Positions 1 to 64,000 of a DNA stretch of 64,000 bases are shown here, piece after piece. Under the pieces are notes generated by a model. That model had not been told where the DNA came from, ran no database searches, and saw only the letters and a list, made by a program, of their open reading frames with translations. Every line of letters starts with the position of its first letter. The stretch's first letter is position 1. The stretch comes from Pseudomonas eutrophicaquae. Lineage in GTDB: Bacteria; Pseudomonadota; Gammaproteobacteria; Pseudomonadales; Pseudomonadaceae. The translations under genes were made by a program, and so were the position numbers. Location of the stretch: NCBI RefSeq assembly GCF_023544715.1, contig NZ_JAMJEZ010000007.1:62001-126000 (forward strand), given 5' to 3'.

Positions 1-187
1 TACCGGCGGACGCCGGCGGGAGGCGCGATTCTAGCCAGCGCAAAATTGCCCTGAACAGGGGGGTGTCAGAGATTTTTTTACAGCCGGTGCAGCGCCGCTC
101 AAGCCGGCACCACGCAGCCCTGAAACCCTGCGCTGGCGTGCGAGCGTTCGGCACCGGTAATATCCACCAGCACGCAGTATCCCCCCG

Positions 188-1627
188 ATGCTGCGGTTCA
201 GGACGAACCCGTCGAGACCCTCCATGCCAGTGCTATCCGGCCAGGCCCTACTGGACTCCCTGCGCAGGGCTGCGCCCCTGTCCCGCCACGAACAGCAGGC
301 TCGCGCCCTGGGCTACCTGGTGACGCTGTCAGCCATCCTGGCGGGTGTGTATGTCGGCCATTTTGCGGCCTCTCTGCTGTGGCTGGCCCTGTATGCCCTC
401 TGCTACCCCTACCTCAGCCATACCCTGAGTCGCCTGACCCCGGTCGCGCAGCATGCGCTGGCCCGCACCGTCCTGCTGCAGGGCGATGCCCTCAATGTCG
501 GGGTGGCGCTGGTGCTGCTGGAGTATGCACTGGTGCCGAGCCTGTTGATGATTGCGGTGCTGCTACAGGGAGCGCTGCTGATCGGCGGTGCGCGCCTAGG
601 GCTGCTGAGCCTGAGCAGCCTGTTCGCCGTGGCCTTTTTCGCCGCGCACCTGCTCGGCATCTCCATCCAGCTGGACAGCCCCTGGCCCGTCAACCTCACC
701 GGCCTGCTGGTGGCCTCTGTCTATTTTGTGCTGGGCGCGTATTTCAGCCATCGCCAGACCCAGCGCCTGGCCGCGACCCAGGCCATCCTCGACCAGGAGC
801 GCCACCAGTCCGCCGAGCGGGCCGCCAACCTCGCCCGCTATCTGGCCCCGCAGGTCTGGCAGTCGATCTTCAACGGGGAAAAAAGTGCGCGCCTTGAGAC
901 CCAGCGCAAGAAGCTCACGGTGTTCTTCTCCGACATTCGCGGTTTCAGCGAATTGTCCGAGGAGCTGGAGGCGGAAACCCTCACCGACATGCTCAACACC
1001 TATCTGGACGACATGTCGAAGATTGCCCTCAAATACGGTGGCACCATCGACAAGTTCATCGGCGACAGCGTGATGATCTTCTTCGGCGACCCCTCCTCGC
1101 GCGGGCCGCGCAGCGATGCGATCGCCGCCGTGACCATGGCGATCGCCATGCGCAAGCACATGAAGGTACTGCGTCAGCAATGGCGCGCCCAGGGCATCCT
1201 CAACCCGATGGAAATCCGCATGGGCATCAATACCGGCTACTGCACGGTCGGCAATTTCGGCACCGAAACGCGTATGGACTACACGATCATCGGCAGCGAG
1301 GTGAACCTGGCCAGCCGGCTGGAGAGCGCGGCCGAGTCCGGCGAGATCCTCATCTCCCACGAAACCTTCGCCCATGTGCGCGATGTGGTGATCTGCAGTG
1401 AGCGCGGCATGCAGACCTTCAAGGGCTTCAGCCGGCCCATGCGCGTCTATCAGGTGATGGATCTGCGCAGTGAGCTGGGCGTGGCCTCGCGCTATCTGGA
1501 GTTCGAGCGCACCGGTTTTTCCATGTACCTGGACATCGACACCCTGCCTGATGCCGAGCGCGAACGGGTCATCCATGCCCTGCAGCAGGCCGCCAACCGC
1601 CTGCGCAACCAGCTGGGCGGCTGCTGA
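188..1627 (+). CDS. cyaB: Membrane-anchored class III adenylate cyclase (CyaB-like, MASE2 type)
   Basis: Makes cAMP from ATP at the inner membrane. The first ~190 residues form a hydrophobic multi-helix block that looks like a MASE2 sensor region. A short linker follows, then a class III cyclase domain from about residue 240 to 430. The two metal-binding aspartates are visible: D249 in FFSDIRGF and D293 in FIGDSVM. The 479-aa length is close to the ~460 aa of P. aeruginosa CyaB, whose cAMP acts through Vfr on virulence genes (family knowledge). An in-frame ATG at 224 is an alternative start; neither has a strong Shine-Dalgarno. The next gene begins 2 nt after the stop, suggesting co-transcription. 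Confidence 0.9.
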   Translation: MLRFRTNPSRPSMPVLSGQALLDSLRRAAPLSRHEQQARALGYLVTLSAILAGVYVGHFAASLLWLALYALCYPYLSHTLSRLTPVAQHALARTVLLQGDALNVGVALVLLEYALVPSLLMIAVLLQGALLIGGARLGLLSLSSLFAVAFFAAHLLGISIQLDSPWPVNLTGLLVASVYFVLGAYFSHRQTQRLAATQAILDQERHQSAERAANLARYLAPQVWQSIFNGEKSARLETQRKKLTVFFSDIRGFSELSEELEAETLTDMLNTYLDDMSKIALKYGGTIDKFIGDSVMIFFGDPSSRGPRSDAIAAVTMAIAMRKHMKVLRQQWRAQGILNPMEIRMGINTGYCTVGNFGTETRMDYTIIGSEVNLASRLESAAESGEILISHETFAHVRDVVICSERGMQTFKGFSRPMRVYQVMDLRSELGVASRYLEFERTGFSMYLDIDTLPDAERERVIHALQQAANRLRNQLGGC

Positions 1628-1629
1628 AC

Positions 1630-2361
1630 ATGCGCTCCGTCACGCCCGCCTTGCCGGCCTGCTGCCACGCGCTCAGGCATGACTGGCTGCTGCCGCTGCC
1701 TCTGCCCGCCGTCCGCTTGGCCAGCTGCAACTTTACCCCCGAGCGGCTGCAGGACGATGACCCCGTACACCTGGGGCTGACGCTGCCCGATGCTCTGCAA
1801 ACCGCTGCCGCCAAGCGGCGCTGTGAGTACCTGGCCGGGCGTGTCTGCGCCGCCGCCGCGCTGCAGCAGCTGGGGGGCGGCTGGCAGTACCCGCCCCGTG
1901 GCAGCGACCGGGCGCCACGCTGGCCGCACGGCTATAGCGGCAGCCTCACCCACAGCCACGGCTGGGCGGTCGCGGTGGTCGCGCACGGGCATCACTGGCG
2001 CAGCCTCGGGGTGGATGCCGAACGGCAGATTGCCCCGGAGCGCGCGGCACGTCTGGCACGGCAGATCCTTGTTGAGGAAGAAATCGCCCACTTCAACCGC
2101 CAGGATCCGGGTGCGGCGGCTGAATATTTGACGCTGTGTTTCTCCCTGAAGGAAAGCCTGTTCAAGGCGCTGTACCCGCTGGTCGGGCGACACTTCACCT
2201 TCAGCGCCGCTGCCGTGCATCTGCACGCCGCGCCAGGTCAGGCGAGCCTTGAACTGCGTGAAAGCCTGCACCGCGACTGGCCACGCGGGCGCTCGCTGGC
2301 GGGCCAGTTTGCCCGCCGCGGCGAACACCGGCTGAGCCTGATCGCCATTGCAGCGGACTGA
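1630..2361 (+). CDS. pcpS: 4'-phosphopantetheinyl transferase (PcpS/EntD family)
   Basis: Transfers phosphopantetheine from CoA to carrier proteins (acyl, peptidyl or aryl). Both core signatures are present: GVDAE with D129 and E131 for Mg binding, and KESLFKALY with K174, E175 and K179. A conserved SLTHSHG segment precedes them. At 243 aa it matches EntD/PcpS-type enzymes; in P. aeruginosa a single broad-range PcpS serves fatty acid and siderophore synthesis. The ATG lies 2 nt after the cyaB stop, so translation is probably coupled, although the two functions are unrelated. No terminator is obvious downstream. Confidence 0.9.
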   Translation: MRSVTPALPACCHALRHDWLLPLPLPAVRLASCNFTPERLQDDDPVHLGLTLPDALQTAAAKRRCEYLAGRVCAAAALQQLGGGWQYPPRGSDRAPRWPHGYSGSLTHSHGWAVAVVAHGHHWRSLGVDAERQIAPERAARLARQILVEEEIAHFNRQDPGAAAEYLTLCFSLKESLFKALYPLVGRHFTFSAAAVHLHAAPGQASLELRESLHRDWPRGRSLAGQFARRGEHRLSLIAIAAD

Positions 2362-2539
2362 GCGGCGTCTGCACATCTGGCGTGTTTTTCCAAGTCTCCC
2401 CCACCCCCAGATATTGTGTTAGTTTGCGCGCCCTCAAAGGCCTTGAAGCCTGCCTGTGGGCAGCGGTTTCAGGCCGAAGGCAAGACACGCAGTACCCAAG
2501 AGGCGGGATGCGCGGGCGCAGGCAACCACCCTCCGGCAC

Positions 2540-2570
2540 TCACCCACATGTTGCCCACATGCTATCCACA
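2540..2570 (+). promoter_or_regulatory. Three phased DnaA-like boxes upstream of nrdA
   Basis: TCACCCACA (2540-2548), TTGCCCACA (2551-2559) and CTATCCACA (2562-2570) are spaced by exactly 11 bp with TG between each. They match the TTATCCACA DnaA box at 6, 7 and 8 of 9 positions. DnaA is known to act on nrdAB promoters in E. coli; binding here is inference. Confidence 0.5.
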
Positions 2571-2596
2571 GCCGGCAGCAGTCGCACCTTGCCAGA

Positions 2597-2642
2597 TCAT
2601 GCATCTTGTGCAGATCAGGCTACACTGGCACTACATGTGGTG
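2597..2642 (+). promoter_or_regulatory. Probable NrdR box pair
   Basis: Box 2 at 2629-2642 (CACTACATGTGGTG) is a near-perfect palindrome. A weaker copy ending CATCTTGTG lies at 2597-2610. The centres are 32 bp apart, three helical turns, the usual arrangement of paired NrdR sites upstream of ribonucleotide reductase genes. The assignment rests on this resemblance and on the downstream nrdA. Confidence 0.5.
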
Positions 2643-2976
2643 TTTTTGGTGACAGATATGTACACCGCCCGCTGAAATCACTGCCGTACCGGGCGCGCGG
2701 ACTCACCTTCGCGCCCGCCCAAGCGCTCAGGCCCGCCGCGTGCTGCCAGACAGCAGACGAGCGGCAGACGGCAAGGCCTCGATAGGCTGGCATGCTCCAC
2801 GCATGGCCACCCCAAGATGTAGTGGTATTCATCGCCGTGCAACGGCGGGATACCACGCTGCTGACAGGCCCCGGCACCGCCGGACATGGCCTCCCCCGTG
2901 CCCCGGCGCGGTCGCTCTTTTTGCACAGTGGCACTGCGGTGCCTGAACTGAACACACGAAGATCGTGGAGAACCCG

Positions 2977-5835
2977 ATGCACACCGACACCCACCGCGAG
3001 CACCCCCAGGCCGAGGCCGGCGAACTGGTCGCCACCGCCCCGGGCCAGCTGCGCGTGATCAAGCGCAACGGCACCGTTGTCCCCTATTCGGATGACAAGA
3101 TCACCGTCGCCATGACCAAGGCGTTCCTCGCCGTGGAAGGCAGCTCCGCCGCAGCCTCCTCGCGGATCCACGACACCGTGGCCCGGCTGACCGAGCAGGT
3201 CACCGCCACCTTCAAGCGTCGCATGCCCTCCGGTGGCACCATCCACATCGAAGAAATCCAGGATCAGGTCGAACTGGCCCTGATGCGCGCCGGCGAGCAG
3301 AAAGTCGCCCGCGACTACGTGCTCTACCGTGAAGCCCATGCCCAGGAGCGCGCCCGCCGCGCCGCTGCCGAGCAGGTGCAGGCCCACCCGACCATCCGCG
3401 TGACCCTAGCCAATGGCGAGAAGATCCCGCTGAACCTCAGCCGCCTACAGACCATCATCGGTGAGGCCTGCGAGGGGCTGGCCGAGGTGGACAGCGAGCT
3501 GATCCTGCGCGACACCCTGAAGAACCTCTACGACGGCGTCACCGAGCAGGATGTCAGCACCGCGCTGGTGATGACCGCGCGCACCCTGGTCGAGCGCGAG
3601 CCCAACTACAGCTACGTCACCGCTCGCCTGCTGATGGACACCCTGCGCGCTGAAGCGCTGGGCTTCCTCGGCGTTGCCGAGCGCGCCACCCACCACGAAA
3701 TGGCCGAGCTGTATGCCCGTGCACTGCCGGTGTACATCGACAAGGGCGTCGAATTCGAGCTGCTGGATGCGCGCCTGCGCGACTACGACCTGGCTCGCCT
3801 GGGGGCGGCGCTCGATCACCAGCGCGATCAGCAGTTCACCTACCTGGGTCTGCAGACCCTCTATGACCGCTACTTCCTGCACAAGAACGACGTGCGCTTC
3901 GAGCTGCCGCAGGTGTTCTTCATGCGCGTGGCCATGGGCCTGGCCATCGAGGAGCAGGACCGTGAAGCGCGCGCCATCGAGTTCTACAACCTGCTGTCCT
4001 CGTTCGACTACATGGCATCGACCCCGACCCTGTTCAACGCCGGCACCCTGCGCCCGCAGCTTTCCTCCTGCTACCTGACCACCGTGCCGGATGATCTGGG
4101 CGGCATCTACGACGCGATCCGCGACAACGCCCTGCTCTCCAAGTTTGCCGGTGGCCTCGGCAACGACTGGACCCCGGTGCGCGCACTGGGCTCCTACATC
4201 AAGGGTACCAACGGCAAATCCCAGGGCGTGGTGCCGTTCCTCAAGGTGGTCAACGACACCGCCGTGGCGGTCAACCAGGGCGGCAAGCGCAAGGGGGCGG
4301 TCTGCGCCTATCTCGAGACCTGGCATCTGGACATCGAGGAATTTCTCGAGCTGCGCAAGAACACCGGTGACGACCGTCGCCGCACCCACGACATGAACAC
4401 CGCGAACTGGATTCCCGACCTGTTCATGAAGCGCGTGTTCGACGATGGCGACTGGACCCTGTTCTCGCCGTCCGACGTGCCGGATCTGCATGATCTGACC
4501 GGCAAGGCCTTCGAGGAGCGCTACGAGTACTACGAAGCCCTGGCCGGCTACGGCAAGCTCAAGCTGCACAAGACCCTCAAGGCCAAGGATCTGTGGCGCA
4601 AGATGCTCTCGATGCTGTTCGAGACCGGCCACCCGTGGCTGACCTTCAAGGACCCGTGCAACCTGCGTAGCCCGCAGCAACATGTCGGTGTCGTGCACAG
4701 CTCCAACCTGTGCACCGAGATCACCCTGAACACCAACAAGGATGAGATCGCGGTCTGCAACCTCGGCTCGATCAACCTGGTCAACCACATCAAGGATGGC
4801 CAGCTGGACACCGCCAAGCTGGCGCGCACCGTCAAGACTGCCGTGCGCATGCTGGACAACGTCATCGATATCAACTACTACAGCGTGCCCCAGGCGCAGA
4901 ACGCCAACTTCAAGCACCGCCCGGTCGGCCTTGGGATCATGGGCTTCCAGGATGCCCTGTACCTGCAGCACATCGCCTACGGCAGCGACGCCGCGGTGGC
5001 GTTTGCCGATCAGTCGATGGAGGCGATCAGCTACTTCGCCATCCAGGCCTCCTGTGACCTGGCCGAGGAGCGCGGCGCCTATTCGAGCTTCGACGGCTCG
5101 CTGTGGAGCCGGGGTGTCCTGCCGCTCGACTCGCTGGAGATCCTCACCGAACAGCGTGGCGCGCAGTACATCGAGGTCGATCGCAACAGCACCCTGGACT
5201 GGGCGCCGATCCGCGAGCGCGTCAAGCGCGGTATCCGCAACTCCAACATCATGGCCATCGCCCCGACCGCGACCATCTCCAACATCGTTGGCGTGTCGCA
5301 GTCGATCGAGCCGACTTACCAGAACCTCTATGTGAAGTCGAACCTCTCCGGCGAGTTCACCGTGATCAACCCGTATCTGGTGCGCGACCTCAAGGCACGC
5401 GGCCTGTGGGATGCGGTGATGGTCAACGACCTCAAGTACTACGACGGCTCGGTGCAGCAGATCGAGCGCATCCCGGCCGACCTCAAGGCGCTGTATGCCA
5501 CCGCCTTCGAGGTGGATACCCGCTGGATCGTCGAGGCCGCCAGCCGCCGCCAGAAGTGGATCGATCAGGCCCAATCGCTGAACCTGTACATTGCCGGCGC
5601 CTCGGGCAAGAAGCTCGATGTGACCTATCGCATGGCCTGGTTCCGTGGCCTGAAGACCACCTACTACCTCCGCGCGCTGGCCGCCACCAGCACCGAGAAA
5701 TCGACCATCAACACCGGCAAGCTCAACGCCGTCAGCTCGGCCATCGATGAAACCCTGCCCAGCGCCGAGCCCAAGCCGGCCCCGGTGCCGCAGGCCTGCT
5801 CGATCGACAACCCCGACTGCGAAGCCTGCCAGTAA
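2977..5835 (+). CDS. nrdA: Class Ia ribonucleoside-diphosphate reductase, alpha subunit
   Basis: Reduces ribonucleoside diphosphates to deoxy forms for DNA synthesis; partner of NrdB. The N-terminus carries at least two ATP-cone regions (about residues 22-110 and 125-215), the allosteric activity domain, as in the long Pseudomonas NrdA (~960 aa; here 952). Catalytic residues are visible: C365 in SSCYL, the N577-x-C579-x-E581 radical site in NLCTE, and C594 in VCNLGS as the second active-site thiol. The C-terminal swinging redox pair is CEAC at 948-951. I chose ATG 2977 over GTG 2965 because GGAG at 2967-2970 sits 6 nt before it. nrdB follows after 177 bp. Confidence 0.97.
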   Translation: MHTDTHREHPQAEAGELVATAPGQLRVIKRNGTVVPYSDDKITVAMTKAFLAVEGSSAAASSRIHDTVARLTEQVTATFKRRMPSGGTIHIEEIQDQVELALMRAGEQKVARDYVLYREAHAQERARRAAAEQVQAHPTIRVTLANGEKIPLNLSRLQTIIGEACEGLAEVDSELILRDTLKNLYDGVTEQDVSTALVMTARTLVEREPNYSYVTARLLMDTLRAEALGFLGVAERATHHEMAELYARALPVYIDKGVEFELLDARLRDYDLARLGAALDHQRDQQFTYLGLQTLYDRYFLHKNDVRFELPQVFFMRVAMGLAIEEQDREARAIEFYNLLSSFDYMASTPTLFNAGTLRPQLSSCYLTTVPDDLGGIYDAIRDNALLSKFAGGLGNDWTPVRALGSYIKGTNGKSQGVVPFLKVVNDTAVAVNQGGKRKGAVCAYLETWHLDIEEFLELRKNTGDDRRRTHDMNTANWIPDLFMKRVFDDGDWTLFSPSDVPDLHDLTGKAFEERYEYYEALAGYGKLKLHKTLKAKDLWRKMLSMLFETGHPWLTFKDPCNLRSPQQHVGVVHSSNLCTEITLNTNKDEIAVCNLGSINLVNHIKDGQLDTAKLARTVKTAVRMLDNVIDINYYSVPQAQNANFKHRPVGLGIMGFQDALYLQHIAYGSDAAVAFADQSMEAISYFAIQASCDLAEERGAYSSFDGSLWSRGVLPLDSLEILTEQRGAQYIEVDRNSTLDWAPIRERVKRGIRNSNIMAIAPTATISNIVGVSQSIEPTYQNLYVKSNLSGEFTVINPYLVRDLKARGLWDAVMVNDLKYYDGSVQQIERIPADLKALYATAFEVDTRWIVEAASRRQKWIDQAQSLNLYIAGASGKKLDVTYRMAWFRGLKTTYYLRALAATSTEKSTINTGKLNAVSSAIDETLPSAEPKPAPVPQACSIDNPDCEACQ

Positions 5836-5844
5836 CGCCACACG

Positions 5845-5866
5845 CCCCTCTCCCTCGGGAGAGGGG
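5845..5866 (+). repeat. Perfect hairpin between nrdA and nrdB
   Basis: CCCCTCTCCC (5845-5854) and GGGAGAGGGG (5857-5866) form a 10-bp stem with a 2-nt loop 10 bp after the nrdA stop. No T-run follows, so it may stabilise the nrdA mRNA 3' end or cause partial termination rather than act as a full terminator. Similar C/T-rich elements recur in many gammaproteobacterial intergenic regions. Confidence 0.6.
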
Positions 5867-6012
5867 CCGGGACAAGAGGGCAACAGCCCCGTGCCGACCA
5901 GCGGCCCCCGGATACATCTTGCGCCTGCAACACCTGACCGTAGAATCCAGATTGCTGGCTAACCATACAGCTCCGCACCCGGCGGAGCACGCCACCAGAC
6001 AGGAGAAACACC

Positions 6013-7263
6013 ATGCTGAGCTGGGATGAATTCGATACCGAGGACACCGTCGTCGCGACCCGCCCGAGCACACCGGCCCAGGCGGCCAGTGCCGAGCGCC
6101 ACAACGGCCTGGACAGCGACGGTGATGCCGCCGCCCATGATGCCCGTGCCGTGACCGCCGACGATTCCGACGCCGTGGCCCGTGCCAAGGCCGCCCTGAA
6201 CGATCTGGACATCCAGGAAGGCCTCGAGGATCTGGAAGGCGCCAGCGCGCGGGTGCGCGTGGACGAGAAGCGCATGATCAACTGCCGCGCCGACCTCAAC
6301 CAGCTGGTGCCGCTCAAGTACGACTGGGCCTGGCAGAAATACCTGGACGGCTGCGCCAACCACTGGATGCCGCAAGAGGTCAACATGACCGCGGACATCG
6401 CCCTGTGGAAGAGCGCTGACGGCCTGACCGAGGATGAGCGACGTATCGTCAAGCGCTCGCTGGGCTTCTTCTCCACCGCCGATTCGCTGGTCGCCAACAA
6501 CCTGGTGCTGGCCGTCTACCGGCTGATCACCAACCCCGAATGCCGCCAGTACATCCTGCGCCAGTCGTTCGAGGAAGCGATCCACACCCACGCCTACCAG
6601 TACTGCATCGAGTCGCTGGGCATGGACGAGGGCGAGATCTTCAACATGTACCACGAGATCCCGAGCGTGGCGAAGAAGGCCTCCTGGGGCCTCAAGTACA
6701 CCCGCTCGATCAGCGATCCGACCTTCACCACCGGCACCGTCGAGACCGACAAGCAGTTCCTGAAAAACCTGATCGCCTACTACTGCGTGCTGGAAGGCAT
6801 CTTCTTCTACTGCGGCTTTACCCAGATCCTCTCCATGGGCCGCCGCAACAAGATGACCGGCACGGCCGAGCAGTTCCAGTACATCCTGCGCGATGAGTCC
6901 ATGCACCTGAACTTCGGCATCGACATGATCAACCAGATCAAGATCGAGAACCCGCACCTGTGGGATGCCGAAATGAAGGACGAGGCCACCCAGATGATCC
7001 TGCAGGGGGCGCAGCTGGAGATTGAATACGCCCGCGATACCATGCCGCGCGGCGTGCTGGGCATGAACGCAGCGATGATGGAGGAATACCTCAAATTCAT
7101 CGCTAACCGCCGCCTGACCCAGATCGGCCTGCCGGAGCAGTACGCCGGGGTGAGCAATCCGTTCCCGTGGATGAGCGAGATCATGGACCTGAAGAAGGAG
7201 AAAAACTTCTTCGAGACGCGGGTGATCGAGTATCAGACCGGTGGTGCGTTGAGCTGGGATTGA
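6013..7263 (+). CDS. nrdB: Class Ia ribonucleoside-diphosphate reductase, beta subunit
   Basis: Carries the diiron-tyrosyl radical cofactor that starts catalysis in NrdA. Recognisable elements are the [11 protein letters not shown] segment with iron ligands and radical-tyrosine neighbourhood, and DESMHLNFG with later ligands. Length is 416 aa, as in P. aeruginosa. The start is well supported by AGGAG 7 nt upstream. The first ~75 residues are an acidic, low-complexity lead before the conserved core. LSWDEF occurs at the N-terminus and LSWD again at the extreme C-terminus, the tail that docks NrdB onto NrdA. A clear terminator follows. Confidence 0.97.
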
Positions 7264-7288
7264 TGCCCAGTAGCCACTGTCGTAACAG

Positions 7289-7312
7289 AGCCCCGCCTTG
7301 CGCGGGGCTTTC
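7289..7312 (+). terminator. Rho-independent terminator after nrdB
   Basis: AGCCCCGC (7289-7296) pairs with GCGGGGCT (7302-7309) around a 5-nt loop and is followed by TTC. It ends the nrdAB transcript and lies just before the convergent methyltransferase gene. Confidence 0.85.
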
Positions 7313-7323
7313 TGTCTCTGTCC

Positions 7324-8067
7324 TCAGCGCCTCACACAAGCAAACAATGCATTCCCCGCGCGGCCATCCCAGGGCAGCAGCTTCTGGTAGTCATGCGCGA
7401 ACACATGCACCTCAAAGTACGGCGCCAACAGCGCCTGCAGCTCATCAAAATCCACCGCCACCATCGGGTGCTCGTCCTGCCAGTGCTGGGTCTGCCCGGC
7501 CATGCGCCGTTCAATGCGCAGGCGCAGAGTCTGCTGCTCGCCCTCGCCGGGGTAATGCCAGCCGGAGCCGAAGCTGAACAGGCCATCGGCATGCTCGGCG
7601 CTGTGGCTGACGAAAGAGGCGTTGTCGATGCGCCGCTTGTCCACCGCGTTGAAGCAGAACAGCCCCTCTGCCGCCAGAGCGTGATGGGCGCTGGCAATAC
7701 AGGCCTGCAGCCGCTCGAGGCTGGAGCTGTAGTGGATCGAGTAGAGGAAGCAGGTGATCAGATCCTGCGGCTCGCTGACCGTGAAGGTGCACATGTCCTG
7801 GCAGGAGAACTGCGCCTCGGGGCAGCGCTGCGTGGCGCGATCGAGCATCGGCTGGTTGAGGTCGAGGCCGCTGCTGTAATAGCCCGCATCGATGAAGTGC
7901 CGCACATGGGGGCCGGTGCCACAAGCCAAGTCCAGATGCCGCTGTCCGCCGTTGCCAAACAGCTGCTGCAGGCGCTGCACGCAGTGGCTTTGCGCCGGGT
8001 AGTCGATGTCGGCGCACATCAGGTCGTAATAACCGGACAGGTCGTTGTAGAGGATGGTGCCGGTCAT
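7324..8067 (-). CDS. Class I SAM-dependent methyltransferase
   Basis: Predicted Rossmann-fold methyltransferase of unknown substrate. The SAM-binding motif I is LDLACGTGPHV near residue 45, followed by an acidic GLDLNQPML motif II region and a hydrophobic strand containing LITCFLYSIHY. The start is taken at ATG 8067, where MTGTILYNDL begins; an upstream ATG at 8103 is in frame but lacks a ribosome-binding site. Length 247 aa is normal for a stand-alone enzyme. It converges on nrdB. Nothing in the neighbourhood indicates whether the target is RNA, protein or a metabolite. Confidence 0.85.
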   Translation of the reverse strand: MTGTILYNDLSGYYDLMCADIDYPAQSHCVQRLQQLFGNGGQRHLDLACGTGPHVRHFIDAGYYSSGLDLNQPMLDRATQRCPEAQFSCQDMCTFTVSEPQDLITCFLYSIHYSSSLERLQACIASAHHALAAEGLFCFNAVDKRRIDNASFVSHSAEHADGLFSFGSGWHYPGEGEQQTLRLRIERRMAGQTQHWQDEHPMVAVDFDELQALLAPYFEVHVFAHDYQKLLPWDGRAGNALFACVRR

Positions 8068-8162
8068 GGCGTAGGTTCCGGGCGGATGTGGGGCGCGCAT
8101 CATAGCCTGATTGTCGGGACCGGTAGGCTACCGACAATCCGCCCGGACCAGCATGTGCTCGC

Positions 8163-8291
8163 TCAGCTGCCCTGCAGGCCAACCAGCACAAAACCGCTGA
8201 TGATGCCGGCCAGCGCAATCAGCCAGCCGATGCGGTAACCACGATCCTTGAGGGCACGGCGGGCGGGGTCTATGGGCTTTTTCTTTCTCAC
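8163..8291 (-). CDS. Small single-pass membrane protein, 42 aa
   Basis: Short frame from GTG 8291 with AGGTGA 4 nt upstream. The N-terminus is strongly basic (KKK, RR, KDR) and a single hydrophobic helix (GWLIALAGIISGFVLVGL) follows, ending LQGS. The positive-inside rule predicts the N-terminus in the cytoplasm. Codon use matches neighbouring genes. I do not recognise the family and assign no function. It lies between the methyltransferase gene and the CrcZ-like RNA, on the same strand as both. Confidence 0.5.
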   Translation of the reverse strand: MRKKKPIDPARRALKDRGYRIGWLIALAGIISGFVLVGLQGS

Positions 8292-8464
8292 GGGGTCACC
8301 TGTAACCGAGGGCAGTAAAGCGGGCTTGCAGGGCGTACCCGCGTGATGCGGACCGGAGCATGCCGGCCAGTCAGGCGGCCTTTTTAGGGAGGTTGTTGCG
8401 GCTTGTCCAGCCTCTTGCGATGAACAACCCACCGGCTGCGCAGTTACCCAGAGGCCAGATGCAC

Positions 8465-8793
8465 GAAGGGGAGCCTTTGGGCTCCCCTTCGAAGATGGCG
8501 TCTGATTTTTCTTATTGTTCTGCCGGATCTGTTGTTCTTGTTGTCGATCCGGTTGGGTGTGCGGCCCGTTGCTCCCAGGGGGAGCGTCCTGCACAAACGG
8601 ATTCCTTTGGATGCTGACGTCGCCGTCATCGTGCACGACTGACCGGTACTGGCGCTGCTGCTGGGCAGTTTTATTGTTCTCGCGCCGGTCGGGAGATTCC
8701 TTTCGGGCAACTCCTCTCCAAAAGAATCAGTTTGTTACGTTGCCTGCTGTTGTTCTTGTTGTTAAGGCTTCGTGACATCTTGTTCTTGTTGTA
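8465..8793 (-). ncRNA. Probable CrcZ/CrcX/CrcY-family sRNA (Hfq/Crc antagonist)
   Basis: On the minus strand this non-coding stretch carries at least six A-rich AAnAAnAA-like motifs. Copies of ACAACAAGAACAA-type sequence lie at about 8777-8793, 8747-8766 and 8528-8545; shorter ones (AACAAAC, GAACAATAA) lie near 8730-8738, 8669-8683 and 8501-8522. Repeated CA motifs are the hallmark of CrcZ-type RNAs, which sequester Hfq/Crc and relieve catabolite repression in Pseudomonas. A sigma54 promoter just upstream fits the CbrB/RpoN control known for this family. The 5' end is placed about 12 nt after the promoter GC element; the 3' end at a GAAGGGGAGCC/GGCTCCCCTTC hairpin (8466-8491), giving about 330 nt. 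It could extend further. No cbrB is adjacent, so this may be a CrcX or CrcY type. Confidence 0.75.
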
Positions 8794-8804
8794 CCGAAGA
8801 TATT

Positions 8805-8819
8805 GCAGTTAGCGTGCCA
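8805..8819 (-). promoter_or_regulatory. Sigma54 (-24/-12) promoter of the CrcZ-like sRNA
   Basis: The minus strand reads TGGCAC-GCTAAC-TGC. GG at 8818-8817 and GC at 8806-8805 are separated by exactly 10 nt, the invariant RpoN spacing. The predicted start is near 8793, where the first CA motif begins. Confidence 0.75.
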
Positions 8820-8848
8820 GAAAACTAAAAATCCTTTTAATACAGTGA

Positions 8849-8974
8849 GTTACGCATCAGTCTGCTTGCGCAGACACCCTGCTAATCCTCCCCATCCGTT
8901 ACCGGTACACCCAGGGCAGGTGACAGCCAGGCGTGCTCCAGTAACACCACAACGACTCGGTAACGCCGGTAACA
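8849..8974. promoter_or_regulatory. Array of GTTAC/GTAAC elements, candidate CbrB upstream activating sites
   Basis: GTTAC occurs at 8849 and 8898, and GTAAC at 8941, 8960 and 8969, all within 30-155 bp upstream of the sigma54 promoter. Sigma54 promoters need an upstream enhancer-binding protein. CbrB sites at crcZ promoters are, as I recall, built from TGTTAC/GTAACA halves, so CbrB is the leading candidate. Confidence 0.5.
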
Positions 8975-8992
8975 CGCAGTCTCGTGCCCGGC

Positions 8993-9838
8993 TCAGGGCG
9001 TACCGAACAGCGCGGTCCAGTAGATCCCGGCATCACTCTGTGGATCGATGGCATAGGCCGCGCCCAACTCTTGGAACCGGGCATTCATCAGATTGGCGCA
9101 GTGGGCGGGGCTATCCAGCCAGCCGGTCAGCACCTGCGCCGGGGTGTCCAGAGCTGCTGCGATGTTTTCACCCACCGCCTGCCCTGCATAGCCCGCCAGC
9201 TCGGCACGATCCGCCGGGGTATAACCCTCGTGGTCGACATGGGCGAAGAAATTGCCATTGGCCATCGCCCGGCTATGGCGCTCGGCCAGCTCACCGAGCA
9301 AGGGATTCCAGCTCAGCGCCGGGGCCGCCGGATACGTTTGCTCGCCACAGCGGCGCGGCAGAGCACGAGCTGCATTGATGCCCTCCAGCAGCGTCTGCCC
9401 TTCGCGCTGCCAGTCCGCTAACCCGGCTGCCAGCAGCGGGCGGGCCAGCACGATGCGCCAGTCACGCTCAGCCTGATGGATGCCGATATGCACGAAGCGT
9501 GCATCCAACAGCGTTCGGCAGTAGTGCGCCTGCAGCAGGGCCATTGCCGCAGCCGCATCGCGCGGGCCAGACAGACGAATCGACTGGGCATGCACCATCG
9601 GATAGCCCGCCGCGACCAGCGCCGGCTGCAGTTCCTGGCCTTCGGGCAGGATCAGGCGTGCATCCGCACGCAGGGGTGGCAACTCGCCCAGCGCATCGCC
9701 CGCGCAGGCTTGCGGGGTGCTGCGGTAACGGTTGAGGGCGTCGAGCAAGGTGGATGCTTCACTGCCATGCGCGGCAGGCATGCCAAGGCTTGCGAGCAGT
9801 CCGGCCAGCAAGGGCCAGAGACGGAAAAGGCGGGACAT
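8993..9838 (-). CDS. Secreted CAP-superfamily (SCP/PR1-like) protein
   Basis: Residues 1-25 form a signal peptide ending AAHGSEA, so the protein is exported. The C-terminal ~120 residues form a CAP domain, with ERHSRAMANGNFFAHVDHEGY, AVGENIAAAL and WLDSPAHCANLMNARFQELG matching the family's HFxH, GEN and SPGHxxNL signatures. The N-terminal ~130 residues are less conserved and contain paired cysteines. Bacterial CAP proteins are envelope or secreted proteins of mostly unknown activity. Length 281 aa. Its 3' end abuts the enhancer region of the CrcZ-like RNA. Confidence 0.85.
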   Translation of the reverse strand: MSRLFRLWPLLAGLLASLGMPAAHGSEASTLLDALNRYRSTPQACAGDALGELPPLRADARLILPEGQELQPALVAAGYPMVHAQSIRLSGPRDAAAAMALLQAHYCRTLLDARFVHIGIHQAERDWRIVLARPLLAAGLADWQREGQTLLEGINAARALPRRCGEQTYPAAPALSWNPLLGELAERHSRAMANGNFFAHVDHEGYTPADRAELAGYAGQAVGENIAAALDTPAQVLTGWLDSPAHCANLMNARFQELGAAYAIDPQSDAGIYWTALFGTP

Positions 9839-10006
9839 GGCAGGCTCCAGGGCGATTGATCAGCGCCCATGATGCCGGGTTGTGCTGAGCGGCGGCAGGG
9901 GGCCTAGCCCCGCTGGCGCCCGACGGTCACGCCGCCGCGCGAAAGCCGCGCTCAACCGCAGGGATGGCCTCTGTGCAGAGAAGCGGGCCATGACTATGAT
10001 CGAGCC

Positions 10007-10411
10007 ATGCACACCAACCCACCCTCGCCCCTGCGCCAGCCCTGCCCACCCGCACTGTGCACTTGCGGGCATCGCACCTTGCTGGCAGATGCCACGGCCG
10101 ATCAGCGCATCCTGCGCCTGACCCGCCATGAGGAGCGGCGCCTGCTGGCGCGTCTGCAGGCGCTGCTCGATTTTGACGACCTGCAGCACCTGCGCCGGCG
10201 CATGCACGAGCAACTGGGCATCGAGCTGCGGCTCTCGCCCGGCCTACATGAGGTGCGTAGTGCGCGCGGTGTGCAGATCGACTTCACCCCGCAGCCCGGG
10301 CTGTGCCGCAAGACGCAGCGCGCGATGGCCGCCACGCTGCGCCGCGCCTTTGAGCAGCATCCGCCGCTGCTCTGGCGCCTTCTGGATAGCTTCGACCTGC
10401 TGGGTGCCTGA
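10007..10411 (+). CDS. Hypothetical protein with N-terminal CxCGH motif
   Basis: 134-aa frame with host-like codon use. A CTCGH motif at residues 18-22, preceded by another cysteine, is followed by a charged helical body rich in Arg and Leu and a second segment (SARGVQIDF). I do not recognise the family. A TATGAT -10-like element at 9995-10000 ends 6 nt before the ATG, so the mRNA could be leaderless or the true start could be downstream; no Shine-Dalgarno is visible. It is flanked by the divergent CAP gene and a small opposing frame. Confidence 0.6.
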   Translation: MHTNPPSPLRQPCPPALCTCGHRTLLADATADQRILRLTRHEERRLLARLQALLDFDDLQHLRRRMHEQLGIELRLSPGLHEVRSARGVQIDFTPQPGLCRKTQRAMAATLRRAFEQHPPLLWRLLDSFDLLGA

Positions 10412-10415
10412 ATCC

Positions 10416-10499
10416 TCAGCGCCGCGGGCGACGGTAAACCACGCCGCAGGCATGCTTGAGGGCGGATTCGGCGAAATAGACCTGATGCGAGATATTCAT
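10416..10499 (-). CDS. Small ORF, 27 aa, with strong ribosome-binding site
   Basis: ATG 10499 is preceded by AGGAGA at 10511-10506 with 6-nt spacing, among the best Shine-Dalgarno sequences in this part of the window. The peptide starts MNISHQVYFAESALKH and ends in a basic YRRPRR tail. The longer frame through it has no other good start. It converges on the hypothetical gene at 10007. Function unknown; too short for composition to prove coding. Confidence 0.45.
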   Translation of the reverse strand: MNISHQVYFAESALKHACGVVYRRPRR

Positions 10500-10659
10500 G
10501 GAAGCTCTCCTGTAACACGGGCAACGCCACCTAGGCGACTGGCTGCCATGGTGCGCGTCCGGCACCGCGCAGGGAAATCGACAAAGCGTATCGCCCACAT
10601 TGAGCCAGCCGATGGAACCACGCCCGGCGCACAAGCCCCGCAAGCGGCCGGCGGGCAGG

Positions 10660-10665
10660 TACAAT
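10660..10665 (+). promoter_or_regulatory. Probable -10 element of rlhA
   Basis: TACAAT followed by a GC-rich discriminator, 36 bp before the rlhA ATG. No good -35 hexamer is seen at the proper spacing. Confidence 0.4.
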
Positions 10666-10701
10666 GCGCGCCCTGTTTCACAGCGCTCGCGAGCCCGCCC
10701 C

Positions 10702-12702
10702 ATGTCCCTGCCCCAACACCATCTGGAACTGCTCAGCCCCGCGCGGGATGTCACCATCGCCAAGGAGGCCATCCTGCATGGTGCCGATGCCGTGTACATC
10801 GGCGGCCCAAGTTTCGGTGCCCGGCACAACGCCGAGAACAGCGTGGCGGAGATCGCCGAGCTGGTGACCTTCGCTCATCTGTTCCATGCGCGGGTGTTCG
10901 TCACCCTCAACACCATCCTGCATGACGACGAGCTGGAGCCGGCGCGCCGGCTGATCCACGAACTGTACAACGCTGGGGTCGATGCGCTGATCGTGCAGGA
11001 CATGGGCATCATGGAGCTGGATATCCCGCCGATCGAGATCCACGCCAGCACCCAGACCGACATCCGCAGCGTGGAAAAAGCCAAGTTCCTCGCCGATGCC
11101 GGCTTCTCCCAGCTGGTGCTGGCCCGCGAGCTGAACCTTGCGGAAATCCGCCAGATCAGCGATTCGGTGGACTCGACCATCGAGTTCTTCATCCACGGTG
11201 CGCTGTGCGTGGCCTTCTCCGGGCAGTGCTACATCTCCCACGCGCAGACCGGGCGCAGCGCCAACCGCGGCGACTGCTCGCAAGCCTGCCGCCTGCCCTA
11301 CACCCTCAAGGACGAGAGCGGCGCAGTGGTCGCCTACGAGAAGCACCTGCTGTCGATGAAGGACAACAACCAGAGCGCCAACCTGCGCGCGCTGATCGAC
11401 GCCGGCGTGCGCTCGTTCAAGATCGAGGGGCGCTACAAAGATATGGGCTATGTGAAGAACATCACCGCCTACTACCGCCAGCGCCTCGACGAAATCCTCG
11501 CGGAACGTCCGGAGCTGGCGCGCGCCTCTAGCGGGCGTACCGAGCACTTCTTTGTCCCCGACCCGGACCGCACCTTCCACCGCGGCAGCACCGATTACTT
11601 CGTCAATGACCGTATGATCGACATCGGTGCCTTCGACTCGCCCAAATTCACTGGCCTGCCGGTCGGTGAGGTGCAGAAAGTCGGCAAGCGCGACCTGCTC
11701 GTCAGCACCACCGATCCGCTGACCAACGGCGACGGCCTCAACGTGCTGGTCAAGCGCGAGGTGGTCGGTTTCCGCGCCAGCGTGGTCGAGCTGCTCGGCC
11801 AGAGCGAGGAAGACGGCGCGCCGCGCTGGCAGTACCGCGTCGAGCCCAACGAGATGCCGGAGGCGCTGCGCCGCCTGCAGCCCAAACACCCGCTCAACCG
11901 CAACCTCGACCACAACTGGCAGCAGGCGCTGCAGAAGACCTCCGCCGAGCGCCGCATCGGCGTGCGCTGGCAGGCCGCGCTGAGTGCCGAACGCATCAGC
12001 CTCATGGTCAGCAGCGAGGACGGCAGCACCGCCTCAGTGAGCCTTGATGGCCCGTTCGGCGCCGCCAACAAGCCGGAGCAGGCGCGCGAGCAGCTACGCG
12101 AGCTGCTCGGCCAGCTGGGCAACACGATCTATCACGCCGATGGCGTGGAGATCGCTGCCACAGAGCTGCCCTTCGTGCCCAACTCGCAGCTCAAGGCGCT
12201 GCGCCGCGAGGCTGTCGAGGCGCTCACCGCGGCGCGTCTGGCGGTGCATCCGCGCGGCAGCCGCAAGCCGGTCAGCGTACCGCCGCCGGTCTACCCGGAG
12301 TCGCACCTCTCCTTCCTCGCCAACGTCTACAACGAGAAGGCGCGCGCCTTCTACCACCGCTTTGGCGTGCAGCTGATCGATGCGGCCTACGAGGCGCACG
12401 AGGAAACCGGCGACGTGCCGGTGATGATCACCAAGCACTGCCTGCGCTTCTCCTTCAACCTCTGCCCCAAGCAGACCAAGGGCTACACCGGGGTGCGCAC
12501 CAAGGTCGCGCCGATGCAACTGGTGCACGGCGACGAGGTGCTGACCCTGAAGTTCGACTGCAAGCCGTGCGAGATGCACGTGGTTGGCAAGATCAAGGGG
12601 CACATCCTCAATCTGCCGCAGCCGGGCAGCGCGGCGAGCATTGTCGGTCAGATCAGCCCGGAAGACCTGCTGAAGACCATCAAGCGCCAGCCGCTGCACT
12701 GA
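10702..12702 (+). CDS. rlhA: 23S rRNA 5-hydroxycytidine C2501 synthase (U32 family)
   Basis: Member of the U32 'peptidase' family, now known as prephenate-dependent RNA hydroxylation proteins; RlhA (YdcP) modifies 23S rRNA C2501. The N-terminus LELLSPARDVTIAKEAILHGADAVYIGG is typical. The central FFIHGALCVAFSGQCYIS segment and GDCSQACRLPY carry the cysteines likely to hold an iron-sulfur cluster. A C-terminal cysteine set (CLRFSFNLCP, FDCKPCEM) is also present. At 666 aa it matches long RlhA (~650) rather than short TrhP (~450). ATG 10702 is chosen because the family begins there. The 3' end overlaps zapA by 23 bp, tail to tail. Confidence 0.9.
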   Translation: MSLPQHHLELLSPARDVTIAKEAILHGADAVYIGGPSFGARHNAENSVAEIAELVTFAHLFHARVFVTLNTILHDDELEPARRLIHELYNAGVDALIVQDMGIMELDIPPIEIHASTQTDIRSVEKAKFLADAGFSQLVLARELNLAEIRQISDSVDSTIEFFIHGALCVAFSGQCYISHAQTGRSANRGDCSQACRLPYTLKDESGAVVAYEKHLLSMKDNNQSANLRALIDAGVRSFKIEGRYKDMGYVKNITAYYRQRLDEILAERPELARASSGRTEHFFVPDPDRTFHRGSTDYFVNDRMIDIGAFDSPKFTGLPVGEVQKVGKRDLLVSTTDPLTNGDGLNVLVKREVVGFRASVVELLGQSEEDGAPRWQYRVEPNEMPEALRRLQPKHPLNRNLDHNWQQALQKTSAERRIGVRWQAALSAERISLMVSSEDGSTASVSLDGPFGAANKPEQAREQLRELLGQLGNTIYHADGVEIAATELPFVPNSQLKALRREAVEALTAARLAVHPRGSRKPVSVPPPVYPESHLSFLANVYNEKARAFYHRFGVQLIDAAYEAHEETGDVPVMITKHCLRFSFNLCPKQTKGYTGVRTKVAPMQLVHGDEVLTLKFDCKPCEMHVVGKIKGHILNLPQPGSAASIVGQISPEDLLKTIKRQPLH

Positions 12703-12961
12703 GGCGGGCGACACACGCCTGCAGGCGCTGCTCGGCTTCCTGCAGGCGCTGCTGCTGCTCCAGCAGCGGCACGCACAGATTGAGCGCAGTCAGCACCAGC
12801 AGTTCATGGCTGCCCGCGCGCGGGAAGCGCTGGCGGTGCTCCTCCAGACGCTCTTCAAGCAGCATCGCTGCCTGCTGCAGCGCTGCCTCTCCCTCGGTCG
12901 TGGTACGGATCGCATACTCGCGACCGAGGATGCTGAGCGTGCGGACATGGCCGGCGCTCAT
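12680..12961 (-). CDS. zapA: Cell division protein ZapA
   Basis: Z-ring stabiliser that bundles FtsZ filaments. The N-terminus VRTLSILGREYAIRTT is the characteristic ZapA strand-loop, followed by a long helix (QQAAMLLEERLEEH) and a C-terminal coiled coil. Length 93 aa, family ~100. Its ATG overlaps the stop of the upstream coiled-coil gene (TGATG), so translation is coupled. In other pseudomonads zapA is followed by 6S RNA and ygfA; here it runs into the convergent rlhA end, leaving no room for 6S RNA. Confidence 0.9.
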   Translation of the reverse strand: MSAGHVRTLSILGREYAIRTTTEGEAALQQAAMLLEERLEEHRQRFPRAGSHELLVLTALNLCVPLLEQQQRLQEAEQRLQACVARLSAAAGA

Positions 12962-13194
12962 CAGGCGCCGCCGTGGCCATGACCACCCAGACGCTGCACC
13001 AGCGCCTGCAGACGGGCCTGACTGGCAGCCTGCTTCTCTTCCTGCTCGAGCGCGGCCAGCTGCAGGTTGTCATTTTCCTCGCGGGCCTGCTGCAATTGCT
13101 GCTCTAGCAGACGGCAATGCTCACCAAGATTCTGATTCTGGCTCAGCAGTTCACTGACCAGGGCTTCGAGTTGTTCCAGCGTGGTTTCGAGCAT
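12961..13194 (-). CDS. Small coiled-coil protein upstream of zapA (TIGR02449 type)
   Basis: 77-aa, almost entirely helical, heptad-rich protein (LETTLEQLEALVSELLSQN... LLEQQLQQAREEN) with a Gly/His tail. Small coiled-coil proteins of this type commonly precede zapA in pseudomonads and resemble ZapB in character, so a division role is plausible but inferred. The start is taken at ATG 13194, where the family usually begins; ATG 13203 is also in frame. The stop overlaps the zapA start by one base. Confidence 0.75.
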   Translation of the reverse strand: MLETTLEQLEALVSELLSQNQNLGEHCRLLEQQLQQAREENDNLQLAALEQEEKQAASQARLQALVQRLGGHGHGGA

Positions 13195-13399
13195 GAAAAA
13201 CATCCGATTGTCGTGAAAACAGCGCTGAGGATAATGAAAAGCCCGGCCCCTCACAACCGCCGCCCCGCCCGTCCGCCAGACCTCGATGGCGCTTTGGCAG
13301 GCACGAGAATAGATGCCGGCGGGCAGCCCAGCCGTTAGAATCGCCGCTCCCGTTCCGGGGCTGTCCCGGGACCTTCACGCCGCAGCGAGAGAAACCGAC

Positions 13400-14095
13400 A
13401 TGGGCGCCCAGTGGAAAGCCAAACCCAAAGAAGCCGCCGCCAACGCCAAGGGTAAAATCTTCGGCAAGCTGGTGAAGGAAATCATGATCGCCGCACGGGG
13501 CGGCGCCGACCCGGAGATGAACCCCAAGCTGCGTCTGGCGGTGCATCAGGCCAAGAAAGCCTCGATGCCCAAAGACACCCTGGAGCGCGCCATCAAAAAA
13601 GGCGCCGGTCTCTCCGGTGAGGTGGTCAACTACGAGCGCACCCTCTATGAAGGCTTCGCCCCGCACCGCGTGCCAGTGATCGTCGAGTGCCTGACCGACA
13701 ACGTGAACCGCACCGTCGCGGAAATCCGCGTGCTGTTTCGCAAGGGCCAGCTGGGCACCTCCGGTTCGGTGAGCTGGGATTTTGACTACCTGGGCATGAT
13801 CGAAGCCACGCCCGAGGGCGATGCCGATCCGGAACTGGCCGCCATCGAGGCCGGCGCCCAAGACTTTGAGGCCGCCGAAGAAGGCGCCACGCTGTTCTAC
13901 ACCGAGCCGACCGATCTGGATGCGGTGTGCAAGGCGCTGCCGGAGTTTGGTTTCACCGTGCAATCGGCCAATCTGGGCTACAAGGCCAAGAATCCGGTCA
14001 GCCTGTCGGCGGCTGAGCTGGAGGAAGTCGAAGCCTTCCTTGAAGCGCTCGACAACCACGACGACGTGCAGAACGTCTACGTCGGTCTGGCCTGA
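13400..14095 (+). CDS. YebC/PmpR-family protein (second paralogue, MGAQWK type)
   Basis: Three-domain YebC-family protein of 231 aa. Canonical YebC/TACO1 proteins bind DNA as regulators or help ribosomes through polyproline stretches. The [12 protein letters not shown] start, [25 protein letters not shown] and [10 protein letters not shown] segments are family hallmarks. The N-terminus is [15 protein letters not shown] rather than the usual MAGHSKWANIKHRK, and it is not next to ruvC, so I take it as the YeeN-like paralogue found in several pseudomonads. ATG 13400 aligns with that family start. A TAGAAT -10-like element lies at 13336-13341. Confidence 0.85.
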
Positions 14096-14155
14096 CGGCC
14101 TGGGCAGGCAAAAACCCTCTACAATGCAGGGCTTTCAACCCGCCCCGGAGTCACC

Positions 14156-14500
14156 ATGAGCACCCTGCCCCCCTGCCCGAACTGCCTGGCCGAATACACC
14201 TATGAGGATGGTCCATCGCTGATCTGCCCAGCCTGCGGGCATGAATGGTCGGCATTGAATGAGACCGGCGACAGCGCCGATGGCGAGCGGGTGATCCGCG
14301 ATGCGGTCGGCAATGCCCTGGCGGATGGCGATACCATCACCGTGATCAAGGACCTCAAGGTCAAGGGCACCTCGCTGGTGGTCAAGGTCGGCACCAAGGT
14401 CAAGGGCATCCGGCTGGTCGAGGGTGACCACGACATCGACTGCAAGATCGAGGGCATCGGTGCCATGAAGCTCAAGTCCGAGTTCGTGCGCAAGGTCTGA
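14156..14500 (+). CDS. yjdM: Zinc-ribbon protein YjdM (PhnA family)
   Basis: The N-terminal zinc ribbon has CPNC and CPAC pairs (residues ~8-11 and ~25-28). A PhnA C-terminal domain with [10 protein letters not shown]-like and [20 protein letters not shown] segments follows. Length 114 aa, as in the family. Despite the historical PhnA name it is not the phosphonoacetate hydrolase; the function is uncertain. A TACAAT -10-like sequence lies at 14120-14125, 30 bp before the ATG. Confidence 0.9.
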
Positions 14501-14554
14501 GCCCCACACCTCTCCCGCGCTGCGCTTGCAGCGCTTTTTTCAGGAGTTGCCCCC

Positions 14555-14803
14555 ATGCACCCGCAGGATCCGGCCCCGGCCGATCACACCGACCGCCTCA
14601 CCGCAACCGCCGAGCAGCCAGAAGCGGCCCAGGCAGCAGCGAATACCGAGCGCCCGGCAGCCTTCCGCTTCCCGTTCTCGGCCAAGACCTACGCCCCGCG
14701 CGCCGAACAGCAACCGGGCTATCCGCGCCCCCACGGCTGCGACCACACCCGGCATCCCGGCGCCGCTCCGCGCGGCACGCGCCGCTCGATGGGCAAGCGC
14801 TGA
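14555..14803 (+). CDS. Small basic hypothetical protein
   Basis: 82-aa frame with CAGGAG 8 nt before the ATG. Rich in Pro, Ala and Arg, no predicted membrane segment, and a basic C-terminus ending GTRRSMGKR. I have an impression that this tail recurs in small pseudomonad proteins but cannot verify it. It ends 14 bp before the GNAT gene on the same strand, suggesting a two-gene unit. Confidence 0.6.
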   Translation: MHPQDPAPADHTDRLTATAEQPEAAQAAANTERPAAFRFPFSAKTYAPRAEQQPGYPRPHGCDHTRHPGAAPRGTRRSMGKR

Positions 14804-14817
14804 GCCCGGACGCAGGC

Positions 14818-15213
14818 ATGCACTGCAAAGCCCTTCCCGCGCTGCAGTACCCCCTGCTGCAGCGCTTCTACCGCACTCAGCGCAGCGCCATGCGGATTCC
14901 GGCCGGCGCCCAGCCCTGGGTGCTGCATGAGGGGGAAATCGTCGCGGCACTGTGCCTGACACCGCAGGCCGAGGGCTACTGGCTGACCGGCCTGCTGGTC
15001 GATCACGCACAACGCGGCCGGGGCCTGGCGACGCAGCTCTTGAGCGAGGTGCGCCGCCGCCATGCAGGGCCGATCTGGCTGTTCTGCCATCCCGACCTGC
15101 AGCCCTTCTATCAGCGCCGCGGACTGAGCGAGAGCCAGCAGCTGCCCGCCGCCCTCGCTGAGCGTCTGGCCCGCTATCAGCGCAGCAAGGCGCTGCTGGC
15201 CATGCAGTTCTGA
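14818..15213 (+). CDS. GNAT-family N-acetyltransferase
   Basis: Small acetyl-CoA-dependent acyltransferase of unknown substrate, 131 aa. The acetyl-CoA loop is the QRGRGLATQLL motif A near residue 65, preceded by strand WLTGLLVDHA. The FYQRRGL segment near residue 100 is the usual motif B helix-strand. No toxin-antitoxin partner is adjacent: the upstream small protein does not resemble a DUF1778 antitoxin. It converges on the GGDEF gene with a 1-bp gap. Confidence 0.8.
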   Translation: MHCKALPALQYPLLQRFYRTQRSAMRIPAGAQPWVLHEGEIVAALCLTPQAEGYWLTGLLVDHAQRGRGLATQLLSEVRRRHAGPIWLFCHPDLQPFYQRRGLSESQQLPAALAERLARYQRSKALLAMQF

Positions 15214-15214
15214 G

Positions 15215-17614
15215 TCAGCTGTTCAGGCTGCGCTCGTCACACACCCGGTTGCGACCGCTCTGCTTGGCGGCGTACATCGACTGATCGGCGCGCTGCAGCA
15301 GGCTGCCGCTCGTATCTCCGACCCGCGCGGTGCTCACCCCCAGGCTGATGGTGATGGTGCCCACCTGCTCGAAGGGCGCGCTGGCCACCCGCTCGCGCAG
15401 CTGCTCGGCCAGCTGCACCGCCGCCTCCAGGCCGGTTTCCGGGCAGATGATCACAAACTCCTCGCCCCCGAAGCGGCAGAACACATCGAGCCGGCGCAAG
15501 CGGGTCTTGATGCACTGGCACAGCGCCTGCAGCACCTGATCACCGACATCATGGCCGTAGGTGTCGTTGACGCGCTTGAAGTGATCAATGTCCAGCAGCA
15601 ACAGGCTGAGCTGCTGACCGGTGCGCTTCTGGCGGGCCAGCTCGTGTTCGAGCTGATCGAGGAAGAAGCGCCGGTTGTGAATGCCGGTCAGCGCATCGGT
15701 GATGGTCAGCGTGCGCAGCTCCTCCTCGACCTGCTTGAGGTTGCTGATATCACTGACATAGCCATACCAGATCACCGAGCCATCGATCAGCCGCTCAGGC
15801 ACGGCATCTGCATGCAGCCAGCGCTGACCACGCCGCGGCAAGAGCACCCGAAAATCGCTCTGCCAGCGGCTGGGTGCATGCGCCGCATCGGCAATCGAAT
15901 CCTCGATGCGGGCGCGATCCTCGGGGTGAATGCGCTCAAACGTCACTTGGGCATCCTGCAGCACCTGCTCCGGCAGCACCTCGAACAGCTCCTGCAAGCC
16001 GGTACTGGCGTAGGGCATCGAGGTGTGACCATCAGGGTGCAGCTGGAACTGATAGATGCAGCCCGGCACCTGCGCCCCCAGCCGGGCCAGCAACGCACTG
16101 CGCTCCTCCAGCGCGGCGAGGATGCGCTGGCGCTCGCTGGTGTCGATGGCGATCAGCAGATAGCCATCCCACCCGCCGTTGCCATCGCTGATGGTGGAAC
16201 ACATCAGCGTCACCGGCAGCCAGGCGCCGTCATGGCGGCGCAGCAGGGTATCCAGCGAGGCCTGATAGTGGTGGGCCAGCAGCGCCTCCAGCACGGCGGT
16301 CGGGTGATCGTTGAGGATGTCGAGACCGGCCGAGAGGGCCAGTTGGCGATTATCCAGCACCGCCTCGATCGATGACTGCTCCAGCATCTGCCGGGGCAAG
16401 CCCAGCAAGCGCTCGGCCCCGCTGTTGGCGCTACGGATCTGCCCGTTACTGTCCATGCTGATGATCAGCACTTCACTGGCCGCCTCCAGCAGGTTGTTGA
16501 GCCGGGCGTTGATGTGCTGCAGGTGTTCACGGCTGCCCTGCAGCTCGGCGGTGCGCTCCGCGACCAGACGCAGTGCACGCTGGCGCTGGCCCAGCATGGT
16601 CATCAGCAATACGCCGAGCAACAGGCTGAGGCTGATGCCCGACAACAGCACCGGCACCCCCATCGGCTGCGCCGCGCGGCGGTAGAACTCGCTCGTCGGA
16701 CGCAGGTACATCTGATACGGCCAGAGCGGGTTGTCGATTTCATCGACCAGCAGCAAGGTGCGCTCCTCGGCCGCCTGGCCATAGGCATACACCAGCGAGT
16801 TCGGCCCGAGCTCCGGGTCATGTACCTCAACCGCCAGCGCCTCCAGAAAACCCGGCGAAACATTCTCCTCCAGCAGCTGGCGGACCCCCAGACCGCTGAA
16901 CAGCATCCCCCGCAGGCTGGCCAGCTCCGGCACGGCGCCCACGCTATAAATCGGTATGAACAACAGGATCGACAGGCGATCCCGCTCCTCACCCATGGTG
17001 CGGCGCAGCACTTTGGTGGCGCTGATCTGCCCACGGCGGATGGCCAGCTCCAGCCCTTCACGCCGCGGGCCGGGCGAGGCCATGTCTAGCCCCAGCGGCA
17101 GACCAACATTTTCGCGGGCGGCGCCATAGAGCATCGGGAAATAACTGGACCGCTCGCCCAGCGGCAGCAAGCCGCCCTGCAAGCCCGCCTCGCGCAGCAC
17201 GAAGTCACTCCCCACCCTCGCCCGCGCCTGCGCCGTGAACGCCGCCAGTTGCGCTGCGTGCGGCACGTCACCTGCGCTGATCGTCAGCCGTGGCGCCCAG
17301 GCAAAGACCAGATTCTCATCGAGCATCGGGCTGGCAAACCGCTCGAAGGTTTGCGGATCATCGCCCTGCATCTGGAAGAAGCGCCGCAGGGCATGCAGAT
17401 CACGCTCACGCTCCTGCAGTCGCTCGCTGAAGCGGCTCAGGTGCTCGTTGGCAAGGCTCTCGAATTGCTGACGCAGTTGCTGCCGATGAAAGGCCTGCAC
17501 CTGCAGGTAGGCCCACATGCTCAGCAACAGCCCGCACACGGTCGGCAACAGCGCAAGCAACCACACAGGCCGCAACCCTGCAGCCTCGCGGCGGGACAGT
17601 ATTGATGAGCGCAT
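15215..17614 (-). CDS. Membrane diguanylate cyclase, CHASE-PAS-PAS-GGDEF
   Basis: Predicted c-di-GMP synthase with a periplasmic sensor. Order: TM helix (~residues 15-38), CHASE-type periplasmic domain (~45-290, containing FVFAWAPRLT-like and FFPMLYGAARENVG-like segments), second TM (~310-340), two PAS domains (~365-480 and ~500-615), and GGDEF (~625-790). The active site is GGEEF, preceded five residues upstream by RRLD, an intact RxxD product-inhibition site. No EAL domain. ATG 17614 is chosen because GGGGA lies 6 nt upstream; ATGs at 17620 and 17632 are alternatives. It is divergent from the rpoS-like gene. Confidence 0.9.
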   Translation of the reverse strand: MRSSILSRREAAGLRPVWLLALLPTVCGLLLSMWAYLQVQAFHRQQLRQQFESLANEHLSRFSERLQERERDLHALRRFFQMQGDDPQTFERFASPMLDENLVFAWAPRLTISAGDVPHAAQLAAFTAQARARVGSDFVLREAGLQGGLLPLGERSSYFPMLYGAARENVGLPLGLDMASPGPRREGLELAIRRGQISATKVLRRTMGEERDRLSILLFIPIYSVGAVPELASLRGMLFSGLGVRQLLEENVSPGFLEALAVEVHDPELGPNSLVYAYGQAAEERTLLLVDEIDNPLWPYQMYLRPTSEFYRRAAQPMGVPVLLSGISLSLLLGVLLMTMLGQRQRALRLVAERTAELQGSREHLQHINARLNNLLEAASEVLIISMDSNGQIRSANSGAERLLGLPRQMLEQSSIEAVLDNRQLALSAGLDILNDHPTAVLEALLAHHYQASLDTLLRRHDGAWLPVTLMCSTISDGNGGWDGYLLIAIDTSERQRILAALEERSALLARLGAQVPGCIYQFQLHPDGHTSMPYASTGLQELFEVLPEQVLQDAQVTFERIHPEDRARIEDSIADAAHAPSRWQSDFRVLLPRRGQRWLHADAVPERLIDGSVIWYGYVSDISNLKQVEEELRTLTITDALTGIHNRRFFLDQLEHELARQKRTGQQLSLLLLDIDHFKRVNDTYGHDVGDQVLQALCQCIKTRLRRLDVFCRFGGEEFVIICPETGLEAAVQLAEQLRERVASAPFEQVGTITISLGVSTARVGDTSGSLLQRADQSMYAAKQSGRNRVCDERSLNS

Positions 17615-17856
17615 GCGCATTCCCCGCAACATACCAAGTGAATACTCGCAGCATAGCCGCCCTCTAACGAAGTTGCCGGGCAGTGCATGACGCGGCTGAA
17701 CGGTCGGCTAATTCGCTATGCGTCATATATCCGTCACAAAAAATCGCCAATCTGCCGCCGAATCGTTGACCTACAGCATACGAACGTCGGAAAAATCCAG
17801 TAAGCGCTGTTTTTTTGACTCAAATAAGGTATTCATGTGTGACAGGGGATCGTTGA

Positions 17857-17868
17857 TGTGTGCACACA
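17857..17868. promoter_or_regulatory. 12-bp palindrome upstream of the rpoS-like gene
   Basis: TGTGTGCACACA is perfectly self-complementary and lies 35 bp before the sigma factor ATG, in the relatively AT-rich 17633-17903 region. It could be an operator or a leader hairpin; the protein is not identified. Confidence 0.35.
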
Positions 17869-17903
17869 CGCCCCGCCGATCATCAAGCAGAGGAAGCCAT
17901 AAG

Positions 17904-18869
17904 ATGGGTATCACCAACAGACAGTACGCCCCCCTCGCCACGGAGGCACTGACGCTGGGGGAACATGCCAGGCTCGATGAGACCGCTGTTGCATCGCCAG
18001 CGACCAGTGCCCGGCGCAGCAGCGAGGAGGATGGCTTTGCCCTCGACCCCACCCAGCTCTACCTCAACGAGATCGGCTTTTCGCCGCTGCTAAGCGCCGA
18101 GGAAGAAGTGCACTTTGCTCGCCTGGCCCGCAAGGGGGATGCGGCGGGCCGGCGGCGCATGATCGAAAGCAATCTGCGCTTGGTGGTACGCATCGCCCGC
18201 CGCTATCACAACCGTGGCCTGTCGCTGCTGGACCTGATCGAGGAAGGCAACCTCGGCCTGATCCGCGCGGTGGAAAAGTTCGACCCCGAGCGCGGCTTTC
18301 GTTTTTCCACCTACGCCACCTGGTGGATCCGCCAGACCATCGAGCGGGCCTTGATGAGCCAGACCCGCACCATCCGTCTGCCGATTCATGTGGTCAAGGA
18401 AGTCAACGTCTGCCTGCGCGCCGGCCGTGAGCTGTCCCAGAAGCTCAGCCATGAGCCGAGCATCGAGGAAGTCGCCCGCCTGCTGGAAAAGCCGGTCGCC
18501 GAGGTCAGCCGCACCCTGCGCCTCAACGAGCGCATCATCTCCACCGATGCGCACATCGGCCAGGATTCCGAGCACACCCTGCTGGATATCGTCGCCGATG
18601 AGCAGCCGAACGATCCCTGCGACCTGCTGCAGGATGCTGACCTTCAGGAGAGCATCGATCAATGGCTGTCGCAGCTCTCCGAACGGCAGTGCGCCGTGGT
18701 GATCCGCCGTTTTGGCCTGCGCGGCCATGAATGCGGCACTCTGGAAGAGGTCGGCCGCGATATCGGCCTGACCCGTGAGCGGGTCCGGCAGATCCAGGTC
18801 GAGGCGCTGCGCCGGCTGCGGGAAATCATCGAGGAAAACGGCCTGAATGGCGAAAGCGTCTTCAGCTGA
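17904..18869 (+). CDS. rpoS: RpoS-type stationary-phase sigma factor
   Basis: General stress sigma factor that redirects RNA polymerase. Region 1.2 ([17 protein letters not shown]), region 2 ([16 protein letters not shown] to [16 protein letters not shown]), region 3 and region 4 ([27 protein letters not shown]) are all intact. Length 321 aa against ~334 for P. aeruginosa RpoS. ATG 17904 has AGAGGA 8 nt upstream; the frame continues upstream without support. RpoS normally lies behind nlpD, but here the neighbours are a divergent GGDEF gene and convergent dinG. Either the locus has moved or this is a second RpoS-like sigma factor. Confidence 0.9.
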
Positions 18870-18884
18870 TATCCACTGAACCGG

Positions 18885-18909
18885 CTGCCAGCCTGCAATG
18901 GGCTGGCAG
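18885..18909. terminator. Hairpin between convergent rpoS and dinG
   Basis: CTGCCAGCC (18885-18893) and GGCTGGCAG (18901-18909) form a 9-bp stem with a 7-nt loop. It lacks a T-run on either strand but lies in the short convergent gap, so it may end both transcripts. Confidence 0.5.
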
Positions 18910-18936
18910 TCTGATCGTCCGCGGGTACCCCTGTAT

Positions 18937-21081
18937 TCAATCGATCTGCCGGCGGAACGGTGGCAGGGTGTCCAGCAGGGTGCGTCCATAACGCTGAGTG
19001 ACCAGCCGACGGTCGAGCAGGGTCACCACGCCGCAATCCTCTTCGGTACGCAGCAGGCGCCCGCAAGCCTGGATCAGCTTCAGCGAGGCGTCAGGCACGG
19101 CGATCTCCATGAACGGATTGCCACCACGCGCCTCGATCCACTCCGAGAGCGCCGCCTCGACCGGATCGTCCGGTACGGCAAAGGGAATCTTGGCGATCAC
19201 CACATGCTCGCACCAGGCGCCGGGCAGATCGACGCCCTCGGCAAAGCTGGCCAGACCGAACAGCACGCTGGGTTCACCGTCATCAACCCGCGCCTTGTGC
19301 TTGTTCAGCGTCTCCTGCTTGGACAGGTTGCCCTGAATCAGCACGCGCTTGCGCCAGTCACGCTCAAGGCCATCGAACACCTCCTGCATCTGCTTGCGCG
19401 AGGAGAACAGCACCAGACTGCCGCGGGTGCCCTCCAGCAGCGCCGGCAGCTCGCGGATGATCGCCGCGGTGTGCTCGTCGGCCTTGCGCGGGTCTGCGCC
19501 CAGATCCGGCACATGCAGCACCCCGGCCTCGGCGTAGCGGAATGGGCTGGGCACCACCGCGGTGGCCGCCTGCTTCGGCAGCCCGGAGCGCATCCGGTAA
19601 CGGTCGAAGCGGCCCAGCGCGGTGAGGGTGGCCGAGGTGACCAGCGCCCCGAACGCCGCATTCCACAAATGCCGGCGCAGGGTTTCGGCGGCGAGGATCG
19701 GGCTGGCATTGACCTCGATGTCGTGATAACTGCCGCTTTCCACCAGGGTCAGCCAGCGGGCCGTGGGCGGGCTGTCTTCAGGGTCCTCGCCGGTGAAGGC
19801 GCTCCACAGCTCCCAGTTGCCCTGCGCGCGGGCCTGCAGGCTGCCGAACAGCGGATACCACTCCTCGGCCTGATGACTGGCCAGCCCAGTACTGCCCTCG
19901 CCGTCCATCGCCTCCTTGAGCCGCTCGGTCAGGCGGGTCAGTTGCTCGGCCAGGCGGCTGAAGCCCTTTTTCAGCTCCGCGCCCATCTCGCGCAGATGCT
20001 CGGGCACTACGCCACCGGGGAAGCGGTGCCGGGGACGCTCGCGGCCCTCCGTATCCTCACCGGGGCGAAAATCGCCGATTTCCTCGCACGCCGCCTGCAT
20101 GAACTGCTGCTGGGTGCGGATCTCGCGGGCCAGCTCGGGAATCCCCTCCAGCAGCCGGCCGAACTCGCCGGGCAGCGGGTGCTGGGCCAGCAGGCGGGTG
20201 AGGTTCTTGGCGGTCTGCTCCAGCCAGTCGGCGGTGGAGCGCAGGCGCGTGGCGTGGGCGAAGTGGCCGATGGCCTTGTCCGGCAGGTGGTGACCTTCGT
20301 CGAACACATACAGGGTATCGGCCGGCGCCGGCAGGATCGCCCCGCCGCCCAGCGCCAGATCAGCGAGCACCATGTCATGGTTGGTGACGATCACATCGAC
20401 CTTGGTCATGCCCTCGCGGGCTTTGTAGAAGGCGCATTGCTGGAAGTTCGGGCAATGCCGGCCGGTGCACTGGGTGTGATCGGTGGTCAGGCGCGCCCAC
20501 TGCTCATCCTCGATGGCCTCAGGCCAGGCGTCGCGGTCGCCATCCCAGCGGTTGCCGGCCAGCTTCTCGATCATCCGGTTGAACAGCTTCTGGCTGGCTT
20601 CGTCGATATCGATGCGAAAGCCCTCCTCCTCGAACAGCTGGGCGGTGGCGCCCTGCGCGGCGCCTTCTTGCAGCAGCAGATCGAGCTTGGACAGGCACAG
20701 ATAACGCCCGCGGCCCTTGGCTAGGGCAAAGCTGAAATTCAGACCACTGTTGCGGGCCAGATCCGGCAGATCCTTGAATACGATCTGCTCCTGCAGCGCG
20801 ACCGTGGCCGTGGCGATTACCAAGCGCTTGCCGGCCAGCTTGGCCAGCGGAATGGTCGCCAAGCAATAGGCCACTGTCTTGCCGGTACCGGTGCCGGCCT
20901 CGACCGCTACCACCGCCGGCTCGCCGCTGCGCACCCCTTCTTCATCGACCTCGATGGCGCCCAGGGCGCGAGCCACCTCGGCGATCATCAGCCGCTGACC
21001 GTAGCGAGGCTTGAGGGACTTGGCCTCGAGAAAGCGGCTGTAGGCGCCCTGGATCTGGGTCTTGAGTTCGTGACTGAGCAT
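18937..21081 (-). CDS. dinG: ATP-dependent DNA helicase DinG
   Basis: Superfamily 2 XPD-like iron-sulfur helicase, 5'-3', acting on R-loops, D-loops and forks. Walker A is AGTGTGKT (~residue 62-69). The iron-sulfur cysteines are one in GRYLC and three in CTGRHCPNFQQC. The Walker B/DEAH box is FDEGHH. Helicase motif VI is QACGRLLRTEEDCG. 714 aa from ATG 21081, essentially the E. coli DinG length. An upstream TTG at 21108 is in frame but less likely. Convergent with the sigma factor gene, divergent from ychJ. Confidence 0.93.
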   Translation of the reverse strand: MLSHELKTQIQGAYSRFLEAKSLKPRYGQRLMIAEVARALGAIEVDEEGVRSGEPAVVAVEAGTGTGKTVAYCLATIPLAKLAGKRLVIATATVALQEQIVFKDLPDLARNSGLNFSFALAKGRGRYLCLSKLDLLLQEGAAQGATAQLFEEEGFRIDIDEASQKLFNRMIEKLAGNRWDGDRDAWPEAIEDEQWARLTTDHTQCTGRHCPNFQQCAFYKAREGMTKVDVIVTNHDMVLADLALGGGAILPAPADTLYVFDEGHHLPDKAIGHFAHATRLRSTADWLEQTAKNLTRLLAQHPLPGEFGRLLEGIPELAREIRTQQQFMQAACEEIGDFRPGEDTEGRERPRHRFPGGVVPEHLREMGAELKKGFSRLAEQLTRLTERLKEAMDGEGSTGLASHQAEEWYPLFGSLQARAQGNWELWSAFTGEDPEDSPPTARWLTLVESGSYHDIEVNASPILAAETLRRHLWNAAFGALVTSATLTALGRFDRYRMRSGLPKQAATAVVPSPFRYAEAGVLHVPDLGADPRKADEHTAAIIRELPALLEGTRGSLVLFSSRKQMQEVFDGLERDWRKRVLIQGNLSKQETLNKHKARVDDGEPSVLFGLASFAEGVDLPGAWCEHVVIAKIPFAVPDDPVEAALSEWIEARGGNPFMEIAVPDASLKLIQACGRLLRTEEDCGVVTLLDRRLVTQRYGRTLLDTLPPFRRQID

Positions 21082-21226
21082 GGCGAGGCTGTATGGATAT
21101 TCAGGCAAGTGACGGCGGCTATGATAGCCTGCCGCACGCCGGGCTGTCGCAGCGGGCTGCAGCGCTGGTCGCTGCGCTCACCAGTCGTTAGGCTGACCGG
21201 CCTTGTCCTGCCCTGGAGTCCGCGCC

Positions 21227-21724
21227 ATGTCTACCCCCTGTCCCTGCGGCAGCCAGCAGCCGCTGAGCACCTGCTGCGCTCGCCTGCATGCCGGTGAACC
21301 GCCGACCAGCGCCGAGCAGCTGATGCGCTCGCGCTACAGTGCCTATGTGCTGGGACTGATCGACTACCTGATCGCCACCACCCTGCCCGCCCAGCAAGCG
21401 GCGCTGGACCGTGATGCCATGACCCAGTGGAGCCACCGCAGCCAGTGGCTGGGGCTGGAGGTCGAGCAGCATCGCCCGCAGCCCGGAACGCCCGAGCGCG
21501 CTCAGGTGGTCTTCACCGCACACTGGGCGGATGAACAGGGCACCCACAGCCACCGCGAGTGCTCGGATTTCGTGCACAGTGCCGGGCGCTGGTTCTTCAT
21601 CGATCCGAGCGTGGCGCTGGCAGCTGGGCGTAATGATCCGTGCCCCTGCGGCAGTGGTCTTAAGTTCAAGAAGTGTTGCCAGACTGTTCGGCACACCCAT
21701 TGCACAGCGTCTGACAGTTGTTAA
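21227..21724 (+). CDS. ychJ: YchJ-family SEC-C metal-binding protein
   Basis: 165-aa protein with a SEC-C-like cysteine motif at each end: [13 protein letters not shown] at residues ~4-16 and [16 protein letters not shown] near the C-terminus. Such motifs bind zinc, as in the tail of SecA. The middle is the YchJ core ([19 protein letters not shown] and [14 protein letters not shown]). The cellular role of YchJ is unsettled. ATG 21227 is chosen over 21203 because the metal motif begins directly after it. The lipoprotein gene follows after 25 bp. Confidence 0.9.
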
Positions 21725-21749
21725 ACTCCAGACCAAAACGGAGCCCTGC

Positions 21750-22244
21750 ATGCCCGCCTTGGCCACCTTCCGCCCCCTTCTGCTGCCGGTCCTGCTGCTG
21801 GCCATCGGCCTGTTACCGGGCTGCAGCCTGCTGCGCCATACCCTGGAAGCGCCGGAGGTGCGTCTGGTCGATATCGAGCTGGTGCGCGCCCGGCTGCTCG
21901 AGCAGCAGTTCCTCCTGCACTTTCGCGCCGACAACCCCAACAACGTGCGTCTGCCGATTCGCGGCCTGAGCTACACCGTCTACCTCGAGGACAAAAAGCT
22001 CGCCCACGGCGATGCCAGCCAGCATTTCAGCATCCCGGCACACGGCAGCAGCGAGTTCACCGTTCCGGTGCACAGCAACCTGTGGCGCCACCTGCGCACC
22101 CTGATGCGCCGGCTGGAAGACCCCGAGCAGCCCCTTCGCTATCGCCTGGAGGGTGAGGTGCGCACCGGCCTGTTCGGTAGCCGCTTCAGCCTGCAGCGCA
22201 GTGGCGAGGTAACCCCTGGTGACTATCTGCGGAGTAAGCCATGA
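21750..22244 (+). CDS. LEA14-like (WHy domain) lipoprotein
   Basis: 164-aa protein with a hydrophobic leader and lipobox LLPGC (Cys ~27), so it is lipidated and envelope-anchored. Residues ~35-150 match the LEA type 2/WHy fold (RLVDIELVRARLLEQQF, FRADNPNNVRLPIRGLSY, FTVPVHSNL). These beta-sandwich proteins are linked to desiccation or stress tolerance in other organisms; the role in pseudomonads is not established. GGAG lies 6 nt before ATG 21750. The last codon overlaps the next gene (ATGA). Confidence 0.85.
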   Translation: MPALATFRPLLLPVLLLAIGLLPGCSLLRHTLEAPEVRLVDIELVRARLLEQQFLLHFRADNPNNVRLPIRGLSYTVYLEDKKLAHGDASQHFSIPAHGSSEFTVPVHSNLWRHLRTLMRRLEDPEQPLRYRLEGEVRTGLFGSRFSLQRSGEVTPGDYLRSKP

Positions 22245-22711
22245 GCACGACCCTGATCATCCTTGCCGCCCTGATCATTGCGGCCCTGGGCCTGTATGCC
22301 CTGTACCTGTGGCGACAGGTCTGGCAGCGCCAGCGCGTGCGCCAGGCGGCTGAACAGGCCCGGCGCCAGCGCCTGGGTGATGACCTGAAGATCCTCGCCG
22401 GCAGCCTGCTCGATGAGCAGATGCCACTGATCGAGGGGGCGATCCGCATCAAGGTCCTGCTGGACAACTACGATCACGTGCTGAGCAATCATGCGCGCTG
22501 TGCGGTGTTCCACCAGCTGCATGCAGCCACCGCCGACATCCCCACCCACGCGGCCTGGCAGGCACTGCCGCTGGCCACCCGGCGTGAGCACGAGCGGCAC
22601 TTCAGCGAGCTGGAACTGCTGCACAAGGCGGCTGCACGCGATGCCGCCCGCTGGCTGCGGGATGAAGCCCTGCCCGGGCAGCGCAGCGCCCCCGCACCGG
22701 TAGCCGCCTAA
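22241..22711 (+). CDS. DUF2489-family membrane protein
   Basis: 156 aa: one N-terminal transmembrane helix (LIILAALIIAALGLYALYLW), then a basic stretch and a cytoplasmic helical domain (KILAGSLLDEQMPLIEGAIRIKVLLDNY, FHQLHAAT, AWQALP). This pattern matches DUF2489. Function unknown. It starts inside the lipoprotein stop codon, so the two are translationally coupled. Confidence 0.8.
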   Translation: MSTTLIILAALIIAALGLYALYLWRQVWQRQRVRQAAEQARRQRLGDDLKILAGSLLDEQMPLIEGAIRIKVLLDNYDHVLSNHARCAVFHQLHAATADIPTHAAWQALPLATRREHERHFSELELLHKAAARDAARWLRDEALPGQRSAPAPVAA

Positions 22712-22792
22712 GAGCGCCGCGCGGCACAGGCCGCGTGGCTCGCCCGGCGTGAGCGGCGTCTGATTGCCATTGTCCTGTTCAGGAACTGCCCC

Positions 22793-24763
22793 ATGCGCTC
22801 CATGCTGCCGCCGGCCATCCGCCGGCCACGCCCCCACTTGGCCCTGCCCCTTGCGGCCACGCTGCTGCTCAGTGGCTGCCAGCTGATCCAGCCACCGCCC
22901 GCCAGCGCCATTTTGCCCGAGCAGGGCATGCAGACCCTGCGCGGACTGGCACAGCCGGTCACGGTGCATCGCGATCCTCGGGATGTGCCCCTGATCGAGA
23001 GCGCCAGCCTGCACGACGGTCTGTTTACCCTCGGCTATCTGCACGGCCGCGATCGTCTGGCGCAGATGATCCGTCTGCGGCTGCTGGCCGACGGGCGTCT
23101 GGCCGAGCTGGACGGCGCCCCGGCCTTGCCGCTCGATCGCCTGCTGCGCGCCCTGGACCTGCGCCATGGCGCGGCTGAACTCTTGCGCAGCGCCAGTCCG
23201 CAGATGCGCCAGATCCTCGACGTTTATGCCCGCGGAGTGAATGCCGCGCTGTTCGCCCAGCGCCGCGCGCTGCCCGCTGAGCTGGCTGGCCTGCAGCCGG
23301 CTCCCGCTTACTGGCAGGCCGAGGATTCCGCGCTGCTGTTCTACCTGCTGGATCTGGCGCTCTCCGGCAATCTGGAAGATGAGCTGGCGGCCCTGTGGCT
23401 GGCCCCGCGAGTCGATCAGCGCCTGCTGGCCACGCTGCTGGGCGATGGACCGGAGCAGCCGCTGGACACCGAAGAACTCGCCCTGCTGCAAGGCCCGGTA
23501 CAGCCTCCAAGCGCCGCGCTGCTACGCGAGCTGCTCTACACGCTGCGCCGCTTCGACCAGCAGGCGCCCGGGGTACACAGCAGCCTGCAAGTTGCCGTGC
23601 ACGCCTCGCGCAGCCGTGGCGGGCGCAGCCTGCTGGCGATGGACAGCCGGCATAGCAGTACGCAAGCCCCCTGGTATGCCGTTCAGTTCAAGACGCCACG
23701 CTACCAGGTGGCGGGTGCCGGCTTGCCGGGCCTGCCGCTGCTGCTGCAGGGCTTCAACGGCCAGCTGACCTGGAGCCTTGGCAGCATCCGGGCCGACACC
23801 CAGGATCTGGCCATCGAGTCACTGCGCCGCCGCGGCGCCGGGTTCGAGTACCGGCATCAGGATGGTAGCTGGCAAACCCTGCAGGCGCGGCCGGCGACGT
23901 TCTTCATCCGGGGTCAGCGCCCGCAGCGCCATCCGCTGTATGCCTCGGCCAACGGTCCGCTGCTGCATGATCCGCACGGACAGCCCAGCGCACTGGCGCT
24001 GCGGCGGCCGGCGCTCAACGGGGATCGCAGCCTGGATGCACTGTTTGCGCTGTCGCGGGCGCCGTCGCTGGAGCAGGCTCACGATGCCGCCCGCGCAGTG
24101 CGCACCCCCGCCGTCCACCTGCTGTATGCCGATGCCGGCAGCATCGCCTGGCAGGTGGCGGGACGCTATCCAAACCGCCTGAGCGGGCGCGGCCTGCTGC
24201 CGGTGCCCGGCTGGCAGCCGCAGCGAGCCTGGGATGGCTACGCCGACAGTATGCTGCACCCCTATGATCAAGACCCCGCCCGCGGTGCGCTGGTGCTGGC
24301 CGGGCAGCGCAGTGTGGCGCCAGGCTATGGCGTGCAGATGGCCGCCGCCTGGCAAACAGCACAGGTGGCCGAACAACTGGAACAGCGACTGGCCAAGGGC
24401 GCCGTGGAGGCCGGCTCACTGGCACGCTGGCTGGCGCAGCATCCCGCACCGCGCCATACGCTGCTGGAGCGGCTCAGCCAACCACAGTCCCTGCAGCATC
24501 TGCCGGCCGCACAGGCCGAGAGTCTGCGCCAGACCCTCGCGGCGCTGGATCTACCCCCGCGTCCCGAGGCCGCTTCCGGCCTGCGCTGGCGGGTGGATTT
24601 CTCGCAGCAGGAGCCGCTTAAGCTGCGGCTCTGGCCGGCGCAGCGTGAGGCGGATACCCGTCCGCCCCGTACCGCCAGCGCGCCGCTGGCTCCGCTCACA
24701 CGCCGCGCTCAGGAGCCTGCACGCGCCGAGGCGGTGCTGCGCCTGCTGCCCGCCGCCCGCTGA
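22793..24763 (+). CDS. Penicillin-acylase-family lipoprotein with degenerate nucleophile motif
   Basis: 656-aa Ntn-hydrolase-family protein related to penicillin acylases and AHL acylases such as PvdQ. It has a leader and lipobox LLLSGC (Cys ~29). Family segments are recognisable: the alpha chain (VPLIESASLHDGLFTLGYLHGRDRLAQM), the beta-chain region (GGRSLLAMDSRHSST, APWYAVQF) and GFNGQLTWSLGSI. The usual autoprocessing GSN-x-W motif is replaced by VHSSLQVAV near residue 262, so processing or activity may be altered, though a serine remains. It starts 81 bp after the DUF2489 gene and is probably in the same operon. Confidence 0.85.
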   Translation: MRSMLPPAIRRPRPHLALPLAATLLLSGCQLIQPPPASAILPEQGMQTLRGLAQPVTVHRDPRDVPLIESASLHDGLFTLGYLHGRDRLAQMIRLRLLADGRLAELDGAPALPLDRLLRALDLRHGAAELLRSASPQMRQILDVYARGVNAALFAQRRALPAELAGLQPAPAYWQAEDSALLFYLLDLALSGNLEDELAALWLAPRVDQRLLATLLGDGPEQPLDTEELALLQGPVQPPSAALLRELLYTLRRFDQQAPGVHSSLQVAVHASRSRGGRSLLAMDSRHSSTQAPWYAVQFKTPRYQVAGAGLPGLPLLLQGFNGQLTWSLGSIRADTQDLAIESLRRRGAGFEYRHQDGSWQTLQARPATFFIRGQRPQRHPLYASANGPLLHDPHGQPSALALRRPALNGDRSLDALFALSRAPSLEQAHDAARAVRTPAVHLLYADAGSIAWQVAGRYPNRLSGRGLLPVPGWQPQRAWDGYADSMLHPYDQDPARGALVLAGQRSVAPGYGVQMAAAWQTAQVAEQLEQRLAKGAVEAGSLARWLAQHPAPRHTLLERLSQPQSLQHLPAAQAESLRQTLAALDLPPRPEAASGLRWRVDFSQQEPLKLRLWPAQREADTRPPRTASAPLAPLTRRAQEPARAEAVLRLLPAAR

Positions 24764-24771
24764 AAACGACA

Positions 24772-24803
24772 GCGGCCAGCCCCGGTTGCCCGGAGCTGGC
24801 CGC
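24772..24803. terminator. Hairpin between convergent acylase and secF genes
   Basis: GCGGCCAGC (24772-24780) and GCTGGCCGC (24795-24803) form a 9-bp stem with a 14-nt loop in the 58-bp convergent gap. Position suggests a shared terminator; there is no clear T-run. Confidence 0.5.
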
Positions 24804-24821
24804 AGCGTGTTACGCAAGACC

Positions 24822-25733
24822 TCAGGGACGCTCGTCGACTTCGTCCTCGACCACCGGTGGAATCAGATCCTCACGGGTCAGATTCAGCCAGATCAGCAGA
24901 ATCGCGGCGATGTAGATCGAGGAGAAGGTCCCGACGCCCACGCCAATGAACAGCGCCAGCGAGAAGCCCCAGAGGCTCTCCCCACCAAATAGCAGCAGCG
25001 CGCCGACGGCCAGCAACGTCGAGATCGAGGTCGCCAGGGTACGCAGCAGGGTCTGGGTGGTGGAAATGTTGATGTTCTCGATCAGCTCGGTCTTGCGCAG
25101 CAGGCGGAAGTTCTCGCGGATGCGGTCGAACACCACGATGGTGTCGTTCAGCGAATAGCCGATGATCGCCAGCACCGCCGCCAGTACGCTCAGATCAAAG
25201 GTCAGCTGGAACAGGCTGAACACCCCGAGGGTGATGATCACGTCATGCACCAGCGAGAGGATCGCCCCCATGCCGAACTTCCACTGGAAGCGAAACGCTA
25301 CGTACACCAGGATGCCGGCCAGTGCCACCAGCATACCCAGCCCGCCCTGATCGCGCAGCTCCTCACCCACCTGCGGACCGACGAACTCGACACGCTTGAG
25401 GGTGAAGGGCGTATCGGCACTGACGCGGCGCAGCGCCTCGGCCAGCTGATTGCCAAGATCCGGGTCATCGCCCTGCATGCGCACCAGCACATCGGTGCTG
25501 GCACCAAAGCTCTGCACCACGGCATCGCCGTAGCCGGCCTCACGCAGCTGGACGCGGACCTGATCGAGCTGCGCCGGTTGCGCGTAGGACAGCTCGATCA
25601 GCGTACCGCCGGTAAAGTCGAGGCCAAAGTTCAGCCCGCGAATCGCCAGACTTGCCAGCGAGCCGAGCACCAGCACCACGGCCAGCACGACCGCCGCGTG
25701 GCGCAGCGCCATGAAATTGATCACACGTTTCAT
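24822..25733 (-). CDS. secF: Protein translocase subunit SecF
   Basis: Inner-membrane partner of SecD; the complex uses proton motive force to pull proteins across the Sec channel. 303 aa with the six-helix SecDF fold: TM1 near the N-terminus, periplasmic domain (~40-130), then TM2-TM6. The motifs FGLDFTGGTLIE and IGYSLNDTIVVFDRIRE are diagnostic. It starts 11 bp after secD, last gene of the queA-tgt-yajC-secD-secF run. Confidence 0.95.
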   Translation of the reverse strand: MKRVINFMALRHAAVVLAVVLVLGSLASLAIRGLNFGLDFTGGTLIELSYAQPAQLDQVRVQLREAGYGDAVVQSFGASTDVLVRMQGDDPDLGNQLAEALRRVSADTPFTLKRVEFVGPQVGEELRDQGGLGMLVALAGILVYVAFRFQWKFGMGAILSLVHDVIITLGVFSLFQLTFDLSVLAAVLAIIGYSLNDTIVVFDRIRENFRLLRKTELIENINISTTQTLLRTLATSISTLLAVGALLLFGGESLWGFSLALFIGVGVGTFSSIYIAAILLIWLNLTREDLIPPVVEDEVDERP

Positions 25734-25744
25734 TCAGGCAGTCC

Positions 25745-27607
25745 TCAGATCCACAGCTTCTTGATGTTGCGGCCACCGTAGATCAGGTTGACCATCGCGC
25801 GGGTCACGTAGATCGCCGTGAACATCGAGGTGACAATCCCCAGCGACAGGGTGACGGCAAAGCCCTTGATCGGCCCGGTGCCCATGGCAAACAGGATCGC
25901 ACCGACCAGCAAGGTGGTCAGGTTGCCGTCCAGGATCGCCGACAACGCCCGGTCAAAGCCCTCATGGATGGCGCGCTGGATGTTCATGCCGTTGGCAATT
26001 TCCTCGCGGATCCGCGAGAAGATCAGCACGTTGGCGTCCACCGCCATGCCCATGGTCAGCACGATACCGGCAATACCCGGCAGGGTCAGGGTCGCACCGA
26101 GCAGCGACATCAGCGCCAGCAGCAGGGTCATGTTGAAGGCCAGTGCCGCCGTCGCCAGCACGCCAAATGCCTTGTAGATCAGCATGATGAACAGCGCGAC
26201 CAAGATCATGCCCCAGATGCCCGCCTGCACGCCGAGCTGGATATTCTCAGCCCCCAGGCTCGGGCCGATGGTGCGTTCCTCGGCAAAGTACATCGGCGCG
26301 GCCAGGCCACCGGCGCGCAGCAGCAGTGCCAGCTCCGAGGACTCACCCGGGCCATCGAGGCCGGTGATGCGGAAGCTGTTGCCCAGCGGCGACTGGATGG
26401 TCGCCAGGCTGATCACCTGCTTCTCCTCGCGGAAGGCCTGCACCGCCACTTCCTGCTCGACGCCATCCACCACCTGACGCACATAGCGGGTCACCGGCTT
26501 CTGCTCGATAAACACCACCGCCATGCTGCGCCCGACGTTGTTGCGGGTCGCCCGGCTCATCAGCTCACCGCCCTGACCATCCAGACGAATGTTGACCTGC
26601 GGGCGGCCGTTCTCATCAAAGCTCGACTGGGCGTCGGTCACCTGATCGCCGGTGATGATCACGCTGCGCTCCAGCGGCACCGGAGCCCGGCCCTGCTCAC
26701 GGAAGCCGAAGGTCTCGGTACTAGCACGCGGGGCATCCTGCTCGGCGGCCAGACGGAACTCGAGGTTGGCGGTCTTGCCGAGAATCCGCTTGGCCTCGGC
26801 GGTGTCCTGCACGCCGGGCAGCTCGACCACAATGCGGTTGGCACCCTGGCGCTGCACCAGCGGCTCGGCGACGCCCAGCTCGTTGACCCGGTTGCGCACC
26901 GTAGTGAGGTTCTGCTTGATCGAGTATTCGCGGATTTCCGCCAGCTTGGCGGCACTCAGGCCCAGGCGCAGTACCTGCAGCTCGTTGCGCTCCAGCGTCT
27001 GCAGCTCAAAGTCGGGGAAGTCCTTGCGGATCAGCCGCTCGGCCTGCGCCAGCGCCTGCGCATCGACAAAGCCGATCTGCAGGGCACCCTCGCTGACCGG
27101 CAGCGAGCGATAGCGCACCCGCTCCTTGCGCAGCAAGGTCTTCACTTCACCTTCATAGACCTTGAGGCGCGCGGCAACCGCTTTGTCCATGTCCACTTCG
27201 AGCAGGAAGTGCACACCACCAGAGAGGTCCAGACCGAGCTTCATCGGACTGGCGCCGAGGCTGCGCAGCCAGTCGGGAGTGGTGGGCGCCAAGTTCAGCG
27301 CCACCACATAATCGTCACCCAGCAGGCGGCGCACCACGTCCTTGGCCGGCAGCTGGTCTTCCTGACGCAGCAGGCGCAGCAGACCGCCACGCTCGGTGGT
27401 GGTGGCGGCCTTGACCTCGATCCCGGCCTCGCGCAGTGCCTGCGCGGCACGCTCGACATCCTTTGCCTCGATCTTCAGGGCGCTGCTGGCGCCGCTGAGC
27501 TGGATGGCGGGATCGTCAGGGTAGAGGTTGGGCGCCGAATAGATGAAGCCGATCCCCAGCACCAGGAGAATCAGCAGGTATTTCCACAGAGGGTATTTGT
27601 TGAGCAT
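25745..27607 (-). CDS. secD: Protein translocase subunit SecD
   Basis: Six-TM protein with a large periplasmic domain between TM1 and TM2 (~30-450). Diagnostic segments are GLDLSGGVHFLLEVD, the ANRIVVELPGVQDTAEAKRIL region and, in the membrane, GMAVDANVLIFSRIREE. The 620-aa length equals P. aeruginosa SecD as I remember it. The start is ATG 27607 (MLNKYPLWKYLL). Spacing is 61 bp after yajC and 11 bp before secF. Confidence 0.95.
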   Translation of the reverse strand: MLNKYPLWKYLLILLVLGIGFIYSAPNLYPDDPAIQLSGASSALKIEAKDVERAAQALREAGIEVKAATTTERGGLLRLLRQEDQLPAKDVVRRLLGDDYVVALNLAPTTPDWLRSLGASPMKLGLDLSGGVHFLLEVDMDKAVAARLKVYEGEVKTLLRKERVRYRSLPVSEGALQIGFVDAQALAQAERLIRKDFPDFELQTLERNELQVLRLGLSAAKLAEIREYSIKQNLTTVRNRVNELGVAEPLVQRQGANRIVVELPGVQDTAEAKRILGKTANLEFRLAAEQDAPRASTETFGFREQGRAPVPLERSVIITGDQVTDAQSSFDENGRPQVNIRLDGQGGELMSRATRNNVGRSMAVVFIEQKPVTRYVRQVVDGVEQEVAVQAFREEKQVISLATIQSPLGNSFRITGLDGPGESSELALLLRAGGLAAPMYFAEERTIGPSLGAENIQLGVQAGIWGMILVALFIMLIYKAFGVLATAALAFNMTLLLALMSLLGATLTLPGIAGIVLTMGMAVDANVLIFSRIREEIANGMNIQRAIHEGFDRALSAILDGNLTTLLVGAILFAMGTGPIKGFAVTLSLGIVTSMFTAIYVTRAMVNLIYGGRNIKKLWI

Positions 27608-27668
27608 GACACAGCCCGTATGCGACACGGGGCACATTGCGTGCCCCGTGGGTGGTGGAGATGCAGGC

Positions 27669-28004
27669 TCAGATCGCCTTCAGGGTGCCCTTGGGCAGAG
27701 CCGCGGCGATGGCCGCTTTCTGGATCTTCAGCTCGACGGTGTCAGACACCTCCAGCACGACAAAATCATCCGCCACCTTGGCGACCTTGCCGGCAATGCC
27801 ACCGGCGGTCACCACTTCATCACCCTTCTGCAGGCCGGCGAGCAGGTTCTTGTGCTCCTTGGCGCGCTTGGACTGTGGGCGCCAGATCATCAGATAGAAG
27901 ATGACCACAAAGCCGACCAGCATCACCCACTCAAAGCCGGTCCCGGCCGGGGACGCCGCAGCGGCGGCAGTGTCGGCGTAGGCGGCGGGAATCAGAAAGC
28001 TCAT
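27669..28004 (-). CDS. yajC: Sec translocon accessory protein YajC
   Basis: 111 aa with one transmembrane helix (WVMLVGFVVIFYLMIWRP), the conserved RPQSKRAKEHKNLL that follows it, and a cytoplasmic GDEVVTAGGIAGKV core. It associates with SecDF. A low-complexity Ala stretch precedes the helix. It lies 39 bp after tgt and leads into secD. Confidence 0.95.
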   Translation of the reverse strand: MSFLIPAAYADTAAAAASPAGTGFEWVMLVGFVVIFYLMIWRPQSKRAKEHKNLLAGLQKGDEVVTAGGIAGKVAKVADDFVVLEVSDTVELKIQKAAIAAALPKGTLKAI

Positions 28005-28043
28005 GTACTACTCCTGTTGCAAGGTCTTGAAAATTCGGGGGAT

Positions 28044-30220
<2,177 letters not shown>

Positions 30221-30538
30221 GACAGGGCTCTCGCAGGGGCGCCGATCTTAGCGGAAATGCCCCGGGCTGACCACGCGCCGCCTATCCGTGCGCGCCGCAC
30301 CCGGCCGCCGCCATCCTGCGACTAAAGCAGGGCGGTAACCGCCCACAAGCCGTGTCAGGATGAGAAAAATCGGTAAACAGCCGTGTTCGATCTTGAGCCC
30401 CTACCCCGTGCATGTCAGGATCCTGCGGTCTGTGACACGCCTGCCGCTCCACAAGAGCCGGGCATCCTCCAAAAATTCCAATGAATGAAGCGGCCTTTTC
30501 CCGGGCCTTTTCGTGACAGATATCTTTCAGGAGCAGCA
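30221..30538. other. queA/ackA divergent intergenic region
   Basis: 318 bp without a gene. Besides the queA promoter candidate it holds a perfect 15-bp palindrome, GGGCGGTAACCGCCC, at 30330-30344. Two copies of TGTCAGGAT lie 60 bp apart (starting near 30353 and 30413). I found no clear ANR/FNR box, although ackA-pta is often oxygen-regulated in pseudomonads. Confidence 0.5.
30245..30273 (-). promoter_or_regulatory. Candidate queA operon promoter
   Basis: On the minus strand TGGTCA (30273-30268) and TAAGAT (30250-30245) are separated by 17 bp and followed by a GC-rich discriminator 25 bp before the queA ATG. The -35 is only a 4/6 match. Confidence 0.4.
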
Positions 30539-31726
30539 ATGTCCGCCCGTAACATTCTGGTGATCAACTGTGGCAGTTCGTCCATCAAATTTGCCCTGGT
30601 CAATGAAGCACAGAGCAGCTTCCCGCTGCAGGGCCTGGCCGAACGCCTGGGCAGCCCGGAAGCAGTGATCCACTTCGAGAATGCCTCCGGCAAGGAAAGC
30701 CTTCAGGTCCCGGATGCCGACCACCAGGCTGCGCTGGCGCAGATTCTGCCGCGCGTTGAAGCCGCCGCCGGTGGTCACCTGGACGGCATCGGCCACCGCG
30801 TCGTGCATGGCGGTGAGAAGTTCTTCGCCTCCACCCTGCTCAACGCCGAAACCCTGGCCGGGATCGAGGCCAACGTGCAGCTGGCCCCGCTGCACAACCC
30901 CGCCAACCTGAGCGGTATCCAGGCCGCCATGAGCCTGTTCCCGAGCCTGCCGCAGGTGGGTGTGTTCGACACCGCCTTCCACCAGAGCATGCCCGAGCAC
31001 GCTTACCGCTACGCGGTGCCGGAGTTCCTCTACACCCAGCATGGCGTGCGTCGCTATGGCTTCCACGGCACCAGCCATCGTTATGTCAGCAAGCGCGCTG
31101 CCGAGCTGGCCGATCTGCCGGCCAATAACAGCAGCTGGCTGGTGGCGCACCTTGGCAACGGCTGCTCCACCTGCGCGGTGGTCAATGGCCACAGCCGCGA
31201 CACCAGCATGGGCCTGACCCCGCTGGAAGGTCTGGTGATGGGCACCCGCAGCGGTGACGTCGACCCCAGCCTGCACAACTTCCTGGCCAACACCCTGGGC
31301 TGGGATCTGGCCAAGATCGACAGCATGCTCAACAAGGAAAGCGGCCTCAAGGGTCTGTCCGGCCTGAGCAACGACATGCGCACCATCACCGAGGCCCGCG
31401 AAGCCGGCCATCCGGGCGCGACCCTGGCCTTTGAGGTGTTCTGCTACCGTCTGGCCAAGTCGCTGGCCAGCATGGCCTGCGCCCTCGAGCAGCTCGATGG
31501 TCTGGTATTCACCGGCGGTATCGGTGAAAACGCCGCCGTGGTGCGTGCCCGCACTCTGGATCACCTCAAGCTGCTGGGCTTCAAGATCGATGCCGAAGCC
31601 AACGCCCGCTGCGTGCGCGGTGTTGCCGGCGAGATCCAGGCGGCAGGCAGCCCGCGCATCCTGGTCGTGCCGACCAACGAGGAGCGCCAGATCGCCCTGG
31701 ACACCCTCGCCCTGCTCGACGCCTGA
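30539..31726 (+). CDS. ackA: Acetate kinase
   Basis: Interconverts acetyl phosphate and acetate with ADP/ATP. The start is ATG 30539, with CAGGAG 6 nt upstream. The N-terminal phosphate-binding signature is [12 protein letters not shown]. Other features are [10 protein letters not shown], the PLHNPAN segment, [31 protein letters not shown] and [13 protein letters not shown]. 395 aa, standard. With pta it forms the Pta-AckA route for acetate excretion and ATP formation from pyruvate, used by pseudomonads for anaerobic survival. pta starts 132 bp downstream, past a hairpin. Confidence 0.97.
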
Positions 31727-31761
31727 TCCGATTGCCATGCAGGCGTCCCATCCGTAATGCC

Positions 31762-31792
31762 AGACCCGGCCACCGCAAGGTGTCCGGGTCTT
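31762..31792 (+). terminator. Hairpin between ackA and pta
   Basis: AGACCCGGCCACC pairs with GGTGTCCGGGTCT around a GCAA tetraloop with one mismatch, and is followed by TTCG. It could act as a partial terminator or as an mRNA stabiliser that sets the ackA:pta ratio. Confidence 0.55.
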
Positions 31793-31858
31793 CGCGTCAC
31801 GGCGAGGTGGAAATGCCCTGCTGTCGTTAGTGTTCTCTGCTCCCTGCAAGGAGATTCC

Positions 31859-33973
31859 ATGCACACTCTGTTTCTTGCACCCACCGGCTTTGGTGGTGGT
31901 CTCAATTCCATCAGCCTCGGCCTGATCAAGAGCCTCGAGCAGGCTGGCCTCAAGGTCGGCTTCTTCAAGCCGATCGCCCAGCTGCTGCCGGGCGACATCG
32001 ATCAGGAGCGCTCCTGCGTACTGGTCGAGCGCACCCTCGGCATCAACAGCCCGGCGGCACTGGCCCAGAGCCAGGTCGAGCGCCAGCTGGCCAGCGGCGA
32101 TCTGGACCTGCTGCTTGAAGAAGTGGTCCAGCGCTTCCAGCAAGCGGCCGCCGGCAAGGATGTAGTGGTGGTCGAGGGCCTGGTGCCGACTCGCGAGTGC
32201 GAATACGCCGCGCGCCTCAATACCCAGCTGGCCAAGAGCCTCGATGCCGAGGTGATTCTGGTCGCAGCCCAGGGCAAGGACAGCCTCAAGCAACTGGCCG
32301 AACGCATTGAAATCCAGGCGCAGATGTTCGGCGGCGCCAAGGATGCCAAGGTGCTCGGTACCATCCTCAACAAGGTGCAGAGCGAGGACGGTGTACCGGC
32401 TTTCATCGAGCGCCTCAAGGCGCAACTGCCGCTGCTCGGCACCGAGAGCTTTGCCCTGATCGGCGCGGTACCGTTCAACGCCGAGCTCAATGCCCTGCGC
32501 ACCCGCGACATTGCCGACGCCCTGGACGCCCAGGTGATCAATGCCGGCAACCTCGAGCAGCGCCGCGTACAGAAGATCATCCTCGCCGCGCGCACCGTGC
32601 CGAACATGGCCCACCTGCTGCAGCCAGGCGTGCTGGTCGTGACCCCGGGGGATCGCGACGACATCATCCTCGCTGCCTGCATGGCCTCGCTCAATGGCGT
32701 GGAGCTGGCCGGCATCCTGCTGACCGGCGATTTTGGCACCGACCCGCGGATCATCGACCTGTGCAAGGCCGCGCTGGATGGCGGTCTGCCGCTGCTGCGC
32801 GTGGATACCGGCTCCTTCGATACCGCCAGCAACCTGGTCAACCTGAACAAGGAAACCCCGGCCGACGACATCGAACGCGCCCGCCGCGTCACCGATTTCA
32901 TCGCTGCCGAGCTGCATGCCGAGTTCCTGCGCACCCACTGCAGCGGCACCCGCGAGCTGCGCATGTCGCCGGCCGCGTTCCGCTACCAGCTGGTCAAGCG
33001 CGCCCAGGATGCCGACAAGCGCATCGTCCTGCCGGAAGGCGACGAGCCGCGCACCGTGCGTGCGGCCGCGATCTGCCAGGAGCGCGGCATTGCCCGCTGC
33101 GTACTGCTGGCCAAGCCGGAAGCCGTCGAGGCCGTGGCCCGCGAGCAGGGCATCACCCTGCCGGAAGGCCTGGAGATCCTCGATCCTGAGGTGATCGCCG
33201 AAAACTACGTGGCGCCGATGTGCGAGCTGCGCAAGTCCAAGGGCCTCACCCCGGAGCAGGCCCGCGAGCAGCTCAAGGACACCGTGGTGATCGGCACCAT
33301 GATGCTGGCGCTGGATGAGGTCGATGGCCTGGTTTCCGGTGCTGTGCACACCACCGCCAACACCATCCGCCCGGCCCTGCAGCTGATCAAGACTGCACCG
33401 GGCTACAACCTGGTGTCTTCGGTGTTCTTCATGCTGCTGCCCGACCAGGTGCTGGTCTACGGCGACTGCGCGGTGAACCCCAACCCGAGCGCCACCGAGC
33501 TGGCCGAGATCGCCCTGCAGAGCGCCGAGTCCGCGGTAGCGCTGGGCGTCAACCCGCGCGTGGCGATGATCAGCTACTCGACCGGTAGCTCCGGCGCCGG
33601 CGCTGAGGTGGAGAAGGTCGCCGAAGCGACCCGCATCGCCCAGGAGCGCGCTCCGCAGCTTCCGATCGACGGCCCGCTGCAGTACGACGCCGCCTCGGTC
33701 CTGAGCGTGGGTCGCCAGAAGGCCCCGAACAGCAAGGTTGCCGGGCAGGCCACGGTGTTCGTGTTCCCGGATCTGAACACCGGCAACACCACCTACAAGG
33801 CGGTGCAGCGCAATGCCAACTGCCTGAGCGTCGGCCCGATGCTGCAAGGTCTGGCCAAGCCGGTGAACGACCTGTCGCGCGGCGCGCTGGTAGACGACAT
33901 CGTCTTCACCATCGCCCTCACCGCCCTGCAGGCAGCCAGCCAGGCGGCCCAAAAGGCGGCCCAGAGCGCCTGA
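31859..33973 (+). CDS. pta: Phosphate acetyltransferase (long form)
   Basis: Converts acetyl-CoA and phosphate to acetyl phosphate. 704 aa, three parts: an N-terminal BioD-like P-loop domain (APTGFGGGLNSISLGL), a DRTGG-type middle region (~215-330) and the catalytic PTA/PTB domain (~380-704) with LPEGDEPRTVRAAAI, GDCAVNPNPSATELAEIA and SYSTGSSGAG. The long form is typical of enterobacteria and pseudomonads. ATG 31859 has AGGAG 6 nt upstream. Followed by a perfect 26-bp palindrome and tRNA-Leu. Confidence 0.96.
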   Translation: MHTLFLAPTGFGGGLNSISLGLIKSLEQAGLKVGFFKPIAQLLPGDIDQERSCVLVERTLGINSPAALAQSQVERQLASGDLDLLLEEVVQRFQQAAAGKDVVVVEGLVPTRECEYAARLNTQLAKSLDAEVILVAAQGKDSLKQLAERIEIQAQMFGGAKDAKVLGTILNKVQSEDGVPAFIERLKAQLPLLGTESFALIGAVPFNAELNALRTRDIADALDAQVINAGNLEQRRVQKIILAARTVPNMAHLLQPGVLVVTPGDRDDIILAACMASLNGVELAGILLTGDFGTDPRIIDLCKAALDGGLPLLRVDTGSFDTASNLVNLNKETPADDIERARRVTDFIAAELHAEFLRTHCSGTRELRMSPAAFRYQLVKRAQDADKRIVLPEGDEPRTVRAAAICQERGIARCVLLAKPEAVEAVAREQGITLPEGLEILDPEVIAENYVAPMCELRKSKGLTPEQAREQLKDTVVIGTMMLALDEVDGLVSGAVHTTANTIRPALQLIKTAPGYNLVSSVFFMLLPDQVLVYGDCAVNPNPSATELAEIALQSAESAVALGVNPRVAMISYSTGSSGAGAEVEKVAEATRIAQERAPQLPIDGPLQYDAASVLSVGRQKAPNSKVAGQATVFVFPDLNTGNTTYKAVQRNANCLSVGPMLQGLAKPVNDLSRGALVDDIVFTIALTALQAASQAAQKAAQSA

Positions 33974-33979
33974 TCCGCT

Positions 33980-34005
33980 GGCCTCCCGACCCGGGTCGGG
34001 AGGCC
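33980..34005. terminator. Perfect 26-bp palindrome after pta
   Basis: GGCCTCCCGAC (33980-33990) and GTCGGGAGGCC (33995-34005) give an 11-bp stem with a CCGG loop, starting 7 bp after the pta stop. No T-run follows. Probable transcription end or mRNA-protecting hairpin. Confidence 0.65.
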
Positions 34006-34020
34006 AACTTGCGGTGCTGA

Positions 34021-34049
34021 TTGACCGGGCTGCGCAGTCTCACTATACT
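34021..34049 (+). promoter_or_regulatory. Sigma70 promoter of tRNA-Leu
   Basis: TTGACC (34021-34026), a 17-bp spacer, and TATACT (34044-34049), followed by a GC-rich discriminator typical of stringently controlled stable-RNA promoters. The expected start is near 34056, just before the tRNA. Confidence 0.8.
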
Positions 34050-34060
34050 GCGCGCCCATT

Positions 34061-34147
34061 GCCTCGATGGCGGAATTGGTAGACGCAGCGGATTCAAAAT
34101 CCGCCGCTGGCGACAGCGTAAGAGTTCGAGTCTCTTTCGGGGCACCA
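34061..34147 (+). tRNA. tRNA-Leu (anticodon CAA)
   Basis: 87-nt class II tRNA. The acceptor stem GCCTCGA pairs with TCGGGGC (one G-T pair), then A discriminator and an encoded CCA. The anticodon loop TTCAAAA is flanked by GCGGA/TCCGC and gives CAA, reading UUG. The long variable arm (GGCGACAGC) is typical of tRNA-Leu, and the T-loop GTTCGAGTC is present. Confidence 0.96.
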
Positions 34148-34189
34148 CTTTAGCTTTCCAAGCATTCCCAAATGCCCCGGAAAGCCCAG

Positions 34190-34216
34190 AAAACCGGCCT
34201 TAGCGCCGGTTTTTTA
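34190..34216 (+). terminator. Rho-independent terminator after tRNA-Leu
   Basis: AAAACCGGC (34190-34198) pairs with GCCGGTTTT (34205-34213) around a 6-nt loop and continues as a T-run. Strong intrinsic terminator. Confidence 0.9.
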
Positions 34217-34477
34217 TTGCCTGTGATTCAGTCAACTGCGCCAAGAGCCGCCCCGCGCGGCTCGCCGCCACCACGCCCGAACACCCGCAACGGCTACACC
34301 CGCCCCCTAGAGCGCCACTGACAGACTGAATCACTCAAGAACTGTGCACGCTGTCGCACTCTGCAAAAACTCCCAGCGCCACCGCCTCGCAGACGCAAAA
34401 CCTAGCGGCATAATCCGCATGTTTTCGATTCAGAGGTCGCCCCACAAGACGACCCGCCCTGCCCAGAGACTCCTCCA
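34217..34477. other. Intergenic region upstream of the repetitive lipoprotein
   Basis: 261 bp with no gene. It contains a perfect 11-bp inverted repeat, GTGATTCAGTC at 34223-34233 and GACTGAATCAC at 34324-34334, separated by 90 bp. A CATAAT -10-like hexamer lies at 34409-34414 without a matching -35. No direct repeat of the tRNA 3' end is seen, so no attachment-site scar. Confidence 0.5.
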
Positions 34478-36115
34478 ATGAACACGTTTTCCTTCCCGCG
34501 CAGCGCCACCGCTCTGGCCCTGATCCTGGCTGCAAGCCTGGCAACCGGTTGCAGTGGTACCTCCAAGCGTTACTACGTCAGCGACAGTGGTAGCAGCAGC
34601 AGTGCCAATGGCACAGGTTCGGTGATCGATGGCTCCAGCAGCGCAGATGGCACCAGCGGCACGGACGGTACAGGCGGCGGCGGCACTATCGGTACCGATG
34701 GCACGGGTAGCACTGATGGTACCGGCGGCACCGGCACTGATGGCAATGGCGATCTGACCGGCACTGACGGTGCGGGTACCGGCGATGGAACGAACATCGT
34801 GGATGGTGGCGACACCTCCATCCCGGGCACCAGCACGCTCACCCCGACCCGCGGCACCATCACCGAAGTACAGGAAACCGTGGACACACTGCTGGCCGAC
34901 ACCAGCCTGTCGGGCGTGGGTGATCTGGTCAACGGTCTGGTCGATCCGCAGACCGGTACCCTGGCACCGGTCACTGGCCTGCTGGAAAACCTGACCGCCG
35001 AGGGTGGCCTGCTGCAGCCGGTCGGTGATCTGGTCGGCGGACTGGCCACCCGTGATGATGCCCTGCTGGCACCGGTGGTCGCGACCGTCGATGGCCTGCT
35101 CGGCGGCCTGCTGAATGCCGACAGCGGCCTGGTTGGCGGTCTGCTCGGCGGCGAGAGTGGTCTGCTGGGCGGTGGTCTGCTCGGCGGCACGGCCAGCACT
35201 GACGGCACGGGCACCATCAGCGCCGTACAAGGCACCGTCGACAACCTGCTGGGGGATACTGCGCTGGCAGGCGTCGGCGGCCTGGTCAATGGCCTGGTTG
35301 ACCCCAACGCCGGGGTGCTGGCGCCGGTCACCGGCCTGGTCGAAGACCTGACGGCTCCCAGCGGCGCACTGGCCCCCGTCGGCAATCTGGTCGGTGGTCT
35401 GGTGACCAATGAAGATGCTGCACTGGCACCGGTGGTACAGACGGTTGATGGCCTGCTCGGTAGCCTGCTGGGCGGCGAAGGTCTGCTCGGTGGCAGCACC
35501 GGCCTGCTCGGCAGCCTGAGCGGTGGCAGCGCCACAGGCGACGCCAGCGTCACTGACACTGACAGCACCAGCGGGGGTGGCCTGTTGGGCGGTCTGCTCG
35601 GTGGCAGCGGTGGTCTGCTCGGCGGCGTCACCGGCGGCAGCACGACCACAGATGGCACCGGCACCGTCACTGCCGTGCAGGGCACCGTCGACAACCTGCT
35701 GGGGGATACCGCGCTGGCAGGCGTCGGTGGTCTGGTCAATGGTCTGGTTGATCCCAACGCTGGCGCACTGGCACCGGTCACCGGGCTGGTGGAAGACCTG
35801 ACCTCGCCTAATGGCGCGCTGGCACCGGTCCAGGATCTGGTTGGCGGTCTGGTCACCAATCAAGACGCCGCGCTGGCACCGGTGGTCAATGTCGTGGACG
35901 GTCTGGTCGATGGCCTGCTCGGCACCAACGGTGGCCTGCTGGGCACCAGCGGCACCGGTACCGGCCTGCTGGGCGGGTTGCTGGGTGGCACAGGAGCCTC
36001 CGCCAGCACCAGCCTTGATCCGGCCACCAGCGCTACCGTAACCAGCGACACCAGCACCGGACTGGTCGGCGGCCTGCTGGGTGGGCTGCTCGGCGGCGGC
36101 ACCACCGGCAACTGA
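34478..36115 (+). CDS. Repetitive Gly/Leu/Thr-rich lipoprotein with three internal modules
   Basis: 545-aa protein, exported and probably lipidated: leader plus lipobox LATGC (Cys ~25). Residues ~35-110 are a Gly/Ser/Thr/Asp low-complexity linker. Three homologous modules of ~87 residues then start near residues 126, 245 and 395. Each runs through VQxTVDxLLxDTxLxGVG, LVNGLVDP, LAPVTGL and APVVxxVDGLL, and they are separated by GLLGG-rich spacers. The pattern resembles proteins labelled 'collagen-like triple helix repeat' in gammaproteobacteria, although there is no true GXY collagen repeat. I assign no function; surface or biofilm structural roles are guesses. Monocistronic, with a strong downstream hairpin. 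Confidence 0.8.
   Translation: MNTFSFPRSATALALILAASLATGCSGTSKRYYVSDSGSSSSANGTGSVIDGSSSADGTSGTDGTGGGGTIGTDGTGSTDGTGGTGTDGNGDLTGTDGAGTGDGTNIVDGGDTSIPGTSTLTPTRGTITEVQETVDTLLADTSLSGVGDLVNGLVDPQTGTLAPVTGLLENLTAEGGLLQPVGDLVGGLATRDDALLAPVVATVDGLLGGLLNADSGLVGGLLGGESGLLGGGLLGGTASTDGTGTISAVQGTVDNLLGDTALAGVGGLVNGLVDPNAGVLAPVTGLVEDLTAPSGALAPVGNLVGGLVTNEDAALAPVVQTVDGLLGSLLGGEGLLGGSTGLLGSLSGGSATGDASVTDTDSTSGGGLLGGLLGGSGGLLGGVTGGSTTTDGTGTVTAVQGTVDNLLGDTALAGVGGLVNGLVDPNAGALAPVTGLVEDLTSPNGALAPVQDLVGGLVTNQDAALAPVVNVVDGLVDGLLGTNGGLLGTSGTGTGLLGGLLGGTGASASTSLDPATSATVTSDTSTGLVGGLLGGLLGGGTTGN
34853..35920 (+). repeat. Three tandem homologous modules within the lipoprotein gene
   Basis: Modules of about 260 nt begin at 34853, 35210 and 35660. 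Modules 2 and 3 are nearly identical in DNA over their first ~130 nt (35210-35340 and 35660-35790), while module 1 is more diverged. This suggests a recent duplication or gene conversion between copies 2 and 3. Confidence 0.85.
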
Positions 36116-36140
36116 TTCGCGCGCATCGCAACACGTACAG

Positions 36141-36173
36141 GCCGGCCTGCAGCATATCCTGCAGGCCGGCTTG
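36141..36173 (+). terminator. Terminator hairpin after the lipoprotein
   Basis: GCCGGCCTGCAG (36141-36152) and CTGCAGGCCGGC (36159-36170) give a perfect 12-bp stem with a 6-nt loop, followed by TTGCG and TTT a little further on. Confidence 0.7.
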
Positions 36174-36301
36174 CGCGTTTCTGGGCCTTGAGCGGCCATC
36201 CACAGCTGCATCGTGCAGGCAAATCGGGCACACTCTGCCACCAGCCGGGTTGCAGCCCGGCTGCCGCTTCACCCCTTCATGGACCCACGCACGAGCCTGT
36301 C

Positions 36302-36808
36302 ATGCCGCGACACAGACACCTGCTGCGCCCTCAGGGCGACTTCCCCAAGGCCGGCCTCGGTCGCCGCCTGGCCGCGATGTTCTACGATTTTCTGCTGTGC
36401 GTGGCGATGGTCATGGTGGTCACGCTGATCTATCAGCAGGGCATCCTGCGGCTGATCTACGGGGGCGACGAGCTGCTGGCGCTGTCCGAGGCCGGCGCTC
36501 TGGATCGCGACCCGGTCCTCGCCAGCCTGCTGCTGCTGTGCCTGTTCGGCTTCTTTGCCAAGTTCTGGACCCATAACGGTCAGACGCTGGGCATGCAGGT
36601 CTGGCGGGTACGCATCCAGAATGCCGACGGCACCGCCATTGATCTCTGGCAGGCGCTGCTGCGCTTCTTCATCGCCGCCGCCTCCCTGCTGCTCGGCGGG
36701 CTGGGCTATCTGTGGATGCTGTGGAGCAAGGACCAGAGCACCTGGCACGACCGCTACTCGGAAAGCATCGTGGTCGAGCTGCCCAAGCGCGGCGTACAGA
36801 ACCGCTGA
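36302..36808 (+). CDS. RDD-family membrane protein
   Basis: 168 aa. The RDD signature begins AGLGRRLAAMFYDFLLCVAM near residue 20; a second helix follows (ASLLLLCLFGFFAKFW) and a third (ALLRFFIAAASLLLGGLGYLWML), ending WSKDQSTWHDRYSES. The conserved R, D and D residues are present. The transport or sensing role of this family is unclear. ATG 36302 is the most plausible start. It converges on dcd across a hairpin. Confidence 0.85.
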   Translation: MPRHRHLLRPQGDFPKAGLGRRLAAMFYDFLLCVAMVMVVTLIYQQGILRLIYGGDELLALSEAGALDRDPVLASLLLLCLFGFFAKFWTHNGQTLGMQVWRVRIQNADGTAIDLWQALLRFFIAAASLLLGGLGYLWMLWSKDQSTWHDRYSESIVVELPKRGVQNR

Positions 36809-36815
36809 AACGACA

Positions 36816-36840
36816 CAGGGCCGGCGATCAGCCGGCCCTG
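36816..36840. terminator. Bidirectional hairpin between RDD gene and dcd
   Basis: CAGGGCCGGC (36816-36825) and GCCGGCCCTG (36831-36840) form a 10-bp stem around GATCA in the 58-bp convergent gap. Confidence 0.65.
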
Positions 36841-36866
36841 TACGTACAAGAACCTGGATGCAGGCG

Positions 36867-37433
36867 TTACGCCTTGGGCAGCGTGACTCCCGTCTGGCCC
36901 TGATACTTGCCCCCCCGGTCACGGTAAGACACCTCGCACGGCTCATCCGATTGCAGGAACAGCATCTGCGCCACACCCTCGTTGGCGTAAATCTTTGCCG
37001 GCAGGGTGGTGGTGTTGGAGAACTCCAAGGTCACATGCCCTTCCCACTCCGGCTCCAGCGGCGTGACGTTGACGATGATCCCACAGCGGGCATAGGTGCT
37101 CTTGCCAAGGCAAATGGTCAGCACGTCGCGCGGAATGCGGAAGTACTCGACGGTGCGCGCCAGCGCAAAGGAGTTTGGCGGGATGATGCACACCGGACCT
37201 TTGACATCGACGAAGCTCTTTTCATCGAAATTCTTCGGATCGACGGTGGCCGAGTGGATATTGGTGAACACCTTGAACTCGTCAGCACAGCGCACATCGT
37301 AACCGTAGCTCGAGACCCCGTAGGAGATCACCCGTTCTGCTTCGGCGCCGCGCACCTGACGCTCGACGAAGGGCTCGATCATGCCGTACTCAAGCGCCAT
37401 ACGGCGAATCCACTTGTCCGATTTGATGCTCAT
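36867..37433 (-). CDS. dcd: dCTP deaminase
   Basis: Deaminates dCTP to dUTP, feeding dTMP synthesis. 188 aa, same as E. coli and P. aeruginosa Dcd. Typical motifs are [47 protein letters not shown] (with the catalytic Glu in the family position) and [15 protein letters not shown]. The start is ATG 37433; upstream codons lack support. apbC is upstream on the same strand after 144 bp, as in P. aeruginosa. Confidence 0.96.
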
Positions 37434-37577
37434 GCGACTGTCCTGACTGGGTGAAAAACAGAGAAAGCGGGCGCGAAATGCGCCCTGCATCTTACCGGCT
37501 GCCCCCTTCCCGGCAAAGGGTGCAGCCGGCGCCTGGTGCGACACGGCACGCCATGCGGCTACACGCAGACTGGAAAC

Positions 37578-38666
37578 TCAGTCCTCGCTGATCTGAATGC
37601 TCGGCAACACCGGCGCGGCCTGGCGCAGCAGGCGGGCGCCGACCTTGCGCGCCAGCACCTGATAAAGCGCCGCGATCGGCCCCTCCGGTTCGGCAACCAC
37701 GGTCGGTCGCCCACCGTCAGCCTGCTCGCGGATCGCCATGGCCAACGGCAAGGATGCCAGCACCTCGACACCATACTGCGCGGCCAGCTTCGCGCCGCCG
37801 CCCTCGCCAAACAGGTGCTCGGCATGCCCGCAGTTCGAGCAAATATGCACCGCCATGTTCTCCACCACCCCAAGCACCGGGATCTTGACCTTGGCGAACA
37901 TCTCCACACCCTTCTTGGCGTCGAGCAGGGCCAGATCCTGCGGCGTGGTGACGATCAGCGCACCGGCCACCGGCACCTTCTGTGCCAAGGTCAGCTGGAT
38001 GTCGCCAGTGCCCGGCGGCATGTCCACCACCAGATAATCCAGGTTGTCCCAGGCGCTCTGGGTGATCAGTTGCAGCAGCGCGCCGGAGGCCATCGGCCCG
38101 CGCCAGACCATCGGCGTGCGCTCATCGGCAAGAAAGGCCATCGACATCACCTGAAGGCTGTGGGCCTCGAGCGGCACGAACCACTGGCCATCACGGATCT
38201 GCGGACGGGTGCCATCCGCGATGCCGAGCATCAGGCCCTGACTGGGGCCGTAGATGTCGGCATCCAGAATGCCGACCCGCGCACCCTCGCGGGCCAGCGC
38301 CAGCGCCAGATTGGCCGTGGTGGTCGATTTGCCGACCCCGCCCTTGCCAGAGGCCACCGCGATCACATTCTTCACCCCGGCCAAGGCCTGGGTCTGCGCC
38401 GGAACCGGATGCGCCGGAATCACGCAATCCACATGCACCAGAGCCTCGCCGACCCCAGCCAGCGTCTTCAGCCCCGCTTCCAGCTGCGCCGCCCAGCCGG
38501 CCTTGAACAGCCCGGCGGCATAGCCCAGCTCCAGACGCACGCGCACGCGATCGCCGTCGATGCTGACCTCACGCAGGCAGCCGGCACTGACCGGGTCCTG
38601 CCCGAGATGCGGATCAAGGTACTGTCGCAGGACCGCCTCGACAGCGGCGCGGGTAACGGCACTCAT
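37578..38666 (-). CDS. apbC: Iron-sulfur cluster carrier protein ApbC/Mrp
   Basis: P-loop ATPase that delivers Fe-S clusters to apoproteins. The N-terminal ~90 residues form a MIP18-type domain. The deviant Walker A SGKGGVGKS is near residue 105, followed by LDADIYGPSQ, VVDMPPGTGD and the cluster-binding CSNCG (CxxC) motif. 362 aa. Divergent from metG, as in P. aeruginosa; the 132-bp gap must hold both promoters. Confidence 0.95.
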   Translation of the reverse strand: MSAVTRAAVEAVLRQYLDPHLGQDPVSAGCLREVSIDGDRVRVRLELGYAAGLFKAGWAAQLEAGLKTLAGVGEALVHVDCVIPAHPVPAQTQALAGVKNVIAVASGKGGVGKSTTTANLALALAREGARVGILDADIYGPSQGLMLGIADGTRPQIRDGQWFVPLEAHSLQVMSMAFLADERTPMVWRGPMASGALLQLITQSAWDNLDYLVVDMPPGTGDIQLTLAQKVPVAGALIVTTPQDLALLDAKKGVEMFAKVKIPVLGVVENMAVHICSNCGHAEHLFGEGGGAKLAAQYGVEVLASLPLAMAIREQADGGRPTVVAEPEGPIAALYQVLARKVGARLLRQAAPVLPSIQISED

Positions 38667-38798
38667 GGATGACTCCCGAAAAATGGTTGAGTAAAACAGG
38701 CGGCTATCCTAACCGAGCGCCCGCCCTGCAGATGAAAAAAAGCGTGCGGGTCTATATAGTTCCCGGCTTCTTTCGTTTCGCCAGTGCAGCCGATCATC

Positions 38799-40844
38799 AT
38801 GTCCGAGCCCCGCCAGATTCTCGTTACCAGCGCCCTGCCCTACGCCAACGGCTCCATTCACCTCGGCCACATGCTCGAGTACATCCAGACCGACATCTGG
38901 GTGCGCTTCCAGAAGCAGCGCGGCCACCAGTGTCTCTATGTCTGCGCCGACGACGCCCATGGCTCGGCCATCATGCTGCGCGCCGAGAAGGAAGGCATCA
39001 CCCCCGAGCAGCTGATCGCCAACGTGCAGGCCGAGCACAGCCAGGACTTTGCGGACTTTCTGGTCGATTTCGACAACTTCCATTCGACCCACGCCGAAGA
39101 AAACCGCGCACTGGCCGAGCTGATCTATACCCGCCTGCGCGATGCCGGGCACATCGCTACCCGCTCGGTGACCCAGTACTTCGACCCGGACAAGGGCATG
39201 TTCCTCGCCGACCGCTTCATCAAGGGCACCTGCCCGAAGTGCGGTGCTGAGGATCAGTACGGCGACAACTGCGAAAAATGCGGTGCCACCTACGAGCCGA
39301 CCGAGCTAAAAGACCCGCGCTCGGCGATCTCCGGCGCCACTCCGGTGCTCAAGGACTCCAAGCACTTCTTCTTCAAGCTGCCCGACTTCGAGGCGATGCT
39401 GAAAGCGTGGACCCGCAGCGGCACCCTGCAGGACGCGGTGGCCAACAAGATCGCCGAATGGCTGGACGGCGGCCTGCAGGAGTGGGACATCTCCCGCGAC
39501 GCGCCCTACTTCGGCTTCGAGATCCCGGGCGAGCCGGGCAAGTACTTCTACGTCTGGCTGGACGCACCGATCGGCTACATGGCCAGCTTCAAGAACCTCT
39601 GCGCGCGCCGCCCGGAGCTGGATTTTGACGCCTTCTGGCAGAAGGACTCCAAGGCCGAGCTGTACCACTTCATCGGCAAGGACATCGTCAACTTCCACAC
39701 CCTGTTCTGGCCGGCGATGCTGGAAGGCGCGGGCTTCCGCAAGCCGAGCGCGGTCAACGTGCACGGCTACCTGACCGTCAATGGGCAGAAGATGTCCAAG
39801 TCGCGCGGCACCTTCATCAAGGCGCGCACCTACCTCGATCATCTGAATCCCGAGTACCTGCGCTACTACTACGCCAGCAAGCTGTCGCGTGGCGTGGATG
39901 ATCTGGACCTCAACCTCGAAGATTTCGTGCAGAAGGTCAACTCGGATCTGGTCGGCAAGGTGGTCAACATCGCCAGCCGCTGCGCCGGCTTCATCCACAA
40001 GGGCAATGCCGGGGTGATGGTCGACGCCAACCCCGAGCCCGAGCTGTGGGACGCTTTCCAGGCCGCCGCGCCGAGCATCGCCGAGGCCTACGAGCACCGC
40101 GACTTCGGCCGCGCCATGCGCGAGATCATGCACCTGGCCGACCGCGCCAACGCCTGGATCGCAGACAAGGCGCCGTGGGCGCTGAACAAGGTCGAGGGCA
40201 AGCAGGCCGAAGTGCAGGAAATCTGCGCCTTTGGCGTCAACCTGTTCCGCCAGCTGGTGATCTTCTTGAAGCCGGTGCTGCCGAACCTTGCCGCCGCCGC
40301 CGAGGGCTTCCTCAACGTCGCCCCGCTGACCTGGCAGGATCATGCGCTGCGCCTAGCCAACCACCCGCTCAACCCGTTCACCCCGCTGATGACCCGTATC
40401 GAGCCCGCGAAGATTGACGCCATGATCGAAGCCTCCAAGGAAGACCTCGCCGCCCAAAACACCGAAGCCGCCGCGCCGACCGGCAATGGCGAGCTGGTCA
40501 AGGAGCCGCTGGCGGCGGAAATCAACTTCGACGCCTTTGCCGCGGTGGATCTGCGCATCGCGCTGATCGAGAAGTGCGAGTTCGTCGAGGGCGCCGACAA
40601 GCTGCTGCGCCTGACCCTGGACATCGGCGATGCCAAGCGCAACGTGTTCTCCGGCATCAAGTCCGCCTACCCGGACCCAAGCAAACTGGAAGGCCGCCTG
40701 ACCCTGTACGTCGCCAACCTCGCGCCGCGCAAGATGAAGTTCGGCATCAGCGAGGGCATGGTGCTGGCCGCCGGCCCCGGTGGTGAGGAAATCTTCCTGC
40801 TCAGCCCGGACGCCGGTGCCAAGCCGGGCCAGCGCGTGCACTAA
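38799..40844 (+). CDS. metG: Methionyl-tRNA synthetase
   Basis: 681 aa, class I aminoacyl-tRNA synthetase. HLGH at residues 21-24 is the HIGH motif, and KMSKS is at 331-335. The two zinc knuckles CPKC and CEKC lie near residues 145-162. An EMAP/tRNA-binding dimerisation domain (~575-681) is attached, as in E. coli MetG. ATG 38799 ([10 protein letters not shown]) is preferred over 38784. Followed by a strong hairpin. Confidence 0.97.
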
Positions 40845-40852
40845 GTCCTGTG

Positions 40853-40883
40853 CGGGCCTGTCACCTTGGCGGTGGCAGGCCCG
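40853..40883 (+). terminator. Hairpin after metG
   Basis: CGGGCCTGTCACC (40853-40865) pairs with GGTGGCAGGCCCG (40871-40883) with one T-G pair. A separate AT-rich inverted repeat, TTTTATTC/GAATAAAA, lies at 40905-40927 ahead of the rsx operon. Confidence 0.65.
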
Positions 40884-41014
40884 GCAAATAGCAGTATCTG
40901 CACCTTTTATTCTTAAAAGGAATAAAAAACCCCGCCACTATCGACTTGTACGCTATAACGGCGTTCACGATAATAAGCGCCCCCATCCTCAGCCCGCACG
41001 AGCCGCCCTCGCCC

Positions 41015-41599
41015 ATGACCGAACTTGCCCTCATTCTGGTCAGCGCCATTCTGGTCAACAACTTCGTGCTGGTGCAGTTCCTTGGCCTCTGCCCGTTCAT
41101 GGGCGTTTCCAAGAAGATCGAAACCGCCATCGGCCTGTCACTGGCCACCACCTTCGTGCTGACGCTGGCGGCGATGTGCAGCTACCTGCTGCACCAGTAT
41201 GTACTCAAACCGCTGGATCTGGAGTTTCTGCGCACCATCAGCTTCATTCTGGTGATCGCGGTGGTGGTGCAGTTCACCGAGATGGTGGTCAACAAGACCA
41301 GCCCGCTGCTGCACCGGGTGCTGGGTATCTTCCTGCCGCTGATCACCACCAACTGCATCGTGCTTGGCGTCGCCCTGCTCAACGCCAACAAGGCCGAGTT
41401 CACCTTCCTCACCGCCACGGCCAACGGCTTTGCCGCGGGCCTCGGCTTCTCGCTGGTGCTGGTGCTGTTCGCCGCGCTGCGTGAGCGCATTGCCATCGCC
41501 GATGTGCCGACGCCCTTCCGTGGCGCGGCCATCGGCATGATCACCGCCGGCCTGATGTCGCTGGCGTTCATGGGCTTCACCGGATTGATCAAGCTATGA
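41015..41599 (+). CDS. rsxA: Rsx/Rnf electron transport complex subunit A
   Basis: 194-aa integral membrane protein with six predicted helices, starting [35 protein letters not shown] and [11 protein letters not shown] carry the cysteine positions typical of RnfA/RsxA. Rnf-type complexes move electrons between NADH and low-potential carriers; RsxABCDGE in E. coli keeps SoxR reduced. A TATAAC -10-like element lies at 40954-40959. First gene of rsxABCDGE-nth; overlaps rsxB (ATGA). Confidence 0.95.
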
Positions 41600-42171
41600 G
41601 TCTGGTCCTGATTGCCATCCTTGCCCTGGCCCTGCTGTGTCTGGTGGCCGGGGCCATCCTTGGCTATGCGGCGGTGCGTTTTCGCGTCGAGGGTGATCCG
41701 ATCGTCGAGCAGATCAACGCCCTGCTGCCGCAGACCCAGTGCGGCCAGTGCGGCTATCCGGGCTGCAAGCCCTACGCCGAGGCGATTGCCGGCGGCGACA
41801 AGATCAACAAATGCCCGCCCGGTGGTCAGGCCACCGTGCAGGCGCTGGCTGACCTGCTGGATGTCGAGGCCGAACCGCTGGATGCCGAAGAAGGCGAAAA
41901 ACCACGCATGGTGGCGCGGATCCGCGAGGCCGAGTGCATCGGCTGCACCAAGTGCATCCAGGCCTGCCCGGTGGATGCCATCGTCGGCGCGGCCCGGCAG
42001 ATGCACACGGTGATCCAGGACGAGTGCACCGGCTGCGACCTGTGTGTCGAGCCCTGCCCGGTGGACTGCATCGACATGATCGAGGTCGGCGCCGACGTCA
42101 ACAGCTGGAAATGGGAACGCCCGCTACCACCCGGGCAAGTGATCGCCACCGATCGGGGACATGCCGCATGA
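41596..42171 (+). CDS. rsxB: Rsx/Rnf complex subunit B (ferredoxin-like)
   Basis: 191 aa: one N-terminal TM helix, a 4Fe-4S site of the CGQCGYPGC type (~residues 50-58, plus a later Cys), then two 4Fe-4S ferredoxin motifs, [12 protein letters not shown] and [12 protein letters not shown]. Passes electrons within the complex. Overlaps both rsxA and rsxC by 4 nt. Confidence 0.96.
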
Positions 42172-44123
42172 CTGCTGCCGCCATGATCTGGGACATTCCC
42201 GGCGGGATTCACCCTGCCGAGCACAAGGAGCTGTCCAACACCACCGCCATCGCGCATCCGCCGCTGCCCCGCCAGCTGATCCTGCCGCTGGGCCAGCACA
42301 TTGGTGCGGCGGCTGAACCCTGCGTGCAGGTGGGCGAGCGGGTGCTCAAGGGGCAGAAGATTGCCGAGGCCAACGGGCATATCAGCGTGCCATTGCACGC
42401 ACCGACTTCCGGTACGGTCAGCTTCATCGGCCCGCAGCCTTACCCCCACGCCTCCGGGATGTTGGCGCCGGCGATCGTCATTGATAGCGATGGGCGCGAT
42501 GAGTGGTGCGAGCTTTTCCCCTGTCCGGACTATCGCCAGCTGGACAATGCAGCGCTGCTGGCGCGCATCCGCGAGGCCGGGATCAACGGCTTGGGCGGAG
42601 CGGGCTTCCCGACCGCGGTCAAGCTGACCGCCCGCCCGCAGCAGAAGATCCACACCCTGATCATCAACGGCACCGAATGCGAGCCTTATATCAGCGCCGA
42701 TGATCGCCTGATGCGCGAGCGGGCGGCCGAGCTGATCAGTGGCATCGAGATCCTCGAACACCTGATCCAGCCCGATGAGGTGCTGATCGGTATCGAGGAC
42801 AACAAGCCCGAGGCGATTGCCGCAGTGCGCGCAGCGCTAGGCAACCGCGCCTGGCAGATCAAGGTCTTCCCCACCAAGTACCCCTCCGGTGGTGAGCGTC
42901 AGCTGATCCAGATCCTCACCGGGCGGGAAGTCCCCGCCGGTGGCCTGCCCGCCGATATCGGCATGCTCTGCCAGAACGTCGGGACCGCCGTGGCCGTGCA
43001 TGACGCCATCCTGCATGGCAAGCCGCTGATCTCACGCATCACCACCCTGACCGGCGAGGCGCTGAGCCGCCCCGGTAATGTCGAGGCGCTGATCGGCACC
43101 CCGGTCCGTGAGCTGCTGGCCTTTGCCGGCCTCGACTCGGCGCGCATGGAGCGGCTGATCATGGGCGGGCCGATGATGGGCGTTACCTTGCCCTCGCTGG
43201 ATGTCCCGCTGATCAAGACCTGCAACTGCCTGCTGGTCCCGACCCGCGAGGAGCTGCCACCGCCGCCGCCCGCCCAGCCCTGCATCCGCTGCGGCGAGTG
43301 CGCACTGGCCTGCCCGGCCAGCCTGCTGCCCCAGCAGCTGCACTTTTTTGCCTTGGGCAGCGAGCACGAGCAGCTCAAGGCCCATCACCTGTTCGACTGC
43401 ATCGAGTGTGGCGCCTGTGCCTACGTCTGCCCGTCGAGCATTCCGCTGGTGCAGTACTACCGCGCCGCCAAGGCGGAGATTCGCGAGCTGGAGCAGAAGC
43501 AGCAAAAAGCCGAGCACTCCAAGCAGCGCTTTGAGCAGCGTCAGGAACGCCTGCGCCGCGAAGAAGAACGCAAGGAAGAAGAACGCCGCGCCCGCGCCGA
43601 AAAGGCCGCCCGCGCCAAGGCAGCGCAAGTCGAAGCCGCGGCGGCTTCGGCGAGCGCGACCCCGGCTCCGGCAGCGGCAGCGGCAGCGGCACCGGCCGCC
43701 GCCACCAGCGAAGGCGCCGAAGCCCTCAAGCGCCTGAAGATCGAAGCCAGCCTGGCGCAGGTGGCGCTGAAAAAGGCTGAAAAACAGCTGGCCCAGCACG
43801 ACAGCGCCGAACTGCAGGCCCAGGTCGCAGAATTGCGCCAGGCGGCCAGCGCGGCGCAGGAGGCACTGGCGCAGGCGCAGGCTGCTGCCAGCAGTGCACC
43901 CGCAGAAAACACCACCGCGCCGCCCGCGCCCCAAGAGGCTGCACCCGCCCGCAAACCGGTCCTCGATGAGGCCACCAAAAAGGCCAAGGTCGAGCTGGCG
44001 ATGAAGCGCGCTGAACTGCGCAAGGCGGAAAAGGCCGGTGCCGATGACGCCACGCTGGCGGCGCTGCGTGAAGCATTGGCAGCGGCGGAACAGCAGCTGG
44101 CGGCGCTCACCCCCGCCGAGTGA
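42168..44123 (+). CDS. rsxC: Rsx/Rnf complex subunit C
   Basis: Peripheral NADH/FMN- and Fe-S-binding subunit. 651 aa. The N-terminal barrel-sandwich region is followed by the SLBB/NADH-binding domain ([37 protein letters not shown]). Two ferredoxin motifs then follow ([12 protein letters not shown] and [12 protein letters not shown]). The last ~200 residues are Ala/Glu/Lys-rich coiled coil with Pro/Ala linkers, a variable extension also seen in E. coli RsxC. ATG 42168 overlaps rsxB. Confidence 0.95.
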
Positions 44124-44126
44124 CCA

Positions 44127-44152
44127 CCTCCCCTGCGCCCGTGCAGGGGAGG
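44127..44152 (+). repeat. Intra-operon hairpin between rsxC and rsxD
   Basis: CCTCCCCTGC (44127-44136) and GCAGGGGAGG (44143-44152) form a 10-bp stem with a 6-nt loop, 4 bp after the rsxC stop. No T-run. It probably tunes mRNA stability or readthrough to rsxD. Confidence 0.55.
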
Positions 44153-44210
44153 CCTGAATTGCCGGAGCCGGGAGCCTTTCCCGCTCCTTACCCAACCCAA
44201 CGGAGCGATC

Positions 44211-45257
44211 ATGGCCCTGCCCCGCATCACCTCGCCCCACGCCACCGGCCACAACCGCACCCAGACGGTCATGCAGCTGGTGCTGCTGGCCACCGTGCCC
44301 GGCGTCCTGGCCCTGACCTGGCTGTATGGCTTTGGCACCCTGATCAATCTGTGCTGGGCCGGCGCGGTGGCGCTGGCCTGCGAGGCGTTGATGCTGCACC
44401 TGCGCCAGCGGCCGATCGGCTTTTTTCTGCGGGACTGCAGCGCCCTGCTCACCGCCGTGCTGCTGGCCATCGCCCTGCCGCCCTATGCCCCCTGGTGGCT
44501 GACCCTGATTGCCACCGCCTTCGCGCTGACCTTCGGCAAGCACCTGTTCGGCGGCCTTGGCCAGAATCCGTTCAACCCGGCCATGCTCGGCTACGTGGTG
44601 GCGCTGATTTCCTTCCCGGTAGAGATGACCAGCTGGCCCGTCCCGCGCGATCAGGACGGCGCGCTGCTGAGCCTGGGCGCTGGCCTGCAGCAGATCCTGG
44701 GCCTTGGGGCGGGTATTGATGGCTGGAGCCAGGCCACGGCGCTGGATGTGCTGAAAACCAACCAGCGCCTGACTATCGAGGAGCTGCAGGCCAGCAGTCC
44801 GGCATTTGGCCTCTTCGGTGGCGCCGGCAGTGAGCTGGTCAATCTGGCCTTCCTCGCCGGCGGGCTATTCCTGCTCTACAAACGAGTCTTCACCTGGCAT
44901 GCGCCGCTGGGCATGCTCGCCGCGCTGTTCGTGATGAGCCTGCTGTTCTGGAACGGCAGTGGCTCGGACAGTAACGGCTCGCCGCTGTTTCACCTGTTGA
45001 GCGGCGCGGCGATGTTCGGCGCCTTCTTCATCGTCACCGATCCGGTCTCCGGCGCCACCAGCCTGCGGGGACGCCTGCTGTTCGGTGCCGGGGTCGGCAT
45101 CCTCACCTACGTGATCCGCGCCTGGGGCGGCTACCCCGATGGGGTGGCTTTTGCCGTGCTGCTGATGAACCTGGCCGCCCCAACCATCGACTACTACACC
45201 CGTCCGCGCACCTACGGTCACCGTGCCGCCAGCCGCGGCTTCAAGCTGGGAGAGTGA
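44211..45257 (+). CDS. rsxD: Rsx/Rnf complex subunit D
   Basis: 348-aa multi-helix subunit with covalently bound FMN in homologues; the likely flavinylation site is the Thr in VSGATS near residue 280. The [12 protein letters not shown] segment is typical of RnfD/NqrB. A periplasmic loop (~155-210) separates two helix bundles. AACGGAGCG lies just before ATG 44211. It ends 4 bp before the rsxG start codon. Confidence 0.95.
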
Positions 45258-45261
45258 GATC

Positions 45262-45903
45262 ATGCTGCCGGAAGTCCCCCGCTCGATGCTGCGTAACAGC
45301 CTGGTCCTCGGCCTGTTCGCGGTGGTCACGGTCGGTGTGGTCGCCCTGACCCGCGTCGGCACCGCCGAGCGGATCAGCGCGGCCGAACAGGCGGCGCAGA
45401 CCCGCATCTTGGCCGAAATCCTCCCCCCGCACAGCCATGACAACCGCCTGAGCGACAACGCCCTGACCCTCCAGGACGCCCTGCTCGGCAGTCCACAGCC
45501 GCAACCGGCCTGGCTGGCCTTAAAGGACGGACGCCCCAGCGCGGTGATCCTGCAGGCCATCGCCCCGGACGGGTACAGCGGCAGTATCCGTCTGCTGGTC
45601 GGGGTACAGGCCGATGGCCGGCTGGCCGGGGTGCGCGTGCTGCAGCACAAGGAAACCCCGGGCCTTGGCGACAAGATCGAGCTGAACAAGAACCCCTGGG
45701 TGCTGGACTTCAACGGCAAGTCCTTGGAGGATCCGGGCGAGGCCGGCTGGGCAGTGCAGAAGGATCAGGGCGACTTTGACCAGTTCGCCGGCGCCACCAT
45801 CACCCCGCGTGCGGTGGTCAAGGCCGTACACCGCGCCCTGCAATACGTCGATGCCCATCGGACCGAACTGTTCGGCGCACCTGCCGAGGAATCCGCGCAA
45901 TGA
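45262..45903 (+). CDS. rsxG: Rsx/Rnf complex subunit G
   Basis: 213 aa with one N-terminal TM helix and a periplasmic FMN-binding domain. FAGATIT near residue 178 carries the covalent FMN threonine (S/AGAT motif). Other hallmarks are [25 protein letters not shown] and [13 protein letters not shown] 45262 has GGAG upstream; overlaps rsxE (ATGA). Confidence 0.94.
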
Positions 45904-46613
45904 GCCAGAGCTACCGCGAAATCGCCGTCAACGGCCTGTGGAAGAACAACCCGGCGCTGATCCAGCTGCTTGGCCTGTGCCCGCTGCTCGGCACCAGCAA
46001 CTCCACCGTCAATGCCCTCGGGCTGGCACTGGCCACCCTGCTGGTGCTGACCTGCTCGAATGCGGCGGTGTCGCTGATCCGCAGCGTCACCCACACCGCC
46101 GTGCGCCTGCCGGCGTTCGTGATGATCATCGCCGCGCTGACCACCTGCACCGAGCTGTTGATGCAGGCCTTCACCTACGAGCTGTACCAGATCCTTGGCA
46201 TCTTCATCCCGCTGATCACCACCAACTGCGTGATCCTCGGCCGCGCCGATGGCTTTGCCGCCAAGAACGATGTCGCCCGCTCGGCCTTTGATGGCCTGAT
46301 GATGAGCATCGGCTTTGGCCTGGTGCTGGTGGTGCTGGGTGCCAGCCGCGAGCTGCTGGGCAGCGGCACCCTGCTGGCCGACATGCACCTGTTGTTCGGC
46401 CCGAGCGCGGCGAGCTGGCGGATCGAGGTGTTTGGCGGCGACTATCAGGGCCTGCTGCTGGCCATCCTGCCGCCGGGTGCCTTTATCGTGCTGGGCCTGC
46501 TGATCGCCATGAAGAACCGCATCGATGCGCACCTGGCCGAACAGGCCCGCGCCCGCGCCGAGCCGGTGGTGCGCGAAAGCCGCCGGGTGCGGGTCACCGG
46601 AGTGGTGGAATAA
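45900..46613 (+). CDS. rsxE: Rsx/Rnf complex subunit E
   Basis: 237-aa integral membrane protein homologous to RsxA, with six helices. [20 protein letters not shown] and [14 protein letters not shown] are diagnostic. The C-terminus is a basic, Arg-rich cytoplasmic tail. Three bases separate its stop from nth, so the DNA repair gene is in the same operon, as in E. coli and P. aeruginosa. Confidence 0.95.
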
Positions 46614-46616
46614 GCG

Positions 46617-47255
46617 ATGAATGCCGCCAAACGCGCGGAGATCTTCCGCCGCCTGCACGAAGACAATCCGGAGCCGACCACCGAGCTGGCCTACTCCAGC
46701 ACCTTCGAGCTGCTGATCGCGGTGATTCTCTCCGCTCAGGCCACCGATGTCGGGGTCAACAAGGCCACAGCCCGGCTGTTTCCGGTGGCTAATACCCCGG
46801 AGGCAATCCATGCGCTGGGGGTCGAGGGCCTGGAGGCCTATATCAAGACCATCGGCCTGTACCGTAGCAAGGCGAAAAATGTGATAGAGACCTGCCGCCT
46901 GCTGATCGAGCGCCACAACAGCGAAGTGCCGGCCAATCGGGAGGCGCTGGAAGCCCTGCCCGGGGTCGGTCGCAAGACCGCCAATGTGGTGCTCAACACC
47001 GCCTTTCGCCAGCCGGCCATGGCGGTGGATACGCACATCTTCCGGGTCAGCAACCGCACCGGCATCGCCCCCGGCAAAACGGTGCTGGAGGTGGAGAAGA
47101 AGCTGATGAAGTTCGTGCCCAAGGCATATCTGCTGGATGCGCACCACTGGCTGATCCTGCATGGCCGCTACGTCTGCAAGGCCCGCAAGCCGCAATGCGG
47201 CAGCTGCCGGATCGAGGATCTGTGTGAATACAAGGGCAAGACCTCGGACGATTGA
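46617..47255 (+). CDS. nth: Endonuclease III
   Basis: Bifunctional DNA glycosylase/AP lyase for oxidised pyrimidines. 212 aa. The helix-hairpin-helix LPGVGRKTANVVLN contains the catalytic lysine, the catalytic aspartate is in VDTHIFRV, and the C-terminal 4Fe-4S loop has C-x6-C-x2-C-x5-C spacing (CKARKPQCGSCRIEDLC). Last gene of the rsx operon. Confidence 0.96.
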   Translation: MNAAKRAEIFRRLHEDNPEPTTELAYSSTFELLIAVILSAQATDVGVNKATARLFPVANTPEAIHALGVEGLEAYIKTIGLYRSKAKNVIETCRLLIERHNSEVPANREALEALPGVGRKTANVVLNTAFRQPAMAVDTHIFRVSNRTGIAPGKTVLEVEKKLMKFVPKAYLLDAHHWLILHGRYVCKARKPQCGSCRIEDLCEYKGKTSDD

Positions 47256-47297
47256 GCTGATTACCGAATCACTCGCCTGCCGATAAAGAAAATCTTT

Positions 47298-47326
47298 TTT
47301 ACCCTCCAGAATTTTGCCGTTATAAG
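47298..47326 (+). promoter_or_regulatory. Promoter upstream of the PA3496-family gene
   Basis: TTTACC (47298-47303), a 17-bp spacer and TATAAG (47321-47326) lie 38 bp before the ATG. The surroundings are AT-rich compared with the rest of the window. Confidence 0.55.
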
Positions 47327-47364
47327 GGGCGCGAAACGGTCCTCTGTTTTCTGGAGCAACGGTC

Positions 47365-47556
47365 ATGACTCAAGCCAAAACCGATCTCGACCTAGAAGAA
47401 GACTTCATCGCTGACGAGCAGGACGACGGCGACACAGCGACCGATGCCACCCCGGCCAGCAAGAACAACAGCCTGGTCAAGCGGCGGGTGATCGATAACC
47501 TGCTGGAAGAGCGCCGGCTGAAGAAGCAGCTCTCCGAATACGATTACGACCTCTGA
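47365..47556 (+). CDS. PA3496-family small protein
   Basis: 63 aa: an acidic N-terminus (DLDLEEDF... DEQDDGD), a short Ala/Asn linker, then a basic helix (VKRRVIDNLLEERRLKKQLSEYDYDL). Position after rsx-nth and size match P. aeruginosa PA3496, whose family is described as putative envelope integrity proteins. GGAG lies 9 nt before the ATG. Own promoter and terminator. Confidence 0.85.
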   Translation: MTQAKTDLDLEEDFIADEQDDGDTATDATPASKNNSLVKRRVIDNLLEERRLKKQLSEYDYDL

Positions 47557-47570
47557 GCGGCACTCAAACA

Positions 47571-47600
47571 AAAGCCCCGCGTTTGTTGCGGGGCTTTTTC
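47571..47600. terminator. Bidirectional Rho-independent terminator
   Basis: AAAGCCCCGC (47571-47580) and GCGGGGCTTT (47588-47597) with a 7-nt loop, T-run on the plus strand and A-run upstream serving the opposing DUF3833 gene. Confidence 0.88.
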
Positions 47601-47621
47601 ATCAGCGCGGCAGGCGGTCCG

Positions 47622-48149
47622 TCAGGGCGCTTCCTTGCGGAAGAACAAGGTGACCTGCCCCAGCTCGAAGCCGAACTTGGTCATGAACGAGCGGTTGGCC
47701 ATGGTGCGCTCGTCCAGCAGGTACATCCAGTCATCGAAGTTGACGTGATAGACCTTGTCATCGACCGGCAGACTCAGCACATAGCGCCAGCGCAGCGCGT
47801 TGCCGGCCACCTCACCATGGGCCTCCCCCACCACATCATCGGCGGTACCGCGCCAGCGGCCCGGTCCGTCAGGATGCAGGGTCCAGACCCGGCGCTGGGT
47901 GCTGCCGTCGCTGTAGGTGAAGTGCTCATCCAGAATCAGGCGCTCGCCGTCCATGCGCCCGTCAATCGCCACATGAAAACGCTTGATCACCTCACCGGAG
48001 CGTTTCTGGAACATCCCCCAGGCGTCCACCCGTCCCGAAAAGTAGCTGGGCAGATCCAGCGCCGGCTGCTCCGCGCGGTAATGTTCGACGTCAATCGGCC
48101 CGCAACTGGCCAGCAGCAGGCACAGGGGCAGCAGCAGTTTCTTGAGCAT
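47622..48149 (-). CDS. DUF3833 lipoprotein
   Basis: 175 aa with a short leader and lipobox LLASC (Cys ~16). The body is a beta-rich DUF3833 domain (YFSGRVDAWGMFQKRSGEV, FTYSDGSTQRRVWTL, DDWMYLLDERTMANRSFMTKFGF). In many gammaproteobacteria DUF3833 lies with a chalcone-isomerase-like protein, photolyase and fatty-acid cyclopropane synthase genes, often in light- or stress-induced clusters (from memory). Here only the chalcone-isomerase partner is present, 23 bp upstream. Confidence 0.88.
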   Translation of the reverse strand: MLKKLLLPLCLLLASCGPIDVEHYRAEQPALDLPSYFSGRVDAWGMFQKRSGEVIKRFHVAIDGRMDGERLILDEHFTYSDGSTQRRVWTLHPDGPGRWRGTADDVVGEAHGEVAGNALRWRYVLSLPVDDKVYHVNFDDWMYLLDERTMANRSFMTKFGFELGQVTLFFRKEAP

Positions 48150-48172
48150 GGCAGACTCCTTGGGGCGGTCGT

Positions 48173-48721
48173 TCAGCGATCGGCGCGGCCCAGCAGCTGG
48201 GCACGCAGTTCAGGGTTGCGGGTGCGCGGATCGAGCCAGATGGCAAAGAAGGCACGGGCAAACTCGGCATCGTCTACCGCGTGCTGCAAGCGGTTACCGG
48301 CATAAAAACGGGCGCCGGTGCCGGGCAGATACACACCGGTGATCTTGGCACCGGGCGTGACATCGACAAACGCCTGCTGCATGTGCACTTGCCAAGCACT
48401 CAGTTGCTGGTCGCTGACCTGCGTGCCGAACAGCCGGCGGATCTCCCGCTGGCTGGCCTCGACCAGCTGCTGGCGGCTGATGTCGCGGTGATAGGTCAGC
48501 TCCAGGGCAAAGGGGCTGTTCTCGGTCAGCGGCTGCTCGCGGCTCCACAGCCTTGCGCTGTAGATGCGAAAGCCAAACAGGCGCAGCTCGCCTGTGCCCA
48601 GCACCTCGGCCTGCGGCAGGCTTTCCTGCCAGCTGGCCTGCGCGGGGGCGGTCAGTAGCAGACCGGCCCATAGTGCCAGGGCCGACGACCAGCGCGCCCA
48701 TCTCTTCATCAGCGTATTCAT
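48173..48721 (-). CDS. Exported chalcone-isomerase-like protein
   Basis: 182 aa with a signal peptide cleaved around APAQA-SWQ. The remainder matches the bacterial chalcone isomerase-like fold (LGTGELRLFGFRIYSARLW, ALELTYHRDISRQQLVEAS, KITGVYLPGTGARFYAG, FFAIWLDPRT). These proteins do not act on flavonoids; the role is unknown, presumably periplasmic. GAGGAG precedes the ATG. Forms a two-gene unit with DUF3833 behind a tandem 11-bp repeat. Confidence 0.88.
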   Translation of the reverse strand: MNTLMKRWARWSSALALWAGLLLTAPAQASWQESLPQAEVLGTGELRLFGFRIYSARLWSREQPLTENSPFALELTYHRDISRQQLVEASQREIRRLFGTQVSDQQLSAWQVHMQQAFVDVTPGAKITGVYLPGTGARFYAGNRLQHAVDDAEFARAFFAIWLDPRTRNPELRAQLLGRADR

Positions 48722-48765
48722 GGCCCCTCCTCATCCTGTGATGATGCGGTGCAACCCGCCAATCT

Positions 48766-48787
48766 CTATACAGGAACTATACAGGAA
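48766..48787. promoter_or_regulatory. Tandem 11-bp direct repeat, candidate CarH/LitR-type operator
   Basis: CTATACAGGAA occurs twice with no gap (48766-48776 and 48777-48787), 45 bp upstream of the chalcone-isomerase-like gene. The layout matches the nTnTACA 11-bp tandem repeats bound by B12-dependent MerR-family photoreceptors of the CarH/LitR type. No such regulator is in the window. Confidence 0.5.
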
Positions 48788-48848
48788 AAGCCTTTCGCAC
48801 AAGATCGCAGCACGCGATCCCGCCTTATGCGCGGGTCAGCGCGGTGAC

Positions 48849-49241
48849 TCAGTCGCGGCGCTGCGGCGAGAGCAGCTCGATCTTGTAGCCGTCCGGATCC
48901 TCGACGAAGGCCAGGATGCTGCTGCCGTGCTGCATCGGGCCGGGCTCGCGGGTGATCTTGCCACCACGGGCACGAATGTCCTCGCAGGCCTTGTAGACGT
49001 CCTCGACCTCCAGCGCGATGTGCCCGTAGCCGGTGCCCAGATCATAGTGCTCGACGCCCCAGTTATGGGTCAGCTCGATCACACTGTTATGGGCTTCATC
49101 ACCATAACCGACGAAAGCCAGGGTAAATCGGCCCTCCGGATAATCCTTGCGACGCAGCAGGGTCATGCCCAGCACTTCGGTGTAGAAGGCGATCGACTTG
49201 TCCAGATCGCCGACGCGCAGCATGGTGTGTAGCAGACGCAT
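48849..49241 (-). CDS. gloA: Lactoylglutathione lyase (glyoxalase I)
   Basis: Converts the methylglyoxal-glutathione hemithioacetal to lactoylglutathione. 130 aa. Metal ligands sit in [14 protein letters not shown] (His), [10 protein letters not shown] (Glu), [11 protein letters not shown] (His) and [13 protein letters not shown] (Glu). The short form is typical of Ni/Co-activated bacterial GloA. ATG 49241 has GGAGA about 8 nt upstream. Confidence 0.95.
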
Positions 49242-49277
49242 GGTGTGTTCTCCTGAGCGTGGTTCAGACACAAAGAC

Positions 49278-49302
49278 AGACCCCGGCCGCAGCCGGGGTC
49301 TT
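49278..49302 (-). terminator. Terminator hairpin between argG and gloA
   Basis: AGACCCCGGC and GCCGGGGTCT form a 10-bp stem with a CGCA/TGCG loop. On the minus strand GTCTTT follows, so it probably ends argG transcription before gloA. Confidence 0.65.
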
Positions 49303-49352
49303 CTGGAATCGGGCAGAGGACGCGCCTCAGCAGGCAGCCCCTGCCCTATCGC

Positions 49353-50576
<1,224 letters not shown>

Positions 50577-50721
50577 TCGTCACTCCACGGGAGGTTCTGG
50601 GTAAAAGGCTATCTTACTGCCGGGGGGCGCGAATTTACAGGGGAGCCCAGTGCGCGGATGACCGTACCGGCGCTTTTCGGTAGCATCGCTCCCCACTGAT
50701 TGACCTGCCTGGAATCCCCGC

Positions 50722-51768
50722 ATGACCGACCGCCTGACCCTGCTGCGCCCCGACGACTGGCACATCCACCTGCGCGATGGCGCCGCCCTGGCGCATACCG
50801 TGCCCGACGTGGCCCGCACCTTCGGCCGCGCCATCATCATGCCCAACCTGGTGCCGCCGGTACGCAACGCCGAGCAAGCGGTTGCCTATCGCGAGCGCAT
50901 CCTCGCCCAGCGCCCGGCCGGCAACCCCTTCGAGCCGCTGATGGTGCTGTACCTCACCGACAACACCACCCCGGAAGACATTCGCGCGGCCAAGGCCAGT
51001 GGCGTGGTGTTTGCCGCCAAGCTGTACCCGGCCGGTGCCACCACCAACTCCGATTCCGGCGTCACGCGCCTTGAGCACATCTTCCCGGCGCTGGAGGCGA
51101 TGGCCGAGGTCGGCCTGCTGCTGCTGGTGCACGGCGAGGTCACCCACGCCGAGGTGGATGTGTTCGATCGCGAGAAGCGATTCATCGACGAGCACATGGT
51201 GCGCATCGTCGAGCGCTTCCCGACCCTCAAGGTGGTGTTCGAGCACATCACCACCGGGGATGCCGTGCAGTTCGTGCAGAGCACCAGCGCGCAGGTCGGT
51301 GCGACCATCACCGCCCACCACCTGCTCTACAACCGCAACCACATGCTGGTCGGCGGGATTCGTCCGCACTTCTACTGCCTGCCGATCCTCAAGCGCAACA
51401 CCCACCAGGAAGCCCTGCTGGATGCAGCCACCAGTGGCAACCCAAAGTTCTTCCTCGGCACCGACTCGGCCCCCCACGCCCGCCATGCAAAGGAAGCGGC
51501 CTGTGGCTGCGCTGGCTGCTACACCGCCCATGCGGCCATCGAGCTGTATGCCGAGGCCTTCGAACAGCGCCAGGCACTGGATAAGCTCGAAGGCTTTGCC
51601 AGCCACTTCGGCCCGGATTTCTATGGTCTGGCGCGCAATACCGATCACATCACCTTGGTCCGCGAGGACTGGGTCGTGCCCACCGAACTGCAGTTTGCCG
51701 ATCAGACCCTGGTGCCGCTGCGTGCCGGTGAGAAGATCCGCTGGCGTGTGCTGGAGGGTGCGGCGTGA
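50722..51768 (+). CDS. pyrC: Dihydroorotase
   Basis: Zinc amidohydrolase closing carbamoyl aspartate to dihydroorotate in pyrimidine synthesis. 348 aa, the size of E. coli-type PyrC. Metal ligands are DWHIHLRDG near residue 12, the carboxylated lysine in [27 protein letters not shown] and the [13 protein letters not shown] aspartate. The rnt start (GTG) overlaps its stop. Confidence 0.96.
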
Positions 51769-52442
51769 GCGAGCAGATCGACTACGAAGACTACGAGCAG
51801 GATCCCCACAGCGGCGGCCTCAAGCCGCCGATGGCCCGGCGTTTTCGCGGCTTTTTGCCGGTCGTGGTAGATGTCGAGACCGGCGGTTTCAATGCCGCCA
51901 CCGACGCGCTGCTCGAGATTGCCGCCACCACCATCGCCATGGACGATGACGGCTTTCTGTATCCCGAGCACACCTACTTCTTCCGCATCGAGCCGTTCGA
52001 GGGCGCCAACATCGAACAGGCCGCGCTGGACTTCACCGGCATCAAGCTCGGCCATCCGCTGCGCATGGCGGTCAAGGAAGAGCAGGCGCTCGGCGAGATC
52101 TTCAAGGGTGTGCGCAAGTCCCTCAAGGCTGCCGGCTGCAAGCGTGCGGTGCTGGTCGGGCACAACGCCAGCTTCGATCTGGGCTTCCTGAACGCGGCCG
52201 TGGCGCGCTGCGGCATCCGCCGCAATCCGTTCCACCCGTTCTCCAGCTTCGATACCGCCACGCTGGCGGGCCTGGCCTACGGGCAGACCGTGCTGGCCAA
52301 GGCCTGCCAGGCGGCGGATATCCCCTTCGACAACCGCGAGGCCCACAACGCCCGCTACGACACCGAGAAGACCGCCGAGCTGTTCTGCGGCATCGTCAAT
52401 CGCTGGAAGGAGATGGGTGGCTGGATGGACTTCGAGGACTGA
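51765..52442 (+). CDS. rnt: Ribonuclease T
   Basis: DEDD-family 3'-5' exoribonuclease that trims tRNAs and other stable RNAs. 225 aa. Exo [11 protein letters not shown], Exo [13 protein letters not shown] and Exo [17 protein letters not shown] give the catalytic D, E, D and D plus the histidine. Starts at GTG overlapping the pyrC stop, so translationally coupled. Strong terminator follows. Confidence 0.96.
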
Positions 52443-52463
52443 GCCGCTTTTTAGCCCGCCAAC

Positions 52464-52493
52464 AAAAAGCCCCTGCAGTGCAGGGGCTTTTTT
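52464..52493. terminator. Bidirectional terminator between rnt and grxD
   Basis: AAAAAGCCCCTGC (52464-52476) and GCAGGGGCTTTTT (52480-52492), 13-bp stem with a 3-nt loop, T-run on both strands. Confidence 0.93.
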
Positions 52494-52516
52494 ACGACCT
52501 ACGCAAAGGCCGCGTA

Positions 52517-52840
52517 TCACTCGCCCTTGTGTACCGCGTTGCGGATCAGGGTCTGCAGCTCGCCGCTTTGCTGCAGCTCCAGGATGATGTCGCTACCGCC
52601 GACCAGCTCGCCACCGACCCACAGCTGCGGGAAGGTCGGCCAGTTGGCGTACTTGGGCAGGTTGGCGCGGATCTCCGGGTGCTGGAGGATATCGACGAAG
52701 GCAAACTTCTCGCCACACGCCATCACCGCCTGGGAGGCACGCGCGGAGAAGCCACACTGCGGCGCGTTGGGCGAGCCCTTCATGTACAGCAGGACAGGGT
52801 TGTTGGCGATCTGTTCTTTGATGGTCTCGATGATATCCAT
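52517..52840 (-). CDS. grxD: Monothiol glutaredoxin, Grx4 type
   Basis: 107-aa CGFS-type glutaredoxin involved in Fe-S cluster trafficking. The motif KGSPNAPQCGFSARA is at residues ~22-36, WPTFPQLWVGGELVGGSDI lines the glutathione site. Usual length ~107-115. In P. aeruginosa bfd and bfrB lie between rnt and grxD; they are absent here. Confidence 0.96.
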   Translation of the reverse strand: MDIIETIKEQIANNPVLLYMKGSPNAPQCGFSARASQAVMACGEKFAFVDILQHPEIRANLPKYANWPTFPQLWVGGELVGGSDIILELQQSGELQTLIRNAVHKGE

Positions 52841-52903
52841 GGTCTACCTCGGCTGGACATGCCCGCAAGGTACGCGGGGAAAAGTGCGCGGATTGTAACG
52901 GAA

Positions 52904-52924
52904 AGCCGAGCGCAACGCTCGGTT
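52904..52924 (-). terminator. Terminator after the argF-ABC transcript
   Basis: CCGAGCG (52906-52912) and CGCTCGG (52916-52922) give a 7-bp stem with a 3-nt loop. On the minus strand CTTTCC follows. Moderate terminator 38 bp after the ABC gene stop. Confidence 0.6.
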
Positions 52925-52960
52925 ACTCAGCCCCATGAGCCCGGCGGCACATGGGCGTGT

Positions 52961-54034
52961 TTACAGGGATTGCTGGGCGGCCACACTGCCCGGCGCCGGG
53001 AACACCACCAGGTGATCGGCGGCCACGCGGATACCGACCTCAGCCCCCACCTGATGATCCTCGTGACTGGTAAACAGCGCCTCCAGCTGGGTGCCGGTCG
53101 GCAGCTGCAGGCAATACAGCGTCGCCGCCCCAAGGAAGGTCTTGCCGGTGATGCGCGCACGCAGCGGGCTCTGGGCATCGTAAATGAGGTCATCCGGGCG
53201 CAGCAGCATGTCCACAGCGCTGCCGGCCGGCCACTGGTAGGCACGATTGCCACGGGTCACCCCGAGCTCGGTCTGCACACTGTCATGCCCGAGCATCTGC
53301 CCGCGCACGAAGTAGCCCTGACCGATGAAACTGGCCACAAAGGGGGTCAGCGGCTCGTGGTAGAGGTTGTAGGGCGTATCCCACTGCTCAAGATGCCCCT
53401 CGCGGAACACCCCGACCTGATCGCTGACCGCAAAGGCCTCTTCCTGATCGTGGGTCACCAGGATCGCACTGGTGCCGCGGCTCTTGAGGATGCTGCGCAC
53501 CTCACGGCTCAGGCGCCGGCGCAGTTCGCCGTCCAGGTTGGAGAACGGCTCGTCCAGCAGCAGCAGACGCGGCTCCGGTGCCAGCGCACGCGCCAGTGCC
53601 ACCCGCTGCTGCTGCCCGCCGGACAGCTCATGGGGATAGCGCCCGTGCAGGTGCTCGAGCTTGACCAGCTCCAGCATCTCGCGGCCGATCTGGGCACACT
53701 GCGGATGCTTGCGGATGCCAAAGGTGACGTTCTCAGCCACCGTCAGGTGCGGAAACAGCGCGTAGTCCTGAAAGACCATGCCGATCCGGCGCTTTTCCGG
53801 TGCCAGGGTAAAGCCCGGCCGGGAGATCACCTCACCCGCCAGCTCGATGCTGCCGCTGTGCACCGGCTCAAACCCGGCGATCGCCCGCAGGGTGGTGGTC
53901 TTGCCGCAGCCGGAGGGGCCGAGCAGGCAGCCGATATCACCGGCATTGAGGTGCAGGTGCAGGTTCTGCACCACCGGCTGTCCCTTGTAACCACAGGACA
54001 GCTCGCGCAGGTTGAGCAGCAGATCGTGGGTCAT
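52961..54034 (-). CDS. ABC transporter ATP-binding protein (FbpC/PotA-like)
   Basis: 357-aa importer-type ATPase. Walker A GPSGCGKTT (~residue 39), Q-loop VFQDYALFPH, signature LSGGQQQRVALARAL, Walker B LLLLDEPFSNLD and H-loop ILVTHDQEEA. The C-terminal ~110 residues form a TOBE/OB regulatory domain. Sequence type resembles ferric iron/2-aminoethylphosphonate/polyamine transporters. No permease or binding protein is adjacent; the cognate subunits must be elsewhere. It follows argF by 8 bp, an arrangement I recall from P. aeruginosa PA3537-PA3538. Confidence 0.85.
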   Translation of the reverse strand: MTHDLLLNLRELSCGYKGQPVVQNLHLHLNAGDIGCLLGPSGCGKTTTLRAIAGFEPVHSGSIELAGEVISRPGFTLAPEKRRIGMVFQDYALFPHLTVAENVTFGIRKHPQCAQIGREMLELVKLEHLHGRYPHELSGGQQQRVALARALAPEPRLLLLDEPFSNLDGELRRRLSREVRSILKSRGTSAILVTHDQEEAFAVSDQVGVFREGHLEQWDTPYNLYHEPLTPFVASFIGQGYFVRGQMLGHDSVQTELGVTRGNRAYQWPAGSAVDMLLRPDDLIYDAQSPLRARITGKTFLGAATLYCLQLPTGTQLEALFTSHEDHQVGAEVGIRVAADHLVVFPAPGSVAAQQSL

Positions 54035-54042
54035 CGGAACCT

Positions 54043-54960
54043 TCAGGCGCGGTAGCCGGGCGCAACAAGAAACTCGAGCAGGGCCTTCTGCGCGTGCAGA
54101 CGGTTCTCGGCCTGATCCCAGACCACCGAGCGCGGATCATCCAGCAGGTCATGGCTGACCTCCTCGCCCCGGTGCGCCGGCAGGCAGTGCATGAACAGCA
54201 CATCGGGCGCGGCCAGATCCAGCAGGGCGCGATCGACCTGATAGGGACGGAAACGCTGGATACGCGCCTCGGCTTCCTCCTCCTGGCCCATCGAGGCCCA
54301 GACATCGGTGCTGACCAGATCAGCCCCCGCCACCGCCTCGCGCGGATCGCGCAGCAGGGTGACCCGATCACCGGCCAGCTCCAGGAACTCGCGGCGCGGT
54401 TCAAAGCCGGCCGGGCAGGCGATGCGCAGCTGGAAGTCGAACTGCACCGCCGCCTGCGCGTAGGTGTTGCACATGTTGTTGCCATCACCGACCCAGGCCA
54501 CGGTCTTGCCGCGGATCGAGCCGCGATGCTCAATAAAGGTCTGCATGTCGGCCAGCACCTGGCAGGGATGCAGGTCATCGGTCAGGCCATTGATCACCGG
54601 CACCCGGGAGTGGGCGGCAAAGTCGAGGACATTCTGATGGGCGAAGGTGCGGATCATCACCGCATCCAGCATCCGCGACATGACAATCGCCGAATCGCTG
54701 ATCGGCTCGCCTCGGCCGAGCTGGGTATCGCGGGGCGAGAGGAAGATCGCCTGGCCACCGAGCTGGATCATGCCGGCTTCAAAGGACAGGCGGGTGCGGG
54801 TGGAGGCCTTCTCGAACACCATGCCCAGCACACGCTGGCGCAGAGGCTCATGGAGGATGCCGCGCTGGCGCAAATCTTTCAGCTCGATGCCACGGCGAAT
54901 CAGGCTGTGCAGTTCTTCGGGCGTGCAATCCATCAGCGAGAGAAAGTGCCGAACGCTCAT
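54043..54960 (-). CDS. argF: Ornithine carbamoyltransferase, anabolic
   Basis: Forms citrulline from ornithine and carbamoyl phosphate. 305 aa, the length of anabolic Pseudomonas ArgF. Carbamoyl-phosphate site [13 protein letters not shown] (STRTR), the DDLHPCQ block and the [11 protein letters not shown] loop are present. No arc operon genes nearby, which favours the biosynthetic role. A CCTGT/ACAGG inverted repeat (54970-54982) lies just upstream of the start codon. Confidence 0.96.
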
Positions 54961-55315
54961 TATTCATTACCTGTATGACAGGCCGCAGAAGTAGCCGGCT
55001 TTGCAGGAAAACGGACGAGGTCTGCGGCGGGACCGCGCGAGGCGGTGCTCGAAGAAAGGGAGCGATCTTATAGGGAAAACGCGCGACCGCGCAAACCCGC
55101 ACCAAGGTGTCAGGTGGCCCGCAAAATGGCCAGCACGGGGCCGCCTTCGCTTCAATCTTGACGTGCGCGTCATGCAGGATTCACGAAATGCGCCAACAAT
55201 CAGTGTGTCGGCCTGTCTGCCGCCTGCAGGTGGCTCAGCGCCGCACGGGCAGAACCAAGCGTACCGGCTCACGCCAAGGCGTGCCTGCAGAACCTCATCG
55301 GTGGTCCCTTTAATA
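54961..55315. other. argF/glpD divergent intergenic region
   Basis: 355 bp without a convincing gene. It holds the CCTGT-ATG-ACAGG inverted repeat at 54970-54982 next to argF. I could not recognise an ArgR or GlpR operator with confidence, and saw no other structure. Confidence 0.45.
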
Positions 55316-56878
55316 ATGAAAAATGCTCACCCTCCCCCCCAGCCCCCGGGCGATATCCATGACCTGCTGATCATTGGCGGCGGCATCAATGGCTGCGGCA
55401 TTGCCGCCGATGCAGCCGGGCGCGGCCTGCGGGTCGTCTTGTGCGAGCAGGATGATCTGGCTGCCCACACCTCCTCGGCCAGCAGCAAGCTGATCCACGG
55501 TGGCCTGCGTTATCTGGAGCAGCATGCCTTTCGCCTGGTGCGCGAAGCGCTCAGCGAGCGCGAGATTCTGCTCGGGATGGCCCCGCACCTGATCCGCCCG
55601 ATGCGCTTCATCCTGCCTCATCGCCCCGCGCTGCGCCCGGCCTGGATGATCCGCGCCGGGCTGTTTCTTTACGATCACCTGGGGGTACGGCACAGCCTGC
55701 CGGGTTCGCGCCACCTGCAGTTTGGCCCAAGCAGTCCGCTAAACAGCACCTTCAGCGAGGGGTTCGAGTACGCCGACTGCTGGGTGGATGATGCCCGCCT
55801 GGTGCTGGCCAATGCCCAGTCGGCCCATGAACACGGCGCCCATATCCTGCTGCACACCCGCTGCATCCGCGCACAGCGCGAGCAGGATCTGTGGCGAGTC
55901 GAGCTGCAACGCCGCGATGGCCAGAGCCTGACCCTGCGCTCCCGTGCCTTGGTAAACGCCGCCGGCCCCTGGGTCGAGCAGGTCCTGACCGAGCACCTGC
56001 AACAGGCCAGCCCGCGGCATGTCCGCATGATCAAAGGCAGCCACCTGGTGGTGCCACGCCTGCATGAGGGTGAGCAGGCCTACATCCTGCAGCATGATGA
56101 TGGACGGATCGTGTTCGTGATTCCCTGGCTGGAGCGCTTCAGCCTGATCGGCACCACCGACTGCGAGTTTCACGGCGACCCGGCGACGGTCGCCATCAGC
56201 GAGGCGGAGATCGACTACCTGCTCGGTGTGGTCAACGCGCATTTCCGCCAGCCGCTGACCCGCCGGGACATCGTCCATCACTTCAGCGGTGTGCGTCCGC
56301 TGTGTGACGATGCCAGCGGCAATCCGGCCGCCGTGACCCGTGATTACACCCTGACCCTGGACCAGCCCCCCGGTGAGGCGCCGCTGCTGTCGGTCTTTGG
56401 CGGCAAGCTGACCACCTACCGCAAGCTGGCCGAGGCGGCACTGGCCCTGCTCGGCCCGCACTTCCCGCAGATGGACGCCCCCTGGACCGCCCACAGCCGT
56501 CTGCCGGGCAGTGAGGGGCTGGAATCGCCCAGGCAGCTGGCCGAGGCACTGTGTGCCAGCCATCGCTGGCTGTCTGATGAGCTGGCCTGGCGCTGGGCCA
56601 CCAGCTACGGCAGCCACACCCCGCGTCTGCTGGAGGGGGTGTCCTGCCTGATGGATCTGGGCGAGAACTTCGGCGCCGGACTGTATGCCCGCGAAGTGGA
56701 CTACCTGTGCGAGCAGGAGTGGGTGAGCAGTCTTGAGGATCTGCTCTGGCGGCGCAGCAAGCTCGGCCTGTTGCTCGGACCGATGCAGCAGCAGCGTCTG
56801 GCGCGCTATCTGGAGGATCGCCAGCCAGCGCGCCTGAGCCGCGCCAGCGCGGCGCGCCCGGCCCTGCTGCCGGCGTGA
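55316..56878 (+). CDS. glpD: Glycerol-3-phosphate dehydrogenase (aerobic)
   Basis: Membrane-associated FAD enzyme oxidising glycerol-3-phosphate to DHAP and feeding electrons to quinone. 520 aa, typical. FAD fingerprint LLIIGGGINGCGIAADAAGRG near residue 20; TSSASSKLIHGGLRYLEQ, NAAGPWVEQV and VFGGKLTTYRKLAEAAL are diagnostic. ATG 55316 fits the family start, but no clear Shine-Dalgarno is seen. It stands alone: no glpF, glpK or glpR beside it. Confidence 0.94.
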   Translation: MKNAHPPPQPPGDIHDLLIIGGGINGCGIAADAAGRGLRVVLCEQDDLAAHTSSASSKLIHGGLRYLEQHAFRLVREALSEREILLGMAPHLIRPMRFILPHRPALRPAWMIRAGLFLYDHLGVRHSLPGSRHLQFGPSSPLNSTFSEGFEYADCWVDDARLVLANAQSAHEHGAHILLHTRCIRAQREQDLWRVELQRRDGQSLTLRSRALVNAAGPWVEQVLTEHLQQASPRHVRMIKGSHLVVPRLHEGEQAYILQHDDGRIVFVIPWLERFSLIGTTDCEFHGDPATVAISEAEIDYLLGVVNAHFRQPLTRRDIVHHFSGVRPLCDDASGNPAAVTRDYTLTLDQPPGEAPLLSVFGGKLTTYRKLAEAALALLGPHFPQMDAPWTAHSRLPGSEGLESPRQLAEALCASHRWLSDELAWRWATSYGSHTPRLLEGVSCLMDLGENFGAGLYAREVDYLCEQEWVSSLEDLLWRRSKLGLLLGPMQQQRLARYLEDRQPARLSRASAARPALLPA

Positions 56879-57006
56879 GCTACGCGGCGTCTGGCGGCTC
56901 GACAGCCGCCCTTGCGTGAGCCAGACTCACGATCGCACGCCGCCCCATCAATCTGCCTCATGCCTGCGCCCGTGTGCGCGCCGGCCTGGACGCCCGCGAG
57001 GTCACC

Positions 57007-57927
57007 ATGCTCGAACTGCGCCACCTGAAAACCCTGCATGCCCTGCGCGATGCCGACAGCCTGGTGGAGGCCGCCGAGCGCCTGCACCTGACCCAGTCAG
57101 CCCTCTCCCACCAGTTCAAGGAGCTGGAGGAGCGTCTAGGCCTGCAACTGTTCGTGCGCAAGACCAAGCCGGTGCGCTTTACCAGCGCCGGCCTGCGCCT
57201 ACTGCAACTGGCCGACACCATCCTGCCGCAACTGCGCGGCGCCGAGCGTGATCTGGCACGCCTGGCCGGCGGCACCGCCGGGCGGCTGCACATGGCGATC
57301 GAGTGCCACAGCTGCTTCCAGTGGCTGATGCCGACCATTGACCAGTTCCGCGATGCCTGGCCGGAAGTCGAGCTGGATCTGGCCTCAGGCTTTGCCTTTG
57401 CGCCACTGCCGGCGCTGGCCCGCGGGGATCTGGATCTGGTGGTCACCTCCGATCCACTGGAGCTGCCCGGCATCACCTATGTGCCGCTCTTCACCTACGA
57501 GGCGCAGCTGGCGGTGGCCAACCAGCATCCTCTGGCTGGCAAGCCGTTCGTGGCTGCCGAGGATCTGGCCCGCGAGGTGCTGATCCACTATCCGGTCGAG
57601 CGTGACCGCCTGGACATCTTCACCCGCTTTCTGGAGCCGGCCGATGTCGAGCCGGCGGGGGTACGCACCGCCGAGCTGACGGTCATGATGCTGCAACTGG
57701 TGGCCAGTGGCCGGGGGGTCTGCTGCCTGCCCAACTGGGCGCTGCACGAATACAGCGCCCGTGGCTATGTCAGCGCGCGGCGGCTGGGGGAGAAAGGGCT
57801 GTTTGCCACCCTGTATGCCGGCATCCGTGCCGACATGCTGGATGCGCCCTTCATGCGCGACTTCCTGCTGACCGCCAAGGACACCTCCTTTGCGACCCTC
57901 GAAGGGGTCAGCGCGGCCCGCGCCTGA
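57007..57927 (+). CDS. metR: LysR-family regulator MetR
   Basis: 306 aa. N-terminal winged helix (LELRHLKTLHALRDADSLVEAAERLHLTQSALSHQF) and a substrate-binding domain. The IECHSCFQWLMPTIDQF stretch and overall alignment match E. coli MetR, which activates metE/metH-type genes with homocysteine as effector. ATG 57007 has GAGGT 4 nt upstream; 56974 is in frame but less likely. It converges on dctM with 3 bp between stops. Confidence 0.88.
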   Translation: MLELRHLKTLHALRDADSLVEAAERLHLTQSALSHQFKELEERLGLQLFVRKTKPVRFTSAGLRLLQLADTILPQLRGAERDLARLAGGTAGRLHMAIECHSCFQWLMPTIDQFRDAWPEVELDLASGFAFAPLPALARGDLDLVVTSDPLELPGITYVPLFTYEAQLAVANQHPLAGKPFVAAEDLAREVLIHYPVERDRLDIFTRFLEPADVEPAGVRTAELTVMMLQLVASGRGVCCLPNWALHEYSARGYVSARRLGEKGLFATLYAGIRADMLDAPFMRDFLLTAKDTSFATLEGVSAARA

Positions 57928-57930
57928 GCC

Positions 57931-59214
57931 CTACATGCCAAACAGGCGTGGCAGCCAGAGTGACAGGGTGGGCACCGCGTTGATCAGCGCCATCATCGCC
58001 AGCATCATCGCCAGGAAGGGCACCATGGCCTTAAACAGCTCGCCCATCTTCATCTGGTTCTGACCCATCACCACGAACAGCCCCGGGCCGACCGGTGGTG
58101 TGACAAGGCCGATCAGGGTCGCCAGCGCCGTCACCACGCCAAAGTGGATCGGGTCTACCCCGAGCGCGGTGGCTGCCGGCAGCAGGATCGGCACCAGCAC
58201 GATCATCACCGCAATCGATTCGAGGAAGACGCCCAGCACGATCATCGGCAGGTTGACCAGCAGCAGGAACACCAGCGGCGAGTCACTGATGCTGCGGATC
58301 CACTCGGCCAGCAGATCCGGCACCTCCTGGAACGACAGCGCCCAGCCCAGCACCGTTGCCGAGGCAATCAAGCTGGTGATCATCGCCGTGCTCTTGGAAA
58401 CCTCGATCAGGATGCCGGGGATATCGCGCACATGCAGGTTGCGATAGACCACCCCGCCAATGAGGATCGACAGCAAGGCGGCCACCGCCCCGGCTTCGGT
58501 CGGCGTCATCGCACCACTGATAATGCCGGCGATGACCACAAAGGGCACCAGTCCCGGCAACAGACCGGGCAGCAGGCGCTGCCAGACGCTGGTGCCGGCT
58601 GCGGCCTCGTCCTCCTGCACCTTGGGCAGATCGACAAAGAAGCCGGTCAGCAGGATCACCAGCGCAAAGCCCAGCACCAGCAACACCCCCGGCAGCACCC
58701 CAGCAATGAACAGCGTTGCCACCGGCTGGAAGGAGATCACCCCGTAGATGATCATCAGCATCGACGGCGGGATCACCGGCCCGAGCAGACCACCGGAAAT
58801 GGTCACGGCAGCCGCAAACGACTTGTTGTAGCCCTGCTTTTCCATCGCCGGCACCATCAGCCGGCTCATCACCGCGATCTGGGCGATGGCCGAGCCGAGG
58901 ATCGAGGCCGCCATGGCATTGGTCAGCAGGTTGACGTAGGCCAGCCCGCCCTTGAAGCGCCCGACCAGCACGTTGGCCGCCGCGATCAGCCGCTCGGTCA
59001 GCCCGCCCTTGTTCATCACCTCACCGACCAGCATGAACACCGGGATGGCCAGCAGGCCATTCTGCTCCAGCGCGCCGTAGAACTGGATCGGCAGGCTGTC
59101 CAGCAGCACCAGCATGTCCTCGGCATACAGGAACAGCAGCGTGGCGATCAGCAGGGTGAACATGATCGGCAGGCCACTCAGCAGCAGGGCAAAGAAACTC
59201 AGCAGTACACTCAT
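57931..59214 (-). CDS. dctM: TRAP transporter large permease DctM
   Basis: 427-aa, ~12-helix subunit of a tripartite ATP-independent periplasmic transporter. Starts MSVLLSFFALLLSGLPIMF; contains GGLTERLI, GSAIAQIAVMSRLMVPAMEK, GGLLGPVIPPS and GVVTALATLIGLVTPPVGPGLFV, all typical. Overlaps the dctQ stop by 4 nt. Last gene of the gentisate-TRAP operon. Substrate is probably an aromatic acid or its product, inferred from context. Confidence 0.93.
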   Translation of the reverse strand: MSVLLSFFALLLSGLPIMFTLLIATLLFLYAEDMLVLLDSLPIQFYGALEQNGLLAIPVFMLVGEVMNKGGLTERLIAAANVLVGRFKGGLAYVNLLTNAMAASILGSAIAQIAVMSRLMVPAMEKQGYNKSFAAAVTISGGLLGPVIPPSMLMIIYGVISFQPVATLFIAGVLPGVLLVLGFALVILLTGFFVDLPKVQEDEAAAGTSVWQRLLPGLLPGLVPFVVIAGIISGAMTPTEAGAVAALLSILIGGVVYRNLHVRDIPGILIEVSKSTAMITSLIASATVLGWALSFQEVPDLLAEWIRSISDSPLVFLLLVNLPMIVLGVFLESIAVMIVLVPILLPAATALGVDPIHFGVVTALATLIGLVTPPVGPGLFVVMGQNQMKMGELFKAMVPFLAMMLAMMALINAVPTLSLWLPRLFGM

Positions 59215-59714
59215 GGCGTCCTCCCCAAAGCCCAAAGACGCTCGATGCGCTTGAACAGCACCACCAGCTGATGGAAGGCCATCAGGCAAAGCGCCACCAG
59301 CAAAAAGCCGTAGTTGTACCAGCGCGGCAGCCCCGTGGTGGCCGACATTTCAAGGCGCACCTCAGGCGTAGCCACCCAGGCATAGGTCAGCCCGCAGAGC
59401 ACGCCGAGCAGCGCCAGCCCCAGCAGCGCGTTGAAGCACTCGACCACCGTGCGCAGCGATGCCTTGAGGTTGACCAGGACAAAATCGATGTTGATCAGGC
59501 GGTCTTCATGCAGCAGGTAGCTCATGCCAAAGAAGGTCACCCCCAGCAGCATGAACAATGCCACCTCCTCAGCCCAGAACAGGGGGGCGCTGAAGCCATA
59601 ACGCAGCACCGCCTGAGTGATCAGCAGCAGGGCCAGGGCACCGCTCAGCACGATCATCAGCAGCTTTTCCAGTGATGCGAACGCATCATCCAGCTTGTAC
59701 AAGAGTGACAGCAT
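59211..59714 (-). CDS. dctQ: TRAP transporter small permease DctQ
   Basis: 167 aa with four predicted helices and the DctQ WAEEVALFMLLGVTFFGMSYLLHEDRLINIDFV core. Coupled to dctM by an ATGA overlap; dctP ends 64 bp upstream. Confidence 0.92.
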   Translation of the reverse strand: MLSLLYKLDDAFASLEKLLMIVLSGALALLLITQAVLRYGFSAPLFWAEEVALFMLLGVTFFGMSYLLHEDRLINIDFVLVNLKASLRTVVECFNALLGLALLGVLCGLTYAWVATPEVRLEMSATTGLPRWYNYGFLLVALCLMAFHQLVVLFKRIERLWALGRTP

Positions 59715-59778
59715 CGTAGGTCACCTGTCGGAGCGCCGACCCGGAGCCATCGACCGACGGCCCCGGGGGATGGCAAGG

Positions 59779-60643
59779 TCAGTTCGAGAGCGCTGCCGCC
59801 TGCTCGGCGAAGGCCTTGATGGTCGGGTTACGGGCGGTGTACTTGTCGACGTCGGCCTCGGCAAAGAGCTTGCGGATCAGCGCGCGATCTTCCTCGCTCT
59901 GCCGGCTCCACCACTTCTTCGACGCCACCATCACACCCGGGAAGGCCATGTGGTTGGTCATCGCCAGATTGCCGGCCTGCTGGTAGAACTTGAGCCCGAC
60001 CAGCACATCCAGATCGACGTCCACGGCATCCAGCAGCTTGGTGGTCAGCGCCGGGGAGACTTCACTGATCGGCAGTGCCGTCGGTGCCGCGCCGTTGGCT
60101 TGCCACCAGTCGCTGAAGATCTCATTGGGGAACGAGCGGATTTTCTGGTTGGCCAGATCGCCCGGCGTCTTGACCGGCTTGCCGGACAACACATGACGCA
60201 TCCCGGCAAAGGTGTAACCCAGACCGACCATGCCATGCCCATCCAGCTGCTCCAGCATTTCACGGGCGGCCGGGGTGCGGGCGGCGCCGCCGGCATGGGC
60301 GACATCGCGGAAGGTGTAAGGCAGGAACCAGGCGAACATCGACTCACTGCGGTTGGACAGATCACCGGCGGTGAGCACGGCAAACTGCAGGCCACCCGAC
60401 TGCAGCAGCTGGATCAGCTGCGGATCACGCCCCAGCTTGCTCTGCGGGCTGATGCGGGTCTTGAACCGGCCCGCGGTTTCCTTCTCCAGATTGCTGGCAA
60501 AGCGCTCAGCCACCTGATGCCAGACATGGCTGGGCGGCACGCATGTGCCCCATGCGCAGGGTTTCGGCCTGCACCGCCGTGGTGCCCAGAATGCTGGCAA
60601 CGGCCAGGGCTGCCGCGCTCAGTACCTTGTTGATCAGGGCCAT
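59779..60643 (-). pseudogene. dctP: TRAP transporter solute-binding protein DctP, frameshifted
   Basis: The natural start is ATG 60643 with GAGGTGG just upstream. It encodes a signal peptide ending AVQA, then ETLRMGH. Reading then shifts at about 60541: the start frame runs into a stop a few codons later, while the +1 frame continues as VPPSHVWHQVAERF through the DctP body to 59779. One extra base in the GCAC-ATGC-GTGC region explains it. Removing it gives ~287 aa, against a family norm of ~325. The shortfall seems to lie near 59850, where AEA joins directly to DKYTARNP, so a further in-frame deletion is likely. A sequencing error could explain only the frameshift. Confidence 0.75.
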
Positions 60644-60659
60644 GATTCCACCTCTTTGA

Positions 60660-60667
60660 TTGTTGTT
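60660..60667 (-). promoter_or_regulatory. CA motif (AAnAAnAA) at the dctP ribosome-binding site
   Basis: The minus strand reads AACAACAA a few bases before the AGAGGTGG Shine-Dalgarno and 17 nt before the dctP ATG. In Pseudomonas, Hfq with Crc binds such motifs and blocks translation of genes for non-preferred carbon sources. Confidence 0.5.
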
Positions 60668-60683
60668 ATCGGTTGTCACATCG

Positions 60684-60706
60684 GCAGACTGCGCGCGGCA
60701 GTCTGC
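60684..60706. repeat. Hairpin between maleylpyruvate isomerase gene and dctP
   Basis: GCAGACTGC (60684-60692) and GCAGTCTGC (60698-60706) form a 9-bp stem in the 92-bp gap. Possible attenuator or processing site separating catabolic and transport genes. Confidence 0.5.
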
Positions 60707-60735
60707 ACATTGCCGGATCGGCTGCAGCCAGCGGA

Positions 60736-61377
60736 TCAGGCGATGAAATCCGGTTGCCGGGACGGCGCCGCGGCCTGGAAGGCCTGCTGGGCCAGGCAGT
60801 GACGGTAGATCGCCATCACTTTAGGGTAGCCACTCAGATCACAGCCCATGCGCTCGGCATTGGCCACCTGCGGCACCAGGCAGCAATCGGCCAGCGTCGG
60901 CTGCTCGCCAAAGCAGTACGGATGGCTACCCTGCCGCTCAAGCAGCACCTCAAGCGCTGCCAGGCCTTCAGCCACCCAGTGGCGATACCAGGCGTCCTTC
61001 TGCGCGGCATCCACGCCCAGCTCCTTCTGCAGATAGCCCAGCACCCGCAGGTTGTTGATCGGGTGGATATCGCAGGCGATCAGGTGGGCCACTTCCAGCA
61101 CCCGGGCACGCGCCAGCGGCTCTGCCGGCAGCAGACGCGGCTGTGGCTGCAGTGCATCCAGGTAATCGATGATCGCCAGCGACTGGGTCAGCTGCTGCCC
61201 CTCGTCGGTGATCAGCACCGGCACGCCGCCCACCGGGCTGCGCTCGCGGTGCTCGGCACTGCGCTGCTCGCCACTGCGCAGGTTGATGCCGTGGTAGTCA
61301 TAGTCGAGCCCCTTGAGTGCCAGGGCGATGCGGACCCGGTACGAGGTCGAACTGTTGAAGAAACTGTAGAGCTGCAT
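60736..61377 (-). CDS. Maleylpyruvate isomerase (zeta-class GST)
   Basis: 213-aa glutathione-dependent isomerase. The N-terminus QLYSFFNSSTSYRVRIALALKG has the zeta-GST SSxSxR active-site signature, and SPVGGVPVLI and LTQSLAIIDYLD line the GSH site. Zeta GSTs isomerise maleylacetoacetate or maleylpyruvate; the gentisate dioxygenase two genes upstream makes maleylpyruvate the likely substrate (NagL-like). ATG 61377 has AGGAG upstream. A 118-bp GC-rich gap with a GCCCGCC/GGCGGGC hairpin (61448-61465) separates it from the hydrolase gene. Confidence 0.88.
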   Translation of the reverse strand: MQLYSFFNSSTSYRVRIALALKGLDYDYHGINLRSGEQRSAEHRERSPVGGVPVLITDEGQQLTQSLAIIDYLDALQPQPRLLPAEPLARARVLEVAHLIACDIHPINNLRVLGYLQKELGVDAAQKDAWYRHWVAEGLAALEVLLERQGSHPYCFGEQPTLADCCLVPQVANAERMGCDLSGYPKVMAIYRHCLAQQAFQAAAPSRQPDFIA

Positions 61378-61495
61378 GTCAGCCACTCCTGCTGGATAAA
61401 GGGGCCGGTCAGGCGGTGCGCTCCTGAATGAGCGTGGTGCCCAGCCAGCCCGCCACGCGGCGGGCCGGCCAGTACGGCCCGGCGGCCCGAACCGG

Positions 61496-62194
61496 TCAGA
61501 TGACCTGTACGCGAATCTCGCCCAGACCCTCGACGCCACCGACCATCAGATCCCCCGCCACCACCGGGCCTACGCCCTCGGGGGTGCCGGTCATGATCAG
61601 ATCGCCCGGTACCAGCTCGAAGAAGCGCGACAGGTAGGCGATGGTTTCCGGCACCGACCAGATCAGCTTGTCGATGTCGCTGCGCTGCTTGTCCTCACCG
61701 TTGACCTGCAGCCAGATGCCGGCATGGCTCGGATGGCCGACGTCTGCCGCCGGATACAGCGGCGCGATCGGTGCAGACTGGTCAAAGGCCTTGCCGATTT
61801 CCCACGGACGGCCCATCTCGCGCATCTTCATCTGCAGGTCACGACGGGTCATGTCCAGGCCCACGGCGTAGCCGAACACGTGCTCGTTGGCATCTTCCAG
61901 GGCGATGTTGCGGCCACCTTTGCCGATCGCCACCACCAGCTCGATTTCATAGTGGTAGTTGCTGGTCTCGCTCGGGTACGGCAGCTGCAAGGTGTCCTCA
62001 TGGCGCACCCCAACCACGGTATCGGTCGGCTTGCAGAAGAAGAACGGCGGCTCGCGATCCGGATCAAAGCCCATCTCGCGGGCGTGGGCGGCGTAGTTGC
62101 GGCCGACACAGTAGACGCGACGGACCGGGAACTGCTGGTCACTGCCGGCGATCGGCAGGCTGGTGACAGCCGGCGGCTGGATTACATAGCTCAT
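61496..62194 (-). CDS. Fumarylpyruvate hydrolase (FAH family)
   Basis: 232-aa FAH-fold hydrolase. [26 protein letters not shown], the acidic metal ligands in [14 protein letters not shown], and DMTRRDLQ and [11 protein letters not shown] are characteristic of the fumarylpyruvate/acylpyruvate hydrolase branch (NagK-like). Last step of the gentisate path: fumarylpyruvate to fumarate and pyruvate. ATG 62194 is better placed from GGGAA than ATG 62197. 15 bp after the dioxygenase gene. Confidence 0.88.
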
Positions 62195-62209
62195 CATGAT
62201 TTCCCTGAA

Positions 62210-63265
62210 TCAGTGGTTTTCACGGGACTCGCGCAGCAGGCCCAGCGCTTCCTGAACCGGACGGTCGGAGTAGCTGAACAGCACGCAGTCTTCGTCACTC
62301 TGCAAGCGCACAGGCGCCCACGTGGGGACAACAAAAGTATCTCGGGGCTCGACATCAAAGTGCTGCTCGCCGATCTGCACCCGGCAACGCCCTTCGACCA
62401 CCGAGAACACGGTGGCGTCGGTGCTGCGATAGGTCTGGCCACGGAAGCCCTTGGGCAGCAGCTGCATGAAGGTGGCGATGGCCGGCATCGGCCAGCCACC
62501 GGTCAGCGGATTGACATAGCGCAGCTTGACACCGTCCCAGGCGTCCACATCGTTCTGGCGTGACAGGGTGTCCAGTGCCTCGCGAGTGCGCGCATAAGGG
62601 TAGCTGAAGATCGGTGAGGTCAGACCCTGCGGCTGATGGCGCAGGGGCAGCATGTTGTGGCCAAAGCGCGCAAAGCTGTTGCCTTCCGGGTGGGTCAGCG
62701 GCTGCTCGGCCTGCGGATAGCTCTCCGCGAACGTGGCACCGAAGAAGCGCACCAGCGGAATATCCAGGCCGTCCAGCCAGACCACCGGCTCCCCGCCTTC
62801 GGCTTCAACCGGGTTGCCATGGTCGTGCCAGGTCCAGGAGGGCGTGATGATGAAGTCGCCCGGCGACATGGTGGTGCGCTCCCCATCGACCGCGGTGTAG
62901 GCACCGCACCCCTCGACCACAAAGCGCAGCGCCGACTGGGTGTGGCGGTGGCTGGGGGCAATTTCACCGGGCAGGATCAGTTGCAGGCCGGCATACAGGC
63001 TATTGGTGATGGCAGCCTGACCGCGCAGGGCCGGGTTTTCCAGCACCAGCACCCGGCGGATGGCCTCTTCGGCGGTGATCAGCTGACCGGCTTCCATCAG
63101 GCTCGGGCGCAGGTCGCGGTAACGCCACAGGGCCGCCACGCAGCCGCCGGTGGGCTGCGCCGGCACCAGGTTGTGCAGCTGCTCCCAGAGCGGGAACAGG
63201 TTCTGGGTGTCGATGCGCTGGTAGAACGCCGTGCGGGCGGCGCGGATCTCGTCATTCTGTTGCAT
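62210..63265 (-). CDS. Gentisate 1,2-dioxygenase
   Basis: 351-aa bicupin dioxygenase that opens the ring of gentisate (2,5-dihydroxybenzoate) to maleylpyruvate with O2 and Fe(II). The N-terminal cupin carries the iron ligands in [11 protein letters not shown] and in TWHDHGN; the second cupin ([19 protein letters not shown]) is the degenerate one. [14 protein letters not shown] and [15 protein letters not shown] are typical. Start ATG 63265; GTG 63277 is possible. First gene of the operon and divergent from a LysR gene, the usual layout of gentisate clusters. Confidence 0.92.
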
Positions 63266-63399
63266 GGGCCGGGGCACCTTGAGCCGGTCAGATGTTGCGC
63301 CTCACCCTCTCGGGCAAGGCCACCCTCCTCACAGGCAGCCCCTTAAGACTGCCGCCGTGTTCCGCCCGATTATTGGTCGCCGTGGCATACCCGAATAAT

Positions 63400-63423
63400 G
63401 ATATTTTTGGATGCCCTCATATC
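63400..63423. promoter_or_regulatory. Candidate LysR operator, GATAT-N14-ATATC
   Basis: Inverted repeat in the AT-rich divergent gap between the dioxygenase and LysR genes. A GGCATACC sequence is also repeated on either side (63384-63391 and 63430-63437). Position and symmetry fit an autoregulatory LysR site. Confidence 0.45.
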
Positions 63424-63441
63424 AAAAAAGGCATACCTTAA

Positions 63442-64000
63442 ATGACCGACTGGAGCCGCCGCCTGCGCCTCAGGCACCTGAATCTGCTGGTCAGCCTCGC
63501 CGACACCGGCAGCCTCAGCGACACCGCCCGCCTCGCCCACACCACGCAGCCAGGCCTCTCGAAGTGGCTCAAGGAGCTGGAGGAGGATGTCGGTGACCCG
63601 CTGTTCGAGCGCCATGCCCGCGGCCTGCGACCCACGGCCCACGGCCAGCTGCTGCTCGACCATGCGCGGCGCATCCTCAGTGAAATCAGCCGCGCCCAGC
63701 ACAACCTGGAAGTGCTGCAGGAAGGCGGCTCGCGCAGCGTGGCGCTGGGCACCTCGCCCGCCGCCGCGCCGCGTCTGGTGCCCGATGCCATCAGCTATTT
63801 CCTGCAGCAGCACCCGCGGGCGCAGGTACAGCTGCAGGAAAACACCATGAATCCCCTGCTCGACAAACTGGAGCGCGGCCAGCTGGATGTGGTGGTCGGC
63901 CGCCTCGACAGCTACCAGCCGCGCCAAGGGCTGTGCAGCGAGATGCTGCACAGCGAGCCGATGCGGGTGGTCGCCCGGGTCGGGCATCCGCTGAGCAGCA
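63442..64000 (+). CDS. LysR-family regulator of the gentisate cluster (cut by window end)
   Basis: The first 186 codons are visible. N-terminal helix-turn-helix (RLRLRHLNLLVSLADTGSLSDTARLAHTTQPGLSKWLKELEEDVG) and the start of the effector domain. Divergent from the dioxygenase operon, so probably its activator responding to gentisate or 3-hydroxybenzoate (inference). ATG 63442 has only a weak AAGG ribosome site. Confidence 0.85.
   Translation, partial: MTDWSRRLRLRHLNLLVSLADTGSLSDTARLAHTTQPGLSKWLKELEEDVGDPLFERHARGLRPTAHGQLLLDHARRILSEISRAQHNLEVLQEGGSRSVALGTSPAAAPRLVPDAISYFLQQHPRAQVQLQENTMNPLLDKLERGQLDVVVGRLDSYQPRQGLCSEMLHSEPMRVVARVGHPLSS

Follow-up and report, generated by a model that had tools for sequence, protein, structure and literature searches.

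A probable crcY-type member of the CrcZ small RNA family beside a CAP-domain gene in Pseudomonas eutrophicaquae, and its dispersed relatives across the genus

Small RNAs of the CrcZ family are described as being induced by CbrB together with sigma54 when the preferred carbon source is gone, and as titrating Hfq with Crc through their A-rich motifs (PMC8871633, PMC5429807). Second copies named CrcY are already known from P. putida and Azotobacter vinelandii (PMC5429807, PMC6292655), and up to three family members have been named in one species, P. syringae (PMC8871633, PMC6296734). In the accounts given there, CrcY of P. putida and both CrcX and CrcY of P. syringae are extra CbrB/sigma54-driven copies that titrate Hfq/Crc (PMC8871633, PMC6296734), which is the role we propose here for an RNA of Pseudomonas eutrophicaquae. 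The sites of such copies vary: crcY of P. putida occupies a different chromosomal site, which is reached by a co-transcript from PP3539 (PMC6292655). Work on P. fluorescens SBW25, which has both crcZ and crcY, has raised the question of why a bacterium carries several titrating copies (PMC8871633).

The described system closest to the one examined here is CrcY of A. vinelandii which, like our copy, is a second family RNA away from cbrB and is reported with a sigma54 promoter, CbrB sites and five A-rich motifs (PMC5429807, PMC6292655). Convergent hypothetical genes are reported on either side of it (PMC6292655, PMC5429807), and its defining place is between Avin04820 and Avin04790.

We analysed a stretch of 64,000 nucleotides of P. 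eutrophicaquae (assembly GCF_023544715.1, contig NZ_JAMJEZ010000007.1, positions 62,001 to 126,000), hereafter the window. An earlier note, made from the letters of the sequence, had pointed to a CrcZ/CrcX/CrcY-like RNA on the minus strand and had named a search with the Rfam CrcZ covariance model as a check. That search bears the proposal out: model RF01675 matches positions 8436–8815 of the minus strand over its full length (model positions 1–398) with 166.3 bits, against a curated cut-off of 95, and in a scan of the window at curated cut-offs the sole other match is a tRNA. The main features of the RNA and its promoter are as follows.

8436–8793, minus strand: probable crcY-type CrcZ-family small RNA (Rfam match with its 5' end trimmed by promoter spacing; fold z-score)
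8805–8818, minus strand: sigma54 promoter of the -24/-12 type, GG-N10-GC (sequence; present in 29 of 29 genus copies)
8780–8790, minus strand: CA motif cluster 1, predicted A-rich Hfq site, probability of being unpaired 0.98
8750–8763, minus strand: CA motif cluster 2, probability of being unpaired 0.99
8671–8678, minus strand: CA motif 3, probability of being unpaired 0.99
8532–8542, minus strand: CA motif cluster 4, probability of being unpaired 1.0
8506–8519, minus strand: CA motif cluster 5, probability of being unpaired 0.99
8464–8491, minus strand: 3' hairpin of 12 pairs with a 4-nt loop (predicted fold; terminator-like)

The promoter is as perfect as had been claimed, with GG at 8818–8817, GC at 8806–8805 and a spacer of exactly 10 nt. 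The Rfam match begins at 8815 because the model extends over promoter bases. The first CA motif starts 14 nt past the GC in 27 of the 29 genus copies, the window copy among them, and this spacing therefore places the predicted 5' end near 8793, the start that the earlier note had given. The 3' end is probably just past the hairpin, at about 8460, so that an RNA of roughly 335–360 nt is predicted. The hairpin itself had also been anticipated; no clear T/U run follows it at 8464–8491, and a terminator scan lists nothing there.

At least six CA motifs had been proposed, a count which holds if overlapping matches to AAnAAnAA are added up (11) and falls to five when the matches are merged into non-overlapping clusters. 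None of 2000 dinucleotide shuffles of the stretch reached five non-overlapping motifs (mean 0.44, maximum 4). The window RNA folds with a z-score of -6.1, and none of 100 shuffles was equally stable. In the consensus fold of the 29 genus copies, 17 of the 62 pairs have changed on both sides with pairing preserved, the CA motifs lie in single-stranded regions, and the 3' hairpin is likewise maintained through two-sided changes. Near its 5' end, the window copy is missing a unit of roughly 27 nt with one CA motif, a gap that would fit a deletion between repeats of the CA unit.

Upstream of the promoter, the published CbrB site reads TGTTAC-N12-14-GTAACA-N15-19-GTAACA (PMC8871633), and two of its three subsites are recognisable in the window:

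8941–8946, minus strand: predicted CbrB subsite F1, TGTTAC, 128 nt upstream of the -24 GG
8897–8902, minus strand: predicted CbrB subsite R2, GTAACG

F1 and R2 keep the family spacing, and no recognisable sequence is found where R1 would be expected, at about 8921–8926. Of 200 mononucleotide shuffles, 2 equalled the window copy, with its F1 and R2 and no R1, in their fit to the three-part CbrB model. We searched the nine genus genomes with the pattern TGTTAC-N12-15-GTAAC-N15-19-GTAAC and obtained 27 exact matches, every one of which precedes a CrcZ-family match of the same strand by 103–105 nt; the reversed control gave none. Since the exact pattern occurs exclusively upstream of these RNAs, it is a good finder of them within the genus, which misses 2 of the 29 copies, one in G004 and the window copy. 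In P. putida crcY, substitution of R1 is reported to be without effect on expression, and substitution of F1 to reduce it most (PMC6296734). CbrB activation of the window copy, which keeps F1 and R2, is therefore likely, though not certain. The copies of relatives also contain an A/T-rich stretch, which we take to resemble an IHF site, and this stretch is altered in the window copy.

The genes on either side of the RNA are not cbrB and pcnB, as had been noted, and are instead the following.

8993–9838, minus strand: upstream neighbour, gene for a CAP-domain protein (PF00188)
8163–8294, minus strand: downstream neighbour, open reading frame with a GTG start for a 43-aa hydrophobic protein

A Pfam search of the 43-aa protein found no family above its cut-off. 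Our genus set consists of nine genomes, from G000, the window's own, to G008. A CAP homologue upstream and a 43-aa homologue downstream of an RNA copy occur in the same six of the eight other genomes, and we refer to this arrangement as site B, which comprises seven copies (G000, G002 and G004 to G008). The neighbours of all copies were called by a crude gene-calling procedure. At site B, the distance from the RNA up to the CAP gene is 0.2–0.6 kb in all genomes but G007, where it is 2.3 kb. On the downstream side, the 43-aa gene is typically 0.6 kb away (0.63 kb at the least in the six other genomes), but 2.8 kb in G002 and 0.14 kb in the window. In G007 (locus L133, contig C38), the upstream CAP match comes in two parts, the main one 2.3 kb from the RNA and a 28-aa piece 0.2 kb from it. 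Other reading frames separate the two parts, as if something had inserted into the gene.

Convergent genes may link this site to A. vinelandii. In G005, the RNA is flanked by the CAP gene and the next gene, which converge on it, as is described for A. vinelandii crcY. In G007 the nearest genes are also convergent, but other genes lie between the main CAP part and the RNA. By position, the window copy therefore most likely corresponds to A. vinelandii crcY, the locus being compared by its published description. The two differ in that the window copy is without a recognisable R1 and without one CA unit, and has its downstream neighbour on the same strand. The window copy adds a new member to a known family, probably at an already known locus.

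In G004, G006, G007 and G008, the 43-aa gene is followed by a methyltransferase gene and then by nrdB, which is the window's order, with nrdB 4–7 kb from the RNA. The intervening genes of these four genomes are absent from the window (6013–8294), and nrdB there lies within about 1.2 kb of the RNA. An association of the RNA with nrdAB was considered and rejected: among 80 named nrdB loci of other Pseudomonadaceae, several of which end early at contig ends, none had a CrcZ-family match nearby (nhmmer, E up to 1e-3), a result that shows only that there is no general link between the RNA and nrdB. The CAP gene was found at 1 of these 80 loci and the 43-aa gene at none.

CrcZ-family RNAs are widespread in the family, with two to five copies per genome in this genus. 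In a survey of 57 genomes, for which up to 19 candidates per genome were scored and all counts are therefore lower bounds, at least 34 of 36 family genomes had a match and at least 32 had one above the curated cut-off; outside the genus, the largest copy count was at least 3. For the genus, a second run that scored all candidates left the counts as they were, at 2, 4, 5, 2, 4, 3, 3, 3 and 3 copies for G000 to G008, a total of 29. By their neighbours, seven of these are at cbrB–pcnB, seven at site B and 15 elsewhere. A 14-nt sequence, GGAGAGGAGTTGCC, is present in all 22 genus copies that are not linked to cbrB, the window's included, and in none of the seven cbrB-linked ones; it is also absent from all 13 CrcZ-family copies of other genera. 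Because of this signature, and because the CAP/43-aa locus is common to six of the eight other genus genomes, we call the window copy crcY-type. The copies away from cbrB that could be placed in other genera have other neighbours than the window copy, and the letter names therefore need not mean common descent.

Seven of the genus genomes have a CrcZ-family copy between cbrB and pcnB. In G006 and G008 (L187 and L188), only about 140 nt separate cbrB from the following pcnB, and a search of this interval (nhmmer, E up to 1) gave no CrcZ-family match; each of these two genomes has three dispersed copies. We aligned paralogues within genomes (36 pairs, with 1.5 kb of flank). Counted from the Rfam start, their homology reaches no farther than about -165 on one side and +396 on the other. 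In many pairs the alignment is shorter, and in that of G000 it covers only about 195 nt; the only block of homology outside these limits is one of 55–59 nt in G004. As the homology runs from the CbrB sites to just past the hairpin, the duplicated unit is a complete regulatory cassette. On balance, and with modest confidence, we favour a genus-wide expansion of this cassette, which measures about 525 bp and comprises the CbrB sites, sigma54 promoter, RNA and hairpin. It would have reached 2–5 copies per genome and, apart from cbrB, five to seven sites, a range given because two of the sites, D and G, have some neighbour genes in common with site C and the site labels are thus not fully independent. 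By this account, the decoy pool of the two species (of nine) that lack crcZ at cbrB would come from dispersed copies only, CbrB's best sites would serve decoy dosage, and the window copy would be a cassette with a diverging CbrB site.

The RNA tree, built from 40 of at least 69 survey matches and leaving out the weak matches of G013 and G029 (65 and 69 bits), places the window copy beside the crcZ of its own genome and one G003 copy with a support of 54. The other site-B copies fall together with some copies from other sites in an adjoining clade with a support of 52. The tree is too weak to prove shared descent with the site-B copies, and we therefore relied on the neighbours and the signature instead. 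Both G000 copies have long branches (crcZ 0.77, window copy 0.70), and since that of crcZ is equally long, fast divergence is not peculiar to the window copy.

The window's genome (57 contigs, estimated completeness 99.85%) holds two CrcZ-family matches. Besides the window copy, there is a match of 200.7 bits (L001) between the gene of an NtrC-type regulator and pcnB on contig C54, and it is this copy that holds the place of CrcZ in the narrow sense. The regulator is 80–84% identical to the corresponding regulators of the other eight genomes of the genus and was named cbrB on that identity and its position; the adjoining kinase gene was named cbrA-like by position and domain. No NCBIfam model reached its cut-off for either protein. 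Set against CrcZ (RF01675, at cbrB–pcnB), the window copy is alike in its covariance match, promoter type, CA motifs, fold and 3' hairpin, and differs in not being beside cbrB, in having five CA clusters where the crcZ of G000 has six, and in carrying the 14-nt signature.

Several other readings of the window copy were weighed. The earlier note had left it open whether this is another family member or a relocated locus, and the first of these options stands. That the window copy is crcZ itself, the sole member of the family moved away from cbrB, could draw on nothing but the lack of an adjoining cbrB; with cbrB–crcZ–pcnB intact on another contig of the same genome, a move is ruled out for practical purposes. 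We also consider it very improbable that the stretch is mainly a long leader of the downstream genes for the 43-aa protein and the methyltransferase. These genes are on the same strand, with about 142 nt from the Rfam end to the 43-aa gene, and the hairpin has no strong U run after it, yet copies at other sites have unrelated downstream genes, often on the opposite strand, and homology between paralogues stops at or slightly past the hairpin.

More weight is due to the proposal that the window copy is decaying: CbrB would activate it weakly or not at all any more, in a genome that has been reduced but retains crcZ. The copy has lost R1, one CA unit and part of the outer stem of the 3' hairpin, its bit score is the lowest of the 29 genus copies, its branch is long, and its genome is the smallest of the nine (2.55 Mb against 3.2–4.7 Mb). 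However, the G000 crcZ is on as long a branch, the GG-N10-GC, F1, R2, five exposed CA clusters and the inner hairpin have been kept although the linkers diverged, R1 is reported as dispensable in P. putida crcY (PMC6296734), and a G002 copy (L118) also lacks the same first CA unit, in part. We therefore regard decay as unlikely. About as doubtful, in our judgement, is that the RNA is a decoy under a different or additional regulator, so that the two RNAs of this genome answer different signals and divide the labour: the altered arrangement of the CbrB site and extra TGTTAC/GTTAC boxes farther upstream would fit this, but F1 and R2 stand at the spacing typical of the family. On the whole, we are confident that the window RNA is a crcY-type member of the CrcZ/CrcY/CrcX family, which would act as a CbrB/sigma54-driven decoy of Hfq and Crc.

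The partners that such a decoy would need are encoded in the same genome: a CbrA/CbrB-like pair, RpoN, Hfq and a candidate for crc. The last is a 259-aa exonuclease-III-like protein (also by NCBIfam) whose gene is divergent from pyrE; a second protein of this genome is the better match to exonuclease III, and pyrE is placed upstream of crc in one published description (PMC6292655), so that the 259-aa protein fits Crc. By analogy with the characterised relatives, from which transcription, CbrB dependence, Hfq/Crc binding and a physiological role would carry over, we propose the following course of events. On a poor carbon source, CbrA/CbrB would become active and CbrB would bind about 80–130 nt upstream of the promoter, thereby activating sigma54 RNA polymerase at the GG-N10-GC, and the RNA would be made. 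Its five unpaired A-rich CA clusters would then bind Hfq with Crc, which would be drawn off the CA motifs of catabolic mRNAs, relieving translational repression. The window RNA would in this way add to the decoy pool supplied by the cbrB-linked crcZ.

For annotation, the gain is a clear crcY-type copy together with a marker for its locus, the CAP gene and the 43-aa gene. What matters more than the window copy alone, however, is the multi-copy pattern, together with the finding that two species have no crcZ beside cbrB. Relatives with three to five decoy RNAs, two of them lacking a cbrB-linked crcZ, provide a natural experiment on why copies are retained, whether for dosage or for separate roles. 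No report of four or five CrcZ-family copies in Azotobacter appeared among the papers listed by our literature searches.

Two further observations concern individual genomes of the set. A match to nifD was found in seven of the nine genomes and none in G000 and G003; taken with the A. vinelandii literature, this points to Azotobacter as the probable genus. G000, which has no nifD match and, at 2.55 Mb, is smaller than the other eight, may be a reduced, non-diazotrophic member of the genus. In G001 (locus L112, contig C10), two copies of one strand, at 4802–5194 and 11175–11568, are separated by about 6 kb, and both carry their own exact three-part CbrB pattern.
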